Of a stretch of 64,000 nt of DNA, positions 1 to 64,000 are shown in pieces. Within the stretch, counting starts at the first letter, position 1. Each line of letters starts with the position of its first letter. The DNA is from Winslowiella iniecta (GTDB taxonomy: Bacteria; Pseudomonadota; Gammaproteobacteria; Enterobacterales; Enterobacteriaceae). The translations under genes and the position numbers were made by a program. The DNA lies in contig NZ_JRXE01000016.1 in assembly GCF_001267535.1 (NCBI RefSeq), positions 1-64,000 on the forward strand. Direction: 5' to 3'. The notes beneath the pieces are model-generated. The model saw nothing but the letters and a program-made list of their open reading frames with translations. It did not search any database and had not been told where the DNA came from.

Positions 1-84
1 TCATCTCGGCGGCGTCAGTCCGCAGGCCTTTGAACAGGCCTCGTCGTGAGGACAGAATTTGTCTACTGGCGTGGGGTCAGTCCA
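1..84 (+). mobile_element. 3' remnant of an IS3-family insertion sequence
   Basis: Positions 2-49 encode HLGGVSPQAFEQASS followed by a stop. This matches the usual C-terminal tail of IS3-family (IS51/IS1400-like group) OrfB transposases. After the stop comes a stretch ending in GGGGTCAGTCCA at 73-84, which has the form of the right terminal inverted repeat of that group. The window starts inside the element, so it cannot be told whether the IS is complete upstream. The family call comes from motif recall, not a database hit. Confidence 0.6.
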
Positions 85-85
85 T

Positions 86-460
86 ATGAATCAGTTCAGG
101 CTGGATGTTACCAAAGCATTCTCTAAACGCCGTGCTGTCGAACCAATCCGCCGCGAATATCTTCCCGGCTATCATGAAAGCCGAGACGGACTAAAAGCCT
201 TGGGTGCGCAGCGTCACCATTACATTAATTTGGCTCGTGCTGAAAATCGTGTTGCGGGTCTTTTTAATGGTGAGCGCAGCACTGCCGATGAGCAGCAGTT
301 GGGCTTGCTGGTAGTGATACAGAAGATTGAACAGATAGTAATTGATGAAGCGGTGCGTAGTGGCATGAGCCCGGCTGATGCTGTGCGTGAAGTGGCCCGC
401 CGTATTGATGCCTTCGTCAGCCTTATTACATCATCGCCAGCGATGGGAGTTAGCTCATGA
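86..460 (+). CDS. Hypothetical protein adjoining the IS end
   Basis: The frame is open from inside the IS terminal repeat (TTG at 59) to 460. The first ATG is at 86, two bases beyond the putative IS end, and has no convincing ribosome binding site, so the original N-terminus may have been replaced when the IS inserted or recombined. From ATG 86 the product is about 124 residues, basic in its first third (FSKRRAVEPIRREY), then mainly helical. I do not recognise a family. The stop overlaps the next ATG (ATGA at 457-460), suggesting translational coupling. The setting fits a prophage or satellite remnant. Confidence 0.4.
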   Translation: MNQFRLDVTKAFSKRRAVEPIRREYLPGYHESRDGLKALGAQRHHYINLARAENRVAGLFNGERSTADEQQLGLLVVIQKIEQIVIDEAVRSGMSPADAVREVARRIDAFVSLITSSPAMGVSS

Positions 461-723
461 ATCTGCGAGTTAGTAATGCTGAGGTTGAAAATCAAAGCCC
501 GAATTCGTGCTTTGCTCACAGTCAATATAACTCATTGAAAATTCTACAGACGCCATATATGGCTTCTGCTTTGTGTTTGCGAGTGATTAATAGTCCCGCA
601 CAAAGTTTTCGCGTACGTTTAATGCCCGCGCAAATCACCTCTGTGAGATTAAACCCGCCAAAATGCTGGCGGTGCTCAGGAAGACAGAATTTGTGTACAG
701 CAGTAAACGAAGTACGGATATGA
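457..723 (+). CDS. Small hypothetical protein, possibly from a P4-like satellite
   Basis: This 88-residue frame starts in an ATGA overlap with the upstream gene. The composition is odd: Ser/Cys/Arg-rich with little predictable secondary structure, ending WRCSGRQNLCTAVNEVRI. Such ORFs are often seen in the ash/icd leader region of P4-type satellite prophages. That resemblance is recalled, not tested. The DNA contains a perfect 12-bp palindrome (GCCATATATGGC, near 554-565) and a small hairpin (CGCCA..TGGCG near 656-672). The region may therefore act as RNA or DNA signal rather than protein. Confidence 0.25.
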   Translation: MNLRVSNAEVENQSPNSCFAHSQYNSLKILQTPYMASALCLRVINSPAQSFRVRLMPAQITSVRLNPPKCWRCSGRQNLCTAVNEVRI

Positions 724-931
724 ACTTAAGTGAGGTAAGCGGTGGCATTACCCTTTTCGCAGACCTACAGCTTAGAAGGCCGTTGCTCTGTTAGCGGCAC
801 GTCATTTAGCGGATAAATGATTAAATGCAGCATTATTCAGCTAATTCGGCCGGTGAAAAACGCTTTTTATCAGTAGTCTCGCTAATTAAACGGGCCTTCA
901 TTGCCATGCCATAAATGCGTTTTACTAACGA

Positions 932-958
932 TACCGGCCTGGGGAGGTCAGGCCGGTA
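932..958. repeat. Perfect 10-bp inverted repeat
   Basis: TACCGGCCTG and CAGGCCGGTA flank a seven-base loop (GGGAGGT). The stem is perfect and GC-rich. There is no T-run directly after it on either strand, so it is not a textbook terminator. It could be the transcript end of the small ORFs upstream or a protein-binding site. Confidence 0.5.
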
Positions 959-1187
959 TACCGCATATCTGCTTTGTCTATAAGGCTGCGACAACTTTCT
1001 TTGTGGCCGCCCGAAGACGTTTCTCACCGGTCACGCGGATCATCCAGATACTGGAAACATTGGCTGGCTGTCATTGATAGTGGGTTTTTGTGGTTAAAAA
1101 TCCGACATCAAGATGCTTTTCATTGAAGGAAAAGAAGAGAAATATAGTACTTGGTGCTACACTAAAAGCTGACAGGATGTCTACATC

Positions 1188-1547
1188 ATGCGTGTGTTCA
1201 AGACAAAATGGTTTACCAGGGCGGCTAAAATGCACGCCATCAGAGATAGTGAGTTATGTCAGGCCATAATGGATGTTATTGAAGGTAAGGGCGATAACCT
1301 CGGTGGTGGAGTATACAAAAAGCGCCTCAACCACAATCGTGACCGCTCAATCATTTTGGCTAAAGGTGGGGCTCGCTGGATATACGCATTTCTGTATGCC
1401 AAACAGGATATGTCGAACATTGATTCTTAAGAACTAACTGGATTCCGTGAATTGGCAAAGCATTACGCTGCTCTCTCAGATCAGAACATTGCAGCACTTA
1501 TGAAGATTAAAGAACGGGTGGAGATTTGCCATGACTGCAAAAACTAA
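1188..1547 (+). pseudogene. RelE/HigB-type toxin with an in-frame stop
   Basis: The frame starting MRVFKTKWFTRAAK matches the start of RelE/HigB-family toxins that pair with HTH antitoxins. It runs 80 codons to TAA at 1428-1430. Reading on in the same frame gives the expected C-terminal part (ELTGFRELAKHYAALSDQ) to a stop at 1545-1547. One nonsense codon therefore splits what would be a toxin of about 119 residues. The usual toxin core (KKRL...GGARWIYAFLYAK) precedes the stop and the C-terminal helix follows it. The intact frame would overlap the antitoxin start at 1531 by 17 bases, normal for such pairs. The toxin is probably dead, or the stop marks a sequencing error. Confidence 0.75.
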
Positions 1548-1854
1548 ATTCAAAAGCCCCGCATTTGAAGCTATTCATAGTGCAGCTGCCGGGATGTTTA
1601 AAGCTGGAGTGATCCCACAGGAAACGATGCGTAACTTTGATGCAACCTGTATTGAGGATGTGAAAGAACTACAACCATCTGAAATAAAAAAATTACGTGA
1701 AAAACTCAATGTGAGCCAGCCGGTTTTCGCCCGTTATCTGAATACCAGCGTTTCGACAATTCAGAAATGGGAAACAGGGATGAAGCGCCCCAGCGGGATG
1801 TCTTTGAAACTATTGTCTGTGGTGCAAAAGCATGGATTAGAAGTGCTAATTTAA
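1531..1854 (+). CDS. HTH antitoxin of a RelE/HigB-HigA-type pair
   Basis: This 107-residue protein has a C-terminal XRE helix-turn-helix (about residues 55-100: KKLREKLNVSQPVFARYLNT, then VSTIQKWETGMKRPSG). It matches the NadS/HigA-like antitoxins partnered with RelE-type toxins. The N-terminal half is the expected toxin-binding segment. A GGTGGAG element lies upstream of the ATG. It overlaps the end of the broken toxin frame. With the toxin inactivated it may survive only as an autorepressor or as protection against a related toxin elsewhere. Family and pairing are confident; the name higA is not assigned. Confidence 0.8.
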   Translation: MTAKTKFKSPAFEAIHSAAAGMFKAGVIPQETMRNFDATCIEDVKELQPSEIKKLREKLNVSQPVFARYLNTSVSTIQKWETGMKRPSGMSLKLLSVVQKHGLEVLI

Positions 1855-2385
1855 GTAAGCGTTTGTGGTAATACCTGAGCAAAATTTCGTTAAGGGAAAA
1901 TAGCTTTAATGGATTGTTTTTAATAGAGAATAAATCAAACTGGAACAATATTCCGATAGTGTAGTTCTGATTATCCATAGGGAATTAATTACGATGAAGC
2001 TAGCCCTTAAAAAAGATTTAACATTTTGATGCCCGGTATGCGAGAGCGCAATGATGGAATGCTATGAAGAATCAAAAATAGCCAAACTTATTGGTTATGG
2101 TAAAGAATTAATTAAGGCGAATTAATTAAAGGTAATGGAGTTGATATTAAGTCACAACTCGCTATGACTTTTTAGTCAGTCAAATTTTAAAGGCTATTAA
2201 GCGAATATAAATCCGGGAGTATCTCCTTTGAAGAGGCGATACGAATATTGGATGAACAGTTCAACTCACTTAACATTATTGGTTATAATATAATGAAGTG
2301 CAAATTAAAACTATATGCCTGAATTTGGTACACAATACAGGATAGCCTCACTCTACCCTGTATCTTGAAATTTATTCGTTATTTT
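1855..2385. other. AT-rich stretch with no convincing gene
   Basis: The 530 bases are markedly AT-rich compared with the rest of the window, with several short broken frames (for example one reading FEEAIRILDEQFNSLNIIGY near 2230-2300 without a good start). It looks like decayed foreign DNA. No RNA gene was recognised. Confidence 0.5.
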
Positions 2386-2586
2386 TTAACTTTTCAATGT
2401 CTGTATCTCTGCGTCATGGCATTTTTCCAGTAAGCATGAAATCACTTCTATATTATTGTTTAATACCAACTCAAATGGATGATGATTTAGTATTACTTTT
2501 GTTTTTTTACCATATGAATATAATGACACTATCGAGGTATGCCGTAATACTATTGTATAACCATAGCAATCATTAACTTTTAACAT
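2386..2586 (-). CDS. Small hypothetical protein
   Basis: The frame can extend to 2646, but the ATG at 2586 is preceded on the minus strand by GGAGATGCT, a good Shine-Dalgarno at normal spacing, so the 66-residue form is preferred. The sequence (MLKVNDCYGYTIVLRH...ELVLNNNIEVISCLLEKC) alternates beta-like and helical segments and has no signal peptide or membrane segment. No family is recognised. It is an isolated gene in AT-rich, apparently acquired DNA. Confidence 0.4.
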   Translation of the reverse strand: MLKVNDCYGYTIVLRHTSIVSLYSYGKKTKVILNHHPFELVLNNNIEVISCLLEKCHDAEIQTLKS

Positions 2587-3310
2587 AGCATCTCCGGAAT
2601 AAACTAAGATGAAGAGATTCATTACAATGTTTATTGACATAAACATTACTTATTTTCCCTGGGAGATACAAATAAATGCTTATAGAGATAAAAGATTATA
2701 TCTTATTTATTATAATTACTATGGAGTCTATGTTTGCATCACAAACTATTCCTGATGACAAATTCCTTAAAAATCCGATACCTTAAGGATCTGTCAAATT
2801 CAGGCTCTCATAAAAATAGAGTTAAGTCACTGTCCATTTTTGTTGTTAATTCAGTAGCGCAAAAAATATTCAATCAATAACTGTAACGTTATAAACTTAA
2901 TGGATTTAATTTAAAGGGTTGAAATTGAAAGAGTGGAATGGGTGGGCTTATGAACAGATGAAGCAGAGTGAATTGGTATGGCTGCAATTGATTTGTTAAT
3001 TTATTTCTTCAGGATAATGACCACCGCCATATAACTCAAACTGTTACGTTTAGCGCTAACGTGGTGAGATTTTGACTCGAAACAGGTAAAGCGGTTGTTT
3101 TGGTTAGCGTAATTCCTCTTCCTGTAGCAAGGTGCTGTTCCGGGATTAACTAAAAAGATCTCACCGTCAGGTTAAGTTTGTATGCAATCAGGCCCAACAA
3201 GAGGATGATAAACCCATCGGGCATACCGGTTTAACAGCAGATTGTCGGATAACACACCGTGCAGACATCATTTCAGCCATAAAATGATTCACATACAGAG
3301 GACGCGGATC
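2587..3310. other. Intergenic, AT-rich, no gene seen
   Basis: No supported coding frame is seen. A near-palindrome, CGTTTAGCGCTAACG, lies at 3047-3061 and a related GGTTAGCG word follows about 40 bases later. These could be operator half-sites, but no partner is known. Confidence 0.35.
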
Positions 3311-3562
3311 ATGAAAGGGAATACCACTTTTGATCTCAGTTATGCGGCAATGACCTTTACGACAGAAGATTTTATCCATGATTGTATGGATCAGGTGAGA
3401 GATAGGCAGCCTGATCCGCAACTGTGGCTGGAGAGGGCACGCGCTGCTATGGATCTCTGGTATAGCCTGGCCTGTGCGGGTCGCGCGCCTAAGGGAGCCG
3501 TAGATGTCGATCACCGTCGTCTGATGAATTTTATTGCCAATACGACACCGAATCGGAAGTAA
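3311..3562 (+). CDS. Small hypothetical protein
   Basis: The ATG at 3311 follows an AGAGGA element at suitable spacing, so it is chosen over the upstream in-frame ATG at 3242. The 83-residue product is Trp/Met/Asp-rich and probably all-helical (DFIHDCMDQVRDRQ, WLERARAAMDLWYSLACAGR), with no signal or membrane segment. No family is recognised. The base composition is closer to the chromosomal genes than to the AT-rich patch before it, so it may mark the return to core DNA. Confidence 0.45.
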   Translation: MKGNTTFDLSYAAMTFTTEDFIHDCMDQVRDRQPDPQLWLERARAAMDLWYSLACAGRAPKGAVDVDHRRLMNFIANTTPNRK

Positions 3563-3759
3563 AAACCACTTTTGCCGGTGATGACTTCCCCCCTTACAGA
3601 TGATTCAATTACCATTCCATCAGCAAATCCGGCATCGATGAATTAACGCGATTTGTATTTGTACAATATCCCTTGCGAGTATTATCCAACTTAAACAGAT
3701 ACAGCTTTAAATCGAAGGGCTACGTTATCGGCAATTAAAATACCGCTACTTCTGTTAAT

Positions 3760-3782
3760 CAGGCTGCCGGGCAGGCAGCCTG
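3760..3782 (-). terminator. Hairpin just after the DASS transporter gene
   Basis: CAGGCTGCC and GGCAGCCTG form a perfect 9-bp stem with a GGGCA loop. It begins 12 bases past the stop codon of the minus-strand transporter gene. The following minus-strand bases (ATTAACAG) are only weakly U-rich. Confidence 0.5.
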
Positions 3783-3794
3783 ACAAGAACACGA

Positions 3795-5291
3795 TCAGAA
3801 CATCATCACCATCCACGGATAGGCAATCAGCATCAATGAGCATAGGAAGATGGCACCGAAGATGGTTCCCAGGCGCCAGTAGTCCTTCGTCGGCAGGTAT
3901 CCGCTACCGTAGTAAATCGGGCTGGGGCCGGTGCCGTAAGGGGTGATAATCCCCATCAGGCCGAGTGAAGTCACCATCATCAGACAGAACACCGGCATAT
4001 TAATGCCCGGAATAGACGCGGCGATGGTCAGCATGGCCGGTAACAATGCGGTGGTATGCGCCGTGGTGCTGGCAAACAGGTAGTGCAGCAGGAAGAAGGC
4101 TATCAGCAGCATCACCGCCGACACTTCCGGTGGAATACCGTCGAGGAGCTGGCCGCCTTCTTTACCCAGCCAGGCGATAAAGCCGACGCGCGCCAGCCCG
4201 TCCGCCAGCGCCACCAGCGTGGCAAACCAGGCAAAGGTGTTCCAGGCCGGTTTATTGCTGATAATATCATTCCAGTTCAGCACCCCGGTCCACAGCATCA
4301 GCACCACCACCAGCAGGGCAGCCATCGCCGGTTCAATCCATGCGGTGGCAAAAATCCACATCAGCAGAGCACAGACAACAAACACCAGCAGCAAGATCTC
4401 ATTGCGTGACAGCTTGCCCAGCTTTTCCAGCTCACTGCTGGCCCAGCGCGGCACCTCGTCGTTAACCTTCACTTCCGGCGGATAGAACCAGTAAGCCAGT
4501 AACGGCATTGTAAGGATCAGCAGCACGCCGAGCGGCAGGAAGGCGAGAAACCACATTCCCCATGAGATATCAAAGCCGACAATACTTTTCACCAGCGCCA
4601 AAGCCAGCAGGTTCGGTGCCAGCGCCGATAAGAACATCGAGCTGGTGATACAGGCGGCGGTGATCGCCACCCACATCAGGTAAGAACCAATCCTGCGCGC
4701 GCTGGGATCGTTAGGCTTCGAGCCATACAGCGGCGGCAGGTTGGCAATGATTGGGTAGATGGTGCCGCCGCTACGGGCAGTATTGGAAGGCGTAAACGGT
4801 GCCAGTAACAGATCGGCAAAAGTGATGGCATAGCCAAGTGTCAGACTGCGGCGTCCAAGATATTTCACCAGAATCAGCGCCAGCCGGCGACCGAACTGGG
4901 TTTTGTCATAGCCGGCGGCGAACATAAAGGCACCGAAGATCAGCCAGACGGTGGAATTACCAAATCCGCTTACCGCCCATTTAAAAGACTCGGTAGCGAT
5001 TTTGAAATTGGGATTGGCCACCTCTGCCGGGCTGAATAACAGCCACTGGCTGAACAGGGCAATCACCACCACGCCGGTCAGGCCAATGACTGCACCGGGC
5101 AGGGGTTCAAAGATTAAGCCGATAATCACACCGACAAAAATGGCAAAGAAGTGCCAGGCATAGGGTTCCAGCCCGCCAGGAACCGGAACCAGCAGCAACA
5201 GCACGGCCACCAGCACCGGCAGGAACAGCATTATCAGGCGTTTTTTTGTTCCCTGTGGGGCAGGAACAGCCTTCGCAGCGTCATTCATCAT
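3795..5291 (-). CDS. DASS-family di-/tricarboxylate transporter (CitT/TtdT-like)
   Basis: This 498-residue inner-membrane carrier has about 12 hydrophobic segments. It carries the two SNT-type substrate/cation signatures of the divalent anion:Na+ symporter (SLC13) family: FTPSNTARSGG (SNT at 169-171) and FASTTAHTTALLPA (about 406-419). Length and sequence style match the enterobacterial CitT/TtdT branch, which exchanges succinate for citrate, tartrate or fumarate. It is transcribed divergently from a fumarate-reductase-like fusion gene. A role importing fumarate or malate, or exchanging it for succinate, is therefore a reasonable inference. Two tandem ATGs (5291 and 5288) are both possible starts. 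A 16-bp palindrome lies upstream. Substrate specificity is not provable from sequence. Confidence 0.85.
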   Translation of the reverse strand: MMNDAAKAVPAPQGTKKRLIMLFLPVLVAVLLLLVPVPGGLEPYAWHFFAIFVGVIIGLIFEPLPGAVIGLTGVVVIALFSQWLLFSPAEVANPNFKIATESFKWAVSGFGNSTVWLIFGAFMFAAGYDKTQFGRRLALILVKYLGRRSLTLGYAITFADLLLAPFTPSNTARSGGTIYPIIANLPPLYGSKPNDPSARRIGSYLMWVAITAACITSSMFLSALAPNLLALALVKSIVGFDISWGMWFLAFLPLGVLLILTMPLLAYWFYPPEVKVNDEVPRWASSELEKLGKLSRNEILLLVFVVCALLMWIFATAWIEPAMAALLVVVLMLWTGVLNWNDIISNKPAWNTFAWFATLVALADGLARVGFIAWLGKEGGQLLDGIPPEVSAVMLLIAFFLLHYLFASTTAHTTALLPAMLTIAASIPGINMPVFCLMMVTSLGLMGIITPYGTGPSPIYYGSGYLPTKDYWRLGTIFGAIFLCSLMLIAYPWMVMMF

Positions 5292-5874
5292 CGATACCTG
5301 TTAGATAGTATTTGTCTGCACGTTATTAAGAATGCGGGTTAACCACTCAACATTCCGCGAAGTTCAGGTAATTTATCTGCAGCTTGATTGCTTATTAATT
5401 AAAGTGAGCATGTAATGGCCTGGGTATTTTTGTGTTGACAAAAAGAAAATGGAATAAGACATGTCTTATGACTCCTTTTGGCCGGGTTTAATACCCAAGG
5501 CGCTTAATCTGTATAGTACCTTACTGATTGAAAATAGTATTGATTTTACGCAAATATTCGGCAGCATCTAAGAATGTAGATTCCTTTGGCAAAAAAGACA
5601 ATGTTTGATTGTATCTGTATGATTTTATTGGATTAAATTTAATATTGGTAACCCGTTTGATTTTTATTCGTTTTTGGTTAACAATTAAGACACTTGTCGC
5701 TGTTTTTTGTAAAAACAACCACATTCCCGCTGATTTAAAAGTTGATAATTAAATTTATAGCCTGCTAAAGCCCGTATTGAGTATATTAGTCATATAATAC
5801 CGGACCCAATAACACAATCGAAATAACGCGCCCGGACCAGAATCAAAACTTTTAAATCCTGGAGTCGATTATAA
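5292..5874. promoter_or_regulatory. Divergent control region between the transporter and fumarate-reductase fusion
   Basis: This 583-bp, AT-rich region separates the divergent transporter and reductase genes. It holds a 16-bp perfect palindrome at 5454-5469. A consensus -10 TATAAT lies at 5793-5798 with no recognisable -35 at 16-18 bp, suggesting activator-dependent transcription of the reductase. CTGGAG at 5859-5864 serves as ribosome binding site for the ATG at 5875. A minus-strand frame at 5521-5724 is not supported as a gene. Confidence 0.5.
5454..5469. promoter_or_regulatory. 16-bp perfect palindrome, putative operator
   Basis: ATAAGACATGTCTTAT is a perfect inverted repeat without a loop. 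It lies about 160 bp upstream of the transporter start and about 405 bp upstream of the reductase start. The form suits a dimeric regulator. It is not a recognised Fnr, CRP or ArcA site. Confidence 0.5.
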
Positions 5875-8652
5875 ATGAATACGCTCACCCCGCTACTGAA
5901 TCCCCTTACACTGCCGAATGGTGCGGTACTTAAAAACCGCCTGCTGATGGCTCCGATGACCACCTGTACCGGTTTCTATGATGGCACCGTGACCAGTGAG
6001 CTGGTGGAGTATTATCGCGATCGTGCGGGTAGCATCGGTACGGTGATTGTCGAGTGCTGTTTTATTGATCCGAAAGGGCCAGCCTTCCCCGGGGCGATTG
6101 CCATCGACAGCGACAATAAAATATCCGGTTTGGCGAAAATTGCTGACGCCATTAAGTCCAAAGGTTCAAAAGCCATTCTGCAAATCTACCATGGCGGCAG
6201 GATGGTGGAGCCGGAACTGATTGGCGGCCGAACCCCGGTCGCCCCGAGCGCAATTGCTGCGCCGCGTGAAGGGGCCACTACGCCGCAAGCCCTGACCGGC
6301 GAAGAAGTGGAGGTGATGATCACCAAATTTGGTGATGCGGTAAACCGTGCGATTAAGGCCGGATTTGATGGGGTGGAAATTCATGGTGCTAACACCTATC
6401 TGATTCAGCAGTTTTACTCACCGAACTCCAACCAGCGTGACGATAAGTGGGGCGGCAGTCGCGATAATCGCGCCCGTTTCCCGCTGGAAGTGCTGGAGAT
6501 TACCCATAAAATGGCGGAGCGCTTCGCCGATGCCTCATTTATTATCGGTTATCGCTTCTCGCCGGAAGAGCTGGAAGTCCCCGGCATCCGCTTTGACGAC
6601 ACGATGTATCTGCTGGAAAAGCTCGCTGCACGCGGGCTGGATTACGTGCATTTCTCGGTCGGCCAACTGTTGCGGCCGTCGATTGTTGACACCAGCGATC
6701 CTACGCCGCTGATTGATAAATATCGTGCCATGCGCTCGCCAACGCTGGCGAAAATCCCGGTTATCGGTGTCGGTGGCGTGGTGAATAAGGCCGAAGCCGA
6801 AAGCGGGCTGGAACACGGCTTTGACCTGGTGGCGGTCGGTAAAGCCTGCATCGCGTATCCGGACTGGGCTGACCGCATCATCAATAATGAACAGCTTGAA
6901 CTGTTTATCGACAGCACGCAGCGTGAAGCGCTGAATATTCCGGAACCGCTGTGGCGTTTCTCGCTGGTCGACGCCATGATTCGCGATATGAGCGTCTCCG
7001 GGCGTAAATATAAAGCCGGGGTATATCAGGAGAAAGTGGAAGCCGAAGCGCTGAAGCTGAAAATTAACGTCACCCTCGATACCGACCGTATTACCGATAT
7101 CATGCTGGTGCCGGACGATACCCTCGACGTTGACTTTACCACCACCTTTGAAAGTCTCCGTTCACGTATCCTGGTGGCGAACAGCCCCCATGTCGATGCG
7201 ATTACCGGTGCCACCACCCAGAGTGAGGCGCTGAAGAAAGCCGTTTCCCGCGCGCTGGCGACGTCCAGTAAAGAACATGTGATTGAAGAGGGCGGTAATC
7301 CTCAGGCGCCACAAAACTATGATGTGGTGGTGGTGGGCAGCGGTGGTGCCGGGCTGGCTGCGGCGATTCAGGCCTGCGATGAAGGCGCGCATGTGGTTAT
7401 TATCGAAAAGATGCCGACCATCGGCGGTAATACCATCAAGGCTTCGGTCGGGATGAACGCGGCAGAAACCCGCTTCCAGCAACTGAAAGGGATTCAGGAC
7501 AGTAAAGAGCTGTTTTATGAAGAGACGCTGAAAGGCGGCAAGTTTAAAAACAATCCGCAATTGCTGCGCGAGTTTGTCGAACTGGCTCCCGAGGCGGTGG
7601 AATGGCTGGCGGCGCACGGTATTGAACTGAACGATATCACCATTACCGGCGGCATGAGCATCGATCGTACCCACCGTCCGGCTGACCGTTCTGCGGTGGG
7701 CGGCTTTCTGATCAGTGGGCTGGTGAAAAACATTAACAAGCGCAATATCGAAGTGCTGCTGGAAACTTCCGTCGCCGAAATTCTGACGGAAAATGGCGCG
7801 GTGACCGGCGTGAAAGTGGTTGATGAATACAATGACAGCCGCATTCTGAACGCCAAAAGTGTGATTGTGGCGACCGGCGGTTTCAGCGCCAACCGTGAGA
7901 TGGTGGTGAAGTATCGACCGGAACTGGATGGCTTTGTGACCACTAACCACAAAGGCGCGACCGGCAGCGGTATTGCCATGTTGCAAAAGATTGGCGCGGA
8001 AACCGTGGATATGGGTGAAATTCAGATTCACCCCACTGTCGAGCAAACCACGTCCTACCTGATTTCCGAGGCGATTCGCGGCGGCGGTGCCATTCTGGTC
8101 AGCCAGGCGGGTCAGCGTTTTTATAACGAAATGGAAACCCGCGACAAAGTGTCAGCGGAGATTATTGCCCTGCCGGAGAAAAGCGCCTGGGTGATCTTTG
8201 ATGAACAGGTGCGACTGAACAACAAAGCCGCCGATGAATATATCGCTAAAGGTTTTGTGCTCAGCGGCGCTTCACCACAGGATCTGGCGGTGAAACTGAA
8301 TATGGATCAGGATGCTTTGCTGGCGACGCTGGCGCGTTACAACCAGTTTGTTGAGCAGCAGAATGACGAAGATTTTGGCCGCAAAACTGCGCTGCGTCAT
8401 CCGCTGAATCTGGGGCCGTTTTATGCTATCCGCATCGCTCCTGGCGTGCATCACACCATGGGCGGTGTGACCATCAATACCGATACTGCGGTGCTGGATG
8501 CGGAAAAACAGGTAATTAAAGGTGCCTGGGCTGCCGGAGAAGTGGTTGGCGGTATCCATGGCGCGAATCGCATCGGCGGAAATGCGGTGGCCGATATTAT
8601 TATTTTCGGCATTCTGGCCGGTCGTAACGCGGCGGCACTGGCGCGTCATTAA
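5875..8652 (+). CDS. Cytoplasmic NADH-dependent fumarate (or related enoate) reductase: OYE / FMN-bind / FAD_binding_2 fusion
   Basis: This 925-residue three-domain flavoprotein has no signal peptide. Residues 1-360 are an Old-Yellow-Enzyme-like barrel (GFDGVEIHGANTYL at 163-176, WGGSRDNR at 192-199). About 385-460 is an FMN_bind domain with the ApbE flavinylation motif DAITGAT (D441, modified Thr447). From 482 is a fumarate-reductase flavoprotein domain with the GSGGAG dinucleotide fold at 488-493. Residues equivalent to the Shewanella fumarate reductase active site are present: H719, S731-E732, R756, H860, R899. This architecture matches the soluble NADH:fumarate reductase described from Klebsiella, in which electrons pass NADH to OYE-FMN, covalent FMN, FAD, then fumarate. 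The apbE gene follows, and a dicarboxylate carrier is divergent. Acrylate-type substrates used by some relatives cannot be excluded. Confidence 0.88.
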   Translation: MNTLTPLLNPLTLPNGAVLKNRLLMAPMTTCTGFYDGTVTSELVEYYRDRAGSIGTVIVECCFIDPKGPAFPGAIAIDSDNKISGLAKIADAIKSKGSKAILQIYHGGRMVEPELIGGRTPVAPSAIAAPREGATTPQALTGEEVEVMITKFGDAVNRAIKAGFDGVEIHGANTYLIQQFYSPNSNQRDDKWGGSRDNRARFPLEVLEITHKMAERFADASFIIGYRFSPEELEVPGIRFDDTMYLLEKLAARGLDYVHFSVGQLLRPSIVDTSDPTPLIDKYRAMRSPTLAKIPVIGVGGVVNKAEAESGLEHGFDLVAVGKACIAYPDWADRIINNEQLELFIDSTQREALNIPEPLWRFSLVDAMIRDMSVSGRKYKAGVYQEKVEAEALKLKINVTLDTDRITDIMLVPDDTLDVDFTTTFESLRSRILVANSPHVDAITGATTQSEALKKAVSRALATSSKEHVIEEGGNPQAPQNYDVVVVGSGGAGLAAAIQACDEGAHVVIIEKMPTIGGNTIKASVGMNAAETRFQQLKGIQDSKELFYEETLKGGKFKNNPQLLREFVELAPEAVEWLAAHGIELNDITITGGMSIDRTHRPADRSAVGGFLISGLVKNINKRNIEVLLETSVAEILTENGAVTGVKVVDEYNDSRILNAKSVIVATGGFSANREMVVKYRPELDGFVTTNHKGATGSGIAMLQKIGAETVDMGEIQIHPTVEQTTSYLISEAIRGGGAILVSQAGQRFYNEMETRDKVSAEIIALPEKSAWVIFDEQVRLNNKAADEYIAKGFVLSGASPQDLAVKLNMDQDALLATLARYNQFVEQQNDEDFGRKTALRHPLNLGPFYAIRIAPGVHHTMGGVTINTDTAVLDAEKQVIKGAWAAGEVVGGIHGANRIGGNAVADIIIFGILAGRNAAALARH

Positions 8653-8660
8653 GTGGAAAA

Positions 8661-8686
8661 CAAGGGCCGAAACGCTTCGGCCCTTG
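8661..8686 (+). terminator. Intercistronic hairpin between reductase and apbE
   Basis: CAAGGGCCGAA and TTCGGCCCTTG pair as an 11-bp perfect stem around ACGC. No T-run follows, so it is more likely a partial terminator or 3'-end stabiliser that lowers apbE relative to the reductase. Confidence 0.5.
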
Positions 8687-8719
8687 CAGTAACAGACGAT
8701 AACCGGTGAGGGATCAGCA

Positions 8720-9709
8720 ATGTCGCCAGACGATCGCGTTTATGCTTACTCGGCGGTATTGATGGGGTCGCCGATCCTGCTCAAGCTGCTCGAGCATAAT
8801 CAGCCGGTAGCCGCTGGCGTCTTCCGACTGATTAAACAGCAGGAAAATCTGCTGACGGTTAACCGGCCAGACTCCGAAGTGATGGCGATTAACCATGCAG
8901 CGGGCGAGCATCCGGTGGTGGTCAGCCAGCCGGTATTTGAACTGATTGCCCGCGCCAGAGAGATCAGCTTACTGGAAGGCAGTTGTTTTAATTTCACGAT
9001 AGGTCCGCTGGTTAAATGCTGGAAAATCGGCTTTCACGGCAACCGCGTTCCGCCTGCTGCGGAAATCGCGCGGCTGCTGACGCTGACCGATCCCCGGCAG
9101 GTGATTCTTGACCGCCAGGCGCGCTCGGTGTTTCTGCCAGTAAAAGGCATGGAGATCGACCTCGGGGCGATTGCTAAAGGCGATATCGCCGATCGGGTGC
9201 GGGATTTTCTCCGCCAGCAGCAGATTACTGATGCGCTGATCAACCTTGGCGGTAATGTGCAGACGCTCGGCGGTATGCCCGGCAGCGCAAACTGGGGAAT
9301 CGGCCTGAAAAAGCCCTTTGCCGGGCCGGATGATTTAATTGGCGTGATCGGCATCAGCGGAAAATCGGTGGTCACTTCCGGCATTTACGAGCGCTATTTT
9401 GAACTGGCAGGGCAGCGCTATCACCATATTCTCAATCCCGAAACCGGTTTTCCGCTGGATAACGAACTGCTCAGCGTCACGGTCATTTCTCCGCAATCTA
9501 TTGATGGCGATATCTTTACCACGTTGCTGTATGGCATGGGCGTGGAAAAAGGGCTGGCCTGTCTGGCGACAACGCCGGAAATTGAGGCCGTTTTTGTTAC
9601 AAAACAGCGGCAGGTCATCTGCTCATCACAGCGGCAGTTTAACTTTACCCTGCTGGACAGCAGCTATCAGCTCGGGCGCAATCAACTCTCAGCGGGAAGG
9701 ATGTTATGA
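8720..9709 (+). CDS. apbE: FAD:protein FMN transferase (ApbE family), cytoplasmic type
   Basis: This 329-residue protein transfers FMN from FAD to a Thr in the D-x2-[ST]-G-A-T motif of target proteins. Family signatures are present: DLGAIAKGDIAD (147-158), NLGGN (175-179), a TSG segment at 219-221, and YHHILNPETGFP (about 234-245). There is no signal peptide or lipobox, unlike periplasmic ApbE that services NqrC or RnfG. This fits modification of the cytoplasmic reductase fusion encoded 67 bp upstream, whose FMN-bind domain carries the target motif. GGTGAGGG provides the ribosome binding site. The two genes probably form one operon with the hairpin between them. Confidence 0.92.
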   Translation: MSPDDRVYAYSAVLMGSPILLKLLEHNQPVAAGVFRLIKQQENLLTVNRPDSEVMAINHAAGEHPVVVSQPVFELIARAREISLLEGSCFNFTIGPLVKCWKIGFHGNRVPPAAEIARLLTLTDPRQVILDRQARSVFLPVKGMEIDLGAIAKGDIADRVRDFLRQQQITDALINLGGNVQTLGGMPGSANWGIGLKKPFAGPDDLIGVIGISGKSVVTSGIYERYFELAGQRYHHILNPETGFPLDNELLSVTVISPQSIDGDIFTTLLYGMGVEKGLACLATTPEIEAVFVTKQRQVICSSQRQFNFTLLDSSYQLGRNQLSAGRML

Positions 9710-9780
9710 TGGTGCAATTATTTCCGCATTCAGGCTAGCCCTGCGGCGATACTCGCAAAATTATCCAAGGAGACAACAGT

Positions 9781-10353
9781 ATGAAACAAGGACCACTGGA
9801 GCTGGAAGAACTGGAATGGCTGGATGATGTTCTTCTGAAATACAGTAATGAACATTCCATACTTGATGTTTCTGAGCTTGATGGTTTGCTGACCGCGATT
9901 CTTTCGGGGCCAAATCTGGTCGAGCCGAGTCAATGGTTGCCAGCGTTGTGGGGGGGGGAACAGTATGCCCCGGTCTGGGAATCAGAAGAGGAATTGCAGC
10001 GCTTTATGGCGCTCAGCTTCCAGCATATGAATGATATCGCTGAGCGGCTGAATGACTACCCGGAGCAGTTTGAACCGCTGTTCGGCGAGAGCCTTGTGGA
10101 TGATAAAGAGTTCACCATCCTTGAACAGTGGTGCTTCGGCTATATGCGCGGTGTGGCACTGGATAACTGGTCGGCGCTGCCTGAAAAGCTGCAACCTTCG
10201 CTGGATCTGATCGCTCTGCACGGTCTGGAAGAAAACTTTGTCAGACTCGATAACCTGTCCTATGAAGATTTTGAACGCGATATCGCGGCGATTCCCGCTG
10301 CAGCACTGGTGCTGCATGCATACTGGCTGGGCCAGCGCTCAACGGTAAACTAA
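9781..10353 (+). CDS. UPF0149 (YecA/YgfB) family protein
   Basis: This 190-residue acidic protein is of the UPF0149 family (ELDGLLTAILSGP at 32-44; EQWCFGYMRG at 119-128). E. coli YecA ends in a zinc-binding SEC-C segment; here the protein stops before any such cysteine cluster. Function in the family is not established. AAGGAG lies at ideal distance from the ATG. The coding sequence contains nine consecutive G residues at 9950-9958 (Leu-Trp-Gly-Gly-Glu), an unusual homopolymer for enterobacterial coding DNA. It appears to be a single-gene unit ended by a hairpin at 10366-10392. Confidence 0.8.
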   Translation: MKQGPLELEELEWLDDVLLKYSNEHSILDVSELDGLLTAILSGPNLVEPSQWLPALWGGEQYAPVWESEEELQRFMALSFQHMNDIAERLNDYPEQFEPLFGESLVDDKEFTILEQWCFGYMRGVALDNWSALPEKLQPSLDLIALHGLEENFVRLDNLSYEDFERDIAAIPAAALVLHAYWLGQRSTVN

Positions 10354-10365
10354 CTGTCTGACCAT

Positions 10366-10392
10366 CCTGCCCGTTGCTTGCGCACGGGCAGG
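10366..10392 (+). terminator. Hairpin after the UPF0149 gene
   Basis: CCTGCCCGT and ACGGGCAGG form a perfect 9-bp stem with a nine-base loop starting 12 bases after the stop codon. The tail is GTTATCCC, so any Rho-independent activity would be modest. Confidence 0.5.
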
Positions 10393-10644
10393 GTTATCCC
10401 ATCACGCCATCCCATCCCTGAACATATTTAACGTTAAAAATTAATCATATCCGGATGCTGATTCCGTCACCAGAATGCGCTGACCTGCCAGATACGGCTC
10501 AGTTAGCTTATTGCCTTTATTGTTATGATTTTAATGATAATTAGTGCGTTTTGCTTAATTTCTTGCCTGAATTACCCGACTTGCACCCGTTCTCAGCGTA
10601 ATGTGCGCCTGGTCAAAATTCCACAAATTCAGCCTTATCAGGGA

Positions 10645-10673
10645 TTGATAATTCGCGTCGCGAAAAATATTCT
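10645..10673 (+). promoter_or_regulatory. chiP promoter with a NagC-like operator in the spacer
   Basis: TTGATA (10645-10650) and TATTCT (10668-10673) are separated by exactly 17 bases. The spacer is filled by TTCGCG-T-CGCGAA (10652-10664), a perfect 13-bp inverted repeat with AT-rich flanks. That core resembles NagC/Mlc-type operators. NagC represses chiP in E. coli and Salmonella, so a repressor bound here would occlude RNA polymerase until GlcNAc-6-phosphate appears. The site call is by eye. The remainder of 10354-10754 holds no supported gene. Confidence 0.55.
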
Positions 10674-10754
10674 GTTACTCATTCCTGGCGGCTGCGCACT
10701 GCGCGCATCCGGCCTCGGTACCCTAACGCTTTTGTCAGTTAAAAAGGATTTTAT

Positions 10755-12239
10755 ATGCATCAGCACCTTAACCGGGGCAAGGACACGGCTTGCCTGAAAT
10801 CACCCTCTGCCACCCTGAACCCAGTGGCTTTCGCCCTGGCCGGAACCTTGCTGGCGGGGGGAACAGGTTATTCAGCCTCTGCTCAGGCGGAGGGATTTAT
10901 TGAAGACTCCAGCCTGACCGGCGGCTTCTATTACTGGCAGCGTGAGCGCGATCGTAAAGACCTGAATAAAACTCGCGAGGAAAAGCGCCCGGACGGCAGC
11001 ACGGTGATTGTAGACAACCCGGACTACAACCGTTACGCCACCAACCTCTCACATGCCACTGCCAACCTGAATCTTGATTTCTCTTCCGGCTATGCCTGGG
11101 ACCTGTTTGGCGTCGACCTGGCGGCATTTACCGCCGTTGAACTGGCTGAATCCCGTGCCAGTGGCCATCCCAATGAAATCGCCTTTTCCGCGAAAAACCG
11201 GACCTATAGCGAGGATTTTTCCGGTGATAAAAGTGGCGCCAGTGTGTATAAGGCCGCGGCAAAATTTCGCCATGACGGTTTCTGGGGGCATGCCGGTTAC
11301 ATCCAGCCAACCGGCCAGACGCTGCTTGCGCCGCACTGGAGCTTTATGCCCGGGACTTATCGCGGTGCCGAAGCCGGATATCAGGCGGATTTTGGAGCGG
11401 GCGGTGAGCTGAGCCTGGCGTATTTGTGGGCGGATAAATACAAGTCCCCCTGGCACACTGAAATGGATGATTTCCGCCGTAATGATCGCCAGACCCACAT
11501 TGCTTACCTTCATTCGCTGGGGGCGAAATACGACTTCAAAAACAATCTGGTAGTGGAAGCGGCTTACGGCCAGGCGGCCAGTTACCTCGATCAGTACTTT
11601 ACCAAAGCCAGCTGGAAAACCGAGCTGGCAGGGAATCCACTGACCACCAGCTATCAGTTTTATGGCGCGCAGGACAGGATCGGTAATAAAAACGATCCCA
11701 ACAGTCTGTACGACGGCCTGGCGTGGCTGCAAGCGGTGACGTTAGGTTATACCACCGGCCCGTTTAGCTGGCGTCTTGAAGGCACCATGGTGAAGGCCGA
11801 AGGCAATCAGGGCTATTTCCTGCAACGTATGACGCCGGGATACGCCTCTTCCAATGGTCGGCTGGATATCTGGTGGGATAACCGTTCGGACTTCAACGCC
11901 AATGGTGAAAAAGCGGTGTATGCCGGTGTGATGTATGACCTGAAAAACTGGGATCTGCCGGGCTTTGCCGTCGGGGGATCATGGGTCTATGCCTGGGATG
12001 CGAGGCCGAGCAGCAACCCTCAGTTCGATCAAAGCCAGCGCCTGAAAGAGAGCGCCTGGAGCCTTGATGCGATCTACACCGTACAACAAGGCCGCGCCAA
12101 AGATACGCAGTTCAAACTGCATTACACCCAGTACAACAATCATTCCGACCTGCCAAGCTGGAGCGGCGGTTACGGCAATATTTTCCAGGATGAGAAAGAC
12201 GTGAAATTTATCGTTATCGCGCCATTCACTCTCTTCTGA
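10755..12239 (+). CDS. chiP: Chitoporin (OprD-family outer-membrane porin)
   Basis: This 494-residue outer-membrane protein has a signal peptide ending near ASAQA (about residue 45) and a mature start [20 protein letters not shown], which is the OprD/ChiP barrel opening. It ends in Phe (IAPFTLF), typical for BAM recognition. Length is close to enterobacterial ChiP (about 470). It admits chito-oligosaccharides into the periplasm, where the chitobiase encoded next would trim them. AAAAAGGA precedes the ATG. In Salmonella/E. coli and Serratia a lipoprotein gene chiQ lies between or beside these genes; none is present here. Confidence 0.85.
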
Positions 12240-12274
12240 TGTTCAAAACCAGCACAGTAAGGATAAGGTTGCAG

Positions 12275-14932
12275 ATGAATGCATTTAAATTAACAGCGAT
12301 GGTTGCAGCGGGATTATTTGGCTGTATCGGTAGCAGCATGGCGGATCAAAATCTTGTCGATCAGCTCAGTCAGCTACAGGTAAATTACCGCGTGCAGGAT
12401 AACCGTGCGGCAGATAGCGGAGTGAAGTGTGGTGAACTGGGCGCTGATTTTGCCTCCTGCTACACCGCCACGATTACGCTGACCAACGGCGGGCAGGAGA
12501 TTAAAGGCCGTGACTGGGCGATTTATTTCCACAGTATTCGCCGCATTCTGCAGGTGGATAACGACCGCTTTACCATCACGCCAGTGACCGGCGATCTGCA
12601 TAAACTGGAGCCAACGGATAAATTTAATGGCTTTGCTGCCAGCCAGTCAGTGACGATTCCGGTGGTGGGGGAATACTGGCAGCTGTTTGAAACCGATCTG
12701 ATGCCGCGCTGGTACGCCACTTCCGGTGATGCGCAGCCGAAGGTACTGGCGAATACCGACAGTGAAAATCTGCATCAGTTTGTCACCCCTTTTCGCGGCG
12801 ACCAGTGGAAGCGTACCGCCTCGGACAATAATATTCTGATGTCGCCAGCCACGCGTTTTGCAAAAAATAAAGCGTTAGAACCGCTCACGGCAGCAGCGCT
12901 ACGCGGACAGATTGTACCGACTCCGCTGGAAGTGAAAATCCACCCTAAGGATGTTGATCTCAGTAACGGCGTTGCGCTTGATCTCAGTGCGCTGGTGAAG
13001 CCATCCGCGCAGGCGGTTTTACAGCGTTTTGCCGCGCTGGGCATTGCCAGCGACCCGGCGGGATATCCGATTGCCACCCAGATTAATAAACCGGCTTTCA
13101 GCGGTAAGCTGGCGAAATCCGGCGCTTATACGCTGAGTCTCGGTCAGCAAGGGGCGACAGTGACGGGCTACGACCAGGCCGGGGTGTTTTACGGTCTGCA
13201 ATCTATTCTGTCGCTGATTCCGGCTGATGGCAGCAAAACTATCGCCCAGCTGGAAGCGAAAGATGCGCCACGTTTTGACTATCGCGGCATGATGCTCGAC
13301 GTCGGACGTCACTTCCATTCGAAGCAAGCGATAATGCGGATGCTGGATCAGATGTCAGCTTATAAGCTGAATAAGTTCCACTTCCATCTGAGTGATGATG
13401 AAGGCTGGCGTATTGAAATTCCTGGCCTGCCGGAGCTGACCGACGTCGGCGGCAAGCGCTGTCACGATCTGACGGAAACCACCTGCCTGTTGCCGCAACT
13501 GGGTTCCGGCCCCGACAGCAATAATAATGGCAGCGGCTATTTTACGCGTGCCGATTATATTGAAATTGTCCGTTACGCTCAGGCACGACAGATTGAAGTG
13601 ATTCCGGAGATCGATATGCCCGCTCACGCCCGGGCTGCGATTATCGCGATGGAAGCGCGTTACCGTAAACTCACTGCCGCCGGTCAGCCGCAGCAGGCCA
13701 GTGAATTCCGCCTGCTCGATCCCGCGGATACGTCCAATACCACGTCAGTGCAATATTACGATCGCCACAGCTATCTTAACCCCTGCCTCGACTCGTCGCG
13801 ACGCTTTGCCGATAAAGTGATTGGCGAAATGGCGCGGATGCATCAGGAAGCCGGTCAGCCGCTCACGACCTGGCATTTTGGCGGTGATGAAGCGAAAAAT
13901 ATCTACCTCGGCGGCGGCTACAGCGGTAAGCCGGAGGCGGGGAAAGGGCGGGTAGACCTGAGTAATCAGGATAAGCCCTGGGCGAAGTCACCCGCTTGCC
14001 AGAAGCTGGTCAGTGACGGAAAAATCGAGGACGTTGAACATCTTGCCAGCCACTTTGCGGTGGAAGTCAGCAAACTGGTTCATGCTCACGGCATCGAAAA
14101 AATGCAGGCATGGGAAGATGGCCTGAAAAATGCCAAAGATGCCAATGCTTTTGCCACCAAACGGGTTGGCGTTAACTTCTGGGAAACCCTCTACTGGGGC
14201 GGGTTTGATACGGCCAACGACTGGGCCAATAAAGGTTATGAAGTCACCCTGTCTAACCCGGATTACGTCTATTTTGACTTCCCGGCAGAAGTTAATCCGC
14301 AGGAGCGCGGTTACTACTGGGGCACCCGCTATACCGATGAAGCGAAGATCTTTAGCTTCGCACCCGACAACTTGCCGCAAAATGCGGAAACTTCGCGTGA
14401 TCGTGACGGCAATAGCTTTGTCGCCAAAAGTGACAAAGCCTGGCCGGGGGCTTACGGTATCTCGGGTCAACTGTGGAGCGAGACCGTCCGCACCGATGAC
14501 GATATGGAGTACCGCATTTATCCGCGCATAATTCCGCTGGCAGAGCGCGCGTGGCATCGTGCCGACTGGGAGCTGGAGTATAAAGCGGGTCGTGAGTTTT
14601 CTGCGGGCAAAACGCACTTTGTGAATGAGAAAAGATTGCAGCATGACTGGGCGCGCTTCGCCACGCTGCTGGGTCAGCGCGAATTGCCAAAAATGGACAA
14701 AGCCGACATTCAGTACCGCTTGCCGTTGCCGGGCGCTCGTGTGGTTGATGCCATTCTGCAAGCCAATATTTCCCTGCCGGGTGTCGCAATCCAGTATTCC
14801 GTCGATGGCGGTCAGCAGTGGCTGGCATATGACGATCGGCACAGACCGCGCTTAACAGGCGAAGTCTGGGTTCGCTCCGCCAGTGCTGACGGCAAGCGCT
14901 TTAGTCGTGCCGAAAAGGTTGAACCGCAGTAA
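12275..14932 (+). CDS. Chitobiase / beta-N-acetylhexosaminidase (GH20)
   Basis: An in-frame ATG overlaps the chiP stop at 12239, but ATG 12275 follows AAGGATAAGG and begins a signal peptide ([17 protein letters not shown]), so the 885-residue form is chosen. The N-terminal CHB_HEX carbohydrate-binding-like domain is followed by the GH20b domain. The TIM barrel has [16 protein letters not shown] and the catalytic pair in HFGGDEAKN (Asp538-Glu539, close to Serratia chitobiase numbering). A C-terminal Ig-like domain ends the protein. It hydrolyses GlcNAc2 and chito-oligomers in the periplasm. The LFGC element near residue 18 could be a non-standard lipobox, as in lipoprotein chitobiases of vibrios. 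It is in an operon with chiP. Confidence 0.9.
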
Positions 14933-15200
14933 TCGTTGCCGCCTGTGGAGCAGCCCTGGTTATCCGGGGTTGCTCAGATTCCCCCCATTGAGACAATCCT
15001 GTCTGCGCTGTTAAGATAGCCTTTTCATCTGGCGAAAAATCTTAAAAATTTCCGGCAGCCTTTGAACGCTGATATGACGCTGGCGCGAATGTGTTATAAA
15101 AAAGATATAAAATCAATCAATTATCTTTAACAGGCGAGAAGCTCCGCCGCCATTTTGCTTTTTACTGACACCAACACCTGAGAACTGGAAACGCAGATTT
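14933..15200. other. Intergenic region with a hairpin after chitobiase
   Basis: GAGCAGCCCTGG and CCGGGGTTGCTC (about 14947-14974) can pair with G-U wobbles as a transcript end. The rest of the region should hold the diguanylate cyclase promoter, but no clear -35/-10 pair stands out. Confidence 0.4.
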
Positions 15201-16229
15201 ATGACGGTAAATTTGATTGAGCGCATCTCCACTGCGCTGGAATCTGAAAACACGCTTGAAGGCTTTGTTCGTCAGTTGTTGGAAATGCTTGAGCTGGTCA
15301 CTGAGATGGAGTCGACCTACCTGACGCGTATTGACGCTGAGGGAATTCAGCAGCAGATTTTATTCTCGCGTAACAGCAAAGAGATGCAGATTCCTGAAGG
15401 CTTGTCCGTTCCCTGGGAAGATACCTTATGTAAACGGGCGCTGGATGAAGGGCGGTCTTTCACCTGTGATGTGCCCGGCGTTTGGGGTGACTCACAGGCG
15501 GCAAAACAGCTGGGTATCACCACTTATATCAGCACTCCGGTGATGCTGGCGGAGGGCAATCTTTACGGCACGCTTTGTGCTGCCAGTAGCCAGAGTCACC
15601 GTCTGTCCGAGCGCGCCGAGCAGGTGTTACAACTCTTTGCCGAGCTGATTGGTCAATACATTCGTAAAGAGCAGCTGTTGCAGCAATTGCAGGAAGCCAA
15701 TGCCGCACTGACGGCGGTAAGCTTAACCGATGAACTGACCAGCCTGCCTAATCGCCGGGCGGTTTTCGAGCAGCTGCCGAAGCTGTTTTCCCGCGCCAGT
15801 GATGATTCACGCTATGTGCTGGTGGCATTTGCCGATCTGGATGGTTTTAAACAAATTAACGATCGTTACGGACATGAAACCGGCGACGCCTTTCTGAAAT
15901 CTATCGCCGAACGCCTGCGGCAGGAGGCGACCAGCGATAAAGTGCTGGGGCGGTTGGGAGGGGATGAATTTATTATGGCGTTCGTTGGCCCGGAACACTA
16001 TGACCATGCCGTCGATGCAGCCGAGGCGTTCAGAGCCAGGCTGTCGGCATTATTGACCGGGGAATACCAGCTCGAATCCTGTTTTATCGATTACCCTGGT
16101 GCCAGTGTTGGCGTGATAGTCGCTAATCCGGCGAGTGCTACTCCGGATATGGCGTTACGCGAAGCGGATGCGGTAATGTATCTGGATAAAATGCGTCGCA
16201 GATCCTCAGTGTCACCAGTCAATCAATAA
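15201..16229 (+). CDS. GAF-GGDEF diguanylate cyclase
   Basis: This 342-residue soluble protein has an N-terminal GAF sensor domain (about 18-155) and a GGDEF domain from about 175. The active site is intact: SLTDELTSLPNRRAVF (174-189), DLDGFKQINDRYGHETGD (212-229), and GGDEF at 253-257. It should make cyclic di-GMP from two GTP. The usual inhibitory RxxD motif five residues before GGDEF is missing (TSDK instead), so product inhibition at a canonical I-site is not expected. There are no membrane segments. The GAF ligand is unknown. It is monocistronic, and the palindromic repeat follows its stop. Confidence 0.88.
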   Translation: MTVNLIERISTALESENTLEGFVRQLLEMLELVTEMESTYLTRIDAEGIQQQILFSRNSKEMQIPEGLSVPWEDTLCKRALDEGRSFTCDVPGVWGDSQAAKQLGITTYISTPVMLAEGNLYGTLCAASSQSHRLSERAEQVLQLFAELIGQYIRKEQLLQQLQEANAALTAVSLTDELTSLPNRRAVFEQLPKLFSRASDDSRYVLVAFADLDGFKQINDRYGHETGDAFLKSIAERLRQEATSDKVLGRLGGDEFIMAFVGPEHYDHAVDAAEAFRARLSALLTGEYQLESCFIDYPGASVGVIVANPASATPDMALREADAVMYLDKMRRRSSVSPVNQ

Positions 16230-16278
16230 CGTCAGGCTCGCTATCAGCTTAGGTTTGCACCCTGCATATCCTCAGAAC

Positions 16279-16357
16279 GGGAGCCGAAAACGGCTTCCCT
16301 ACAACCGTGCCGAGGTTATCATCGATCAAGGCCGTTGGGGCGGCGTTCTCGCCGCCC
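16279..16357. repeat. GC-rich palindromic repeat, two units
   Basis: Unit one is GGGAGCCG-AAAA-CGGCTTCCC at 16279-16299. Unit two is GGGCGGCG-TTCT-CGCCGCCC, a perfect 8-bp stem, at 16338-16357. The same core recurs near 21226, 37588, 60018/60073 and 62874, so it is an interspersed REP/BIME-like family. Two short frames crossing it are artefacts of the repeat. Confidence 0.7.
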
Positions 16358-16655
16358 GTGCCAGAGGCTATCTGGCCTGCATACCATCATGTCAAATATC
16401 CCACCCCGACACGCGGGTTAACCCACTTCTCTCCCGTTCCTGAATATCAATCAAAAGTTATCGTATTACCAGACTCTGGCCGCCAGCTCGGTGGAAATTT
16501 GTATGACGTTAACATCACATTTATCACTTTAAATGATGGTTAATTTATTGATTTTAGGTGATTTTATAGTTGTATTTAAATGCTAACGCCAGCATAAGAC
16601 AAAAATTGTTATCTGTGTCGCAAAAAGTAAATAAAAAAATCTCCTTATGTTTTTG

Positions 16656-16671
16656 AGTGACGGCTGTCACA
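16656..16671 (+). promoter_or_regulatory. CRP-like site upstream of the oligogalacturonide symporter
   Basis: AGTGA-CGGCTG-TCACA matches the CRP consensus TGTGA-N6-TCACA at nine of ten bases. A -10 candidate TATATA/TATAAA lies at 16691-16698. If transcription starts near 16705, the CRP centre falls near -41.5, the class II activating position. Confidence 0.65.
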
Positions 16672-16714
16672 TCAATTAAGGTCTCATAAATATATAAAAC
16701 CATGCTTTATTAAA

Positions 16715-16733
16715 AATGAAACATCGGTTCATT
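16715..16733 (+). promoter_or_regulatory. KdgR-like operator
   Basis: AATGAAACATCGGTTCATT is an inverted repeat (AATGAAAC / GGTTCATT, one mismatch) close to the KdgR operator of pectinolytic enterobacteria. It lies between the predicted start point and the ATG at 16756, where KdgR would block elongation until keto-deoxygluconate accumulates. No kdgR gene is in the window. Confidence 0.65.
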
Positions 16734-16755
16734 AATTTCAAGAGACCTGAATGTT

Positions 16756-18327
16756 ATGACTAAAAAAACGATACTTTTGGAAGATGGGCGGAAGGTCACG
16801 CTGGGGCATCAACTGGCTTACGGCGGAGGCAATTTGCTGGGAAGTGGCGCCCTGGCCATTGCTGGTGCGTGGTTACTCTATTTTTATACTACCTTCTGCG
16901 GGCTGACATTGCTGGAGGCCTCGTTTATTTTTTCGGTGGCCAGCGTGATCGATGCCATCAGTAACCCATTAATGGGTTACTTGAGTGATAACTTTGGTAA
17001 TACCTGGCTGGGTAAACGTTTTGGCCGTCGGCGTTTCTTCCTGCTTATTGGCGCACCGTTAATGATGTTCTACCCGCTACTGTGGGTGGAAGGCTTTGGC
17101 TTCTGGTATTACCTGACCACTTACGTCATTTTTGAACTGATTTATACCTCGGTTATGGTGCCGTATGAAACCCTGGCCACTGAAATGACCGATGACTTTG
17201 CTGTACGCAGCAAACTGACCGGTTATAAGGCGATGTTTGGCAAAATCGCCAACTTCCTCGCTGCATTTATTCCCGGACAATTTATCCTGCTGTACGGTAA
17301 AGAGTCTGCGCAGCCTTTCCTGTATACCGGCATTACCTATGGCCTGATCCTGTTTGTCGCGGTGGCATTGTTACATGGCTTCTCCTGGGAACGAAAAGAT
17401 ACCGGCATAAAAGCAGTGCGGCAGAAAAAGACCCTGTGGAAAACCGTGGTGGCGCTGGCGCGTGATATGCAGTCGACGTTTTATCTGCGGGTGTTCCGTA
17501 AGCATCTGGGGATGTATCTGTTTGGTTTTGGCGCTGAGTGGCTGTTTGCTTCCGTTTTTACCTACTATGTGATTTTTGTGCTGCAATACGACCCGGCTAT
17601 TCTGGCCGGACTGAACAGCCTGAATGCGATTCTGCAACTGTTCTCCACCGCGATTTTTATTGGTATCTGCGTTAAGCGCGGCTTTAGTAAGCCTTACACC
17701 TGGGCGCTGTTAATCGTTATCTTCGCGGTGTGCTGTTATACCTTACTGCATTTCCTGCACCTGCCAGCCCATATTGCCACGGTGGCGATTATTGGTGTGA
17801 CCGTTATCTTTGGCCTGGGAACCGGCGGGGTGTATTACATTCCATGGACGGTCTACACCTTCCTGGCGGATGTGGATGAAGTCTTTACTGGCCGTCGCCG
17901 TGAAGGAATCTATGCCGGTGCCATGACCTTCGCCGGTAAAATCGTGCGTTCGATTATCGTCTTTGCAATGGGCGCTCTGCTCAGCTATTACGGCTTCCAG
18001 TCGAAATCGCATGTGCAGCCGGAAAGCGCGATTACCGCGATTTCGTGGGTGTTCTTCGGTGGTGTGATTGTGCTGGCGCTGGTAGCGATTATCTTTAGTC
18101 GCCAGATGACCCTCGATCGCAAAACGCATCGCATTGTGCTGGAAGAAGTGGCGCGTATCAAAGCCGGTGGCGAGCTGAGTGCCATCAAACCTGACGTGCG
18201 CGAAGTCATTGAAACCCTGGTGGGTTATCCCTACGAGCAGTGCTGGGGTAACAGCGATATCTCGCGGAAAATGAAGCTTGCCGAAGAGGCTGCGCCCGCG
18301 ATGTCGGAACAGCTGCCACAACGCTAA
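16756..18327 (+). CDS. GPH-family sugar:cation symporter, probable oligogalacturonide carrier (TogT-like)
   Basis: This 523-residue inner-membrane protein has about 12 transmembrane segments of the glycoside-pentoside-hexuronide family. The N-terminal part shows LTLGHQLAYGGGNLLG-type and DAISNPLMGYLSDN motifs (about 64-77), where the Asp residues bind the coupling cation in MelB-type carriers. TWLGKRFGRRRFF marks the first cytoplasmic loop. It is the first gene of a cassette with a PL9 pectate lyase and a KdgM porin, under apparent KdgR and CRP control. Uptake of lyase-produced unsaturated galacturonides is the likely role. A rhamnogalacturonide substrate (RhiT-like) is the main alternative. 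Confidence 0.78.
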   Translation: MTKKTILLEDGRKVTLGHQLAYGGGNLLGSGALAIAGAWLLYFYTTFCGLTLLEASFIFSVASVIDAISNPLMGYLSDNFGNTWLGKRFGRRRFFLLIGAPLMMFYPLLWVEGFGFWYYLTTYVIFELIYTSVMVPYETLATEMTDDFAVRSKLTGYKAMFGKIANFLAAFIPGQFILLYGKESAQPFLYTGITYGLILFVAVALLHGFSWERKDTGIKAVRQKKTLWKTVVALARDMQSTFYLRVFRKHLGMYLFGFGAEWLFASVFTYYVIFVLQYDPAILAGLNSLNAILQLFSTAIFIGICVKRGFSKPYTWALLIVIFAVCCYTLLHFLHLPAHIATVAIIGVTVIFGLGTGGVYYIPWTVYTFLADVDEVFTGRRREGIYAGAMTFAGKIVRSIIVFAMGALLSYYGFQSKSHVQPESAITAISWVFFGGVIVLALVAIIFSRQMTLDRKTHRIVLEEVARIKAGGELSAIKPDVREVIETLVGYPYEQCWGNSDISRKMKLAEEAAPAMSEQLPQR

Positions 18328-18353
18328 AACCACAGCAATATCCGATCACTACA

Positions 18354-18374
18354 TTCCTGCCCGTCGGGCAGGAA
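18354..18374 (+). terminator. Intercistronic hairpin between symporter and lyase genes
   Basis: TTCCTGCCCG and CGGGCAGGAA are perfectly complementary around a single T, about 27 bases after the symporter stop. No T-run follows, and the lyase has its own strong GAGGAAAGAG ribosome site. Likely an mRNA-processing or attenuation element inside the operon. Confidence 0.5.
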
Positions 18375-18402
18375 GGGATTAACTCGTTTTGAGGAAAGAG
18401 AA

Positions 18403-20484
18403 ATGAGGGAAATAAAGGTCATTTCCTGCTCGCTGTTTATGCTGAGCATCAGTTGCAGCGCCGCCAGTCAGTTACCTGATAGCAATACGCTGGTATGGCG
18501 AGCGATTGCCTTCGGTCAGTCGACCGATGTGAATTTCGCCACGAATGTGTTGCCTGAGAAGGTCGGCGTCAATCAGGTGACGCGGGAAAATGGTCAGCCT
18601 GTACCGGTGCAAGGAAGCAAGCTGATAACGCCGGTTCATATTGAAAGCCGTGGCGGCAAAATTGGTAACAGCCACGACGGCCTGACGTTTTATTACACCT
18701 TTTTGCCCGCCAGCGCCAATATGCAGCTGGATGCCGAGATCAGCGTTGAGCAATTTGGCCCGGAAAATGGCGCGCTGCCCGCCGGGCAGGAGGGCGCGGG
18801 CTTGCTGGTCAGAGATGTGCTGGGGCAGGCGCGCGCTGAGAAGCTGAAACCCGGTTACGAAGAGTTTCCGGCCGCCGCCAATATGGTGATGAATGCGCTG
18901 CTTACCGAAGATAAAAAATCTCACCATTTGCTACAGGTGACGCAAATCGCGCGCAACGGCGTCAAAAATCCCTGGGGCAATGCGGGTGTGGAGATGGTTC
19001 GCGAGGCATACCACCATCGGCTGGATATCCGGCAAACGCCGCGTTTTCGTCTGCGGCTGGCGCGAACGGATGACGGTTTTATCTCCGGCTGGGCCGCAGT
19101 GGACAGTGACCAGTGGGTGACGCAGAAAACGGGGGATGCAGAACGGGTGACGGTGCAGGATAACAGCGGTTATTACGTCGGCTTTTTTGCCTCGCGCAAT
19201 GCGCGGATTACCGTTCATCAGGCCAGCCTGACACTGAGTGAGCATCACGCGGTTGCTGCCGAGAAATTTGTCGCTGCGGCGCAACCGGCCCGGGTCGAGA
19301 TAGCTTCTTCATCATTGACCGCGCGTCCGGATTACCGCTTCCAGCTGCGCAGTAATCAGCCAGGCAAACTGAGCGTCAGCCGCAATGGCCAGCCACTGGT
19401 GCAGGATAAAGCGCTAAAAGCCGGTGAGATGCAGTCGTTGTCGGTGAATACCGGCGCGGATTCCAGCGAGATAAGCTGGCGTCTGGTAACCAACAGCGGT
19501 GAAACCCTGAGTGATAAGCTGACGGTGAAGCCGGTCAAACTCGCCGATGCGGTCAATCTGTATGTTTCGCCGCAAGGTAAGGCTGATAATAACGGTAGCC
19601 GTGAGCAGCCGCTGGATTTTGCCACCGCTGCCGCCGTGCTGTCACCGGGCGGCACTCTGTGGCTGGCTGAAGGTAACTACCCGCTGACCACTCTGCCTGC
19701 CAGCGCCAGCGGCACCCCAGAGCAGGCGAAGAAGCTGCGCCCGCTTGGCAAACACGTGGTGTTTTATGGGCTGAATCTGGAAGCCAGCCACTGGGATATT
19801 CAGGGGATTACGGTAACGGAAAAAAGCTTCAATATTTCCGGCAGTTATAACCATATTGATCGGGTAGTGGCGCACCATGCTGACGACACCGGTATCTGGG
19901 TGGCTTCCCCGGCGGGGATAGGGCGCGCATTGTGGGCCAGCCACAATATCATTTCTAACTCTGAGTCTTATGGCAATAAAGATCCCGGTCAGATTAATGC
20001 TGATGGCTTTGCGGTAAAAATGCGTGTCGGGGAGGGGAATAAACTGATTGCCTGTTTCTCCCATGATAACGTTGATGATGGTTTTGACCTGTTTAATAAA
20101 ATCGAAGATGGCCCGAACGGTCGGGTGATTATCGAAAACAGTATTGCACTGCGTAATCGTAATAATGGTTTTAAACTCGGCGGTGAAGGTTTACCCGTGG
20201 CGCATCAGGTATCGGGCAGTGTCGCGATAGAAAATGGCATGGATGGCTTTACCGATAACTTTAATCCGGGTGCCCTAGTGGTGCGCAATAATACTGCCAT
20301 CGATAATAAACGCTTTAATTATCTTTTCCGTCCCGGTCCTTACACTCAGGCAGATAAACAGAGTCAGTTGCAGGGCAATGTTTCCTTGCGCAGCTCACCA
20401 GCGGAATATGCCGATGCGGTAACCGGCCGCCTGAAAGATAATCGCTTCCTGACGCTGGATGATAATAAACCAACAGCGAAATAA
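18403..20484 (+). CDS. Pectate lyase, polysaccharide lyase family 9 (PelX-like exolyase)
   Basis: This 693-residue exported protein has a signal peptide of about 21 residues (LFMLSISCSAA). The N-terminal half (to about 380) is beta-rich and accessory. The C-terminal half is a parallel beta-helix of PL9. Calcium-site acidic residues appear as D534 (INADGFAVKM) and D558, D559, D562 (NVDDGFDLF), spaced exactly as the four calcium aspartates of Pel9A. K591 in NNGFKLGG is the likely catalytic base. The large size and position between a KdgM porin and an inner-membrane carrier fit periplasmic exo-acting PelX, which trims imported oligogalacturonates. Secretion to the medium is less likely, since no out genes are nearby. 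Confidence 0.8.
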   Translation: MREIKVISCSLFMLSISCSAASQLPDSNTLVWRAIAFGQSTDVNFATNVLPEKVGVNQVTRENGQPVPVQGSKLITPVHIESRGGKIGNSHDGLTFYYTFLPASANMQLDAEISVEQFGPENGALPAGQEGAGLLVRDVLGQARAEKLKPGYEEFPAAANMVMNALLTEDKKSHHLLQVTQIARNGVKNPWGNAGVEMVREAYHHRLDIRQTPRFRLRLARTDDGFISGWAAVDSDQWVTQKTGDAERVTVQDNSGYYVGFFASRNARITVHQASLTLSEHHAVAAEKFVAAAQPARVEIASSSLTARPDYRFQLRSNQPGKLSVSRNGQPLVQDKALKAGEMQSLSVNTGADSSEISWRLVTNSGETLSDKLTVKPVKLADAVNLYVSPQGKADNNGSREQPLDFATAAAVLSPGGTLWLAEGNYPLTTLPASASGTPEQAKKLRPLGKHVVFYGLNLEASHWDIQGITVTEKSFNISGSYNHIDRVVAHHADDTGIWVASPAGIGRALWASHNIISNSESYGNKDPGQINADGFAVKMRVGEGNKLIACFSHDNVDDGFDLFNKIEDGPNGRVIIENSIALRNRNNGFKLGGEGLPVAHQVSGSVAIENGMDGFTDNFNPGALVVRNNTAIDNKRFNYLFRPGPYTQADKQSQLQGNVSLRSSPAEYADAVTGRLKDNRFLTLDDNKPTAK

Positions 20485-20530
20485 TAAAACCTGATGTAAC
20501 ACTAATAAAAAATACCAATGGGGTTTTGTA

Positions 20531-21211
20531 ATGAATAAACAGACGTTAATGATCTGCGGGTTACTGCTGTGTTCTTTTCAGGCTGCGGCGGTAACGCTGG
20601 ATGTGCGGCATGAGTGGCAGGATGACAGCAAAGTCCATAAAGATCGCTTTGCCGTTTCCCATCGTTTTGATAACGGCTTTGGCTTCTCACTGGAAGCAAA
20701 ATGGAAATCGGATGGCGATAACAGCAACAAAGCTTTCCACGATATCGTCAGTAACGGCACGGAAAGCAGTATCAATTACCAGTATAAAATTACGCCAGCC
20801 TGGTTTGTTCAGCCAGGATTTACCCTCGAATCATCCAGCAACAGCAGTATCTACAAGCCTTTTTTAACCACTGGCTATACCTTTGACAGTGGGGTTTATT
20901 TAAATGGCCGTTATCGTTACGAATATAAACGGGTCTCGGAGGATGGCAAAGAAGATGAAAAAACGAATCGTGGCGAATTCTGGCTGGGATACCGCTATCA
21001 GGATTTCCGTTTCGAATATAACTATATTTATAAACACAGTGACCAGATTCGTTTCGATAATAAGAAGTGGGACTATGAGCATAATGTGAAAGTACTGTGG
21101 AAGCTGGATAAAAACTGGGCACCTTACACTGAGGTGGGGAATATCAGCGTTCGTAAAACCAGCGATGAACGACAAACGCGCTTCCGCATAGGTTTGCAGT
21201 ATAGTTTTTAA
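20531..21211 (+). CDS. kdgM: Oligogalacturonate-specific porin, KdgM family
   Basis: This 226-residue monomeric outer-membrane barrel has a signal peptide MNKQTLMICGLLLCSFQAAA (cleaved about residue 20) and a mature start VTLDVRHEWQDDSKVHKDRF. It has alternating strands and a terminal Phe (IGLQYSF). Length and motifs match KdgM/NanC/OmpL-type porins. It sits 46 bp after the PL9 lyase and is probably co-transcribed with it. It should admit acidic pectin oligomers into the periplasm for PelX digestion, followed by inner-membrane uptake via the symporter. No separate KdgR box is seen in the short gap. Confidence 0.88.
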   Translation: MNKQTLMICGLLLCSFQAAAVTLDVRHEWQDDSKVHKDRFAVSHRFDNGFGFSLEAKWKSDGDNSNKAFHDIVSNGTESSINYQYKITPAWFVQPGFTLESSSNSSIYKPFLTTGYTFDSGVYLNGRYRYEYKRVSEDGKEDEKTNRGEFWLGYRYQDFRFEYNYIYKHSDQIRFDNKKWDYEHNVKVLWKLDKNWAPYTEVGNISVRKTSDERQTRFRIGLQYSF

Positions 21212-21224
21212 CGCGAAATGATCT

Positions 21225-21246
21225 CGGGCGGCGACAACGCCGCCCG
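21225..21246. repeat. GC-rich palindromic repeat between convergent genes
   Basis: CGGGCGGCG-ACAA-CGCCGCCCG, a perfect 9-bp stem, lies 14 bases after kdgM and 32 bases before the end of the minus-strand ATP-grasp gene. It belongs to the same family as the copies near 16338, 37588, 60073 and 62874, and can act as a shared transcript end. Confidence 0.7.
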
Positions 21247-21277
21247 GACATTTAGTTCTGACGGTAACATACTTTCC

Positions 21278-22528
21278 TCACAAATTATCTGTTTCCCATA
21301 AGCGATATAACTGATAGTCGTGCTCAATCTGCTGCGGATGGTCACTGGCAAGAAAAAAGGCCGCCGGACAGCTCGCGACATCCACGGTCGGTTTCAGTAC
21401 AGCACCCTCGGCAGATTTCATTACCACGCTGAAAAACGACTCCAGCTGTAACAAGAACGCCTGTAATTTACACCGGGAGAATGGCCGGATAACAGAGGCA
21501 ATGGCGTGCACACAGCGCAAATGTTTGCGAAACGGATAAACCGGTGGGATCGACGTCAGTTTTTCCGGCGCGGTGTAGGCATAGCGCATCAGCATCAGCT
21601 GATCGGCACCGGTCGCCAGGCGAATCGCCTGCGGATTAGCCGCATCGGATGCGTGTGCGACAGTTTTCAGCAACTGCGGACCCTCCGGCGAAAGAATCAG
21701 CCTGGTATGGCCTGCGCCGGTGACAATGTCAATTGCGGTCAGCACCTGTAAGGTATAACTGAGGCACGCGCTGGCATCCGGATGCTGTGGATTGCAGAGC
21801 TCGTCATAGTCATACAGGTTGCGCCCTTGCCGGAAGCGTTTATGCACTTTCCAGATATCGGTGGTCCAGCGTTGCCCTTCAAAGCTGACGGTATTCACCC
21901 TATACTCCGGGCCTTCGATAAATTTTTGCACCAGCGCAGCATGGTTTCTGACCTGCGTGCGGTGATATTTTCCAATAATCAGCTGTGCTGCCTGTTCAAC
22001 CTGCCCGGCGGTTTCACAGAGGTAAACATCCCCCGAACCGGCACCGTTCAGTGGCTTTATCACCGCGCGGATAAATCCCTGATGTAAGTACCATCTTTTC
22101 AGTTCAGACGGATGGTTGCTGATGTGCTGAGCAGCAGTCAGCAGCCCATGCTGACTGGCAGCCTGATTCATGGCGTATTTATCCTGCCGCAGGTGCGTGG
22201 TACGCGGAGAGTTGCCACGCAGTGACAGACGGCTGGCAAGCAGGTCGCTCAGCTCTACGGCGGCCCCGTTGCCCGGAATAATAGCAACAGGGCGCATCGC
22301 TCTGAGTTCGTCGATGATGGCTTCCTCATCGTCATCATACCAGGTGAAAAACTGTGAAAATTTATCGCGCTGAAAACAGGGATTATCGTTAGCTTTCACT
22401 GAGGCGCTGGACTCAATATGGATCAGCTGAAAAGCGCGGTAAAGCTCTTCTGCTAACAGTGCGCCGGTCGATATGGCATTAACAATAATCACCATGGGTA
22501 GTGGTTGCTGATTAATTTTCTCCATCAT
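21278..22528 (-). CDS. ATP-grasp domain protein with degenerate metal-binding motif
   Basis: This 416-residue soluble protein has the start IVNAISTGALLAEELYRAF and the ATP-grasp core: Lys158 in AVIKPLNGAGSGDVYL and Glu208-type EYRV in QKFIEGPEYRVNTVS. This is typical of L-amino-acid-ligase-like orphan ATP-grasp enzymes. The segment that normally reads GPxLIExNAR, carrying the Mg2+-binding Glu and Asn/Arg, reads GPQLLKTVAH (about 283-292). The Glu is Lys and the Arg is His. It may be a non-catalytic or altered-specificity paralogue. The gene stands alone, with a GGAGAG ribosome site and an AT-rich 466-bp region upstream. Substrates are unknown. Confidence 0.7.
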   Translation of the reverse strand: MMEKINQQPLPMVIIVNAISTGALLAEELYRAFQLIHIESSASVKANDNPCFQRDKFSQFFTWYDDDEEAIIDELRAMRPVAIIPGNGAAVELSDLLASRLSLRGNSPRTTHLRQDKYAMNQAASQHGLLTAAQHISNHPSELKRWYLHQGFIRAVIKPLNGAGSGDVYLCETAGQVEQAAQLIIGKYHRTQVRNHAALVQKFIEGPEYRVNTVSFEGQRWTTDIWKVHKRFRQGRNLYDYDELCNPQHPDASACLSYTLQVLTAIDIVTGAGHTRLILSPEGPQLLKTVAHASDAANPQAIRLATGADQLMLMRYAYTAPEKLTSIPPVYPFRKHLRCVHAIASVIRPFSRCKLQAFLLQLESFFSVVMKSAEGAVLKPTVDVASCPAAFFLASDHPQQIEHDYQLYRLWETDNL

Positions 22529-22994
22529 TCTCTCCGCCAGGGCAGCAGTCGGAGAGACGGATTTTCAGCGGGTCTTTTTGGCAATGTTGCGGAAGATATT
22601 TTCATAATTAAGCCTGCCCATTTCCTTTAAGCCGTTAATATTGCTGACCGATGCGAGGACATATCCATGTGTCTGTAATATTATAAAAACTTATAAATAA
22701 CAGAGCCTAGATAACGCGAAATACGGTAAGCTTAATAATTAAATCATGCGGTTGTCTTGAAGCTGGAAATTAATTCTAATGCTTAAGCTTGAAATTTACT
22801 TATGAAATGAGGGGCTGTCAATCAGGATGGTTATAAATAATTAGATTCAAATGAAATGATTTTAATTAAGTTAGATAATAATAATATTACAAGTGTAGTT
22901 ATTATATCATCATGTTTATTAACCCTGCCGTGTTAATCATTAAAATGATATTCATTCAGGAGCCGATGCTGCTGACCGGCCCCTGAATCTCGCT
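22529..22994. other. AT-rich intergenic region between the ATP-grasp gene and melB
   Basis: No gene is seen in these 466 bases. It must contain the ATP-grasp promoter (minus strand). The segment next to melB holds an imperfect hairpin at 22956-22986. AT content is much higher than in the flanking genes. Confidence 0.45.
22956..22986 (-). terminator. Hairpin at the end of melB
   Basis: TCAGGAGCCG and CGGCCCCTGA pair with one mismatch in ten around an 11-base loop, starting nine bases beyond the melB stop on the minus strand. The run-out is moderately U-rich. Confidence 0.45.
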
Positions 22995-24434
22995 TTACGA
23001 CTTAACCGTAGTCGGTTCACCCGCTGCTGGCTTAAAGTCAGTGGCTACCGCGGCGGCGCGTGCGGCGGCATCCACCGGTTCATCATATTTGCGTTTCAGA
23101 TGATTTTGCACCTGCTGAAGCAGTGCGCCATCCAGCGTGTAGTGGCGCAGATAGACCCACAGCGTCAGGGCAAAGAACAGCATCGGCAGCACAATCATAA
23201 TGCCCTGCATGCCCATCACGGTACTGGCGGTTTGCGCGACGCCAGCCTGATATCCGACAGCCCCCAGCAGTACACCAATCGCCAGCCCGGCAAAAGCCGC
23301 ACCGGCCTTAACCACCATGGTTTGCACCGCAAAGGCAATGCTCTCGATGCGCATCCCCAATGCATAGTCACCATAGTCGACGGTGTCAGCCACCATAATC
23401 ACCAGCAACACCCAGAAGAAAGCCCCCCCGCTGTTGGCCATAATACCAGACAGCGCAATCAGCGCGGCGCTTTGCGGCGCATAGAGTCCGACGTAAAGCA
23501 GCAGCAGACAGCTCAATACCGGTAAAACTGAGGCGCTAATCCATAACACCCGTCGCGAAAAGCGTTTCGCCAGCATCGGGAACAGCGCAATGGTCGCCAG
23601 GTTGGCGATACCGGCATACATCATATACCACGGGAAAAGCTCTTCCCGACCGACAACATATTTGAAGTAGTAGATGGCAAAAGACTGAATCACGTTATGA
23701 GCCATATTCCACGACAGCGCCATAATCAGCAGTGCAAACAGCGGTTTATTGCGCACGATCATCATCAGTACGCTTTTCAGACCATGTTGCACCTGCGTAG
23801 CGCCAGGGTGCGAGGAGGAGTATTTCTCTTTGACGTTAATCAGCGTGACGAGGGTCGAGAGGATAAAAAAGAACACCAGAATAAAGGTAAAGCGCATAAA
23901 ACCCTCGCCCTGATGCCCCTGGCCCAGCAGGTTAACCAGCGGCAGGCCAATCACCCCGGTGAGATAACCGGCGCTGCTGGCGAAAAAGCGCGGCCACGGG
24001 ATCAGCGCCTCGCGCTCGCGCTTATCCACGGTGATGCAGGGCACCAGCGACCAGAACGGCACATCCATAATGGTGTAGGTAAAGCCCCAAAGAATATAGG
24101 TCACCCAGATGTAAGCGATCAGCGCGCCACCCGAGAAGTTGTGCGCGCAGAATACGCTGATAAGCACTGCGGAATTCACCAGTGTACCAATCAGAATCCA
24201 GGGTTTAAATTTCCCCCAGCGCGTGCGGGTGCGTTCGACAATCCAGCCCATCACCGGATCAAGCAGCGCATCGAGAATACGCGCCACCAGAAACAGCGAA
24301 GCCACCATACTGACGGATACGCCGACCACATCGGTGTAGTAGTACATCAGGTACATATAAATAATGCCGATGGCAAAATCCTTACCAAAGGCACCGAATC
24401 CATAGCTGATTTTAGTTTTTAACGATACGCTCAT
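22995..24434 (-). CDS. melB: Melibiose:cation symporter
   Basis: This 479-residue, 12-segment inner-membrane carrier is of the GPH family. The residues that bind Na+/Li+/H+ and sugar in E. coli MelB occur at the same positions: Asp55 and Asp59 in [13 protein letters not shown], and Asp124 in [10 protein letters not shown]. It imports melibiose and related alpha-galactosides. It is the second gene after the alpha-galactosidase melA, 96 bp downstream, with a long hairpin in the gap that probably sets the relative expression. The C-terminal tail is Ala/Glu-rich and cytoplasmic. Raffinose could also be a substrate. Confidence 0.9.
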
Positions 24435-24459
24435 GACAATCTCCGCATGTCCCCGGAGT

Positions 24460-24492
24460 ACCGACGCTGACAGCCGGAAAAACAGCGTCGGT
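24460..24492 (-). terminator. Hairpin in the melA-melB gap
   Basis: ACCGACGCTG and CAGCGTCGGT form a perfect 10-bp stem with a 13-base loop. Flanking GGAG/CTCC (24455-24458 and 24493-24497) can extend it. On the minus-strand mRNA it follows melA and precedes melB without a U-run, so it is more likely an attenuator or stabiliser than a full stop. Confidence 0.55.
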
Positions 24493-24530
24493 CTCCTTTC
24501 GATGCGGCTTAAATGTAGGGTAGGTGGGGA

Positions 24531-25835
24531 TCAGCGGTACGCCGGTAACCAGTCGCCGTGCGCCTCGATTAACGCGTCGCACAGGCGAATGGTGTCATCA
24601 ATCGACAGCTCAGCCGAGGTGTGCGGGTCAAGCAGCGCGGCGTGATAGATGTGTTCTTTTTTCAGCGTCACGGCGGCTTCTATCGTCAGTAACTGGGTGT
24701 TGATATTGGTGCGATTAAGCGCTGCCAGCTGCGGCGGCAGGTCGCCAACCACGGTTGGCGTAATCCCTTGTGCATCCACCAGACACGGCACTTCGACACA
24801 GGCTTCTGTCGGCAGGTTGGTAATCAACCCACGGTTCAGCACATTACCGCCAATTTTATACGGCAGGTCGGTTTCCATCGCTTCAATAATATAAGACGCA
24901 TATTCATGACTGCGGTGATGAGTCAGCGCTTCGTCACGGGTTAATTGCTCACGTTGCAATTGCCAGTTATTGATTTGCTCAATACAGCGGCGCGGATATT
25001 CATCCAGCGGGATATTAAAGCGCTCGATTAATTGCGGATAGTTGCGTTTAATCCAGTAGGGCATATATTCGGCGTTATGCTCAGACGATTCGGTGACATA
25101 GTAGCCAAAGACCCGCATGATTTCATGGCGTACCATATCGTCATGCTTATGTTGCAGCGCGGCGGCGCGGCGTTTAATTTCCGGATAAATATCTTCACCA
25201 TGACGCTTAATATCCAACAGCCATGCCATATGGTTGATACCGGCAATTTGCCAGGTCACGCCATCGGTGGGCATATCCACCGCCTTCAGCAGCGTTTCAG
25301 CGCAGACCTGAACACTGTGGCAGAGGCCGACGGTTTTGATGCCGGTGTGGCGCAACATCGCGCCGGTCAGGGACGCCATCGGGTTGGTGTAGTTCAGGAA
25401 CCACGCATCGGGACACACCTGTTCCATATCGCGGGCGATATCAAACAGCACCGGAAGGGTGCGCAGGGCGCGAAACAGGCCGCCAATCCCCAGCGTATCG
25501 GCAATGGTCTGACGCAAGCCAAACTGTTTCGGGATCTCAAAATCGGTAACTGTGCACGGCTGATAGCCACCAACCTGAATCGCATTAATCACATATTTCG
25601 CCCCTTGTAATGCTGCGCGGCGTTGTCCGACGCCGACATACTTTTCAATGGTGGCGCGCCCCTGATTAATATTCTGATTAATGTTATTCAGCATATTCCA
25701 CGAGTCCTGCAAGCGACTTTCATCAATATCGTACAGTGCAATTTGCACGTCGGATAATGCCGGCGTCGCCATAATGTCGCCGAGAACATTTTTTGCAAAT
25801 ACGGTGCTGCCTGCACCAATAAAGGTGATTTTCAT
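24531..25835 (-). CDS. melA: Alpha-galactosidase, glycoside hydrolase family 4
   Basis: This 434-residue cytoplasmic enzyme uses NAD+ and Mn2+ to hydrolyse melibiose by the GH4 redox mechanism. Visible signatures are the N-terminal dinucleotide fold FIGAGSTVFAKN (about 5-16), NYTNPMA (148-154), the metal-ligand CHSVQ (Cys172-His173), and GINHMAW (199-205). AAAGGAAAGAACC precedes the ATG. It is first in the melAB operon and divergent from an AraC-type regulator. It is somewhat shorter than E. coli MelA (about 450 residues) but complete. Confidence 0.92.
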   Translation of the reverse strand: MKITFIGAGSTVFAKNVLGDIMATPALSDVQIALYDIDESRLQDSWNMLNNINQNINQGRATIEKYVGVGQRRAALQGAKYVINAIQVGGYQPCTVTDFEIPKQFGLRQTIADTLGIGGLFRALRTLPVLFDIARDMEQVCPDAWFLNYTNPMASLTGAMLRHTGIKTVGLCHSVQVCAETLLKAVDMPTDGVTWQIAGINHMAWLLDIKRHGEDIYPEIKRRAAALQHKHDDMVRHEIMRVFGYYVTESSEHNAEYMPYWIKRNYPQLIERFNIPLDEYPRRCIEQINNWQLQREQLTRDEALTHHRSHEYASYIIEAMETDLPYKIGGNVLNRGLITNLPTEACVEVPCLVDAQGITPTVVGDLPPQLAALNRTNINTQLLTIEAAVTLKKEHIYHAALLDPHTSAELSIDDTIRLCDALIEAHGDWLPAYR

Positions 25836-26077
25836 GGTTCTTTCCTTTGCCAGTGAATGTTGCGCTGAAAAGACTCTAGGCAGAGAGCGAATTAATGTAT
25901 ATGTCGTTTTGTGACATCAATATGGCGAAAAATAACCGCAGGCTAAAACTGTGAAGTTGTTCTCAAATCACCATTTAGCAACGGCTTAGTGCTTGCAAGC
26001 AGAGCATCAGAACACTACAAACAAGATTATCTATGGGGTTATGTGATGTAACGCTGGCGGTAATATCTGAGGTAACA
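25836..26077. promoter_or_regulatory. Divergent melA / AraC-regulator control region
   Basis: The 242-bp region separates melA (minus) and the regulator (plus). A 12-bp perfect palindrome, TGCTTGCAAGCA, lies at 25990-26001, a candidate regulator site. A single CRP half-site TGTGA occurs near 25910 but its partner half is poor. Confidence 0.45.
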
Positions 26078-26902
26078 ATGCAGAAAGATTTAAAACCTGA
26101 AGAGATATCGCATTTTGGACTGAATGTTTTTCAGTATGGTCATGAAGTGTGTCGGCCGGGGCACAGCTATGGTCCGGCGGTACGTCAGCACTATTTACTG
26201 CATTATATTATTCGTGGCACCGGCGAGCTGTTTACCGAGCGGGGACGCTATCAGATTAAAGCCGGAGAGGCTTTTCTGATCCACCCTCATGAAATTACTA
26301 CCTACAGCGCCGATAAACGGCAACCGTGGGAATATATGTGGATTGAGATTGACGGCTTAATTGTTTCCCGCGCTTTTGAGTCCTGCGGATTACATCGTGA
26401 TAATCCGGTCTATGCTCCCGCCGCAGGCAGTGAACAGCGCGAAGCGCTGCACTATTTACAGCAAATTGTCCGACAGGAAACGCAGCAGTCATTACGTATC
26501 GCCGGTCTGACCTGCCTGTTTCTTGATGCGCTGCTGGCGAATGCGGCGAACAGCCGCCCGGCACGGCAGGACGATGATCATCCGGTGGAAAAAGCCATTC
26601 ACTGGATGGAGCGCAATTATCATGAAAATATCAGCGTCAGTGATATTGCCACCTGGTGTCGGGTGGATCGCAGCTATCTGAGCCGTCTGTTTAAACAGCG
26701 CTTTGGCTACGGTCCGAAACACTATCTGATTATGTTGCGTATGAACGTCGCCACTTCACTGCTGATCGACGCCAGATTGCCGATCAAAGTGATCGCGTTT
26801 TCGGTTGGTTATCGCGACCAGATGCAGTTTGCCAAAGTTTTTCGGCAGATCTACCAGATGTCGCCGGGGGGGTGGCGCAGGCAGCAGGCAGCGAACGGAT
26901 AA
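26078..26902 (+). CDS. AraC-family regulator of the melibiose operon
   Basis: ATG 26078 is chosen because GAGGTAACA precedes it; an upstream in-frame ATG at 26033 has no ribosome site. The 274-residue protein has an N-terminal cupin-like sugar-sensing domain (HYLLHYIIRGTGEL, then AGEAFLIHPHEITTY) and a C-terminal double helix-turn-helix (from about 175: ISVSDIATWCRVDRSYLSRL and IKVIAFSVGYRDQMQFAKVF). It resembles MsmR/RafR-type activators more than E. coli MelR. It is divergent from melA, so melibiose-dependent activation of melAB is the likely role. Confidence 0.85.
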   Translation: MQKDLKPEEISHFGLNVFQYGHEVCRPGHSYGPAVRQHYLLHYIIRGTGELFTERGRYQIKAGEAFLIHPHEITTYSADKRQPWEYMWIEIDGLIVSRAFESCGLHRDNPVYAPAAGSEQREALHYLQQIVRQETQQSLRIAGLTCLFLDALLANAANSRPARQDDDHPVEKAIHWMERNYHENISVSDIATWCRVDRSYLSRLFKQRFGYGPKHYLIMLRMNVATSLLIDARLPIKVIAFSVGYRDQMQFAKVFRQIYQMSPGGWRRQQAANG

Positions 26903-26926
26903 AGCGGGGTTAGCCTCGGGCAGAAT

Positions 26927-26953
26927 CGCCATCCCCAAACAGCAGGGATGGCG
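26927..26953. terminator. Bidirectional hairpin between convergent genes
   Basis: CGCCATCCC and GGGATGGCG form a perfect 9-bp stem with a nine-base loop, placed between the AraC regulator (ends 26902) and the minus-strand cytochrome gene (ends 26975). Confidence 0.55.
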
Positions 26954-26974
26954 GGTAAACAGTGGCAACCGCAA

Positions 26975-28300
26975 TCAGTGTTGGGTCGGCACGTCCTGTG
27001 GCATTTGCTCCGGCAGGTTAAGCAACTTGCGCTTCGCGGCCACTTCTTTCGCGTCGACGGCAGGTGCTGCATTGCCCCATGCGTTACGGATATAGGTCGC
27101 CGCCGCCGCCACCTGCTCATCGGTAAATTTCCAGGCGAAGCTCGGCATTGCGCCGCTGGTTGGATTACCCTGCGTCACCGCGCCTCTGCCACCTTGCAGA
27201 ATGGTGGTAATAATCGATGAGGCGTCCGGTCCCATAATCGCCGGGTTATCCGCCAGGCTGGCCGCCAGATTCGGAATGCCTTTACCGTCGCTGTTATGGC
27301 AGGCGGTGCAGTTGATGGAATAAATATTTTCACCCATTTTCATCTGCGCGCTGTCCATTTTCAGCGGTTCTGGTTTCTGCCGATCGGAACCCGGCTGGGA
27401 TTTCAGATAGACGGCGATAGCCCGCAAGTCTTCATCAGTCAGATGCTGCGTCGAGTGAGTGACGGCTTCTGCCATTGGGCCTGCGGCGACCGCAACATGG
27501 TTGCTGCCAAGCTTCAGGTAGTCGACGATCTGATCTTCAGACCAGTTACCAATACCGGTATAGGTATTGCTGGTAATTTCCGGCGCGTACCATTCGCTCA
27601 GGTTACTGCCCTGCAAATAGGCGCTGGTGTCACCACCGATAATATTTTTCGGCGTATGGCAGGCCGCGCAATGCTCCAGACCCTCAACCAGATAAGCGCC
27701 GCGGTTCCACTGCGCTGACTGGCTGGCATCCGGGGTAAAGCCGCTGTTTTTAAAGAACAGCAGGTTCCAGCCCATCATCGCCAGGCGAATATTATACGGG
27801 AACGGCAGTTGGGTTTCCGGCACCGCGTAATTCACCGGTTTTACCGAACGCATATACATCCAGAGATCGTGCATATCCCGATCGCTGACCTTGATATACG
27901 CATTGTACGGCATCGCCGGATAGAGGTTTTCTCCGTCTTTGCCTTTACCGTGGCGTACCGCGCGATAAAAATCGCGTTCGGTCCAGTTACCAATACCGGT
28001 TTCGGCATCCGGGGTAATATTGCTGGCATAGATGCCGCCGAACGGCGTGCTGATGGCGTAGCCGCCGGCGAAAGCATTTTTGCTCTCCGGTGCGGTATGG
28101 CAGGCAACGCAGTCACCCGCAATCGCAATATATTTCCCGCGCTTAACGGCATCGGCGTCAGCCGTGGTTAACGGTTGTTTCATCAGTATCGTATTGTCGG
28201 CAACATTATCTGCTGAGGTATTACCATTCTGATAAAGCAGCACGCCCGCCACCACGGCGGCGACTGCAACCGCAACGCCGGCTAATTTTATTTTATTCAT
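26975..28300 (-). CDS. Gluconate 2-dehydrogenase-type cytochrome c subunit (cluster 1)
   Basis: This 441-residue triheme cytochrome has haem motifs CVACH (64-68), CAACH (211-215) and CTACH (331-335). The N-terminal hydrophobic segment (about 6-23) acts as export signal or anchor. It passes electrons from the flavoprotein to ubiquinone at the periplasmic face. It is the last gene of a small-flavoprotein-cytochrome operon, one base after the flavoprotein stop. The 441-residue length and subunit order match the gluconate dehydrogenase described from Erwinia/Pantoea cypripedii. Related sorbitol, glucose or 2-ketogluconate dehydrogenases share the architecture, so the substrate is inferred. Confidence 0.85.
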   Translation of the reverse strand: MNKIKLAGVAVAVAAVVAGVLLYQNGNTSADNVADNTILMKQPLTTADADAVKRGKYIAIAGDCVACHTAPESKNAFAGGYAISTPFGGIYASNITPDAETGIGNWTERDFYRAVRHGKGKDGENLYPAMPYNAYIKVSDRDMHDLWMYMRSVKPVNYAVPETQLPFPYNIRLAMMGWNLLFFKNSGFTPDASQSAQWNRGAYLVEGLEHCAACHTPKNIIGGDTSAYLQGSNLSEWYAPEITSNTYTGIGNWSEDQIVDYLKLGSNHVAVAAGPMAEAVTHSTQHLTDEDLRAIAVYLKSQPGSDRQKPEPLKMDSAQMKMGENIYSINCTACHNSDGKGIPNLAASLADNPAIMGPDASSIITTILQGGRGAVTQGNPTSGAMPSFAWKFTDEQVAAAATYIRNAWGNAAPAVDAKEVAAKRKLLNLPEQMPQDVPTQH

Positions 28301-28301
28301 C

Positions 28302-30074
28302 TCACACCTTTACCAGTGGGCCAGGGTTTTTCAGGTACCGATCGATAATGGCTTTGGCTGTCCAGAGGCTCAGTGCGCCGATGGTTCCGGTCGGATTGTA
28401 TCCGGCGTTATTCGGGAATGAAGAGGCACCGAGCACGAACAGGTTGTGCATATCCCAGCTCTGTTGATAGCGGTTAAGCACGCTGGTCTGCGGATCGGTA
28501 CCCATTACCGCACCGCCAATGGTGTGATCGCTGGCGAAGTTAAACGGCGAATATTTACCGGCAGCGGAGTTGGTGCCGATAACGATTTTCGCGCCCATGG
28601 CTTTGCCAATCTCAACACTTTTCTCTTCGATAAATTTCGCTGAGCGACGATCGTTTTCGTTGTAATCGAAGGTGACGCGCACCAGCGGATTCCCGTTGTC
28701 ATCCTTGTATTCCGGGTCGAGGTCAAGATAGTAATCTTCATGCGAGAAGCTGGTTCCCTGGCCGAAGATAAAGGTGCCGTTCTGAAAGGCGTGGGTGTAG
28801 GCTTTTTTCCACTCTTTGCCCCAGCGCGGCGTTCCCGGCGGCAGGGCATCCGCGTTACCAATCGGACGTGCACCGCGTGCCACCACCAGGATTCCGGCAC
28901 CGCCGATAAAGTCCAGATCGCTGTGGTCGAAGTTGTCGCCGTTAAAGTCATCGACCTGCTGGGAAAGTGCGCCTGCGCCAATGTACTGATTGAGGTTCTC
29001 GTCTTCAAAGAACAGGCTGGCACCGGAAACCGTCTGGAAACTGTAAGCGCGACCGACCACACCGGTTTTGCTCACCGGATCGTAAGGCTTGCCGATTTTC
29101 GACAGCAGCAGCAGGCGGACGTTTTGCATCTGGAAGGCGGATAAAATCACGATGTCCGCAGGTTGTTCCCACTCCTGCTTATTGCGGTCGATATAGGTCA
29201 CGCCGGTCGCGGTTTTGCCATCAGCGGCTTTATTGACTCTTACCACCGCCGAATCGGTCAGCACGGTAAAGTTCTCACGCTGCATCAGTGCCGGCACCAC
29301 GCAGGCATTCGGGCTGGATTTGGAGAAATTGCCGCAGCCGTAGAACAGGCAATAACCGCAATAGGTACACGGCCCCATCCGCACGCCAAGTGGGTTAACA
29401 TACGCCCGTGATGCCTGGCCCGCTGGCACCATAAACGGGTGCTGGCCGAGGGATTTCGCCGCATCGCGGAACAGATCGGTCAGACGCATGCTCTCAAGCG
29501 GCGGTAACGGATATTCGCTGCTGCGGTTGCCTTCAAAGGGGTTACCGTCTTCAATCACTTCACCGTTTAATTTCCCGGCTTTACCAGAAACCCCGGCAAT
29601 CTTCTCAAAACGGTCGTAGAAAGGTTCCAGTTCATCATACGTGACGCCCCAGTCCTGCAAAATCAGGCCCTTAGCGATTTTCTGTTTGCCGTAGCGCTCA
29701 ACGGTCTGGGTATAGGGTTGCAGGTCAAATGGCGTAAAGCGCCAGGCCATACCTGCCCAGTGGGTACCGGAACCGCCGACGTTATAGCCGAGTTCGTTAA
29801 GGTTCCAGTCGCGGGAGGGCAGCGCAGTTTCCAGCCGATTATTACGGAAAGTGGTGGTTTCAATCGCGGGCGGCAGCAACATGCTGCGGCGGGTATCCCA
29901 GCGCAGTTCATCAGTATCAATCGATGGCGGGAAGTCAGTGGCGGTTTCAAACCAGGGGCCACGCTCTATGGCAACGACATTCAGACCTGCACGCGTCAGC
30001 TCTTCTGCGATCAGAGAGCCGCACCAGCCCAGGCCGACAATGGCGACATCAGCTTTAGGACGGACATTTTTCAT
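28302..30074 (-). CDS. GMC-type flavoprotein subunit of gluconate 2-dehydrogenase family (cluster 1)
   Basis: This 590-residue FAD dehydrogenase has the FAD fold VGLGWCGSLIAEE (13-25) and GMC features NVGGSGTHWAG (98-108). A four-cysteine cluster, Cys236/239/242/247 (GPCTYCGYCLFYGCGN), matches the 3Fe-4S ligands reported for membrane FAD sugar dehydrogenases. The C-terminal catalytic His/Asn pair lies in FASDHTIGGAVMG and NNAGYNPTGTIGA. There is no signal of its own; it is expected to be exported with the Tat-signal small subunit encoded upstream. It oxidises a sugar acid (gluconate to 2-ketogluconate in characterised relatives) in the periplasm. Confidence 0.87.
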   Translation of the reverse strand: MKNVRPKADVAIVGLGWCGSLIAEELTRAGLNVVAIERGPWFETATDFPPSIDTDELRWDTRRSMLLPPAIETTTFRNNRLETALPSRDWNLNELGYNVGGSGTHWAGMAWRFTPFDLQPYTQTVERYGKQKIAKGLILQDWGVTYDELEPFYDRFEKIAGVSGKAGKLNGEVIEDGNPFEGNRSSEYPLPPLESMRLTDLFRDAAKSLGQHPFMVPAGQASRAYVNPLGVRMGPCTYCGYCLFYGCGNFSKSSPNACVVPALMQRENFTVLTDSAVVRVNKAADGKTATGVTYIDRNKQEWEQPADIVILSAFQMQNVRLLLLSKIGKPYDPVSKTGVVGRAYSFQTVSGASLFFEDENLNQYIGAGALSQQVDDFNGDNFDHSDLDFIGGAGILVVARGARPIGNADALPPGTPRWGKEWKKAYTHAFQNGTFIFGQGTSFSHEDYYLDLDPEYKDDNGNPLVRVTFDYNENDRRSAKFIEEKSVEIGKAMGAKIVIGTNSAAGKYSPFNFASDHTIGGAVMGTDPQTSVLNRYQQSWDMHNLFVLGASSFPNNAGYNPTGTIGALSLWTAKAIIDRYLKNPGPLVKV

Positions 30075-30114
30075 TATTAAAACTCGTTATCGCTCAATTA
30101 CTTAAAATGCCAGC

Positions 30115-30831
30115 TTACAGATTGTTATCAATCAGGCTGGTAGGGATAATATTTAGCTTCTGCCCTTTCTTGCTCAGCAGATCGCGGAAGTCATAGCGTG
30201 CGCCAGGAAAACCGATCATTTTCCAGCTTGCCATGTCCTTGTTGCCACCATAGAGAGGGTCAGAGAGAAAGCCTTCGCGCACGTTTTGCAGCAGTAATTC
30301 GAACAGCACTTTGGTCTCGACTTGTGGACCGAGATCGAGTTGATCGGCCTCCATCGCGTGCAGCAACTTATCCTGCTGATCGCCGTCGAGGTCGACAAAG
30401 TTTTTGCCGAACTGTTTCTGCGTGGCAACGTCCAGCGCGGCCAGCCCCTGGCGATAACGTTGTGCCGGAGTGAGGGGAGACTGTGGACCTTGTTCCGGCG
30501 TCCCTTTCACAAAGCGACCGAGGCGATAGACCGTGACGGCATTGCCGTAATCACCGGCTAACTGGCGGTCGATAAAAGTGGCGCAGCCGGCTTCTTTACC
30601 ACTGATGCTCATCTCGTCGGCGGGGATAAAGCGCTCGGCAATGGCACCGACAGTGGCGAACTCATGCGCCGTCAGATACTGTAGTCCGCCTTTTTTCGGC
30701 GGCGGCGGCGGGGTAAAGATTTTTCCCGGCTCCCAGGGTTGCCCGCCACTGACTTCTGCGGCGTTCGTGGCTGGCAAAGACGTTGCCAGCCCGATGGCGG
30801 CAAAGGACTGAAGGAATTGTCTTCGTTTCAT
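30115..30831 (-). CDS. Gluconate 2-dehydrogenase subunit 3 (Tat-exported small subunit, cluster 1)
   Basis: This 238-residue protein starts MKRRQFLQSFAAIGLATSLP, a twin-arginine signal (RRQFLQ). The mature part has the family pattern of subunit 3 (FATVGAIAERFIPADE, GFLSDPLYGGNKDMASWKMI, then GFPGARYDFRD). It has no cofactor itself. It is needed for stability and for hitch-hiker export of the flavoprotein. It is first in the operon, 40 bp before the flavoprotein, and faces a 643-bp divergent region with a LacI-family gene on the other side. Confidence 0.87.
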   Translation of the reverse strand: MKRRQFLQSFAAIGLATSLPATNAAEVSGGQPWEPGKIFTPPPPPKKGGLQYLTAHEFATVGAIAERFIPADEMSISGKEAGCATFIDRQLAGDYGNAVTVYRLGRFVKGTPEQGPQSPLTPAQRYRQGLAALDVATQKQFGKNFVDLDGDQQDKLLHAMEADQLDLGPQVETKVLFELLLQNVREGFLSDPLYGGNKDMASWKMIGFPGARYDFRDLLSKKGQKLNIIPTSLIDNNL

Positions 30832-31474
30832 TAAATTTCCCTGTCATCAAATTCATTACGTTCGGATGCTAAATAACCGCACCGCGGCTAAAAAATCGTT
30901 GCCATCAAGAAAAAAATTAATAGTTATCTCAGACTGAATTAATCAGCCCGGCACAATGGCTTAGCAAGTTTTTACCAAAAAAAGATGGTGATACGGGCTT
31001 ATTCTGCAAGCCGTAAACCAGAGATGAGATAGTTGTTATTTACATAGAATTAATGAAATTAATAAAAAAGTAACATCGGCGCTATAGTAAATTGTCCCTG
31101 GAAAAATGTGTACTTTTACGTTGATGGTTTTCCATCAAGCCAGCAGCGGTGCGGGTTGGCAACGGTAACAGCAATAATTTAGCGGCGGTGATAATTAAAG
31201 TGATTGAGTTATCTGGCCTTTTTTACTGTTGTGGCCGGGCGGAGAGAGAGGCATGTAGTCAGTGATTTAGCCGGTTATTAACAGTTACGCAAAAGGCGAT
31301 CTTTTTTTGCAACAATTACCGCCTTGCAGGAAAGAGTCAGCGCAGCATAATAACCCCGCTTAATCAAATTCGCGCCGATTTTGCAAAAGATCCGGAATGA
31401 TTAACTATTGTACATAAATGATGACTTGCTGACTGGTATTACATTTTCAACAGATTTGGCACGATGGAAAAATA
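30832..31474. promoter_or_regulatory. 643-bp divergent region upstream of dehydrogenase cluster 1 and the LacI-type gene
   Basis: No gene is seen. A perfect inverted repeat, TTGATGG-TTTT-CCATCAA, lies at 31121-31138, roughly mid-way, and may be an operator or small hairpin. Promoters for both divergent units should be here, but none is clear enough to call. Confidence 0.45.
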
Positions 31475-32494
31475 ATGAAAAAGCTCACTCTGGATAGGCT
31501 GGCGCAGATGGCAGGCGTTGGTGTGGCAACCGTCGACCGGGTGCTTAACGAGCGCGGAGGCGTTTCGCCGGAGACCGCGCGCAAAGTCTTACAGGCGGCA
31601 CGTGAACTTGGCCTGAAGCGGGTATTGCCTGAGGAGTATAAACAGCCGTGGCATATCGAAGTGATTCTCAGTGGCAATGGCTCGTTCTTCTTTAAGCAAC
31701 TTGCCAAAGATTTCAGTGAGATTGCCAGTTCACTCGGCTACCAGCGGGTTAAGCTCAGCCGCACCTTTGTGGCTGAATCCGAGCCAGAAAAGCTGGCGCG
31801 TCATCTGATTAACTGTACAAAAAAGCGTGACGGCATCATCGTCTTTGCTCAGGATAACCCCGCCGTTCACCACGCGCTGGAACACTGTCGCGATCAAGGG
31901 ATGCCGGTGATTACCATTGTCACCGATCTTCCACACGCCAGCCGCTTATGTCATGTCGGCATTAATCAACTGCAAGCCGGGCGCACCGCAGGGCTGTTAA
32001 TGGGCAGCATGTCGCGCGTCGCGGGTGAGGTGATTATGGTCAGTGGCAGTTTTGATTACACGGCCCATCGCCAGCGTATCGAGGGTTTTCGCCAGGTGAT
32101 TCAGCAGCGTTTTCCGCATATCACCCTGCGGGAAGTGCTGGTGGGGCAGGATCAGCGCGAGAAAATTCATCGTCTGCTGAGTAAAAATCTTGAAAATGCG
32201 GCCAGCGTGGTGGGCATTTATAATACCGGTTCCGGCAATACCGAGGTCAGTGAAGTGTTAGCCGGATGCGGATTGCTGGGCAGCTGTACCTATATCACTC
32301 ACGAACTGTACAGCTTAACGCGTCGGTTATTGGCAGCGGATCAGCTCAATCTGGTGCTGGATCAGAATGCCCGTCAGCACGCCCAGCTGGCGTTAGATAT
32401 TCTGTTAAAGAAATTAGAAAACCAGATTGAACCGGATATTTATCAGAGCGGAAAGGTCGATTTTAAACTCGTTACCGCTGAAAATTATGCGTAA
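31475..32494 (+). CDS. LacI-family regulator with periplasmic-binding-protein-like sensor
   Basis: This 339-residue protein has an N-terminal LacI helix-turn-helix (LDRLAQMAGVGVATVDRVLN, residues 5-24). The variant VATVDRVLN, rather than VSTVSRVLN, is typical of the Rhizobium-type sugar LacI subgroup. A periplasmic-binding-protein-like effector domain follows (VEVILSGNG-type start, GINQLQAGRTAGLLMGS, NTGSGNTEVSEVLAG). It is divergent from the dehydrogenase cluster 1 operon, so it is a candidate local regulator. It ends 19 bp before a convergent LysR gene. Confidence 0.8.
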   Translation: MKKLTLDRLAQMAGVGVATVDRVLNERGGVSPETARKVLQAARELGLKRVLPEEYKQPWHIEVILSGNGSFFFKQLAKDFSEIASSLGYQRVKLSRTFVAESEPEKLARHLINCTKKRDGIIVFAQDNPAVHHALEHCRDQGMPVITIVTDLPHASRLCHVGINQLQAGRTAGLLMGSMSRVAGEVIMVSGSFDYTAHRQRIEGFRQVIQQRFPHITLREVLVGQDQREKIHRLLSKNLENAASVVGIYNTGSGNTEVSEVLAGCGLLGSCTYITHELYSLTRRLLAADQLNLVLDQNARQHAQLALDILLKKLENQIEPDIYQSGKVDFKLVTAENYA

Positions 32495-32513
32495 GCGGCG
32501 GCTGATGCAGGTA

Positions 32514-33407
32514 TTACGGCACCACGCCGCCATTTTTCACCAAAGAAATAAACAGATCGCGGATGCGATCCTGGTGCGCGCTATTCCAGATAATTCCAAC
32601 ATCCCAGCCTGAATAGGGGCCATACAGCGGAATCATTTCGATGCCCGAGGGCGCGATATACACCGCGCTTTCCGGCACAATGGCGCTGCCGATGCCGGCG
32701 GCTACCATGGCAATCAGCGTCTGAATATCATTGGCCTGCTGCACTACCTGCGGCTCGACCTGATTAAAGCGCATAAACCTCGCTATTTGGCGATTAAGCC
32801 CCGGGCCTCTGTCGGCAGACAACTGCAATAGCGGTAGCCCGGCGAACGCCTGATAATGCCCGGGGGCATTCAGCTGGGCATTGATCAGGTCTTTCTCTTT
32901 TTGCGGCACCGCCAACACCAGTGATTCTGCTTTCAGTGCAATGCCGGTCAACGGCGGCTCGACCGGCAAACGCATAAAGGCCAGCTGTAAACGCCCGGAC
33001 AGTAAGGCATCCACTTGCACTGCCGAGGGCATATCTTCGAGGCTGACAGTAATTTCAGGCCAGCTGCGCCGAAAATGTGCCACCAGTTCGGGTGCCACTT
33101 TAATCCCGGACAGGCCAAAACCTATCGCCAGATTGCCGGTTTTTCCCCGCGCGACATTCAGCGCCAGTTGGCGAAACTCGCGCACGCCGCAGACAGCTTC
33201 CTGCGCCTTATCAACCAGTTGCATACCTGCATGGGTGAGCTGCGCACCATGGCGTCCGCGAAGAAACAGATTGACGCCCAGTTCATTTTCCAGCATCTGG
33301 ATTTTTTTCGTTAACGTCGGCTGGGTGATAAAAAGCTTATGCGCGGCTTCGCGGTAGTTTTTGGTTTCGGCCAGCATCACGAATGCCTGTAACAGTCGAA
33401 TATCCAT
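32514..33407 (-). CDS. LysR-family regulator, divergent from the carbamoyltransferase cassette
   Basis: This 297-residue LTTR has an N-terminal winged helix (MDIRLLQAFVMLAETKNYRE, FITQPTLTKKIQMLENELGV) and a substrate-binding domain from about 90. It is transcribed away from the three-gene cassette starting at 33535, with 127 bp between them. This is the usual arrangement for a LysR regulator and its target. A CRP-like site lies in the gap. The effector is unknown. It could instead regulate distant genes. Confidence 0.82.
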   Translation of the reverse strand: MDIRLLQAFVMLAETKNYREAAHKLFITQPTLTKKIQMLENELGVNLFLRGRHGAQLTHAGMQLVDKAQEAVCGVREFRQLALNVARGKTGNLAIGFGLSGIKVAPELVAHFRRSWPEITVSLEDMPSAVQVDALLSGRLQLAFMRLPVEPPLTGIALKAESLVLAVPQKEKDLINAQLNAPGHYQAFAGLPLLQLSADRGPGLNRQIARFMRFNQVEPQVVQQANDIQTLIAMVAAGIGSAIVPESAVYIAPSGIEMIPLYGPYSGWDVGIIWNSAHQDRIRDLFISLVKNGGVVP

Positions 33408-33488
33408 TCCGTTTCGTTATCAATCGCAGATTAATTTTGATTATATTTTCATCTTTTCTTGTCTTCTAATATCTGGAAAACATCGTGC

Positions 33489-33504
33489 CGTGACTTTGAT
33501 CACA
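33489..33504. promoter_or_regulatory. CRP-like site in the LysR / cassette gap
   Basis: CGTGA-CTTTGA-TCACA matches TGTGA-N6-TCACA at nine of ten bases. Its centre is about 38 bp upstream of the cassette ATG and about 90 bp upstream of the LysR ATG. The position suits repression of the cassette, or activation of the LysR gene, better than classical activation of the cassette. Confidence 0.55.
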
Positions 33505-33534
33505 GTTGGCTAAATGCGGGTAAAGGAGGACGTT

Positions 33535-33759
33535 ATGGAAATGCAACACTTTATCTTTTTCGTCAAAGGAAAAACCGTTGTTCCCCAGTCACTTGATGAG
33601 GCTGAAGCGGGCGAGATTATTCGCTCGGTTTTATTACAGCAATTTAACATTTCCCGCTTACATATTATCGCAAGAAATAATAAAGAGGCTTTGGATAAGT
33701 TCGCGCTAATCAGCGAAACGGCGGCAGATGATGTGCTGAAGGAGGTGGTGCTATGTTAA
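33535..33759 (+). CDS. 74-residue protein of unknown function, first gene of the carbamoyltransferase cassette
   Basis: ATG 33535 follows AAAGGAGG at good spacing; an upstream in-frame ATG (33514) precedes the ribosome site and is rejected. The 74-residue product looks like a compact alpha/beta protein: strand HFIFFVKGKTVVP, helix EAEAGEIIRSVLLQQF, strand RLHIIAR, helix NKEALDKFALI. It ends in Cys. There is no signal peptide. The last seven bases overlap the carbamoyltransferase gene, so translation is probably coupled. I do not recognise the family. It could be a partner subunit or, less likely, a precursor or carrier. Confidence 0.65.
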   Translation: MEMQHFIFFVKGKTVVPQSLDEAEAGEIIRSVLLQQFNISRLHIIARNNKEALDKFALISETAADDVLKEVVLC

Positions 33760-35438
33760 TCCTCGGCATTACCAATAGTGATACCGCCGGAGCCTGTCTG
33801 GTTGAGGGTAACAAGATCATTGCTGCGGCGCATGAAGAGCGATTTACCCGGATCAAAGGCCATAAAGTCTGGCCACAAATGTCGATTGATTTTTTATTGA
33901 AATCTACAGAAAAAACCTTAGCGGACGTGGATGTCGTCGCCTACGGCTGGAAGGCCGGATTTAATGAGGAGTATTGCCTTAATTTATATGTCGAGCGGAT
34001 TATTTATGAATGCATCAATAATTTTAATAATGTGAATATTTTAAAGAAAAGAATTGCCGATGAAATGATTAATGATGCCGGAAAAAGAGCCGAGTTCGAT
34101 CGTTTTATTGCGGATAATAATCTGCACAACAAAGTGATGTATATCGACCATCATGACACGCACGCGTGGGGAGCCTGGCTGTGCTCACCCTTTGATCAGG
34201 CGCTGGTAATGACCTGTGATGGCAGAGGCGACTTTATTTCGTTAACCGTGCGTTATATTGATAACGGCAGTGAGGTGGTGCTGCAACGGGAAACCACGCT
34301 CGACAGTCTTGGCTATTTTTATGGTCGGATCACCCATTTGCTCGGTTTTAAACCCAACCGCCATGAAGGTAAAATCACCGGACTGGCGGCGCATGGCGAC
34401 CCGCTCAAGGCGCTGCCGCTGATGCGCAAAATGATAGAGGTGCGCGATAGTCGGCTGATTGCCAACTGTGGCGATTATTATCTGCCGTCTTATCATTGCT
34501 ACTCAGAAAAGCTGATCAATGAAATCAGGAGCTTTTCCCCACAGGATATTGCCGCTGCGGCACAAAAACATATCCAGGATATTATCGCGGCAATTCTGCT
34601 GCCGTATGTGAAAAACTATAAGGCTAAGAATATCTGTCTGGCGGGGGGGCTATTTGGCAATGTCCGACTCAACCAATGTGTCCGCGAGCTGGCCGGTGTT
34701 GACAATGTTTTTGTCCTTCCCTGCATGGGGGATGAAGGATTACCGCTGGCGGCAGCGGTGACAGCATTGTGGCGTAAAACAGCAAATCGCTGTTTGCTCA
34801 ACAGTATGGCGCTCGGCCCCGAATTCAGTAACCGTCAGATTGAGGATATTTTATCGCAACAGAGCGATTTGAAAGTTGAGCAGCCAGGGGATCTGTCTAA
34901 AGAGATTTTAATGTTGCTGCGTTCAGACGCCATTCTGGCGTTTTTCCGGGGTCGTATGGAGTTTGGCCCCCGTGCGCTTTGTCAGCGCAGCATCATCTAT
35001 CACGCCAATAATAAGGATGTGAATATCTGGCTGAATAAAAAACTGCAGCGCACTGAGTTTATGCCTTTTGCTCCGGTAACGGCGGATAATCTGGCAGAGT
35101 TCTGTTTCTGTAACTGGTCTGGCGAGGATAAGTCGGCAGAATTTATGACCATTACTTATAACTGTAAACCAGTCATGACCGCGCGCTGTCCGGCGACCGT
35201 ACATGTTGATAATACCGCTCGTCCTCAAATTGTCAGCGAAGAGAGCGACCCTTTTATGTATACCTTAATCAATAAATGGTACCAGTTATCTGGTCAGCCT
35301 TGCCTGGTCAACACCTCATTTAATCGTCACGAAGAGCCAATAATTAATACTCCACAGCAGGCACTGTCCGTTTTGCGTGAAGGGGCGGTGGATGCGGTGA
35401 TATTTAATGATAAATTCCTCGTAACAAGGAACAATTAA
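33753..35438 (+). CDS. O-carbamoyltransferase, NodU/CmcH/TobZ family
   Basis: This 561-residue cytoplasmic enzyme matches the two-domain carbamoyltransferase family, which makes carbamoyl-adenylate from carbamoyl phosphate and ATP and then carbamoylates a hydroxyl group. The Kae1-like N-domain has DHHDTHAWGAW (metal His133/His137), CDGRGD (Asp156), GLAAHG (210-215) and AGGLFGNVRLN (297-307). The C-domain has RMEFGPRALCQRS (401-413), EFMPFAPV and NTSFNRHEEP. All key motifs are intact. The acceptor is unknown; relatives act on nodulation factors, antibiotics and surface sugars. It overlaps both neighbours and is followed by a HAD phosphatase. Confidence 0.88.
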   Translation: MLILGITNSDTAGACLVEGNKIIAAAHEERFTRIKGHKVWPQMSIDFLLKSTEKTLADVDVVAYGWKAGFNEEYCLNLYVERIIYECINNFNNVNILKKRIADEMINDAGKRAEFDRFIADNNLHNKVMYIDHHDTHAWGAWLCSPFDQALVMTCDGRGDFISLTVRYIDNGSEVVLQRETTLDSLGYFYGRITHLLGFKPNRHEGKITGLAAHGDPLKALPLMRKMIEVRDSRLIANCGDYYLPSYHCYSEKLINEIRSFSPQDIAAAAQKHIQDIIAAILLPYVKNYKAKNICLAGGLFGNVRLNQCVRELAGVDNVFVLPCMGDEGLPLAAAVTALWRKTANRCLLNSMALGPEFSNRQIEDILSQQSDLKVEQPGDLSKEILMLLRSDAILAFFRGRMEFGPRALCQRSIIYHANNKDVNIWLNKKLQRTEFMPFAPVTADNLAEFCFCNWSGEDKSAEFMTITYNCKPVMTARCPATVHVDNTARPQIVSEESDPFMYTLINKWYQLSGQPCLVNTSFNRHEEPIINTPQQALSVLREGAVDAVIFNDKFLVTRNN

Positions 35439-36124
35439 TGAAAGCATGTGAGTCAAAATGGATTAATACGATTTTGTTTGATCTGGATGGGGTGATTATC
35501 GACTCCAATGAAGCCATTGTTAACGCCTGGAAAACCACTGCCAGAGAATATGGTTGTGATATTTCCCCCGAACAGATAGAAAAGTATATTATCGGTGCAT
35601 CGCATAAATATACGCTGGAAAATATCTTTCCGCATTTCAGCCCTGAATTACGCGAAGTGATTCATAAAAAGGTCGATCAACGGGAGGCTGAGGCGGAGTG
35701 CGTGTTGATTCATGGTCTGAAGACACTGTTGTTTCAGCTAAAAAAGTGCCCGGTTAATATTGGTATTGTTACCAGCAGCTGGCCGGAGAAAATCAATAAC
35801 GTGCTGGATCAGCATAACCTGCATATCTTTAGCTGCATTGTCTCCCGGCACGACGTGGTGCGCGGCAAGCCTGATCCACTGCCGTATACCACGGCGATAG
35901 AGCGCCTGAAAACCCGGCCAGAACTGACGTTAGTCTTTGAGGATTCGGATAACGGAATTATTTCGGCGCTGACGGCAGGAGCGCACTGTATCGCCATTAA
36001 TAATGTCAATAACCGTGACATCCTGTCGGTGCCTGACTTTAGTGCCATTAGCGTCAGTGAAAAACAGCTTGATTATCATTTCCTTGGCAGCACGCAAGGC
36101 CTGAGCTGCATAACCAGCGATTAA
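35438..36124 (+). CDS. HAD-superfamily phosphatase (beta-phosphoglucomutase-like)
   Basis: This 228-residue protein has HAD motif I FDLDGVIIDS (nucleophile Asp about 14), motif II near GIVTSSWP, motif III GKPDP and motif IV VFEDSDNGIISA. A helical cap lies between motifs I and II, so it is class IA. Its ATG overlaps the carbamoyltransferase stop (TAATG), a sign of tight coupling. It may dephosphorylate the carbamoylated or precursor metabolite of the cassette. The substrate cannot be read from sequence. A strong hairpin follows the stop. Confidence 0.82.
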   Translation: MKACESKWINTILFDLDGVIIDSNEAIVNAWKTTAREYGCDISPEQIEKYIIGASHKYTLENIFPHFSPELREVIHKKVDQREAEAECVLIHGLKTLLFQLKKCPVNIGIVTSSWPEKINNVLDQHNLHIFSCIVSRHDVVRGKPDPLPYTTAIERLKTRPELTLVFEDSDNGIISALTAGAHCIAINNVNNRDILSVPDFSAISVSEKQLDYHFLGSTQGLSCITSD

Positions 36125-36130
36125 GGTGTT

Positions 36131-36158
36131 GGGCTGGCATAATTTTTTATGCCAGCCC
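36131..36158. terminator. Strong hairpin ending the carbamoyltransferase cassette
   Basis: GGGCTGGCATAA and TTATGCCAGCCC pair over 12 perfect base pairs with a TTTT loop, seven bases after the HAD stop. No T-run follows the stem, but it clearly marks the end of the cassette. Confidence 0.6.
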
Positions 36159-36231
36159 GCGTTAGCCTGGTGTTAAAATAAAACAGACAGCGCCGTTTTG
36201 CCGTGTTAGTGTGATGTCTCAATAAGCAATA

Positions 36232-36420
36232 ATGAAGGTTTTTATCTTAAATTTAAAATTCAAATGCCCGTGTTGCCACGGTCATCAGTATCGCTCTTCC
36301 CTGTATGACGTCTCCCCAAAGAATCCTCATGGTGCAGTCTGTATCTTCTGTAAATCCGGTATGACAGTGAGCTATCTCGCGGTCTCGACGGCGATTGCTG
36401 ATTTCCGCAACAGCCTGTAA
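36232..36420 (+). CDS. Small zinc-ribbon-like protein
   Basis: This 62-residue protein has two CxxC knuckles: Cys12/Cys15 (CPCC) and Cys37/Cys40 (CIFC). They are separated by a YRSSLYDVSPKNPHGA segment, consistent with one zinc site. There is no signal peptide. The pattern resembles short enterobacterial zinc-ribbon proteins of unknown role, some called cold-shock-like; I cannot name it. The ribosome site is weak. It lies between the hairpin of the preceding cassette and an aldo-keto reductase, probably as its own unit. Confidence 0.6.
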   Translation: MKVFILNLKFKCPCCHGHQYRSSLYDVSPKNPHGAVCIFCKSGMTVSYLAVSTAIADFRNSL

Positions 36421-36479
36421 CAACGCTTCTTTTTGATTTATGAGTTCAGCTCATTGCATCAAGCAGATAATGCAGATAG

Positions 36480-37550
<1,071 letters not shown>

Positions 37551-37587
37551 CGCTTTGTGATGTGATGCCGGGGGCGACCCTCGGCAC

Positions 37588-37606
37588 GGGCGGCGAAAAG
37601 CCGCCC
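37588..37606. repeat. GC-rich palindromic repeat between convergent genes
   Basis: GGGCGGC-GAAAA-GCCGCCC, with the flanking TCGGCAC and CTCT shared with other copies, lies between the aldo-keto reductase (ends 37550) and a LysR gene (ends 37626). It is the same family as the copies near 16338, 21226, 60073 and 62874. Confidence 0.7.
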
Positions 37607-37625
37607 CTCTGAAATATCGGCGAAT

Positions 37626-38552
<927 letters not shown>

Positions 38553-38605
38553 TTAAGATAGTACGTGGCGGATCGCACGTGATAAGAGGGGCTAAATGTG
38601 TACGC

Positions 38606-38633
38606 AGAAAAACCGAAGGAGGATTCCTCCGGT
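38606..38633 (-). terminator. Rho-independent terminator of the cupin gene
   Basis: Read on the minus strand, ACCGGAGGA-ATCC-TCCTTCGGT forms a 9-bp stem (one G-U) followed directly by TTTTCTG, 11 bases after the cupin stop. This is the clearest intrinsic terminator in the window. Confidence 0.75.
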
Positions 38634-38643
38634 AAGTCAGAGA

Positions 38644-39042
38644 TTACTGCGGATACTGCTCGTCGCTGACATGTTCCAGCCAGTCGACCGCTTTACCCTC
38701 GAGGGATTCGGCGATGGCGATATGGGTCATCGCACAAGTGGATGAAGCGCCATGCCAGTGTTTTACCCCCGGACGAATCCAGATGATATCGCCTTTGCTG
38801 ATCACCTGGGCCTCTTTACCCCACTCCTGCACCAGCCCTTCGCCTTCAGTGACAATCAGAGTCTGCCCGAGCGGATGGGTGTGCCAGGCGGTACGTGCTG
38901 CCGGCTGGAAGGAGACCGTCGCGCCACCCACGCGTGCCGGTTCGCTGGCCTGGAACGGCGCATTGATTGCTACCGAACCGGTAAAGTAATCAGCCGGGCC
39001 TTCTGCGGTCGGTTTAGCGCCGTTTTTAATAATATCAATCAT
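38644..39042 (-). CDS. Cupin-fold protein
   Basis: ATG 39042 with AAGGAAAATTTG upstream is preferred over an earlier in-frame ATG at 39096, giving 132 residues. There is a single cupin_2 domain. Motif 1 is [14 protein letters not shown], with two His metal ligands and Gln where Glu is common. Motif 2 is [17 protein letters not shown]. The family resembles cupins annotated as mandelonitrile-lyase-like or carboxymuconolactone-associated. The true reaction is unknown. It is a single-gene unit ended by its own terminator. Confidence 0.8.
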
Positions 39043-39512
39043 CAAATTTTCCTTTGCGAAGAGGGGCGATGTTTCGTACCGATGATGATAAAGCATCGCA
39101 CGCGTCAGACTATGGATGAAAATAATTAGAGCTTATGAGCAAAATTCATTAATGAGATGCGAATAAGTCGGGAAGGGGATTTATCAGAAATAAGAATTAT
39201 TATCAAAAATAATTGTGTTTATTTATTCAATAAACTGACTGTCACGGGTGGTGACTATATTTCCCCTCTTGTCGCATAAATTATCGCCATATTTGTGTTA
39301 ATAACTGATTTATTCGAATTTACTGACAGGTGAACAGAAAGTTATCGACTGGTAAAGAAACGCTATTTGTGATTAAAATTAATAAAAACACAAAATGGCT
39401 ATAAAGCTTACAATTTGTAATACATGCATCCATGTTATTATTTATTTGGTTCTAATTTCGTAACATTTATTAACTTTGTTATTACTTTTAAGCATGTGAG
39501 AGTCGTAATGCT
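39043..39512. other. AT-rich intergenic region upstream of dehydrogenase cluster 2
   Basis: No gene is seen in these 470 bases. They lie between divergent units (cupin, minus; dehydrogenase cluster 2, plus), so promoters for both must be here. No operator resembling the sites near cluster 1 was found. Confidence 0.45.
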
Positions 39513-40238
39513 ATGCTGCTTCAAAAAGAGACTTCCCGCCGTAAGTTTTTAATCGGCTCGCTGATGGCGTTACCGGTCAGCGATATGATTTTCAAAGGTC
39601 TGACTGCTGCCGAGGCGGCAGAAATGGCCGCACCCGACCTGCTGGACTATAAACCTGTCTTCTTTACTGCCGATCAGTGGCAGTTCGTGATGGCTGCCTG
39701 CGACCGTTTAATCCCGGCCGGTGGTAAAGGGAAAGCGCCTGGCGCGCTGGAAACCAATGTGCCGATCTTTATCGATCAGCAGTTGCATGGCGATTTGGGT
39801 GAAGAAATCTATATGCAGGGGCCGTTCGAGCCGCACGCGCCTGCCACTATGGGTTATCAGATTCCTTACCGCCCGCAGCAAATTTTCAAAATCGGTATTG
39901 AGCTGACCAATCGCTGGTGCCAGCAGCACTATCAGCAGCCTTTCCGTCAGTTATCCGATCAGGATAAAGAGACGGTGCTGACGCAGTTACAGAAAAATGA
40001 GATCGACTTTGCCAGCATGGGTGAAGACGCCCTGAAACCTTCACAATTCTTCAGCGAACTGCTTTCTGAAACCAAACACGGCTATCTCTCCGATCCGATG
40101 TACGGTGGCAATAAAGGCATGAAAGCATGGATTGCCATTGGCTTTCCCGGTGCACGCGCCAGCTACCTGGAGTGGGTTAAACAGCACAACGTGCCTTATC
40201 CATTAGGCCCGGTGAGTGTGCAGGGCGCACGCGCCTGA
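39513..40238 (+). CDS. Gluconate 2-dehydrogenase subunit 3-like (Tat-exported small subunit, cluster 2)
   Basis: This 241-residue protein has a twin-arginine signal SRRKFLIGSLMALP (8-21). The mature part resembles the cluster 1 small subunit (FVMAACDRLIPAGGKG, HGYLSDPMYGGNKGMKAW, GFPGARASYLEW). It assists export and stability of the flavoprotein encoded 45 bp downstream. Cluster 2 keeps the same gene order as cluster 1 but lies on the opposite strand. The sequences are clearly diverged, implying a different substrate rather than a recent duplication. Confidence 0.86.
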   Translation: MLLQKETSRRKFLIGSLMALPVSDMIFKGLTAAEAAEMAAPDLLDYKPVFFTADQWQFVMAACDRLIPAGGKGKAPGALETNVPIFIDQQLHGDLGEEIYMQGPFEPHAPATMGYQIPYRPQQIFKIGIELTNRWCQQHYQQPFRQLSDQDKETVLTQLQKNEIDFASMGEDALKPSQFFSELLSETKHGYLSDPMYGGNKGMKAWIAIGFPGARASYLEWVKQHNVPYPLGPVSVQGARA

Positions 40239-40283
40239 ACCGTTTGAGTTTTTTTAGTTTTTTGCAGATTGACAGGGTTAACA

Positions 40284-42053
40284 ATGGCACAGCTGAATAA
40301 AGAAGAAGTCGACGTTGTCGTGGTCGGCCTGGGATGGGCTGGCTCGCTGATGAGTATCGAGCTGGCAATGGCAGGATTAAAAGTCCGTGCACTGGAGCGC
40401 GGCCCGGATCGTAAATACGATGCGTTTGCCTATCCGAAACCGGCCGACGAATACGCATACGCGGTCCGTAATAAAGTGATGGCGACCCCGGCAGAAGCGG
40501 CGGTAACCGTGCGTCATAATATGCGTCAGACCGCCTTACCAACGCGCAAATGGGGGGCATTCTGCCCGGGTAACGGTGTGGGCGGTTCTGGCCTGCACTG
40601 GACGGCGGTATTGATCCGTCCAACACCCACCGATCTGAAACTGAAAACCTATGCCGATCAGGCATATAAACCGGGTATTCTCGCCGAAGAGATGGAAATC
40701 GGTGATTTCCCGTTTAGCTGGGACGAGATCGAACCTTACTACGAAAAGTTTGAGATGATCTGTGGTCAGTCGGGACAAACCGGCAACCTGCGCGGTCAGA
40801 TTCTGGAAGGTGGCGATCCGTTTGAAGGCCCGCGTGCGAATCCGTTTCCGCTGCCGCCACTCGACGACACCCTGAACAACACCCTGTTTTCAAAAGCGGC
40901 GAAAAAGCTCGGCTACCATCCGTTCCCGAATCCGTCCGCCTGTGTTTCCCGTCCATGGACCAACCCGTACGGCAACCAGATCGCGCCTTGTAACTATTGC
41001 GGTTATTGCAGTAAATATCCGTGCCTGAACTACTCGAAAGCCTCGCCGCAAACCGCGATTATGGACGCGTTGAAGCGCATGGATAACTTCTCCTATGAAG
41101 TGCATGCCAACGTAATGAAAGTGGTGCTGCATGATGATAAGAAAACCGCCAAAGGCGTGCTTTACATTGATGAGCAGGGTAACGAGTGCTTCCAGCCCGC
41201 GAAAATCGTGGTACTGAGCGGCTTCCAGTTCGTTAACGTGCGCCTGATGCTGCTTTCCGGCATTGGTCAACCCTATAACCCGATCACCAATGAAGGTGTG
41301 GTTGGGCGTAACTATGCCTTCCTGAGCAACGGCGGCGCGACGCTGTTCTTTAAAGACAAAAACTTCAATCCGTTCGCCACGGCGGGTGCCACCGGCCAGA
41401 TGTTTAATGATATTTCGCCAGGCAACTTTGATGGTCCGTCGCTGGGCTTTATCGGCGGGGCGAAGATCCACAGTTCTCAGGCAACCGGCACGCCAATCAG
41501 TACCGCGTTACCAAAAGGTACGCCAGGCTGGGGCAGCGGCTGGAAAGAGGGGCTGGAAGAGTGGTACGGCCATTCGATGAAGATCAGCATCACCACCACC
41601 TGTATGTCCTATCGCGATATCTATCTCGATCTCGACCCGAACTACAAAGATGAGTACGGCTATCCGTTGCTGCGCATGACCTTTGACTGGAAAGAGAACG
41701 AGCTGAAACTGCAACAGCATCTGCGCGGCATCGTCGGCGATATCACCAAAGAGCTGAATCCGGACAGTTACAGCGAAAGCTTCCTCGGTATGGATGCGCA
41801 TTTTGATCTGACCAAATACGTCTCTACTCACAACGTCGGTGGCGCAGTGATGGGCGAGTCACCGAAAACGTCTGCGCTGAACCGTTACCTGCAAAGCTGG
41901 GATGTGCATAACGTGTTTGTGCCGGGCGGCAATGCTTTCCCGCAAAACTTCCAGGCCAACCCGACCGATACCATTGGTGCCATCACCTTAATGGCGGCGC
42001 AGGCGATCAAAGATCAGTATCTGAAAAATCCGGGCCCACTGGTACAGGCATAA
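40284..42053 (+). CDS. GMC-type sugar-acid dehydrogenase flavoprotein (cluster 2)
   Basis: The frame opens at a TTG (40269), but ATG 40284 after GACAGGG is the likely start, giving 589 residues. The FAD fold is VVGLGWAGSLMSIELA. GMC features include GVGGSGLHWTA. A four-cysteine cluster APCNYCGYCSKYPCLN has the same C-x2-C-x2-C-x4-C spacing as in cluster 1. The C-terminal His/Asn lie in THNVGGAVMGES and FQANPTDTIGA. It oxidises a sugar or sugar acid in the periplasm and passes electrons to the cytochrome c subunit. Given cluster 1, 2-ketogluconate is a plausible substrate (yielding 2,5-diketogluconate), but this is inference. Confidence 0.86.
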   Translation: MAQLNKEEVDVVVVGLGWAGSLMSIELAMAGLKVRALERGPDRKYDAFAYPKPADEYAYAVRNKVMATPAEAAVTVRHNMRQTALPTRKWGAFCPGNGVGGSGLHWTAVLIRPTPTDLKLKTYADQAYKPGILAEEMEIGDFPFSWDEIEPYYEKFEMICGQSGQTGNLRGQILEGGDPFEGPRANPFPLPPLDDTLNNTLFSKAAKKLGYHPFPNPSACVSRPWTNPYGNQIAPCNYCGYCSKYPCLNYSKASPQTAIMDALKRMDNFSYEVHANVMKVVLHDDKKTAKGVLYIDEQGNECFQPAKIVVLSGFQFVNVRLMLLSGIGQPYNPITNEGVVGRNYAFLSNGGATLFFKDKNFNPFATAGATGQMFNDISPGNFDGPSLGFIGGAKIHSSQATGTPISTALPKGTPGWGSGWKEGLEEWYGHSMKISITTTCMSYRDIYLDLDPNYKDEYGYPLLRMTFDWKENELKLQQHLRGIVGDITKELNPDSYSESFLGMDAHFDLTKYVSTHNVGGAVMGESPKTSALNRYLQSWDVHNVFVPGGNAFPQNFQANPTDTIGAITLMAAQAIKDQYLKNPGPLVQA

Positions 42054-42058
42054 GTGAG

Positions 42059-43321
42059 ATGAAAATGATCAATGCTAAAGGTTTTTTTATCGCCAATGCA
42101 CTGGTGGCAGCACTGGGTTGGGGTGCCAGCGCGCACGCTGATGATGCTGAGCTGATTAAGCGAGGCGAGTATATTTCGCGGCTGGGTGACTGTAGTGCCT
42201 GTCACTCGATTCCGGGCAAAGCTGAGTTTTCTGGTGGACTGGCAATCGAGTCGAATCTTGGCACGATTTATTCGACCAATATCACCCCCGATAAGCAGCA
42301 TGGTATCGGTAATTATACCGAGCAGCAGTTTGCTGATGCGGTGCGCAAGGGCGTGTTGCCGGATGGCACTCGCCTGTATCCGGCGATGCCTTATCCTGAT
42401 TATGTGAAGATCAACGATGAGGATATGCACGCGCTTTACACTTACTTTATGCAGGGCGTGAAGGCAAGTGCAGAGCAGCCAGCGGAAACCGATCTCAGCT
42501 TCCCGTTTAGCCAGCGCTGGGGCATGCGTTTCTGGAACTGGGCGTTCACCAGTGATACGCCTTTCCAGCCAATTGGCGGTGCTTCTGCGCAGATAAACCG
42601 TGGTGCCTATCTGGTCGAAAGCCTGGGTCACTGCGGCAGCTGCCATACTCCGCGTGGCCTGGGTATGAATGAGAAAGCCCTCGACAGCAGCGATCCGCAG
42701 TTCCTTGCCGGTGGCAATCTTAACGGCTGGGAAGTACCGACCCTGCGTGGCATGCCGCGCTGGAGCGAGCAGGAGATTGTCGATTATCTGGCGACCGGAC
42801 GTAATGACAAGGCGGCGGTGGGCGGTGAAATGACCTCGGTGGTTGAGCACAGTACCTCGTATATGACCGACGACGATTTGCAGGCGATTGCCGCTTATCT
42901 GAAATTCCTCGGCGGCAATCCACCGCTGGTGAAAGGCGATACGCAAGCGGCACAGGCCACCGAAGCCAAACTGACGGCGGCGAAAAACCTGACCACTGGC
43001 GAACGTCTTTACCTTGATAACTGCGGTGCCTGCCACTTTGTTACCGGCAAAGGTTCTCCGGGCATTTTCCCGGAGCTGGATCAGGCGACGATCGTGAATG
43101 CGCAGGAGCCCGGTGGTTTGATCCATACCATTCTTGCGGGCGCACAGCAGCCCTCTACTGCGCGTGCACCTTCAACGTTGGTGATGCCTGGTTTTGCCGG
43201 GCGTCTGAATGATGATGAAGTGGCGCAGCTGGCGACCTTTATCCGTCAGGGATGGAGCAATAACGCTGCTGCGGTCAGTGCAGATCAGGTGAAAAAGATC
43301 CGTGAAAACCTGAAACACTGA
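42059..43321 (+). CDS. Triheme cytochrome c subunit (cluster 2)
   Basis: This 420-residue exported cytochrome has a signal peptide ending ASAHA (about residue 27) and three haem motifs: CSACH, CGSCH and CGACH. It starts five bases after the flavoprotein stop, so it is translationally linked. It should transfer electrons from the flavoprotein to the quinone pool. It has a cleavable-looking signal, whereas the cluster 1 cytochrome looks N-terminally anchored. The hairpin at 43337-43360 ends the operon. Confidence 0.86.
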   Translation: MKMINAKGFFIANALVAALGWGASAHADDAELIKRGEYISRLGDCSACHSIPGKAEFSGGLAIESNLGTIYSTNITPDKQHGIGNYTEQQFADAVRKGVLPDGTRLYPAMPYPDYVKINDEDMHALYTYFMQGVKASAEQPAETDLSFPFSQRWGMRFWNWAFTSDTPFQPIGGASAQINRGAYLVESLGHCGSCHTPRGLGMNEKALDSSDPQFLAGGNLNGWEVPTLRGMPRWSEQEIVDYLATGRNDKAAVGGEMTSVVEHSTSYMTDDDLQAIAAYLKFLGGNPPLVKGDTQAAQATEAKLTAAKNLTTGERLYLDNCGACHFVTGKGSPGIFPELDQATIVNAQEPGGLIHTILAGAQQPSTARAPSTLVMPGFAGRLNDDEVAQLATFIRQGWSNNAAAVSADQVKKIRENLKH

Positions 43322-43336
43322 TAATCGGTGATAAAT

Positions 43337-43360
43337 CCGGGCGGTGGAAACATCGCCCGG
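43337..43360 (+). terminator. Hairpin ending dehydrogenase cluster 2
   Basis: CCGGGCGGTG and CATCGCCCGG pair over ten positions (one G-U) with a GAAA tetraloop, 16 bases after the stop. A weak U-containing tail (CGTTCATGTCG) follows. The remaining sequence to 43625 is AT-rich and holds no gene. Confidence 0.55.
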
Positions 43361-43625
43361 CGTTCATGTCGTTGCTGTTCACAAGCTGCTGAAAATTCCT
43401 TCCGGCCTTTCTGGCTAAATCTGCTCAATATCGCAATAAATTTAACATTCACAAATCTTATCAATTAATTTTACTTGAGTGAATTTCAACATCACCGGAT
43501 TAATTCAACGATTTATCCGATTGTATTTTAATAATTTCTTAAAATATACTCATCGCGCTTATTAACAACTATTTCAATTTATTAATACCTCTTAGCGAAA
43601 AACTGACAACACAGGACGTCATACC

Positions 43626-44375
43626 ATGAAGAACACTCAGGTTGCCCCGCTGCTTGCTACCCTTATTTCTGCAATATTATTGACCGCATGTTCTGGCGGT
43701 GGCGGTGGCGGTGACGACGGCCCGGCAGTCACCAATGAAACGCCAGCCTCTGGCGGTAGCGGCACGGATAACGGGAATTCTGATAACAACGGCGCGGGCG
43801 AAAACAGCGCTTCCATTCCGGCCAGTAAAGCAACTGCGGGTTCGATCACCGCTTACACCTACGTTGCGCCGAACGGCAAACAGTATGTTCTGCGCAACGG
43901 CGGTATTTCTGCTGGTGGTCTGACGCAGTTAACTATCGGCGGTGAAGCGATCACTTACTGCTGCGGCCGTATGAGCTACACCAACTACGGCAGCTGGTCC
44001 GCCGCTGACGGTCAGACTTCCGCAGTGTTTTACACCGGCGAAGGCACCGCGGCCAGTGCCGTGCCAACTCAGGGCAGTGCAACCTATACCGGTAGCGGGA
44101 TCCGTGGCAGCAGTGTGGCAGACGCCACCTTTAACGTCGATTTTGCCGCGAAAACAATTAAAGGTAACGTGAGCGGCGACAGCGCCTTCGGCTCAGCGAT
44201 TGCCATGCAGGGCAACATTGAAGGCGGAGGCTTTAAAGGCAGCGCGCAGACGGGTAGCCAGACCGGCACCTTTGTTGGTCATTTTAATGGGCCTCAGGCC
44301 GAGGAGCTGGGTGGTATCGCGCAGTTTGCTGACGCGAAGATGGACGCCGCATTTGGCGCGACTGCACAGAAATAA
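43626..44375 (+). CDS. Surface lipoprotein with TbpB-like beta-barrel domain, probable SLAM cargo
   Basis: This 249-residue lipoprotein has signal peptide and lipobox LLTAC (Cys22), then a Gly/Asp/Asn-rich flexible linker (about 23-65), then a small beta-barrel. Its C-terminal pattern ATYTGSGIRG, VDFAAKTIKGNVSG and GTFVGHFNGPQAEELGG is the TbpB B/D-type barrel signature. An unusual vicinal pair Cys-Cys (TYCCGRM) sits in the barrel. The next gene is a SLAM-type translocator, the hallmark of cargo-translocon pairs in this system (also called type XI secretion). Relatives bind haem or transferrin or act in host colonisation; the ligand here is unknown. Confidence 0.82.
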   Translation: MKNTQVAPLLATLISAILLTACSGGGGGGDDGPAVTNETPASGGSGTDNGNSDNNGAGENSASIPASKATAGSITAYTYVAPNGKQYVLRNGGISAGGLTQLTIGGEAITYCCGRMSYTNYGSWSAADGQTSAVFYTGEGTAASAVPTQGSATYTGSGIRGSSVADATFNVDFAAKTIKGNVSGDSAFGSAIAMQGNIEGGGFKGSAQTGSQTGTFVGHFNGPQAEELGGIAQFADAKMDAAFGATAQK

Positions 44376-44382
44376 ACTGTAT

Positions 44383-44408
44383 CCGGCTCTGCTGTTCAGC
44401 AGGGCCGG
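44383..44408 (+). terminator. Hairpin between the lipoprotein and SLAM genes
   Basis: CCGGCTCTGCTG and CAGCAGGGCCGG form a 12-bp stem (one wobble) with a minimal TT centre. It begins seven bases after the lipoprotein stop. A short A-rich, not U-rich, tail follows, so read-through to the SLAM gene at a lower level is likely. Confidence 0.6.
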
Positions 44409-44448
44409 GAAAACCCGCTTAGTGTTAATGATATGAAGCTGTATACCC

Positions 44449-45873
44449 ATGGAATTTCCCGCCCGCCGTTTTCTGCTGTTGTGTTGTTTATTTCCGGCCA
44501 TGACTTCGCAAGCTGTCCAGCCCGATACCGTGGTGATTCCTGCGGCTCCTGACCTGAATGCGCTGACACCGTCGCAACGCGGCAGCACGTCGGCTGAAGA
44601 AAAGCGGCAAACCGTCACTAACCAGACGCTGCAAAACCAGCCGGCGATGGCCGGGGCGCTACTGAATCAGGCGGTGGAGCAACAGCAGTGGCCGGTGGTA
44701 AAAGGCATTCTGCCGGTATATCAGTCCAGTCCGCAGGCCGATCCGCTGCTGGTGATGTATGCGCAGGCCGGCTTGGCGCGCAATGAAGGAAAACTGACGG
44801 AAGCGGCGGTGCTGTATCGCGAAATGCTCTCTCAGCATCCTGATCTGGTGCCGGTGCGTCTCGATCTGGCGCGGACGCTGTTTGAGGATCGCCAGTATGA
44901 AGCGGCGGCATGGAATTTTCAGCAGGCGCGCGCCGGGAATCCTCCGCCAGCCGTGCAGGAAAATATTAATCACTACCTGAGTTATATTCAGAACCACCGC
45001 GGCTGGGTGGGAAACCTCAGTTTGAGTTATCTGAATGACAGTAATGTGAATAATGCTTCGGACGGTAAAACCATCCGTATTGGTGACCGGCTGTTTGAAC
45101 GCGATCCCGATTCGTACCCGAAGCGCGGCGAAGGCATTTATTATGGTGGCACGTTGCAGCGCGATTTTAATCAGGCTGACCATCATAATATTCGCTTCAG
45201 AACCACACTGAGCGGAAAGTCATACTGGAATAATCATGCATATGACGACATTATTTCGCGTGCTTATCTCGGCTATGTTTATCAGGATGCACGCCAGCAG
45301 CTGGCGTTATTGCCCTTTTATGAAAAACGCTGGTATGGCACCGCAGCTTACTCTTACGGTGCTGGTGTGCGCGGGGAGTTCAGTTACCTGATTGCGGCTG
45401 ACTGGCAACTGAGTCAGGCGGTTGAGTATCAACAGCTTAGTTATGATTCCCAGGATTATCGTTACCTGCGGGGTGACAACCGGCTACTCTCTACCACGCT
45501 GGCACATGCGATTAATTCACGACTGTCGCTGTTTGGCGGTATTGATATCGGTGAACAAAAAACGCAATTAGCCTCAGAAACTCACCAGCGCGTTGGCGGA
45601 CGCTTCGGATTACAGACGGCATTGCCGTATGGCATATCAATGGGCGCGATGGCCAGTTTTGCGCAACGCCGCTATCAGGCGGAAAATGATATTTTTCAGC
45701 AGAAACGTCAGGATAAAGAGCAGCTTTATGCGCTGTCATTGTGGCATCGGGATCTCTATTTCTTTAATCTGATGCCGAAGATTAATGTTATTTATAAACG
45801 AATCGACAGCAATATTGATTTTTACCGTTATGACACGCTGAATGTATTTTTAAGCGTCGACAGAGAATTTTAA
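44449..45873 (+). CDS. Surface lipoprotein assembly modifier (SLAM, DUF560) outer-membrane protein
   Basis: This 474-residue protein has a signal peptide ending TSQA (about residue 22), a periplasmic TPR-rich N-domain (about 60-175; EGKLTEAAVLYREMLSQHPD, PVRLDLARTLFEDRQYEAAA), and a C-terminal beta-barrel of about 290 residues ending in Phe (FLSVDREF). This is the SLAM layout. SLAMs move specific lipoproteins across the outer membrane. It lies 73 bp after a TbpB-like lipoprotein, its probable substrate, with a hairpin between them. SLAM pairs are best known in Neisseria and Acinetobacter and are less commonly noted in Enterobacterales. Confidence 0.85.
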   Translation: MEFPARRFLLLCCLFPAMTSQAVQPDTVVIPAAPDLNALTPSQRGSTSAEEKRQTVTNQTLQNQPAMAGALLNQAVEQQQWPVVKGILPVYQSSPQADPLLVMYAQAGLARNEGKLTEAAVLYREMLSQHPDLVPVRLDLARTLFEDRQYEAAAWNFQQARAGNPPPAVQENINHYLSYIQNHRGWVGNLSLSYLNDSNVNNASDGKTIRIGDRLFERDPDSYPKRGEGIYYGGTLQRDFNQADHHNIRFRTTLSGKSYWNNHAYDDIISRAYLGYVYQDARQQLALLPFYEKRWYGTAAYSYGAGVRGEFSYLIAADWQLSQAVEYQQLSYDSQDYRYLRGDNRLLSTTLAHAINSRLSLFGGIDIGEQKTQLASETHQRVGGRFGLQTALPYGISMGAMASFAQRRYQAENDIFQQKRQDKEQLYALSLWHRDLYFFNLMPKINVIYKRIDSNIDFYRYDTLNVFLSVDREF

Positions 45874-46351
45874 TTTCCCACTGCCTGAGCTGGCGCAGTG
45901 GTCGCCAGCCGTTTCTTACCTCTCCTGAAACCCGTGAGATGGCCTGCCATAACCTCAGTCTGTGCTGTGTCCCGGCGTGCATTTGGCGCGAAACTCACCG
46001 CTATAAACATGAGTTATTTTAATCATCTCTGGTATTGAACTCTGCTGGCTGAGTGTCGCTCCAAAATTTTTATAAATTTGTGACTGAAGTCACTTTTTGA
46101 AACTGGCTAATTTTCAATCAGCCATTATGCGCCAGGTGCTTATCGTATAACCCATTGTTTTATATATTTTAATCTTAATTTACCCTCATCGTCTGGAAAT
46201 AATAACAATATAATTACTGTTAAATATTCATTTAATAATCGGCAGTTATGATTTTTGCGTAGTGCATCACAGTCAGATTTGTCAATTTGCGGCTGACTGG
46301 TAGCACGAATTGCTAATATTGCAACTGCTAATGGCTTAAGGAAATTTAACG
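45874..46351. promoter_or_regulatory. Region between the SLAM gene and arnB, with a PmrA-box-like sequence
   Basis: Close after the SLAM stop, CCACTGC/GCAGTGG (45878-45901) forms a 7-bp hairpin. At 46220-46236, TTAAAT-ATTCA-TTTAAT matches the PmrA direct-repeat pattern (YTTAAK-N5-YTTAAK) at 11 of 12 positions. A TATGAT -10 candidate lies at 46247-46252. PmrA control of arn is known in Salmonella and Pectobacterium relatives. The box is AT-rich, so chance is possible. Confidence 0.4.
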
Positions 46352-47491
46352 ATGTCTGAGTTCCTGCCTTTTTCCCGACCCGAAATGGGTGAAAGCGAAT
46401 TGGCTGCCGTTCGCGAGGTTTTTGCATCAGGTTGGATCACCACTGGCCCCAAGAATCAGCAGCTGGAACAGGCATTTTGTCAGTTAACCGGTAATCAGCA
46501 TGCCATTGCGCTCAGTTCGGCAACTGCCGGGATGCACGTCACATTGATGGCGCTGGGGATTAAGGCCGGAGATGAAGTGATTACCCCTTCGCTGACCTGG
46601 GTTTCGACGCTGAATATGATCGCTTTGCTGGGCGCTGAGCCGGTGATGATTGATGTCGACCGCGAAACGTTGATGGTGACACCGGAGCTGATTGAAGCCG
46701 CTATCACCCCGCGCACCCGGGCGATTGTGCCGGTTCACTATGCCGGTGCTCCGGCGGATATCGATGCGATTCGCGTCCTCGGCGAACGCTATGGCATCCC
46801 GGTGATTGAGGATGCAGCGCACGCGGTGGGGACGGGTTATAAGGGCGCGCATGTGGGGGCATCCGGCACCGCCATCTTCTCATTCCATGCAATTAAAAAT
46901 ATCACCTGCGCGGAAGGCGGGCTGGTGGTGACTGATGACGAACAACTGGCGAACCGTATTCGTAGTCTCAAATTTCATGGTCTGGGCGTTGATGCATATG
47001 ACCGTCAGACGCTCGGTCGCGCACCGCAAGCTGAGGTGATTAGCCCTGGCTATAAATACAATCTGGCCGATATTAACGCCGCGATTGCGCTGGTGCAGCT
47101 GGAGAAGCTACCCCAGCTTAATGCGCGCCGCGCGGCGATTGCCGGGCGTTATTTACAGGCGCTGTCCGATGGCCCTTTTACGCCACTGGCGCTGCCTGAC
47201 TGGCAACATCATCACGCCTGGCACCTGTTTATTATCCGGGTTGATGAGCAGAAAGCCGGTATCCGTCGCGACGATCTGATGCAGCAGTTAAAAAATCGTG
47301 GCATTGGCAGCGGGCTCCATTTCCGCGCGGCGCATACGCAAAAATATTATCGCGAACGCTTTCCTAAGCTCTCATTACCGGATACCGAGTGGAACTCTGA
47401 GCGTATTTGTTCAATCCCCCTGTTTCCGGCCATGACCGATGAAGACACCACGCGCGTTATTCGCGCGCTAAACGAGATTGCCGGAAAATAA
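46352..47491 (+). CDS. arnB: UDP-4-amino-4-deoxy-L-arabinose aminotransferase
   Basis: This 379-residue PLP enzyme converts UDP-4-ketopentose to UDP-L-Ara4N using glutamate. It has the DegT/DnrJ/EryC1 fold, with [10 protein letters not shown] near the start, [11 protein letters not shown], and the PLP lysine in [14 protein letters not shown] (Lys182). TAAGGA is the ribosome site. It is first of seven arn genes with overlaps or short gaps throughout. The pathway adds L-Ara4N to lipid A and gives resistance to polymyxin and cationic peptides. Confidence 0.95.
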
Positions 47492-47495
47492 CATC

Positions 47496-48473
47496 ATGAA
47501 TGAGCAAGAGATTAATAAGGTCTCGGTCGTAATCCCGGTATTTAACGAGCAGGAGTGCCTGCCTGAATTGATCCGGCGCACCTGTGCTGCCTGCGCCTTA
47601 CTGCCAATGGACTATGAAATTTTGCTGGTGGATGACGGCAGTAGTGATGATTCGGCGGAGATAATGGCGGCGGCGGCAGAACAACCGGGCAGTCATATTG
47701 TCGCGGTATTACTGAACCGTAATTATGGTCAGCATTCGGCGATTATGGCCGGTTTCAGCCACGTCAGCGGGGATTTGATTATCACGCTGGATGCCGATCT
47801 GCAAAATCCGCCGGAAGAGATCCCGCGTTTAGTTAGCGTGGCGGCAGAAGGGTATGACGTGGTCGGCACCGTACGGCAAAACCGCCAGGACAGCTGGTTT
47901 CGAAAACGTGCATCGCGACTGATTAATCACCTGATTCAACGCACCACCGGTAAAGCCATGGGCGATTACGGCTGCATGCTGCGCGCCTACCGTCGCCATA
48001 TTATTGAGGCGATGCTGCATTGCCACGAGCGCAGCACCTTTATTCCGATTCTGGCGAACACGTTTGCCCGTCGCGCCATTGAAATACCGGTTAAACATGC
48101 CGAGCGCGAGTTTGGCGATTCAAAATACAGCTTTATGAAGCTGATTAATTTGATGTACGACCTGATTACCTGTCTGACCACCACGCCACTGCGCATGCTG
48201 AGTGTATTTGGCAGCGTGATTGCGCTGTTTGGCTTTGCCATTTCGCTGTTGTTGATTTTGTTGCGGCTGTTTTTTGGTCCGCAGTGGGCGGCGGAAGGGG
48301 TTTTTATGCTGTTCGCTATTCTGTTTATTTTTATTGGTGCGCAGTTCGTCGGCATGGGCTTATTAGGTGAGTATATTGGACGTATTTATAACGATGTCCG
48401 CGCCCGCCCGCGTTATTTCATCCAGCGCGTAGTTAAACACTCATCATCTTCTTCCGCACAGGACAATCAATAA
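47496..48473 (+). CDS. arnC: Undecaprenyl-phosphate Ara4FN transferase
   Basis: This 325-residue GT2 glycosyltransferase moves formylated Ara4N from UDP to undecaprenyl phosphate. ATG 47496 gives a start matching ArnC ([20 protein letters not shown]). An earlier in-frame ATG overlaps arnB and is less likely. DDGSSDDS and [12 protein letters not shown] are the nucleotide and metal motifs. Two C-terminal transmembrane helices (about 235-255 and 270-290) anchor it to the inner membrane. It lies four bases after arnB and overlaps arnA by one base. Confidence 0.95.
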
Positions 48474-50455
48474 TGAAAGTCGTCGTCTTTGCTTATCACG
48501 ATATGGGGTGCGTTGGTATCAATGCGCTGGTCAACGCGGGTTATGACATTGCCGCTATCTATACGCATGCTGATGCGGCGGGTGAGAATCAGTTCTTTGC
48601 CTCGGTAGCGCGCACTGCCGCCGAGCTGGGTATTCCGGTATTTGCCCCGGAGGAGATTAATCATCCATTGTGGATTGACCGGATTAAAAGCAGCGAGCCT
48701 GATGCCATCTTCTCTTTTTATTATCGCAATATGCTGTGTGACGAGATTATTCATTGCGCGAAGCAGGGCGCGTTTAATCTTCACGGTTCATTGCTACCTG
48801 ACTATCGCGGGCGCGCACCGCTTAACTGGGCGCTGGTAAACGGCGAAACAGAGACCGGTGTGACGCTGCACCGCATGGTTGCACGTGCGGATGCTGGCGC
48901 AATTATTGCCCAGCAGCGGGTGACAATTACTGCGGAAGATAATGCGCGCAGCTTACATGGCAAACTTAACGAGACCGCTGCCGGTCTGCTGAGCGGCATT
49001 CTGCCAGAGATTAAAACCGGTGAATTCACCGAGTTGCCGCAGGATCACAGCAAAGCCCGCTATTTTGGTCGCAGAACGCCGGAAGATGGCCGTATTCACT
49101 GGGATCAGCCCGCGGCGGTGATTCATAATCTGGTGCGTGCGGTGACCGATCCCTGGCCGGGAGCCTTCAGCTATGTCGGTGCCAGTAAATTTACCGTCTG
49201 GAAAACCCGCGTGCACAGCGACAGGCCAGCGGCAAAAGCCGGAACGGTTCTGTCGACGCAGCCGCTGATTATCGCCTGTGGCAGTGAAGCACTGGAGGTG
49301 CTGACTGGGCAGAGTGAAAACGGCGTATATATGCAGGGTTCGCAGCTGGCGCAGACGCTGGGTCTGGTCCCCGGTGCGTTACTGAATAGTCTGCCAAATG
49401 CCGCAGTAAAACGCCGCACCCGGGTGTTAATCCTCGGCGTCAATGGCTTTATTGGTAACCATCTGACCGAGCGTTTACTGCGTGATGATAATTTTGAGAT
49501 ATTCGGCCTCGATATCAGCTCGGATGCCATCAGCCGCTTTATCGCCAATCCGCGTTTCCATTTTGTCGAAGGGGATATCAGCATTCACTCCGAGTGGATT
49601 GAATATCACATCAAAAAATGTGATGTGATTCTGCCGCTGGTGGCCATTGCCACGCCGATTGAATATACCCGCAATCCGCTGCGCGTATTTGAACTGGATT
49701 TCGAAGAGAACCTGAAGATTATTCGTGACTGCGTGAAATATAAAAAACGCATCATTTTCCCGTCAACCTCGGAAGTGTACGGCATGTGCAGCGATCCGGT
49801 ATTCGATGAGGACCACTCCAATCTGATCGTCGGGCCGATCAACAAACAGCGCTGGATCTATTCGGTGTCGAAACAGCTGCTGGATCGCGTGCTGTGGGCC
49901 TACGGTGAAAAAGAGGGGCTGCGTTTTACCCTGTTCCGGCCTTTTAACTGGATGGGGCCGCGCCTGGATAACCTGAATGCGGCGCGTATCGGCAGCTCAA
50001 GGGCGATTACTCAGCTGATTCTTAATCTGGTAGAAGGCTCGCCGATTAAACTGATCGACGGCGGTCAGCAGAAGCGCTGTTTCACCGATATCGCCGACGG
50101 CGTTGAAGCACTGTTCCGTATTATTGAAAATAAAAACAATAACTGCGACGGGCAGATTATCAATATTGGTAACCCGGACAATGAAGCCAGTATCAAACAG
50201 CTGGCAGAACAGCTGTTGGCGAGCTTCGAGCGCCATCCACTGCGCGACCAGTTCCCGCCTTTCGCCGGTTTCCGTGAAGTGGAAAGCAGCAGTTACTACG
50301 GCAAAGGCTATCAGGATGTCGAGCACCGCAAGCCGAGCATTCGTAATGCGCGTCGCCTGCTGAACTGGACGCCGGAAGTGGGGATGGACAAAACCATTGA
50401 TGACACGCTGGATTTCTTCCTGAAGACCGTTGAACCGGTGGAAGGGAGCAGATGA
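48473..50455 (+). CDS. arnA: Bifunctional UDP-glucuronate decarboxylase / UDP-Ara4N formyltransferase
   Basis: This 660-residue protein is the same length as E. coli ArnA. The N-terminal formyltransferase domain (1 to about 304) has Asn102 and His104 in [16 protein letters not shown], and Asp140. The C-terminal SDR dehydrogenase domain opens [11 protein letters not shown] and has STSEVYG and the YSVSKQ catalytic Tyr-Lys. It performs the first (oxidative decarboxylation of UDP-GlcA) and third (N-formylation) steps. The start overlaps the arnC stop (TAATG) and its end overlaps arnD (ATGA). Confidence 0.96.
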
Positions 50456-51345
50456 AAAAGGTCGGTTTGCGGATTGATGTTGATACCTGGCGTGGCACGC
50501 GCGATGGCGTTCCCGCCTTAGTGAAACTGCTTAGTGCGCACCAGACCAGCGCAACGTTTTTCTTTAGTGTCGGGCCAGACAATATGGGACGTCATCTCTG
50601 GCGGCTGTTGAAACCGAAGTTTTTCTGGAAGATGCTGCGCTCTAATGCGGCCTCGCTGTATGGCTGGGATATCTTGCTGGCGGGCACCGCGTGGCCCGGA
50701 CGCAATATCGGTGAGGGGCTGCCGGAGGTGATTCGCGCGGCCGCTCAGCATCATGAAATGGGTCTGCACGCCTGGGATCATTTCGCCTGGCAAACCTGGG
50801 CTGGCGTCTGGTCAGAGGAAGAACTTAGCCAGCAGATACGCCGTGGGCATGACGCGTTAAGCCGGATTATCGGCGATGCCGTCAGCTGCTCAGCGGTGGC
50901 GGGCTGGCGTGCCGATCAGCGGGTCGTCCAGGCCAAACAAGCCTTCGCTTTTCGTTATAACAGCGACTGCCGTGGCAACGCGCCTTTCCGACCGCGCTTG
51001 CGCGATGGAACGCTCGGCACGGTGCAGATCCCGGTTACCTTGCCGACCTGGGATGAAGTGATTGGCCGTGAGGTGACGGCTGAGCACTACAACGCCTTCA
51101 TTCTTGAAAAAATTCAGCAGCATCGCGGAACGCCGGTTTACACCATCCATGCTGAAGTTGAAGGCATCGCGATGCGCCAGCTGTTTGCCGATCTGCTGAC
51201 GATGGCTGAGCAGCAGGGGGTTCAGTTTTGTCCACTCAGCGAGTTATTACCGGAGGATATCGCCACGTTACCGGTCGGTAAGGTGGTGCGCGGTTCACTG
51301 CATGGCAGGGAAGGGTGGCTGGGATGCGAGCAACTATCAGAGTGA
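50452..51345 (+). CDS. arnD: 4-deoxy-4-formamido-L-arabinose-phosphoundecaprenol deformylase
   Basis: This 297-residue NodB-type polysaccharide deacetylase removes the formyl group from undecaprenyl-phosphate-Ara4[17 protein letters not shown] holds the catalytic and metal Asp; [11 protein letters not shown] holds the metal His; YTIHAEVEG holds the late His. The start is in an ATGA overlap with arnA. There is no transmembrane segment; it acts at the cytoplasmic face. Confidence 0.94.
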
Positions 51346-51352
51346 AGACAAC

Positions 51353-53014
51353 ATGAAAATGCTCAAAAATGGCTGGCTTCTGCTGGTACTTTTTTCATTG
51401 TATTACCTGATTCCTCTTGAGTTTCGTAGTCTGTGGCAGCCTGATGAAACGCGTTATGCGGAAATCAGCCGCGAAATGTTAGCCAGTGGCGACTGGGTGG
51501 TGCCGCACTTTTTTGACCTGCGTTATTTCGAAAAGCCGGTCGCGGGTTACTGGATCAATAACCTTGGTCAGTGGCTGTTTGGCGCCAGTAATTTTGGCGT
51601 GCGTTTTGGCTCAGTATTGTCGATTACCCTGACGGCATTAATGGTTTACTGGCTGAGCTGGAAAATGTGGCGTGACAGTAGAACCGCGCTGATGGCGGCT
51701 GTGATTTTCCTCAGCTGTTTTTTAGTCTACGCCATTGGCAGCTATGCGGTGCTGGATCCGATGATCACCCTGTGGCTGGCTGCGGCCATGTGCAGTTTCT
51801 GGCTGGCGGTGGAGGCGAAAACCCGGCGCAATAAAGTGCTGGCCTGGCTGTTGCTGGGACTGGCCTGCGGCATGGGCTTTATGACCAAAGGTTTTCTGGC
51901 GCTGGCGGTGCCGGTTGTAGGCGTTTTGCCGTGGGTGATTCAGCAAAAGCGCTGGAAAGAGCTGCTGCTGTTTGGTCCGCTGGCCATTCTTGGCGCGGTG
52001 CTGATTAGCCTGCCGTGGGCGCTGGCAATTGCCCGGCGCGAGCCCGATTTCTGGCACTATTTTTTCTGGGTGGAACATATTCAGCGCTTTGCCGAGGAGA
52101 ATGCGCAGCATAAAGCGCCATTCTGGTATTACTTACCGGTACTGCTGGGCGGAGCCTTACCGTGGCTGGCGCTGCTGCCTGGTGCACTGCGGCGCGGCTG
52201 GCAACAACGCGGACAAGACAGCGGCAGCCTCTATCTGTTGGGCTGGTTTGTGATGCCGCTGCTGTTTTTTAGCGTGGCAAAAGGCAAGTTACCGACTTAT
52301 ATCCTGCCCTGTTTTGCGCCACTGGCGATATTAATGGCGCGGCATGCGGTGCAGCTGGTTGCCAGTGGTGGTGCGGTACTGCGCGCCAATAGCTGGATCA
52401 ATATGCTGTTTGGCCTGATCTGCGCGCTGGTGGTACTTCTGGTGCTGGCACCGTGGAGCGTCACGCGGCATCCGCTGTATGCTCACCATGAACTGCTGAA
52501 AGTGCTGCTGGCCGCAAGTGGCTTTCTGTTCTGGGCGCTGGTGGGGGCTTTTACACTGAAAGACGCCACGCGGCGCTGGCCAGCGGCGGTGCTTTGTCCG
52601 CTGGGCATTGCGCTGGTTATCGGCGCAGTGATCCCGCAACAGGTGGAGGATTCGAAGCTGCCGCAGGCATTTATTAATGCGATACGTCAGGATATCAGCG
52701 ACAGCCGCTATATTCTCGCCGACAGCCCAGGCGTGGCGGCGGGCATCGCCTGGGAGCTGAAACGCAGTGATATCGGCTTCTATGAGGAAGCCGGGGAACT
52801 GAAATATGGTCTGGAATATGCTGATTCCCGCCACCGGCTACTCGATGGACGTGATTTTGCTGACTGGCTGGAGACGCATCGCCGCGAGGGGAAAGTCTCG
52901 CTAATATTGCTGTTGTCGCGTGGTGAAGACGAAACCAGTCATCAGCTGCCGGCTGCTGACTTTATTTATCAGCAAGGGCGCTTCATTCTGTATCAATATA
53001 ATCAGCTACCATGA
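51353..53014 (+). CDS. arnT: Undecaprenyl-phosphate-L-Ara4N:lipid A transferase
   Basis: ATG 51353 (MKMLKNGWLLLVLFSLYYL) gives 553 residues and matches ArnT. An in-frame ATG at 51302 lies inside arnD and would add an unrelated hydrophilic leader. It is a GT83/GT-C inner-membrane enzyme with about 12-13 helices. The first periplasmic loop carries LWQPDETRYAEISREMLASG with the essential Asp-Glu; REPDFWHYFFWVEHIQRF is also conserved. It transfers L-Ara4N to lipid A phosphates in the periplasm. The C-terminal soluble domain is more divergent from E. coli. Confidence 0.95.
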   Translation: MKMLKNGWLLLVLFSLYYLIPLEFRSLWQPDETRYAEISREMLASGDWVVPHFFDLRYFEKPVAGYWINNLGQWLFGASNFGVRFGSVLSITLTALMVYWLSWKMWRDSRTALMAAVIFLSCFLVYAIGSYAVLDPMITLWLAAAMCSFWLAVEAKTRRNKVLAWLLLGLACGMGFMTKGFLALAVPVVGVLPWVIQQKRWKELLLFGPLAILGAVLISLPWALAIARREPDFWHYFFWVEHIQRFAEENAQHKAPFWYYLPVLLGGALPWLALLPGALRRGWQQRGQDSGSLYLLGWFVMPLLFFSVAKGKLPTYILPCFAPLAILMARHAVQLVASGGAVLRANSWINMLFGLICALVVLLVLAPWSVTRHPLYAHHELLKVLLAASGFLFWALVGAFTLKDATRRWPAAVLCPLGIALVIGAVIPQQVEDSKLPQAFINAIRQDISDSRYILADSPGVAAGIAWELKRSDIGFYEEAGELKYGLEYADSRHRLLDGRDFADWLETHRREGKVSLILLLSRGEDETSHQLPAADFIYQQGRFILYQYNQLP

Positions 53015-53346
53015 ATATTCTGCTGATTGTGATTGCCAGCCTGCTGAGTTGCGCAGGTCAGCTGTGCCAGAAACAGGCTACTCACTGTGGCGATGCGCAG
53101 CGGCGTAAACGGCATATGCTGTTATGGCTGAGTTTCAGCGTGCTGCTGCTGGCTGGCGCGATGCTGGTATGGCTGTGGGTGTTACAGCAGGTGCCGGTCA
53201 GCGTTGCCTATCCGATGCTTAGTCTGAACTTTATTATTATCGCCTTTGCCGCACGATGGTTATGGCAGGAGCGCATCAGCCTGCGTCACAGCCTCGGCAT
53301 TATGCTGATTGTCGCCGGGGTGGTGGTGCTGGGAGTTTATGCATGA
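53011..53346 (+). CDS. arnE: Undecaprenyl-phosphate-Ara4N flippase subunit
   Basis: This 111-residue, four-helix small multidrug resistance (EamA-like) protein has the same length as E. coli ArnE. Its ATG overlaps the arnT stop, and its stop overlaps arnF (ATGA). With ArnF it is proposed to flip undecaprenyl-phosphate-L-Ara4N to the periplasmic side for ArnT. The segment QVPVSVAYPMLSLNFI is the conserved middle region. Confidence 0.93.
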   Translation: MNILLIVIASLLSCAGQLCQKQATHCGDAQRRKRHMLLWLSFSVLLLAGAMLVWLWVLQQVPVSVAYPMLSLNFIIIAFAARWLWQERISLRHSLGIMLIVAGVVVLGVYA

Positions 53347-53735
53347 CTGGCTATCTGTGGGCAGCACTCAGTATTTTGCTGGTCAGCGCAGCACAGCTCA
53401 GTATGAAATGGGCGATGCTGAATTTGCCGCCAGCGCAGGATCTGGCGGTTTTTTTCCACGCTTTATTCGCCTTTACCCCTGGCGCACTGGCGCTGTTTGC
53501 CGGACTAAGCGCCTATGGCTTTTCGATGCTGTGCTGGGTGATGGCGCTGCACCATATCACTCTGAGCCGCGCCTATCCGCTGCTCAGCCTGAGTTATATT
53601 TTAGTGTGGCTCGCCGCGCTGTTTGTTCCTGGGCTGAACGAAACCTTTTACTGGGGCACACTCGGCGGCGTGGTGTTAATTGTCAGCGGACTGCTGGTTA
53701 TTTGCTGGCCAGCACGCGATCGGAAAACGGAATAA
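53343..53735 (+). CDS. arnF: Undecaprenyl-phosphate-Ara4N flippase subunit
   Basis: This 130-residue, four-helix partner of ArnE begins MTGYLWAALSILLVSAAQLS. The start at 53343 overlaps the arnE stop; a longer frame from 53256 runs out of frame through arnE and is rejected. HHITLSRAYPLLSLSYILVW is the conserved core. It is the last arn gene; no pmrD or eptA follows. Its last 38 bases overlap the 3' end of the convergent LacI-type gene. Confidence 0.93.
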   Translation: MTGYLWAALSILLVSAAQLSMKWAMLNLPPAQDLAVFFHALFAFTPGALALFAGLSAYGFSMLCWVMALHHITLSRAYPLLSLSYILVWLAALFVPGLNETFYWGTLGGVVLIVSGLLVICWPARDRKTE

Positions 53736-54726
53736 CCGACTCACGGATCATTAGCTGGCCTCTGAACGGCGTTTGCGGCGCATTTTGATTGCCGTCCAGT
53801 AAGTTGACCAGCCGGTTCAGCGTCTCTTTAATCATTTCCGCCACCGGCACATGCACGGTGGTTAAGGTCGGAATAAAGAACGAGGCGGTTGGCGTATCGT
53901 CAAAACTCAGCAGCGATATCTGCTGCGGCACCGCAATACCAGCCTGGTGAAAGGCTCGGGCGGCACCGATCGCCATATCATCATTACTCGCCACTAAGGC
54001 TGAGAAGTCGACGCCGCGCGCCAGCAACTGTTGTGCGGCCAGCCGTCCGCTCTCAGGCGTCCACGCGCCCTCAATCACCCGTGCCGTGTCAAGCTCTATA
54101 TGATGAGCAGCCAGCGCCTGCTGATAGCCGGCATAGCGGCTTTCACTGGTCGGTGAACCGGCGACGCCGCGAATAAAGGCGATCTGACGGTGGCCCTGGG
54201 CAATCAGGTGGCTGACTGCCTCCTGACTATCCAGCTGATGCGCGGCGAAGACGCAATGATCCGGATGGCGGCTGAGCTGGCGATTCACCACCATAATCGG
54301 CTGCTGATGCTGTTCAATAATCTCATCCAGTTCCGCCGGGTTAAGAAAGCGTGGATAGATAATGATCGCGTCACAGCGTAGATCGAGTAAAAACTGGATC
54401 GCCTGGCGTTCTTCTTCCGCGCTGTGCTTGCCATCGGCCAGAATCAGCTGACGACCATGCTGCTCGGTCAGGGTGGCAGTCTGAAACAGCAGTTCGCTGA
54501 AATAGGGGCCGTGATACAGCGTATTCGTCACCACCAGACCGATACTTTGCGATTTCCGCGTCGCCAGATTACGCGCCAGTAAATTTGGCCGATACCCCGT
54601 CTCTTCAATCGCCTGAAATACCCGATCTTTGGTGGTTTTGCTGACATAGCTGTTGCCGGCAAGCACGCGAGAAACCGTGGCTTTGGAGACACCGGCCTTT
54701 TTGGCCACGTCTAGCATTGTCGTCAT
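53698..54726 (-). CDS. LacI-family repressor of the beta-glucoside PTS operon (AscG-like)
   Basis: This 342-residue protein has a LacI helix-turn-helix (MLDVAKKAGVSKATVSRVLA, then NSYVSKTTKDRV) and a GalR/LacI effector domain (SIGLVVTNTLYHGPYFSELL, SLLSFDDTPTASFFIP). Sequence style and length are those of AscG, repressor of asc beta-glucoside genes. It is divergent from a PTS operon with two 6-phospho-beta-glucosidases. An operator matching the AscG half-sites lies at 54968-54981. Its 3' end overlaps arnF by 38 bp in convergent orientation. Confidence 0.87.
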   Translation of the reverse strand: MTTMLDVAKKAGVSKATVSRVLAGNSYVSKTTKDRVFQAIEETGYRPNLLARNLATRKSQSIGLVVTNTLYHGPYFSELLFQTATLTEQHGRQLILADGKHSAEEERQAIQFLLDLRCDAIIIYPRFLNPAELDEIIEQHQQPIMVVNRQLSRHPDHCVFAAHQLDSQEAVSHLIAQGHRQIAFIRGVAGSPTSESRYAGYQQALAAHHIELDTARVIEGAWTPESGRLAAQQLLARGVDFSALVASNDDMAIGAARAFHQAGIAVPQQISLLSFDDTPTASFFIPTLTTVHVPVAEMIKETLNRLVNLLDGNQNAPQTPFRGQLMIRESVIPFSDRVLASK

Positions 54727-54934
54727 ACTGGATTCCTGAAGATGAAAACTCCGGGTTGAGTTTACCGTATTGCGATTTTATGTGCAGCAGCTTACGTCTG
54801 CAGTGAGCTTACGTACTTAATTTGGCTGCTGGTTAAGTTTAGTAATTAATAATAGATGAAATAAGTAATAGTGCGGATTTGAAATATATTCAATTAATTT
54901 TTTCTTGCCATTTTAATAGGGCTTTTTATCCTGA

Positions 54935-54950
54935 TGCGATCCGAATCACA
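54935..54950 (+). promoter_or_regulatory. CRP-like site upstream of the PTS operon
   Basis: TGCGA-TCCGAA-TCACA matches TGTGA-N6-TCACA at nine of ten bases, about 90 bp before the IIB gene. With a start near 55012 (weak TTGCAG/TAAATC pair) it would sit near -69.5, a class I position. Confidence 0.5.
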
Positions 54951-54967
54951 AATTGTGAAAAGTAATA

Positions 54968-54981
54968 TGAAACCGGTTGCA
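54968..54981 (+). promoter_or_regulatory. AscG-like operator
   Basis: TGAAACCGGTTGCA differs at one position from the palindrome TGAAACCGGTTTCA bound by AscG/GalR-type repressors with the central CCGG. It overlaps the probable promoter of the PTS operon and lies in the gap divergent from the AscG-like gene. Confidence 0.7.
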
Positions 54982-55033
54982 GATTGTTGGTTGATTTGTC
55001 TAAATCAGGATAAACAACAGGCGGGAGATTGGG

Positions 55034-55351
55034 ATGAAAAAAATATTACTATGCTGTGCCGGCGGGATGTCTACCAGTATGCTGGTGCAAAGAATGGAAA
55101 AAGAAGCGAAAGAACAAGGGATTGCCGTAGAGATGCTGGCGGTGGGGTTCGATGACTTCGTCAGTCAGATTGATGCCTGGGATTGCTGTCTTCTCGGGCC
55201 GCAAATTAAATACAAATTAGCCGAATTTCAGGCGATTGCTGCTGAGAAGCACAAGCCGGTGGCGGTAATTAATACCATGGATTACGGTATGATGAACGGT
55301 AAAAAAGTCCTCAATGATGCACTGGCGTTGATCACCTCACGCGGAGAATAA
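55034..55351 (+). CDS. PTS EIIB, lactose/cellobiose (Lac) family
   Basis: This 105-residue cytoplasmic phosphocarrier has the P-loop LLCCAGGMSTSML. Cys8 aligns with the phosphorylated Cys of ChbB (C-x3-M-S-T-S). It receives phosphate from the IIA encoded three genes on and passes it to the sugar bound by IIC. GGGAGATTGGG lies upstream of the ATG. It is first in the operon IIB-IIC-IIA-GH1-GH1, two bases before IIC. Confidence 0.92.
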   Translation: MKKILLCCAGGMSTSMLVQRMEKEAKEQGIAVEMLAVGFDDFVSQIDAWDCCLLGPQIKYKLAEFQAIAAEKHKPVAVINTMDYGMMNGKKVLNDALALITSRGE

Positions 55352-55353
55352 TA

Positions 55354-56679
55354 ATGGGCGCATTCAGTGAGTCATTATTTGGCATTATCGAAAACCGTAT
55401 CAGCCCGATAGCCGCACGGCTGTCGAATCAGCGACATGTCACGGCAATTAAGGACGGATTTATCTCGTCAATGCCGTTTCTGATTGTTGGCTCTTTTATG
55501 CTGTTGTTTGCTCATCCGCCGTTTAGCGCCGACAGCCAGTGGGCGATAGCTAAATGGTGGCTGGGGATGGTGGCCCGTTATTCTGAACAGATCATGATGC
55601 CCTACAATATGACCATGGGAATTATGGCAGTGTATATCGCGGCGGCTATCTCCTATAACCTCGCGCAAAGCTACAAAATGAACGGTTTTATGGCCGCCTG
55701 TCTGTCGCTGATGTCATTTCTGGTGGTGGCCGCACCGCAAAGTCATGGCGCACTGCCGGTGGGATCGCTCGGTGGTGAAGGGATTTTTACCGCCATTCTG
55801 GTGGCGCTCTACAGCACTGAATTAATGCACTTTCTGCAAAAACACCATATCGGGATTAAATTACCCGAGCAGGTGCCACCCAAGATCCGCCAGTCGTTTG
55901 ATCTGCTGATTCCGATCCTGGCGATCTTCCTGACGCTGTTCCCGCTCAGTCTGTTTATTCAGCATCAGTTTGGCATGCTGCTGCCGCAGGCGATTATGGC
56001 GATCTTTGCGCCGATTATCTCGGCATCGGACTCGCTGCCCGCCATTCTGATTGCGGTGCTGCTCTGTCATTTACTGTGGTTTGCCGGCATTCACGGCGCG
56101 GTAATTGTCGGCGGTATTCTGCAGGCGTTCTGGCTGACTAACCTTGGCATTAACCAGCAGGCGCTGAATGCCGGTGCACCGATTACCCAAATTTTTATTG
56201 AGCCGTTCTGGCAGTTCTTTATTGTGGTCGGCGGTTCCGGTTCGACTATGGGGCTGGTGTTCCTCTATCTGCGCAGTCGCGCACCGCACCTGCGCTCCAT
56301 CGGTAAGCTGGGGCTGGTGCCGAGCATGTTTAATATCAATGAGCCGATTATTTTTGGTTCGCCGGTGGTGATGAATCCGCTGCTGTTTATTCCGTTTGTC
56401 ACCGCGCCGCTGGTTAACGCCATCATTGCCTGGGCCGCTACGCGTACCGATTTGGTTAACCATGTGATTTCGCTGGCACCCTGGACCACGCCGGGGCCGA
56501 TTGGTGCCGCCTGGTCAACCGGCTGGGATTATCGGGCGATTATTCTGGTGGCGGTGCTGATTGGTGTCTCCACCCTGATTTATTACCCGTTCTTCAAAAT
56601 GTATGAGCGCCAGCTGCTGGCGCAAGCCGAAGCCGAAGAGAAAGAAAAACAGAATTTGCAAACTGTGGAGAGCCACTAA
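55354..56679 (+). CDS. PTS EIIC, cellobiose/beta-glucoside permease
   Basis: This 441-residue membrane component of the Lac-family PTS has about ten hydrophobic segments. Conserved regions include AIKDGFISSMPFLIVGSFML near the N-terminus, WFAGIHGAVIVGGILQAF, and MFNINEPIIFGSPVVMNP, in which the Glu of NEP contacts the sugar. It transports and phosphorylates a beta-glucoside at the 6-position. The hydrophilic C-tail is Glu/Gln-rich. The IIA gene starts within its stop codon. Confidence 0.92.
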   Translation: MGAFSESLFGIIENRISPIAARLSNQRHVTAIKDGFISSMPFLIVGSFMLLFAHPPFSADSQWAIAKWWLGMVARYSEQIMMPYNMTMGIMAVYIAAAISYNLAQSYKMNGFMAACLSLMSFLVVAAPQSHGALPVGSLGGEGIFTAILVALYSTELMHFLQKHHIGIKLPEQVPPKIRQSFDLLIPILAIFLTLFPLSLFIQHQFGMLLPQAIMAIFAPIISASDSLPAILIAVLLCHLLWFAGIHGAVIVGGILQAFWLTNLGINQQALNAGAPITQIFIEPFWQFFIVVGGSGSTMGLVFLYLRSRAPHLRSIGKLGLVPSMFNINEPIIFGSPVVMNPLLFIPFVTAPLVNAIIAWAATRTDLVNHVISLAPWTTPGPIGAAWSTGWDYRAIILVAVLIGVSTLIYYPFFKMYERQLLAQAEAEEKEKQNLQTVESH

Positions 56680-57002
56680 TGGAACTTGATGAGACCACGG
56701 TCATGGAGCTGATTATCCATGCCGGTGAGGCGCGCTCGTTATCGATGGAAGCGCTGCGTGCGGCACGTAAACACGACTGGGCCACCGCCGATCAACACCT
56801 GACGGCCGCCTCAGCGGCGGCGCGGGAAGCGCATAAGATCCAGACCGCGCTGATCGGTGCCGATGAAGGCTGCGGCAAGATCCCGGTGAATTTAATTCTG
56901 GTCCATGCGCAGGATCATCTGATGAACGCCATGCTGTGTCGTGAGCTGGCAGAAGAGATCATCGTACTGCACCGCGAAATTGCCGCACTTAAATCCGCCT
57001 AA
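56679..57002 (+). CDS. PTS EIIA, lactose/cellobiose family
   Basis: This 107-residue three-helix protein takes phosphate from HPr on His76 in LVHAQDHLMNA. The N-terminal ETTVMELIIHAGEARSLSME and DEGCGKIPVNLILVH segments are typical of ChbA/LacF. Its ATG overlaps the IIC stop by one base. With IIB and IIC it completes a self-contained beta-glucoside PTS. Confidence 0.92.
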   Translation: MELDETTVMELIIHAGEARSLSMEALRAARKHDWATADQHLTAASAAAREAHKIQTALIGADEGCGKIPVNLILVHAQDHLMNAMLCRELAEEIIVLHREIAALKSA

Positions 57003-58457
<1,455 letters not shown>

Positions 58458-58497
58458 CCACGCTGGCGATGCGCCAGCGCTATTTATCTGTATTTGA

Positions 58498-59952
<1,455 letters not shown>

Positions 59953-60017
59953 GTTAATCTTTAAATCAGTGGGTTCCGGTTAAGTAAAAAGCACCGGGAT
60001 TTCTGGAATATCCCAGG

Positions 60018-60088
60018 GGGAGTCGTTTTCGGCTCCCGCCCTGATGACATGCGAGGTGCTAATCCTCGGCACGGGCGGCGCGCCGCCC
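60018..60088. repeat. GC-rich palindromic repeat, two units, between convergent genes
   Basis: Unit one is GGGAGTCG-TTTT-CGGCTCCC at 60018-60037. Unit two is GGGCGGCG-CGCCGCCC at 60073-60088, a 16-bp loopless palindrome that reaches the last base of the alcohol dehydrogenase gene. This mirrors the two-unit copy at 16279-16357. It is a likely shared transcript end for the convergent genes. Confidence 0.7.
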
Positions 60089-61221
60089 TACGGGTAAGCT
60101 TGTTCCAGCATCCAGCGCTGCTGCTCGTGCGAATACTCAATTAATGAATTTTTACTGTTGGAACGCGCAAGAATCCACTGTCGCTCAGCATCCGTCAGCG
60201 GTTGCGGCTGTTGCCAGAATTCAGTGATAGCCTGTGTTTTTAACCATTCAGACAGCTGTAATGCCGGGCTGGCGTGGGTTTCAGCAAACAGTTTCCCAGC
60301 CAGTTCCGCCATCAACGACTGCTGTTGTGGATGGTCGCTGTCGTTTAGCAGGGTTAAAAATGGAAACAGCAGGCGGCCACACACTTCGCCGTGATGATAA
60401 TTCTTAATTGCCCCCAGTTCCCCGGCAATACCATGAATGACGCCCAATCCCGCCATGCTCAGGCTAAGTCCGCCAAGCCAGGAGGCCATCATCATCTGCT
60501 CACGCGCTTCATCACCGCGCCGATCGTCACGGTTAAGCGCGGGCCAGCCGTTGATAAATGCCTGCATACCGCTAATGGCGGTCTGGCGGCTAAAGGCATT
60601 CCCTTTCGCGGACAGGTACGCTTCAAACAGATGCGTAAAAGCATCAATTGCGCAGCTGGCCAGCACCTGGTCCGGCGCACCTTTCAATAACTCAGGATCG
60701 AGTATTGCCACCGCTGGCACAAAATTCGCGTGGCGCAACGAAGCTTTCACTTTGATATCGCTCTTGTCGGTCACCACGGCATTTTGCGTCACTTCACTGC
60801 CGGTTCCGGCTGTGGTCGGAATGGCGATCAGTGGCAGCGTCTTGCCGCTGAGTGGGCTATCACCGACTTTCTCCAGATAGCGCAGGGTCGTTAGCGGATG
60901 TTCGCACAGTGCCGCGAAGGCTTTTGCGGCATCCAGCACGCTGCCCCCGCCAATCGCCACCACCCGTGACGCTTTGCCACGCCAGCGCGCCACCCAGCGA
61001 TCAATCTCATCGGGAGAGGCTTCATGACTGACAATTTCATGACCGATCAGCAGCGCATCCAATGGTTGCCTGATATGGGTATAAGCGGTGCTGTGCAGAA
61101 AAGAGCGCCCACAAAACAGCAGGGTAGGGACGGGTGAAGCCGCGAGCAGCGGGAGAAGTTCACGCAGGCTGCCACTGCCGAAAAAGGTCTGTCGGTTGGA
61201 AATCATCTGACTGATATTCAT
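60088..61221 (-). CDS. Iron-containing (group III) alcohol dehydrogenase
   Basis: ATG 61221 after GAGAGACCCG is preferred over an in-frame ATG at 61236, giving 377 residues. Motifs are GGGSVLDAAKA (91-101) for the NAD(P) fold and IPTTAGTGSEVTQNAV. Metal ligands Asp193, His197, His263 and His277 are in CAIDAFTHLFEAY and GLGVIHGIAGELGA...YHHGEVCG. It reduces an aldehyde or oxidises an alcohol or sugar alcohol; the substrate is unknown. It is divergent from a GntP permease with GntR operators between them, so a hydroxy-acid or sugar-acid role is possible. Confidence 0.88.
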   Translation of the reverse strand: MNISQMISNRQTFFGSGSLRELLPLLAASPVPTLLFCGRSFLHSTAYTHIRQPLDALLIGHEIVSHEASPDEIDRWVARWRGKASRVVAIGGGSVLDAAKAFAALCEHPLTTLRYLEKVGDSPLSGKTLPLIAIPTTAGTGSEVTQNAVVTDKSDIKVKASLRHANFVPAVAILDPELLKGAPDQVLASCAIDAFTHLFEAYLSAKGNAFSRQTAISGMQAFINGWPALNRDDRRGDEAREQMMMASWLGGLSLSMAGLGVIHGIAGELGAIKNYHHGEVCGRLLFPFLTLLNDSDHPQQQSLMAELAGKLFAETHASPALQLSEWLKTQAITEFWQQPQPLTDAERQWILARSNSKNSLIEYSHEQQRWMLEQAYP

Positions 61222-61534
61222 CGGGTCTCTCAACATTATCTTTTCACTGGTGAGCAGACAGTCTACCTGTGATAACCCGTCGGGAAGGAAAATCGGTTAA
61301 TGACCTTATTTCAAAAGTTTGATCATGCTCTCAAAATGGTAATTCAGCCTGTGTCAGGGATTACTGTTACCGAATGTTACCGCTAACATGTTATCGGTAA
61401 CAGGCGGCTTCACCTGATGTCTGTTCTGGGATTCCAGCCAATCCATCCTGAAAATGTCAGGTCTGAGGTTGGTAATAAAATAATAATATGACGTCATCAA
61501 CCTGCTGATGGCGCGTATGCACCGGAGAAGAATT
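61222..61534. promoter_or_regulatory. Divergent region between the alcohol dehydrogenase and GntP genes
   Basis: This 313-bp region is dominated by two overlapping GntR-type operators at 61374-61403. The permease has GGAGAAG before ATG 61535. No gene is supported here; a long minus-strand frame is a shadow of the permease gene. Confidence 0.6.
61374..61403. promoter_or_regulatory. Two overlapping GntR-type operators
   Basis: ATGTTA-CCGC-TAACAT (61374-61389) is a perfect GntR-type inverted repeat. ATGTTA-TCGG-TAACAG (61388-61403) is a second with one mismatch. Their centres are 14 bp apart. A further GTTACCGAATGTTA overlap lies just upstream. GntR represses gluconate genes in E. coli through sites of this form. 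Confidence 0.75.
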
Positions 61535-62851
61535 ATGCCATTAGTCATCGTTGCGATCGGGGTAGTGCTGCTGCTGCTGCTGATGATTCGCTTCAAACTG
61601 AATGGATTTATCGCGCTGATTCTGGTCGCCCTGGCGGTCGGAGTTATGCAGGGTATGCCTGTTGATAAAGTGATCGGTTCAATTAAAGCGGGTGTCGGCG
61701 GCACGTTGGGTAGTCTGGCGCTGATCATGGGCTTCGGCGCGATGCTCGGCAAACTGCTGGCGGACTGCGGCGGTGCCCAGCGCATCGCGACCACTTTAAT
61801 TGATAAGTTTGGTGAAAAACATATTCAGTGGGCGGTGGTGCTGACCGGTTTTACCGTCGGTTTTGCGCTGTTTTATGAAGTCGGCTTTGTGCTGTTGCTG
61901 CCGCTGGTGTTTTCCATCGCCGCTTCTGCACGCGTGCCGTTACTGTTTGTTGGCGTGCCGATGGCGGCCGCGCTCTCCGTTACCCACGGCTTTCTGCCGC
62001 CGCATCCGGGGCCGACCGCGATTGCCACGCTGTTTAATGCCGATATGGGCAAAACCCTGTTGTTCGGTACTCTGCTGGGTATCCCGACGGTGATTCTTGC
62101 TGGGCCGGTGTATGCGCGTTTTCTGAAAGGCATTGATAAGCCGATTCCAAAAGGGCTGTATAACCCGAAAACCTTTACCGATGCGGAGATGCCGAGTTTT
62201 GGCGTCAGCGTCCTGACCTCACTGGTGCCGGTGATCCTGATGGCACTGCGCGCGGTAGCCGAAATGGTGCTGCCAAAAGGCCATGTTATTCTGCCTTACG
62301 CCGAGTTCCTCGGTGACCCGATTATGGCGACGCTGATTGCTGTGCTGATCGCTATCTTTACCTTCGGTCTGAACCGTGGCCGCAGTATGGATGAGGTGAT
62401 GGGCACTATCGGTGATTCGATTAAAATCATCGCCATGATGCTGCTGATTATCGGTGGTGGCGGGGCGTTTAAACAGGTGCTGGTGGACAGCGGCGTCGAT
62501 AAATATATCGCCAGCATGATGCATGCCAGCAACCTGTCGCCGATTCTGATGGCATGGACTATCGCGGCGGTGCTGCGTATTGCGCTGGGATCAGCCACCG
62601 TTGCGGCAATTACCGCTGGCGGTATTGTTGCGCCACTGATTCTGACCACCGGTGTCAGTCCTGAGCTGATGGTGATTGCCGTGGGTTCCGGAAGCGTGAT
62701 TTTCTCTCACGTTAACGATCCTGGTTTCTGGCTGTTTAAAGAGTACTTTAACCTGACCATCGGCGAGACTATCCGCTCCTGGTCGGTGCTGGAGACGATT
62801 ATTTCGGTGTGCGGACTGGTGGGCTGTCTGCTGCTGTCGAATGTGATTTAA
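61535..62851 (+). CDS. GntP-family gluconate / sugar-acid permease
   Basis: ATG 61535 with GGAGAAGAATT is chosen over an in-frame ATG at 61508, giving 438 residues, typical for the GntP family. About 12 hydrophobic segments are seen. Family signatures are MGFGAMLGKLLADCGGAQRI, PLVFSIAASARVPLLFVGVP, THGFLPPHPGPTAIA and VNDPGFWLFKEYFNL. It is a proton symporter for gluconate or a related aldonate. The GntR-type operators upstream support gluconate. It complements the periplasmic dehydrogenases of the window by importing acids that escape oxidation. No gluconokinase is nearby. Confidence 0.9.
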   Translation: MPLVIVAIGVVLLLLLMIRFKLNGFIALILVALAVGVMQGMPVDKVIGSIKAGVGGTLGSLALIMGFGAMLGKLLADCGGAQRIATTLIDKFGEKHIQWAVVLTGFTVGFALFYEVGFVLLLPLVFSIAASARVPLLFVGVPMAAALSVTHGFLPPHPGPTAIATLFNADMGKTLLFGTLLGIPTVILAGPVYARFLKGIDKPIPKGLYNPKTFTDAEMPSFGVSVLTSLVPVILMALRAVAEMVLPKGHVILPYAEFLGDPIMATLIAVLIAIFTFGLNRGRSMDEVMGTIGDSIKIIAMMLLIIGGGGAFKQVLVDSGVDKYIASMMHASNLSPILMAWTIAAVLRIALGSATVAAITAGGIVAPLILTTGVSPELMVIAVGSGSVIFSHVNDPGFWLFKEYFNLTIGETIRSWSVLETIISVCGLVGCLLLSNVI

Positions 62852-62873
62852 TCGCCACTGATGTCGGGTTTGC

Positions 62874-62938
62874 GGGCGGCGAAAACGTCGCCCCTACTCG
62901 ATTTCAGACTCATAGTCGGCGTTCTTGCCGCCCGTTCT
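62874..62938. repeat. GC-rich palindromic repeat, two units, between convergent genes
   Basis: GGGCGGCG-AAAA-CGTCGCCC lies at 62874-62893, followed by CTAC as in other copies. A second, inverted and partly decayed unit (CGGCG-TTCTT-GCCGCCCG) lies at 62917-62934. It sits between the GntP gene and the minus-strand DUF1349 gene. Confidence 0.65.
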
Positions 62939-62966
62939 GATAACCTGCGCCAGCGCTACTCCCGAC

Positions 62967-63542
62967 TTAGCTTAAATCATGCAGATCCAAATCCAGCGCG
63001 GGTGTCAGGCTGATTTCACTAAACACCACACTCAGACCGGCGCGCTCCGGGGTGCAACACATTACGCCAATGCGGTAATGGCTGGCTGACGGGAAGCGAC
63101 ATAGTCTCAGCAGCGGCCAGCTGATGCCATCAGCCGAGTATTGCAGCCGCAAACAACCGTTACGTAACGTGATACGCATCCAGAATTGTTCGGCATCCGC
63201 AGTAAACAGACCGGTGGCCCAGTCTGAGTGACCAAGGGTCAGCACGCTACCCATCATCGGCTGACCATCGCAGAATTCGATGCCGGATTTAAGCCACTGC
63301 TGCTCATCAATGGCGATCATAATGCCCGCTTGATCATAGAGCGCAGAGAATTCAGCATTCACCTTCACCTGAAAGGTAAAGTCTTCGCTGACCTCGCAGT
63401 GATAAAAGTGCCCCGAGTGGCGGGTAAAGCCGTACCAGGTTTCGCGCCAGAAATCGCTGTTATCGGCGGTGACAACATGCAGCGAATCACTGTTTACCGA
63501 CCATTGCGGCGGTTCGTTAAGCCAGCTGAAATCGTTATGCAT
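62967..63542 (-). CDS. DUF1349 family (concanavalin A-like) protein
   Basis: ATG 63542 after AGAGG is chosen over an in-frame ATG at 63569, giving 191 residues. The beta-sandwich pattern FSWLNEPPQW, TADNSDFWRETWYGF, AGIMIAIDEQQWLKSGIEF and SDWATGLF is the DUF1349 signature. Such proteins are cytoplasmic and are thought to be related to carbohydrate-binding lectin-like folds; the activity is unknown. It lies downstream of a small protein gene on the same strand, with a hairpin (63572-63593) between them. Confidence 0.8.
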   Translation of the reverse strand: MHNDFSWLNEPPQWSVNSDSLHVVTADNSDFWRETWYGFTRHSGHFYHCEVSEDFTFQVKVNAEFSALYDQAGIMIAIDEQQWLKSGIEFCDGQPMMGSVLTLGHSDWATGLFTADAEQFWMRITLRNGCLRLQYSADGISWPLLRLCRFPSASHYRIGVMCCTPERAGLSVVFSEISLTPALDLDLHDLS

Positions 63543-63571
63543 CACATCCTCTGTTGGCAGCAGAAACAATA

Positions 63572-63593
63572 CGGGCCACCCTGCGGCGGCCCG
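63572..63593 (-). terminator. Hairpin between the small protein gene and the DUF1349 gene
   Basis: CGGGCCACC and GGCGGCCCG pair with one mismatch around CTGC. On the minus strand it follows the small gene, with GTATTGTTTC as a mildly U-rich run-out. Confidence 0.45.
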
Positions 63594-63604
63594 AAAAGGA
63601 TGGC

Positions 63605-63850
63605 TTAATGTGGCTGTTCAAAGCCTGCTTTCACCATCTGATCGCGTAGCAGTCGGGTAAGTTCACGATTGCCACCGGTTACCGGATAGATGACATTATT
63701 AATCACATCATCCAGATAGTGCTCATCAAATTCTTGCATGGTGAGCGGAGTACCACCTTCATCATTAATCGCAATGGTGCCGCGGATATGATTGCCCGCA
63801 TCGCGAGCTTTCAAACTGTACCTGCCCATGCGCGTGTTAATCATGCTCAT
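63605..63850 (-). CDS. Small hypothetical protein
   Basis: This 81-residue protein has a strong AAGGAGATGAT ribosome site before its ATG at 63850. The sequence opens MSMINTRMGRYSLKARDAGN. A beta-type N-half (HIRGTIAINDEGGTPLT) precedes a helical C-half (FDEHYLDDVINNVI, NRELTRLLRDQMVKAGFEQ). There is no signal peptide or metal motif. I do not recognise the family. The upstream 150 bases to the window end give no clear feature. Confidence 0.65.
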   Translation of the reverse strand: MSMINTRMGRYSLKARDAGNHIRGTIAINDEGGTPLTMQEFDEHYLDDVINNVIYPVTGGNRELTRLLRDQMVKAGFEQPH

Positions 63851-64000
63851 ATCATCTCCTTGTTACCTGCTGGTTTGAACTCATAACAAGTGAGGGCACT
63901 AAAGAGCCCAGGCCAACGCCATTAAGTTTAGTTGCTCTGGCAGCGGGCAAGCGGGCAGAAACGTCTGTCCCGTGATGGTGCTCGCAAAATTTTTGGTCAG

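Follow-up and report, generated by a model that had tools for sequence, protein, structure and literature searches.

The window, i.e., the whole stretch of 64,000 nucleotides that was analysed, carries on its forward strand a cargo gene (43626–44375) and a Slam gene (44449–45873), which lie 73 nt apart in the reading of its open frames. The first encodes a putative Slam-dependent surface lipoprotein of 249 residues, which scores 88 bits against the NCBIfam model of that name (NF041636) and passes its curated cut-off of 80. Its C-terminal domain (residues 136–246) is matched by Pfam TbpB_B_D at 2.4e-14, and FHBP_C and HpuA match as well. The second encodes a protein of 474 residues assigned to Slam, the outer-membrane translocator of the type 11 secretion system (T11SS). 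This protein is full-length, with both expected domains present: an N-terminal TPR_Slam domain (residues 55–157, 4e-34, profile positions 2–104 of 104, that is, 103 of the 104) and a C-terminal SlipAM (DUF560) barrel (residues 186–474, 2e-67, profile positions 1–288 of 288). The genome of the window encodes a single TbpB_B_D protein, and one match to the window Slam was found in it.

The description of the locus as a Slam gene paired with a TbpB-like lipoprotein, given beforehand in a preliminary description, is strongly borne out by Pfam, NCBIfam, an AlphaFold2 model, and the fold match of that model. The family assignment is not new, as public annotation already makes it: Erwinia sp. E602 has a plasmid-borne homologue labelled "Slam-dependent surface lipoprotein", with a Slam labelled "porin family protein". 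Judged by family membership, Slam very probably carries the neighbouring lipoprotein to the cell surface. The pair is known machinery with a less ordinary branch of cargo, namely a receptor-orphan, lipidated T11SS cargo. The preliminary description also held that Slam pairs are mostly described in host-associated genera, which understates the record, since every clade of Proteobacteria is reported to contain Slam/T11SS proteins (PMC5449769, PMC12282271).

The distribution is patchy. In the genus, 5 of 37 genomes have a cargo homologue; in the family, the sample of 392 genomes gave 25, which divide into 12 close ones (E 1.6e-38 or better, including the window and one broken copy) and 13 distant ones (E 2.4e-12 or worse). 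A first scan of contigs gave no relative, and a second, made with an alignment, gave 16 loci. Slam lies directly downstream of the cargo gene, on the same strand, in all 14 intact close homologues of the genus and family searches (the window apart), and with four further loci (L066, L067, L068, and L076) and the window itself the pair is adjacent in 19/19 intact close loci, where both frames are open throughout. The broken copy (G381/L056, Klebsiella sp. BIGb0407, seen also as L074) was excluded from the pair counts; it is a decayed pair (9043–10838), its Slam being split into two overlapping frames and its short cargo match containing an internal TGA. Flanking genes were read for seven of the 13 distant genomes (L057–L063), and the cargos of these loci have, by pattern, neither lipobox nor Cys-Cys. 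In one of them (L060, 8455–11367), three tandem haemophilin-type cargo genes, with no adjoining Slam or receptor found, are followed by a very large open frame.

The constant adjacency, the open frames of the 19 loci, and the full-length Slam with its TPR and barrel domains speak against the possibility that the cargo stays in the periplasm, next to a Slam homologue that is inactive or has another role. A periplasmic form of NilC has been discussed (PMC9100927). Set against the arrangement just described it is very improbable, and surface display is very likely.

The cargo begins with a lipoprotein signal peptide (43626–43691), in which the lipobox LTAC occupies residues 19–22, seen by eye as well as by pattern, and is followed by serine; Cys22 is the predicted lipidated residue. 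A lipobox is found by pattern in the cargo of all 19 close loci, in L007 only when a downstream start codon is taken. The next segment (residues 23–61; 43692–43808) is a Gly/Ser/Asn-rich tether that is predicted to be disordered, with pLDDT below 50 for residues 21–61. It leads into a short handle or pedestal (residues 62–118; 43809–43979), where the model places strands between residues 73 and 112 and where length variation in the alignment marks a variable loop at about residues 90–108. The remainder is an eight-stranded C-terminal barrel (residues 119–249; 43980–44372), defined by the TbpB_B_D match and by model strands from 119 to 247, and this barrel would, by analogy, be the part that targets the protein to Slam. 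The AlphaFold2 model, computed from 15 sequences (the window and the loci of the alignment-based contig scan), has a mean pLDDT of 78: residues 1–61 lie below 50 almost throughout and the rest mostly above 85, with block means of at least 85 from residue 61 onwards, except for residues 91–100 (57) and 111–120 (78).

When the model was compared with solved structures by VIA-align, the top match was apo haemophilin 7re4 (Z 21.5, 2.4 Å over 181 residues), followed by the haemophilins 8gm3, 6om5, and 8glo (Z 20.8–20.9), then by HpuA (20.2), with the TbpB C-lobe 5kkx (Z 18.9) below all of these. The best solved chain by sequence is also a haemophilin (8glo, Haemophilus parainfluenzae, 8.7e-12). The predicted model thus has the handle-plus-barrel fold of the haemophilins. 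With the TbpB C-lobe and the neisserial Slam cargos it shares the lipoprotein character, the barrel domain, and a Cys-Cys at the junction of handle and barrel; unlike TbpB, which has a two-lobe build and a TbpA partner, the window cargo is a single lobe, with one barrel domain in 249 residues and no TbpA-type gene or other receptor beside it.

The junction of handle and barrel carries a set of constant residues. Cys112 and Cys113 (codons at 43959–43964) belong to a CCGxMSYT motif, of which C112, C113, G114, M116, S117, Y118, and T119 are invariant in 15/15 sequences of the alignment (A1), and the motif is present in 19/19 close loci. Four of these loci (L066, L067, L068, and L076) were found partly through a pattern containing CCG, so they are not independent evidence for the constancy of the Cys-Cys; the 14 from the genus and family searches are independent. 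The vicinal Cys-Cys had been described as lying in the barrel and treated as a peculiarity of this cargo. The two cysteines are indeed there, but in the model they lie where strand 107–112 meets the loop preceding strand 119–125, which puts them at the border between handle and barrel and not inside the barrel itself. We also rejected the notion that they are peculiar to the window cargo: they are constant in the branch, and TbpB C-lobes have Cys-Cys at the aligned spot, followed by SxLxY, with Leu at the position of the Met. In alignments of five TbpB C-lobe entries (5kkx, 4qq1, 4o4u, 3hol, and 4o4x) to a piece of L065, the Cys-Cys falls at the same place in all five. A literature search for a vicinal disulphide in TbpB gave no such paper among the matches listed, which is no proof of absence.

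A structural role, a vicinal disulphide, and a metal site all remain as readings of this motif. If Cys112, Cys113, and Met116 bound Cu(I), Hg, or a similar soft metal, or if the vicinal pair formed a redox-responsive disulphide, the cargo would be a sensor or scavenger. Such a function would fit the invariance of the motif in the alignment, as well as the joint absence of both cysteines and the methionine from two Pseudomonas relatives and one from Burkholderiales (L075, L077, and L078). The TbpB C-lobes, however, keep the Cys-Cys with Leu in place of Met, so the motif may be structural, and the scanned neighbours included no metal gene; we consider a metal or redox function improbable. The bolder proposal, that the enterobacterial cargos form a distinct, receptor-independent Slam branch whose haemophilin fold is minimal and lipidated, lacks the haem clamp, and has spread with its Slam as a two-gene cassette, while Cys-Cys-Gly-x-Met has become the functional centre (soft metal or redox), is speculative to a like degree.

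The likeness to haemophilins raises the question of haem. HphA holds haem between His43 and His106 of its clamp, and the haemophilin Hpl binds it through one histidine (PMC8560813). In the window cargo the only histidine is His219, which lies in the barrel motif GHFNG; the haem-ligand histidines of the handle are absent, and the two of HphA have no counterpart. The ordered part that precedes the barrel is also short, with about 55 residues where 8glo has about 115. In principle the cargo could still bind haem via Cys or Met, or via one histidine as Hpl does.

The surroundings of the pair, too, speak against haem. By clustering, phmmer, and Pfam on representatives, a TonB-dependent receptor is found in the operon of none of the 19 close loci, the window included, and as far as seen none adjoins the pair (the contig of L046 ends about 570 nt from the cargo, short of the upstream neighbour). 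The Pfam scan covered representatives of the nearest neighbour groups and of most frames above 550 residues, and clustering and phmmer covered the remainder. Since phmmer missed a partial receptor in L053 that Pfam later found, the absence is firm for the operon and is not claimed for 8 kb around it. In the Superficieibacter lineage, 3/19 loci (L051–L053) have a TonB-dependent receptor 6–7 kb away on one side of the pair, and another receptor gene lies about 6 kb away on the opposite side (by Pfam in L053, by clustering also in L049, L051, and L052), each in another operon. The lack of a haem or iron receptor gene beside the pair had been noted correctly for the window, and it is more informative than first thought because it holds for the operon in every one of the close loci. 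Haemophilin-type loci have a TonB-dependent receptor and a TonB-like gene after Slam in 6/7 cases (clustering and phmmer), and for L058 Pfam confirms the receptor and TonB_C. In L061 (10438–13619), the receptor gene after Slam is read in three separate frames.

Regulation by Fur had been suggested as a check, and at the level of sequence it is not favoured: the 350 nt upstream of the cargo, scanned in 18 loci (L046 left out), contain no Fur box that beats shuffled sequence. Run over 400 nt, the same scan gave 16-of-19 matches in 2/7 haemophilin-type loci, the other five not being clearly above shuffles, so either the scan does not perform evenly or the loci are not all regulated alike. A search for a shared upstream motif gave best 9-mers in 6/8 representatives, the same as in shuffles, and no sigma-70 promoter pattern was found on the forward strand in 43200–46400, hence none ahead of the cargo gene.

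These observations can be weighed against a haemophore function, in which the lipidated cargo would catch haem at the surface and pass it to an HmuR-type receptor encoded elsewhere in the genome. Such a receptor exists: a TIGR01785 haem receptor (569 bits, above its cut-off) is encoded on contig C45 and might be shared with the window cargo. In addition, haemophilins head the VIA-align list, and NF041636 also covers 6/6 haemophilin-type cargos scanned. A single histidine in a barrel motif common to most relatives, a pre-barrel part about half as long as that of 8glo, the lack of a Fur box, and an operon without receptor in 19/19 loci nevertheless make a haemophore unlikely, and the ligand is probably not haem. 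The haemophilins (HphA/HsmA of Acinetobacter baumannii, Hpl, and HrpC/HrpB) share with the window cargo the handle-plus-barrel fold (Z 20–21.5), the NF041636 match of the haemophilin-type loci, and a position beside Slam; the window cargo differs from them in being lipidated and in its short handle without haem-ligand histidines, and its locus differs in having no TonB-dependent receptor or TonB gene in the operon and no Fur box.

The 73-nt gap between the two genes folds with a predicted energy of -27.0 (z -3.6). Its hairpin (44383–44408, forward strand) pairs 44383–44393 with 44398–44408, giving 11 pairs, one of them G-U, closed by a tetraloop. A hairpin of 12 bp had been proposed to keep the cargo above its translocator; the hairpin is real, but its stem has 11 bp. 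Hairpins are predicted in the gap of 18/19 loci (none in L046), beginning 6–8 nt past the cargo stop codon in 17 loci and 22 nt past it in L055. The stem sequence varies from lineage to lineage, with C-G to U-A exchanges at one pair. The covariation is modest: the alignment (L046 left out) has 92.7% of its cells paired, compared with 89.9% after shuffling, and 2 of 8 pairs are changed on both sides, a value that 41/500 shuffles reach. Strength alone does not single this hairpin out: of the other tandem gaps in these loci, 25/47 fold at -14 or stronger (4/14 for gaps of 20–60 nt).

In the window, the bases after the hairpin are GAAAACCC and not T. We rejected its reading as a classical attenuator or terminator, as it has no U-run and the terminator scan did not pick it up. 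Several relatives carry TTTTCC or ATTTTTC after the stem, and the Burkholderiales locus (L078) carries seven T, so other members of the group may use termination. A terminator-like hairpin after Slam (45889–45909, forward strand) comes from a pattern scan and is weak, since that scan yields 6 hits where 3.7 are expected by chance. The one Rfam match lies inside Slam on the other strand and, at 25.6 bits against a gathering threshold of 50, was taken as chance.

Another possible source of a high cargo-to-translocator ratio is translation initiation. The Shine-Dalgarno element of the cargo gene in the window, AGGA (43613–43616, forward strand), has a predicted anti-Shine-Dalgarno duplex of -4.4, compared with -0.2 for Slam. 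The cargo element is the stronger one in 19/19 close pairs, versus 4/7 in other loci; for this comparison the best candidate was taken for each Slam start codon, which in relatives is uncertain, and L059 and L060 gave no pair. The stronger cargo element would by itself keep the cargo above the translocator, with no need of the hairpin, for which a part in setting the ratio is plausible.

Upstream of the pair in the window lies a gluconate-dehydrogenase-type set (Gluconate_2-dh3, GMC oxidoreductase, and cytochrome c), and downstream a DegT-family aminotransferase followed by further genes of the polymyxin-resistance (arn) type. A carbamoyltransferase with both Carbam_trans domains (N and C) is encoded further upstream (33753–35438). 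A block of about 2.7 kb around the pair (43359–46066, unstranded) is absent from the closest relative, G034: by blastn of its locus (L081) against the window, the alignment stops at 43358 and resumes at 46067, and about 220 unrelated bases stand in place of the block. The cytochrome and DegT-family proteins of G034 match at 94% identity; the two matched stretches are 545 nt apart there, and the cargo is absent. This empty site alone does not decide between a gain in the window lineage and a loss in G034.

The Slam trees favour the former. The window Slam groups with that of L046 (quick tree 98, starred; careful tree 89/93). The other four copies from the Erwinia group stand apart from it, both trees placing them inside a starred group of 16 rows, and this favours transfer. 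In other lineages the pair has different surroundings, once on a plasmid; neighbours scanned across the close loci include LuxE/LuxC, PEP carboxylase, AraC, MscS, flavin oxidoreductase, LacI, MFS, YaaH, GH1, and PgaA. The loci with Cys-Cys form one side of a branch in the Slam trees (92 in the quick and 62/78 in the careful tree), and the group is not recovered in the cargo tree, the backbone of which is unresolved. Two rows of the quick Slam tree (L016_par and L019_par) sit on extremely long branches and were probably read in the wrong frame; no conclusion depends on them. Further Slam paralogues, at 28–31% identity to the window Slam, occur in genomes of the genus (L015, L016, L017, L018, and L019).

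In sum, we read the locus, with a probability of about 0.68, as a two-gene T11SS unit that displays a surface binding or adhesion lipoprotein with no dedicated receptor, that moves as a mobile cassette, and that makes more cargo than translocator. The cargo would be exported by Sec, lipidated at Cys22, and tethered through about 40 disordered residues; Slam would recognise the eight-stranded barrel and move the cargo through the outer membrane to the cell surface. The probable binding face is the short handle with its variable loop, beside the fixed CCGxM site. Unlike the haemophilins, the cargo would hand over no haem to a partner receptor, and surface binding or adhesion with no dedicated TonB-dependent receptor is the more likely task. 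The pair would travel between enterobacteria as a small cassette. The excess of cargo over translocator would arise chiefly from the good ribosome-binding site of the cargo gene, set against hardly any on Slam, with help from the hairpin, which probably protects the end of the cargo mRNA or limits read-through.

Among Slam cargos whose function is known, many supply iron or haem systems or attach to host proteins. If a branch retained Slam and the fold but had lost receptor, haem ligands, and Fur box, it would be an example of the export route being re-used for another surface task, and the pair could serve as a compact tool for surface-display work in E. coli. Slam-adjacent lipoproteins and T11SS cargos have already been surveyed (PMC5449769, PMC8406197, PMC12282271), and the Cys-Cys branch may correspond to the mainly lipidated, haemophilin-like group 2 of Grossman et al. 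2025 (PMC12282271). NF041636 matches 15/15 members of the alignment A1 at E 0.001 or better, yet it spans both cargo types and does not separate this branch. The words Erwinia and Enterobacter are absent from the main texts of the same three papers, as available to us, and their supplementary tables may already list the branch. Among the matches listed by a full-text literature search for Erwinia with T11SS, none deals with a pair of this kind. By its description, the NilC/NilB system of Xenorhabdus nematophila, also a T11SS, has the same two-gene locus of a lipoprotein and a Slam-type protein; nilB is reported to have been acquired independently, in differing genomic surroundings, and nilB and nilC, unlike the genes of the window pair, are reported not to form an operon (PMC8406197, PMC9100927).

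Two other loci show variations in gene order. In the Burkholderiales metagenome-assembled genome (L078, 7778–10970), two tandem lipidated cargos precede one Slam, the first of them scoring 73.7, under the NF041636 cut-off of 80; the strong stem and its seven T, located between the second cargo and Slam, form a terminator-like element. In Leclercia (L067 and L068, 10508–16351), the pair lies directly upstream of PgaA-type and polysaccharide deacetylase genes (by Pfam in L067, by the same clusters in L068), and the PgaA-type protein is another outer-membrane exporter of the TPR-plus-barrel kind.
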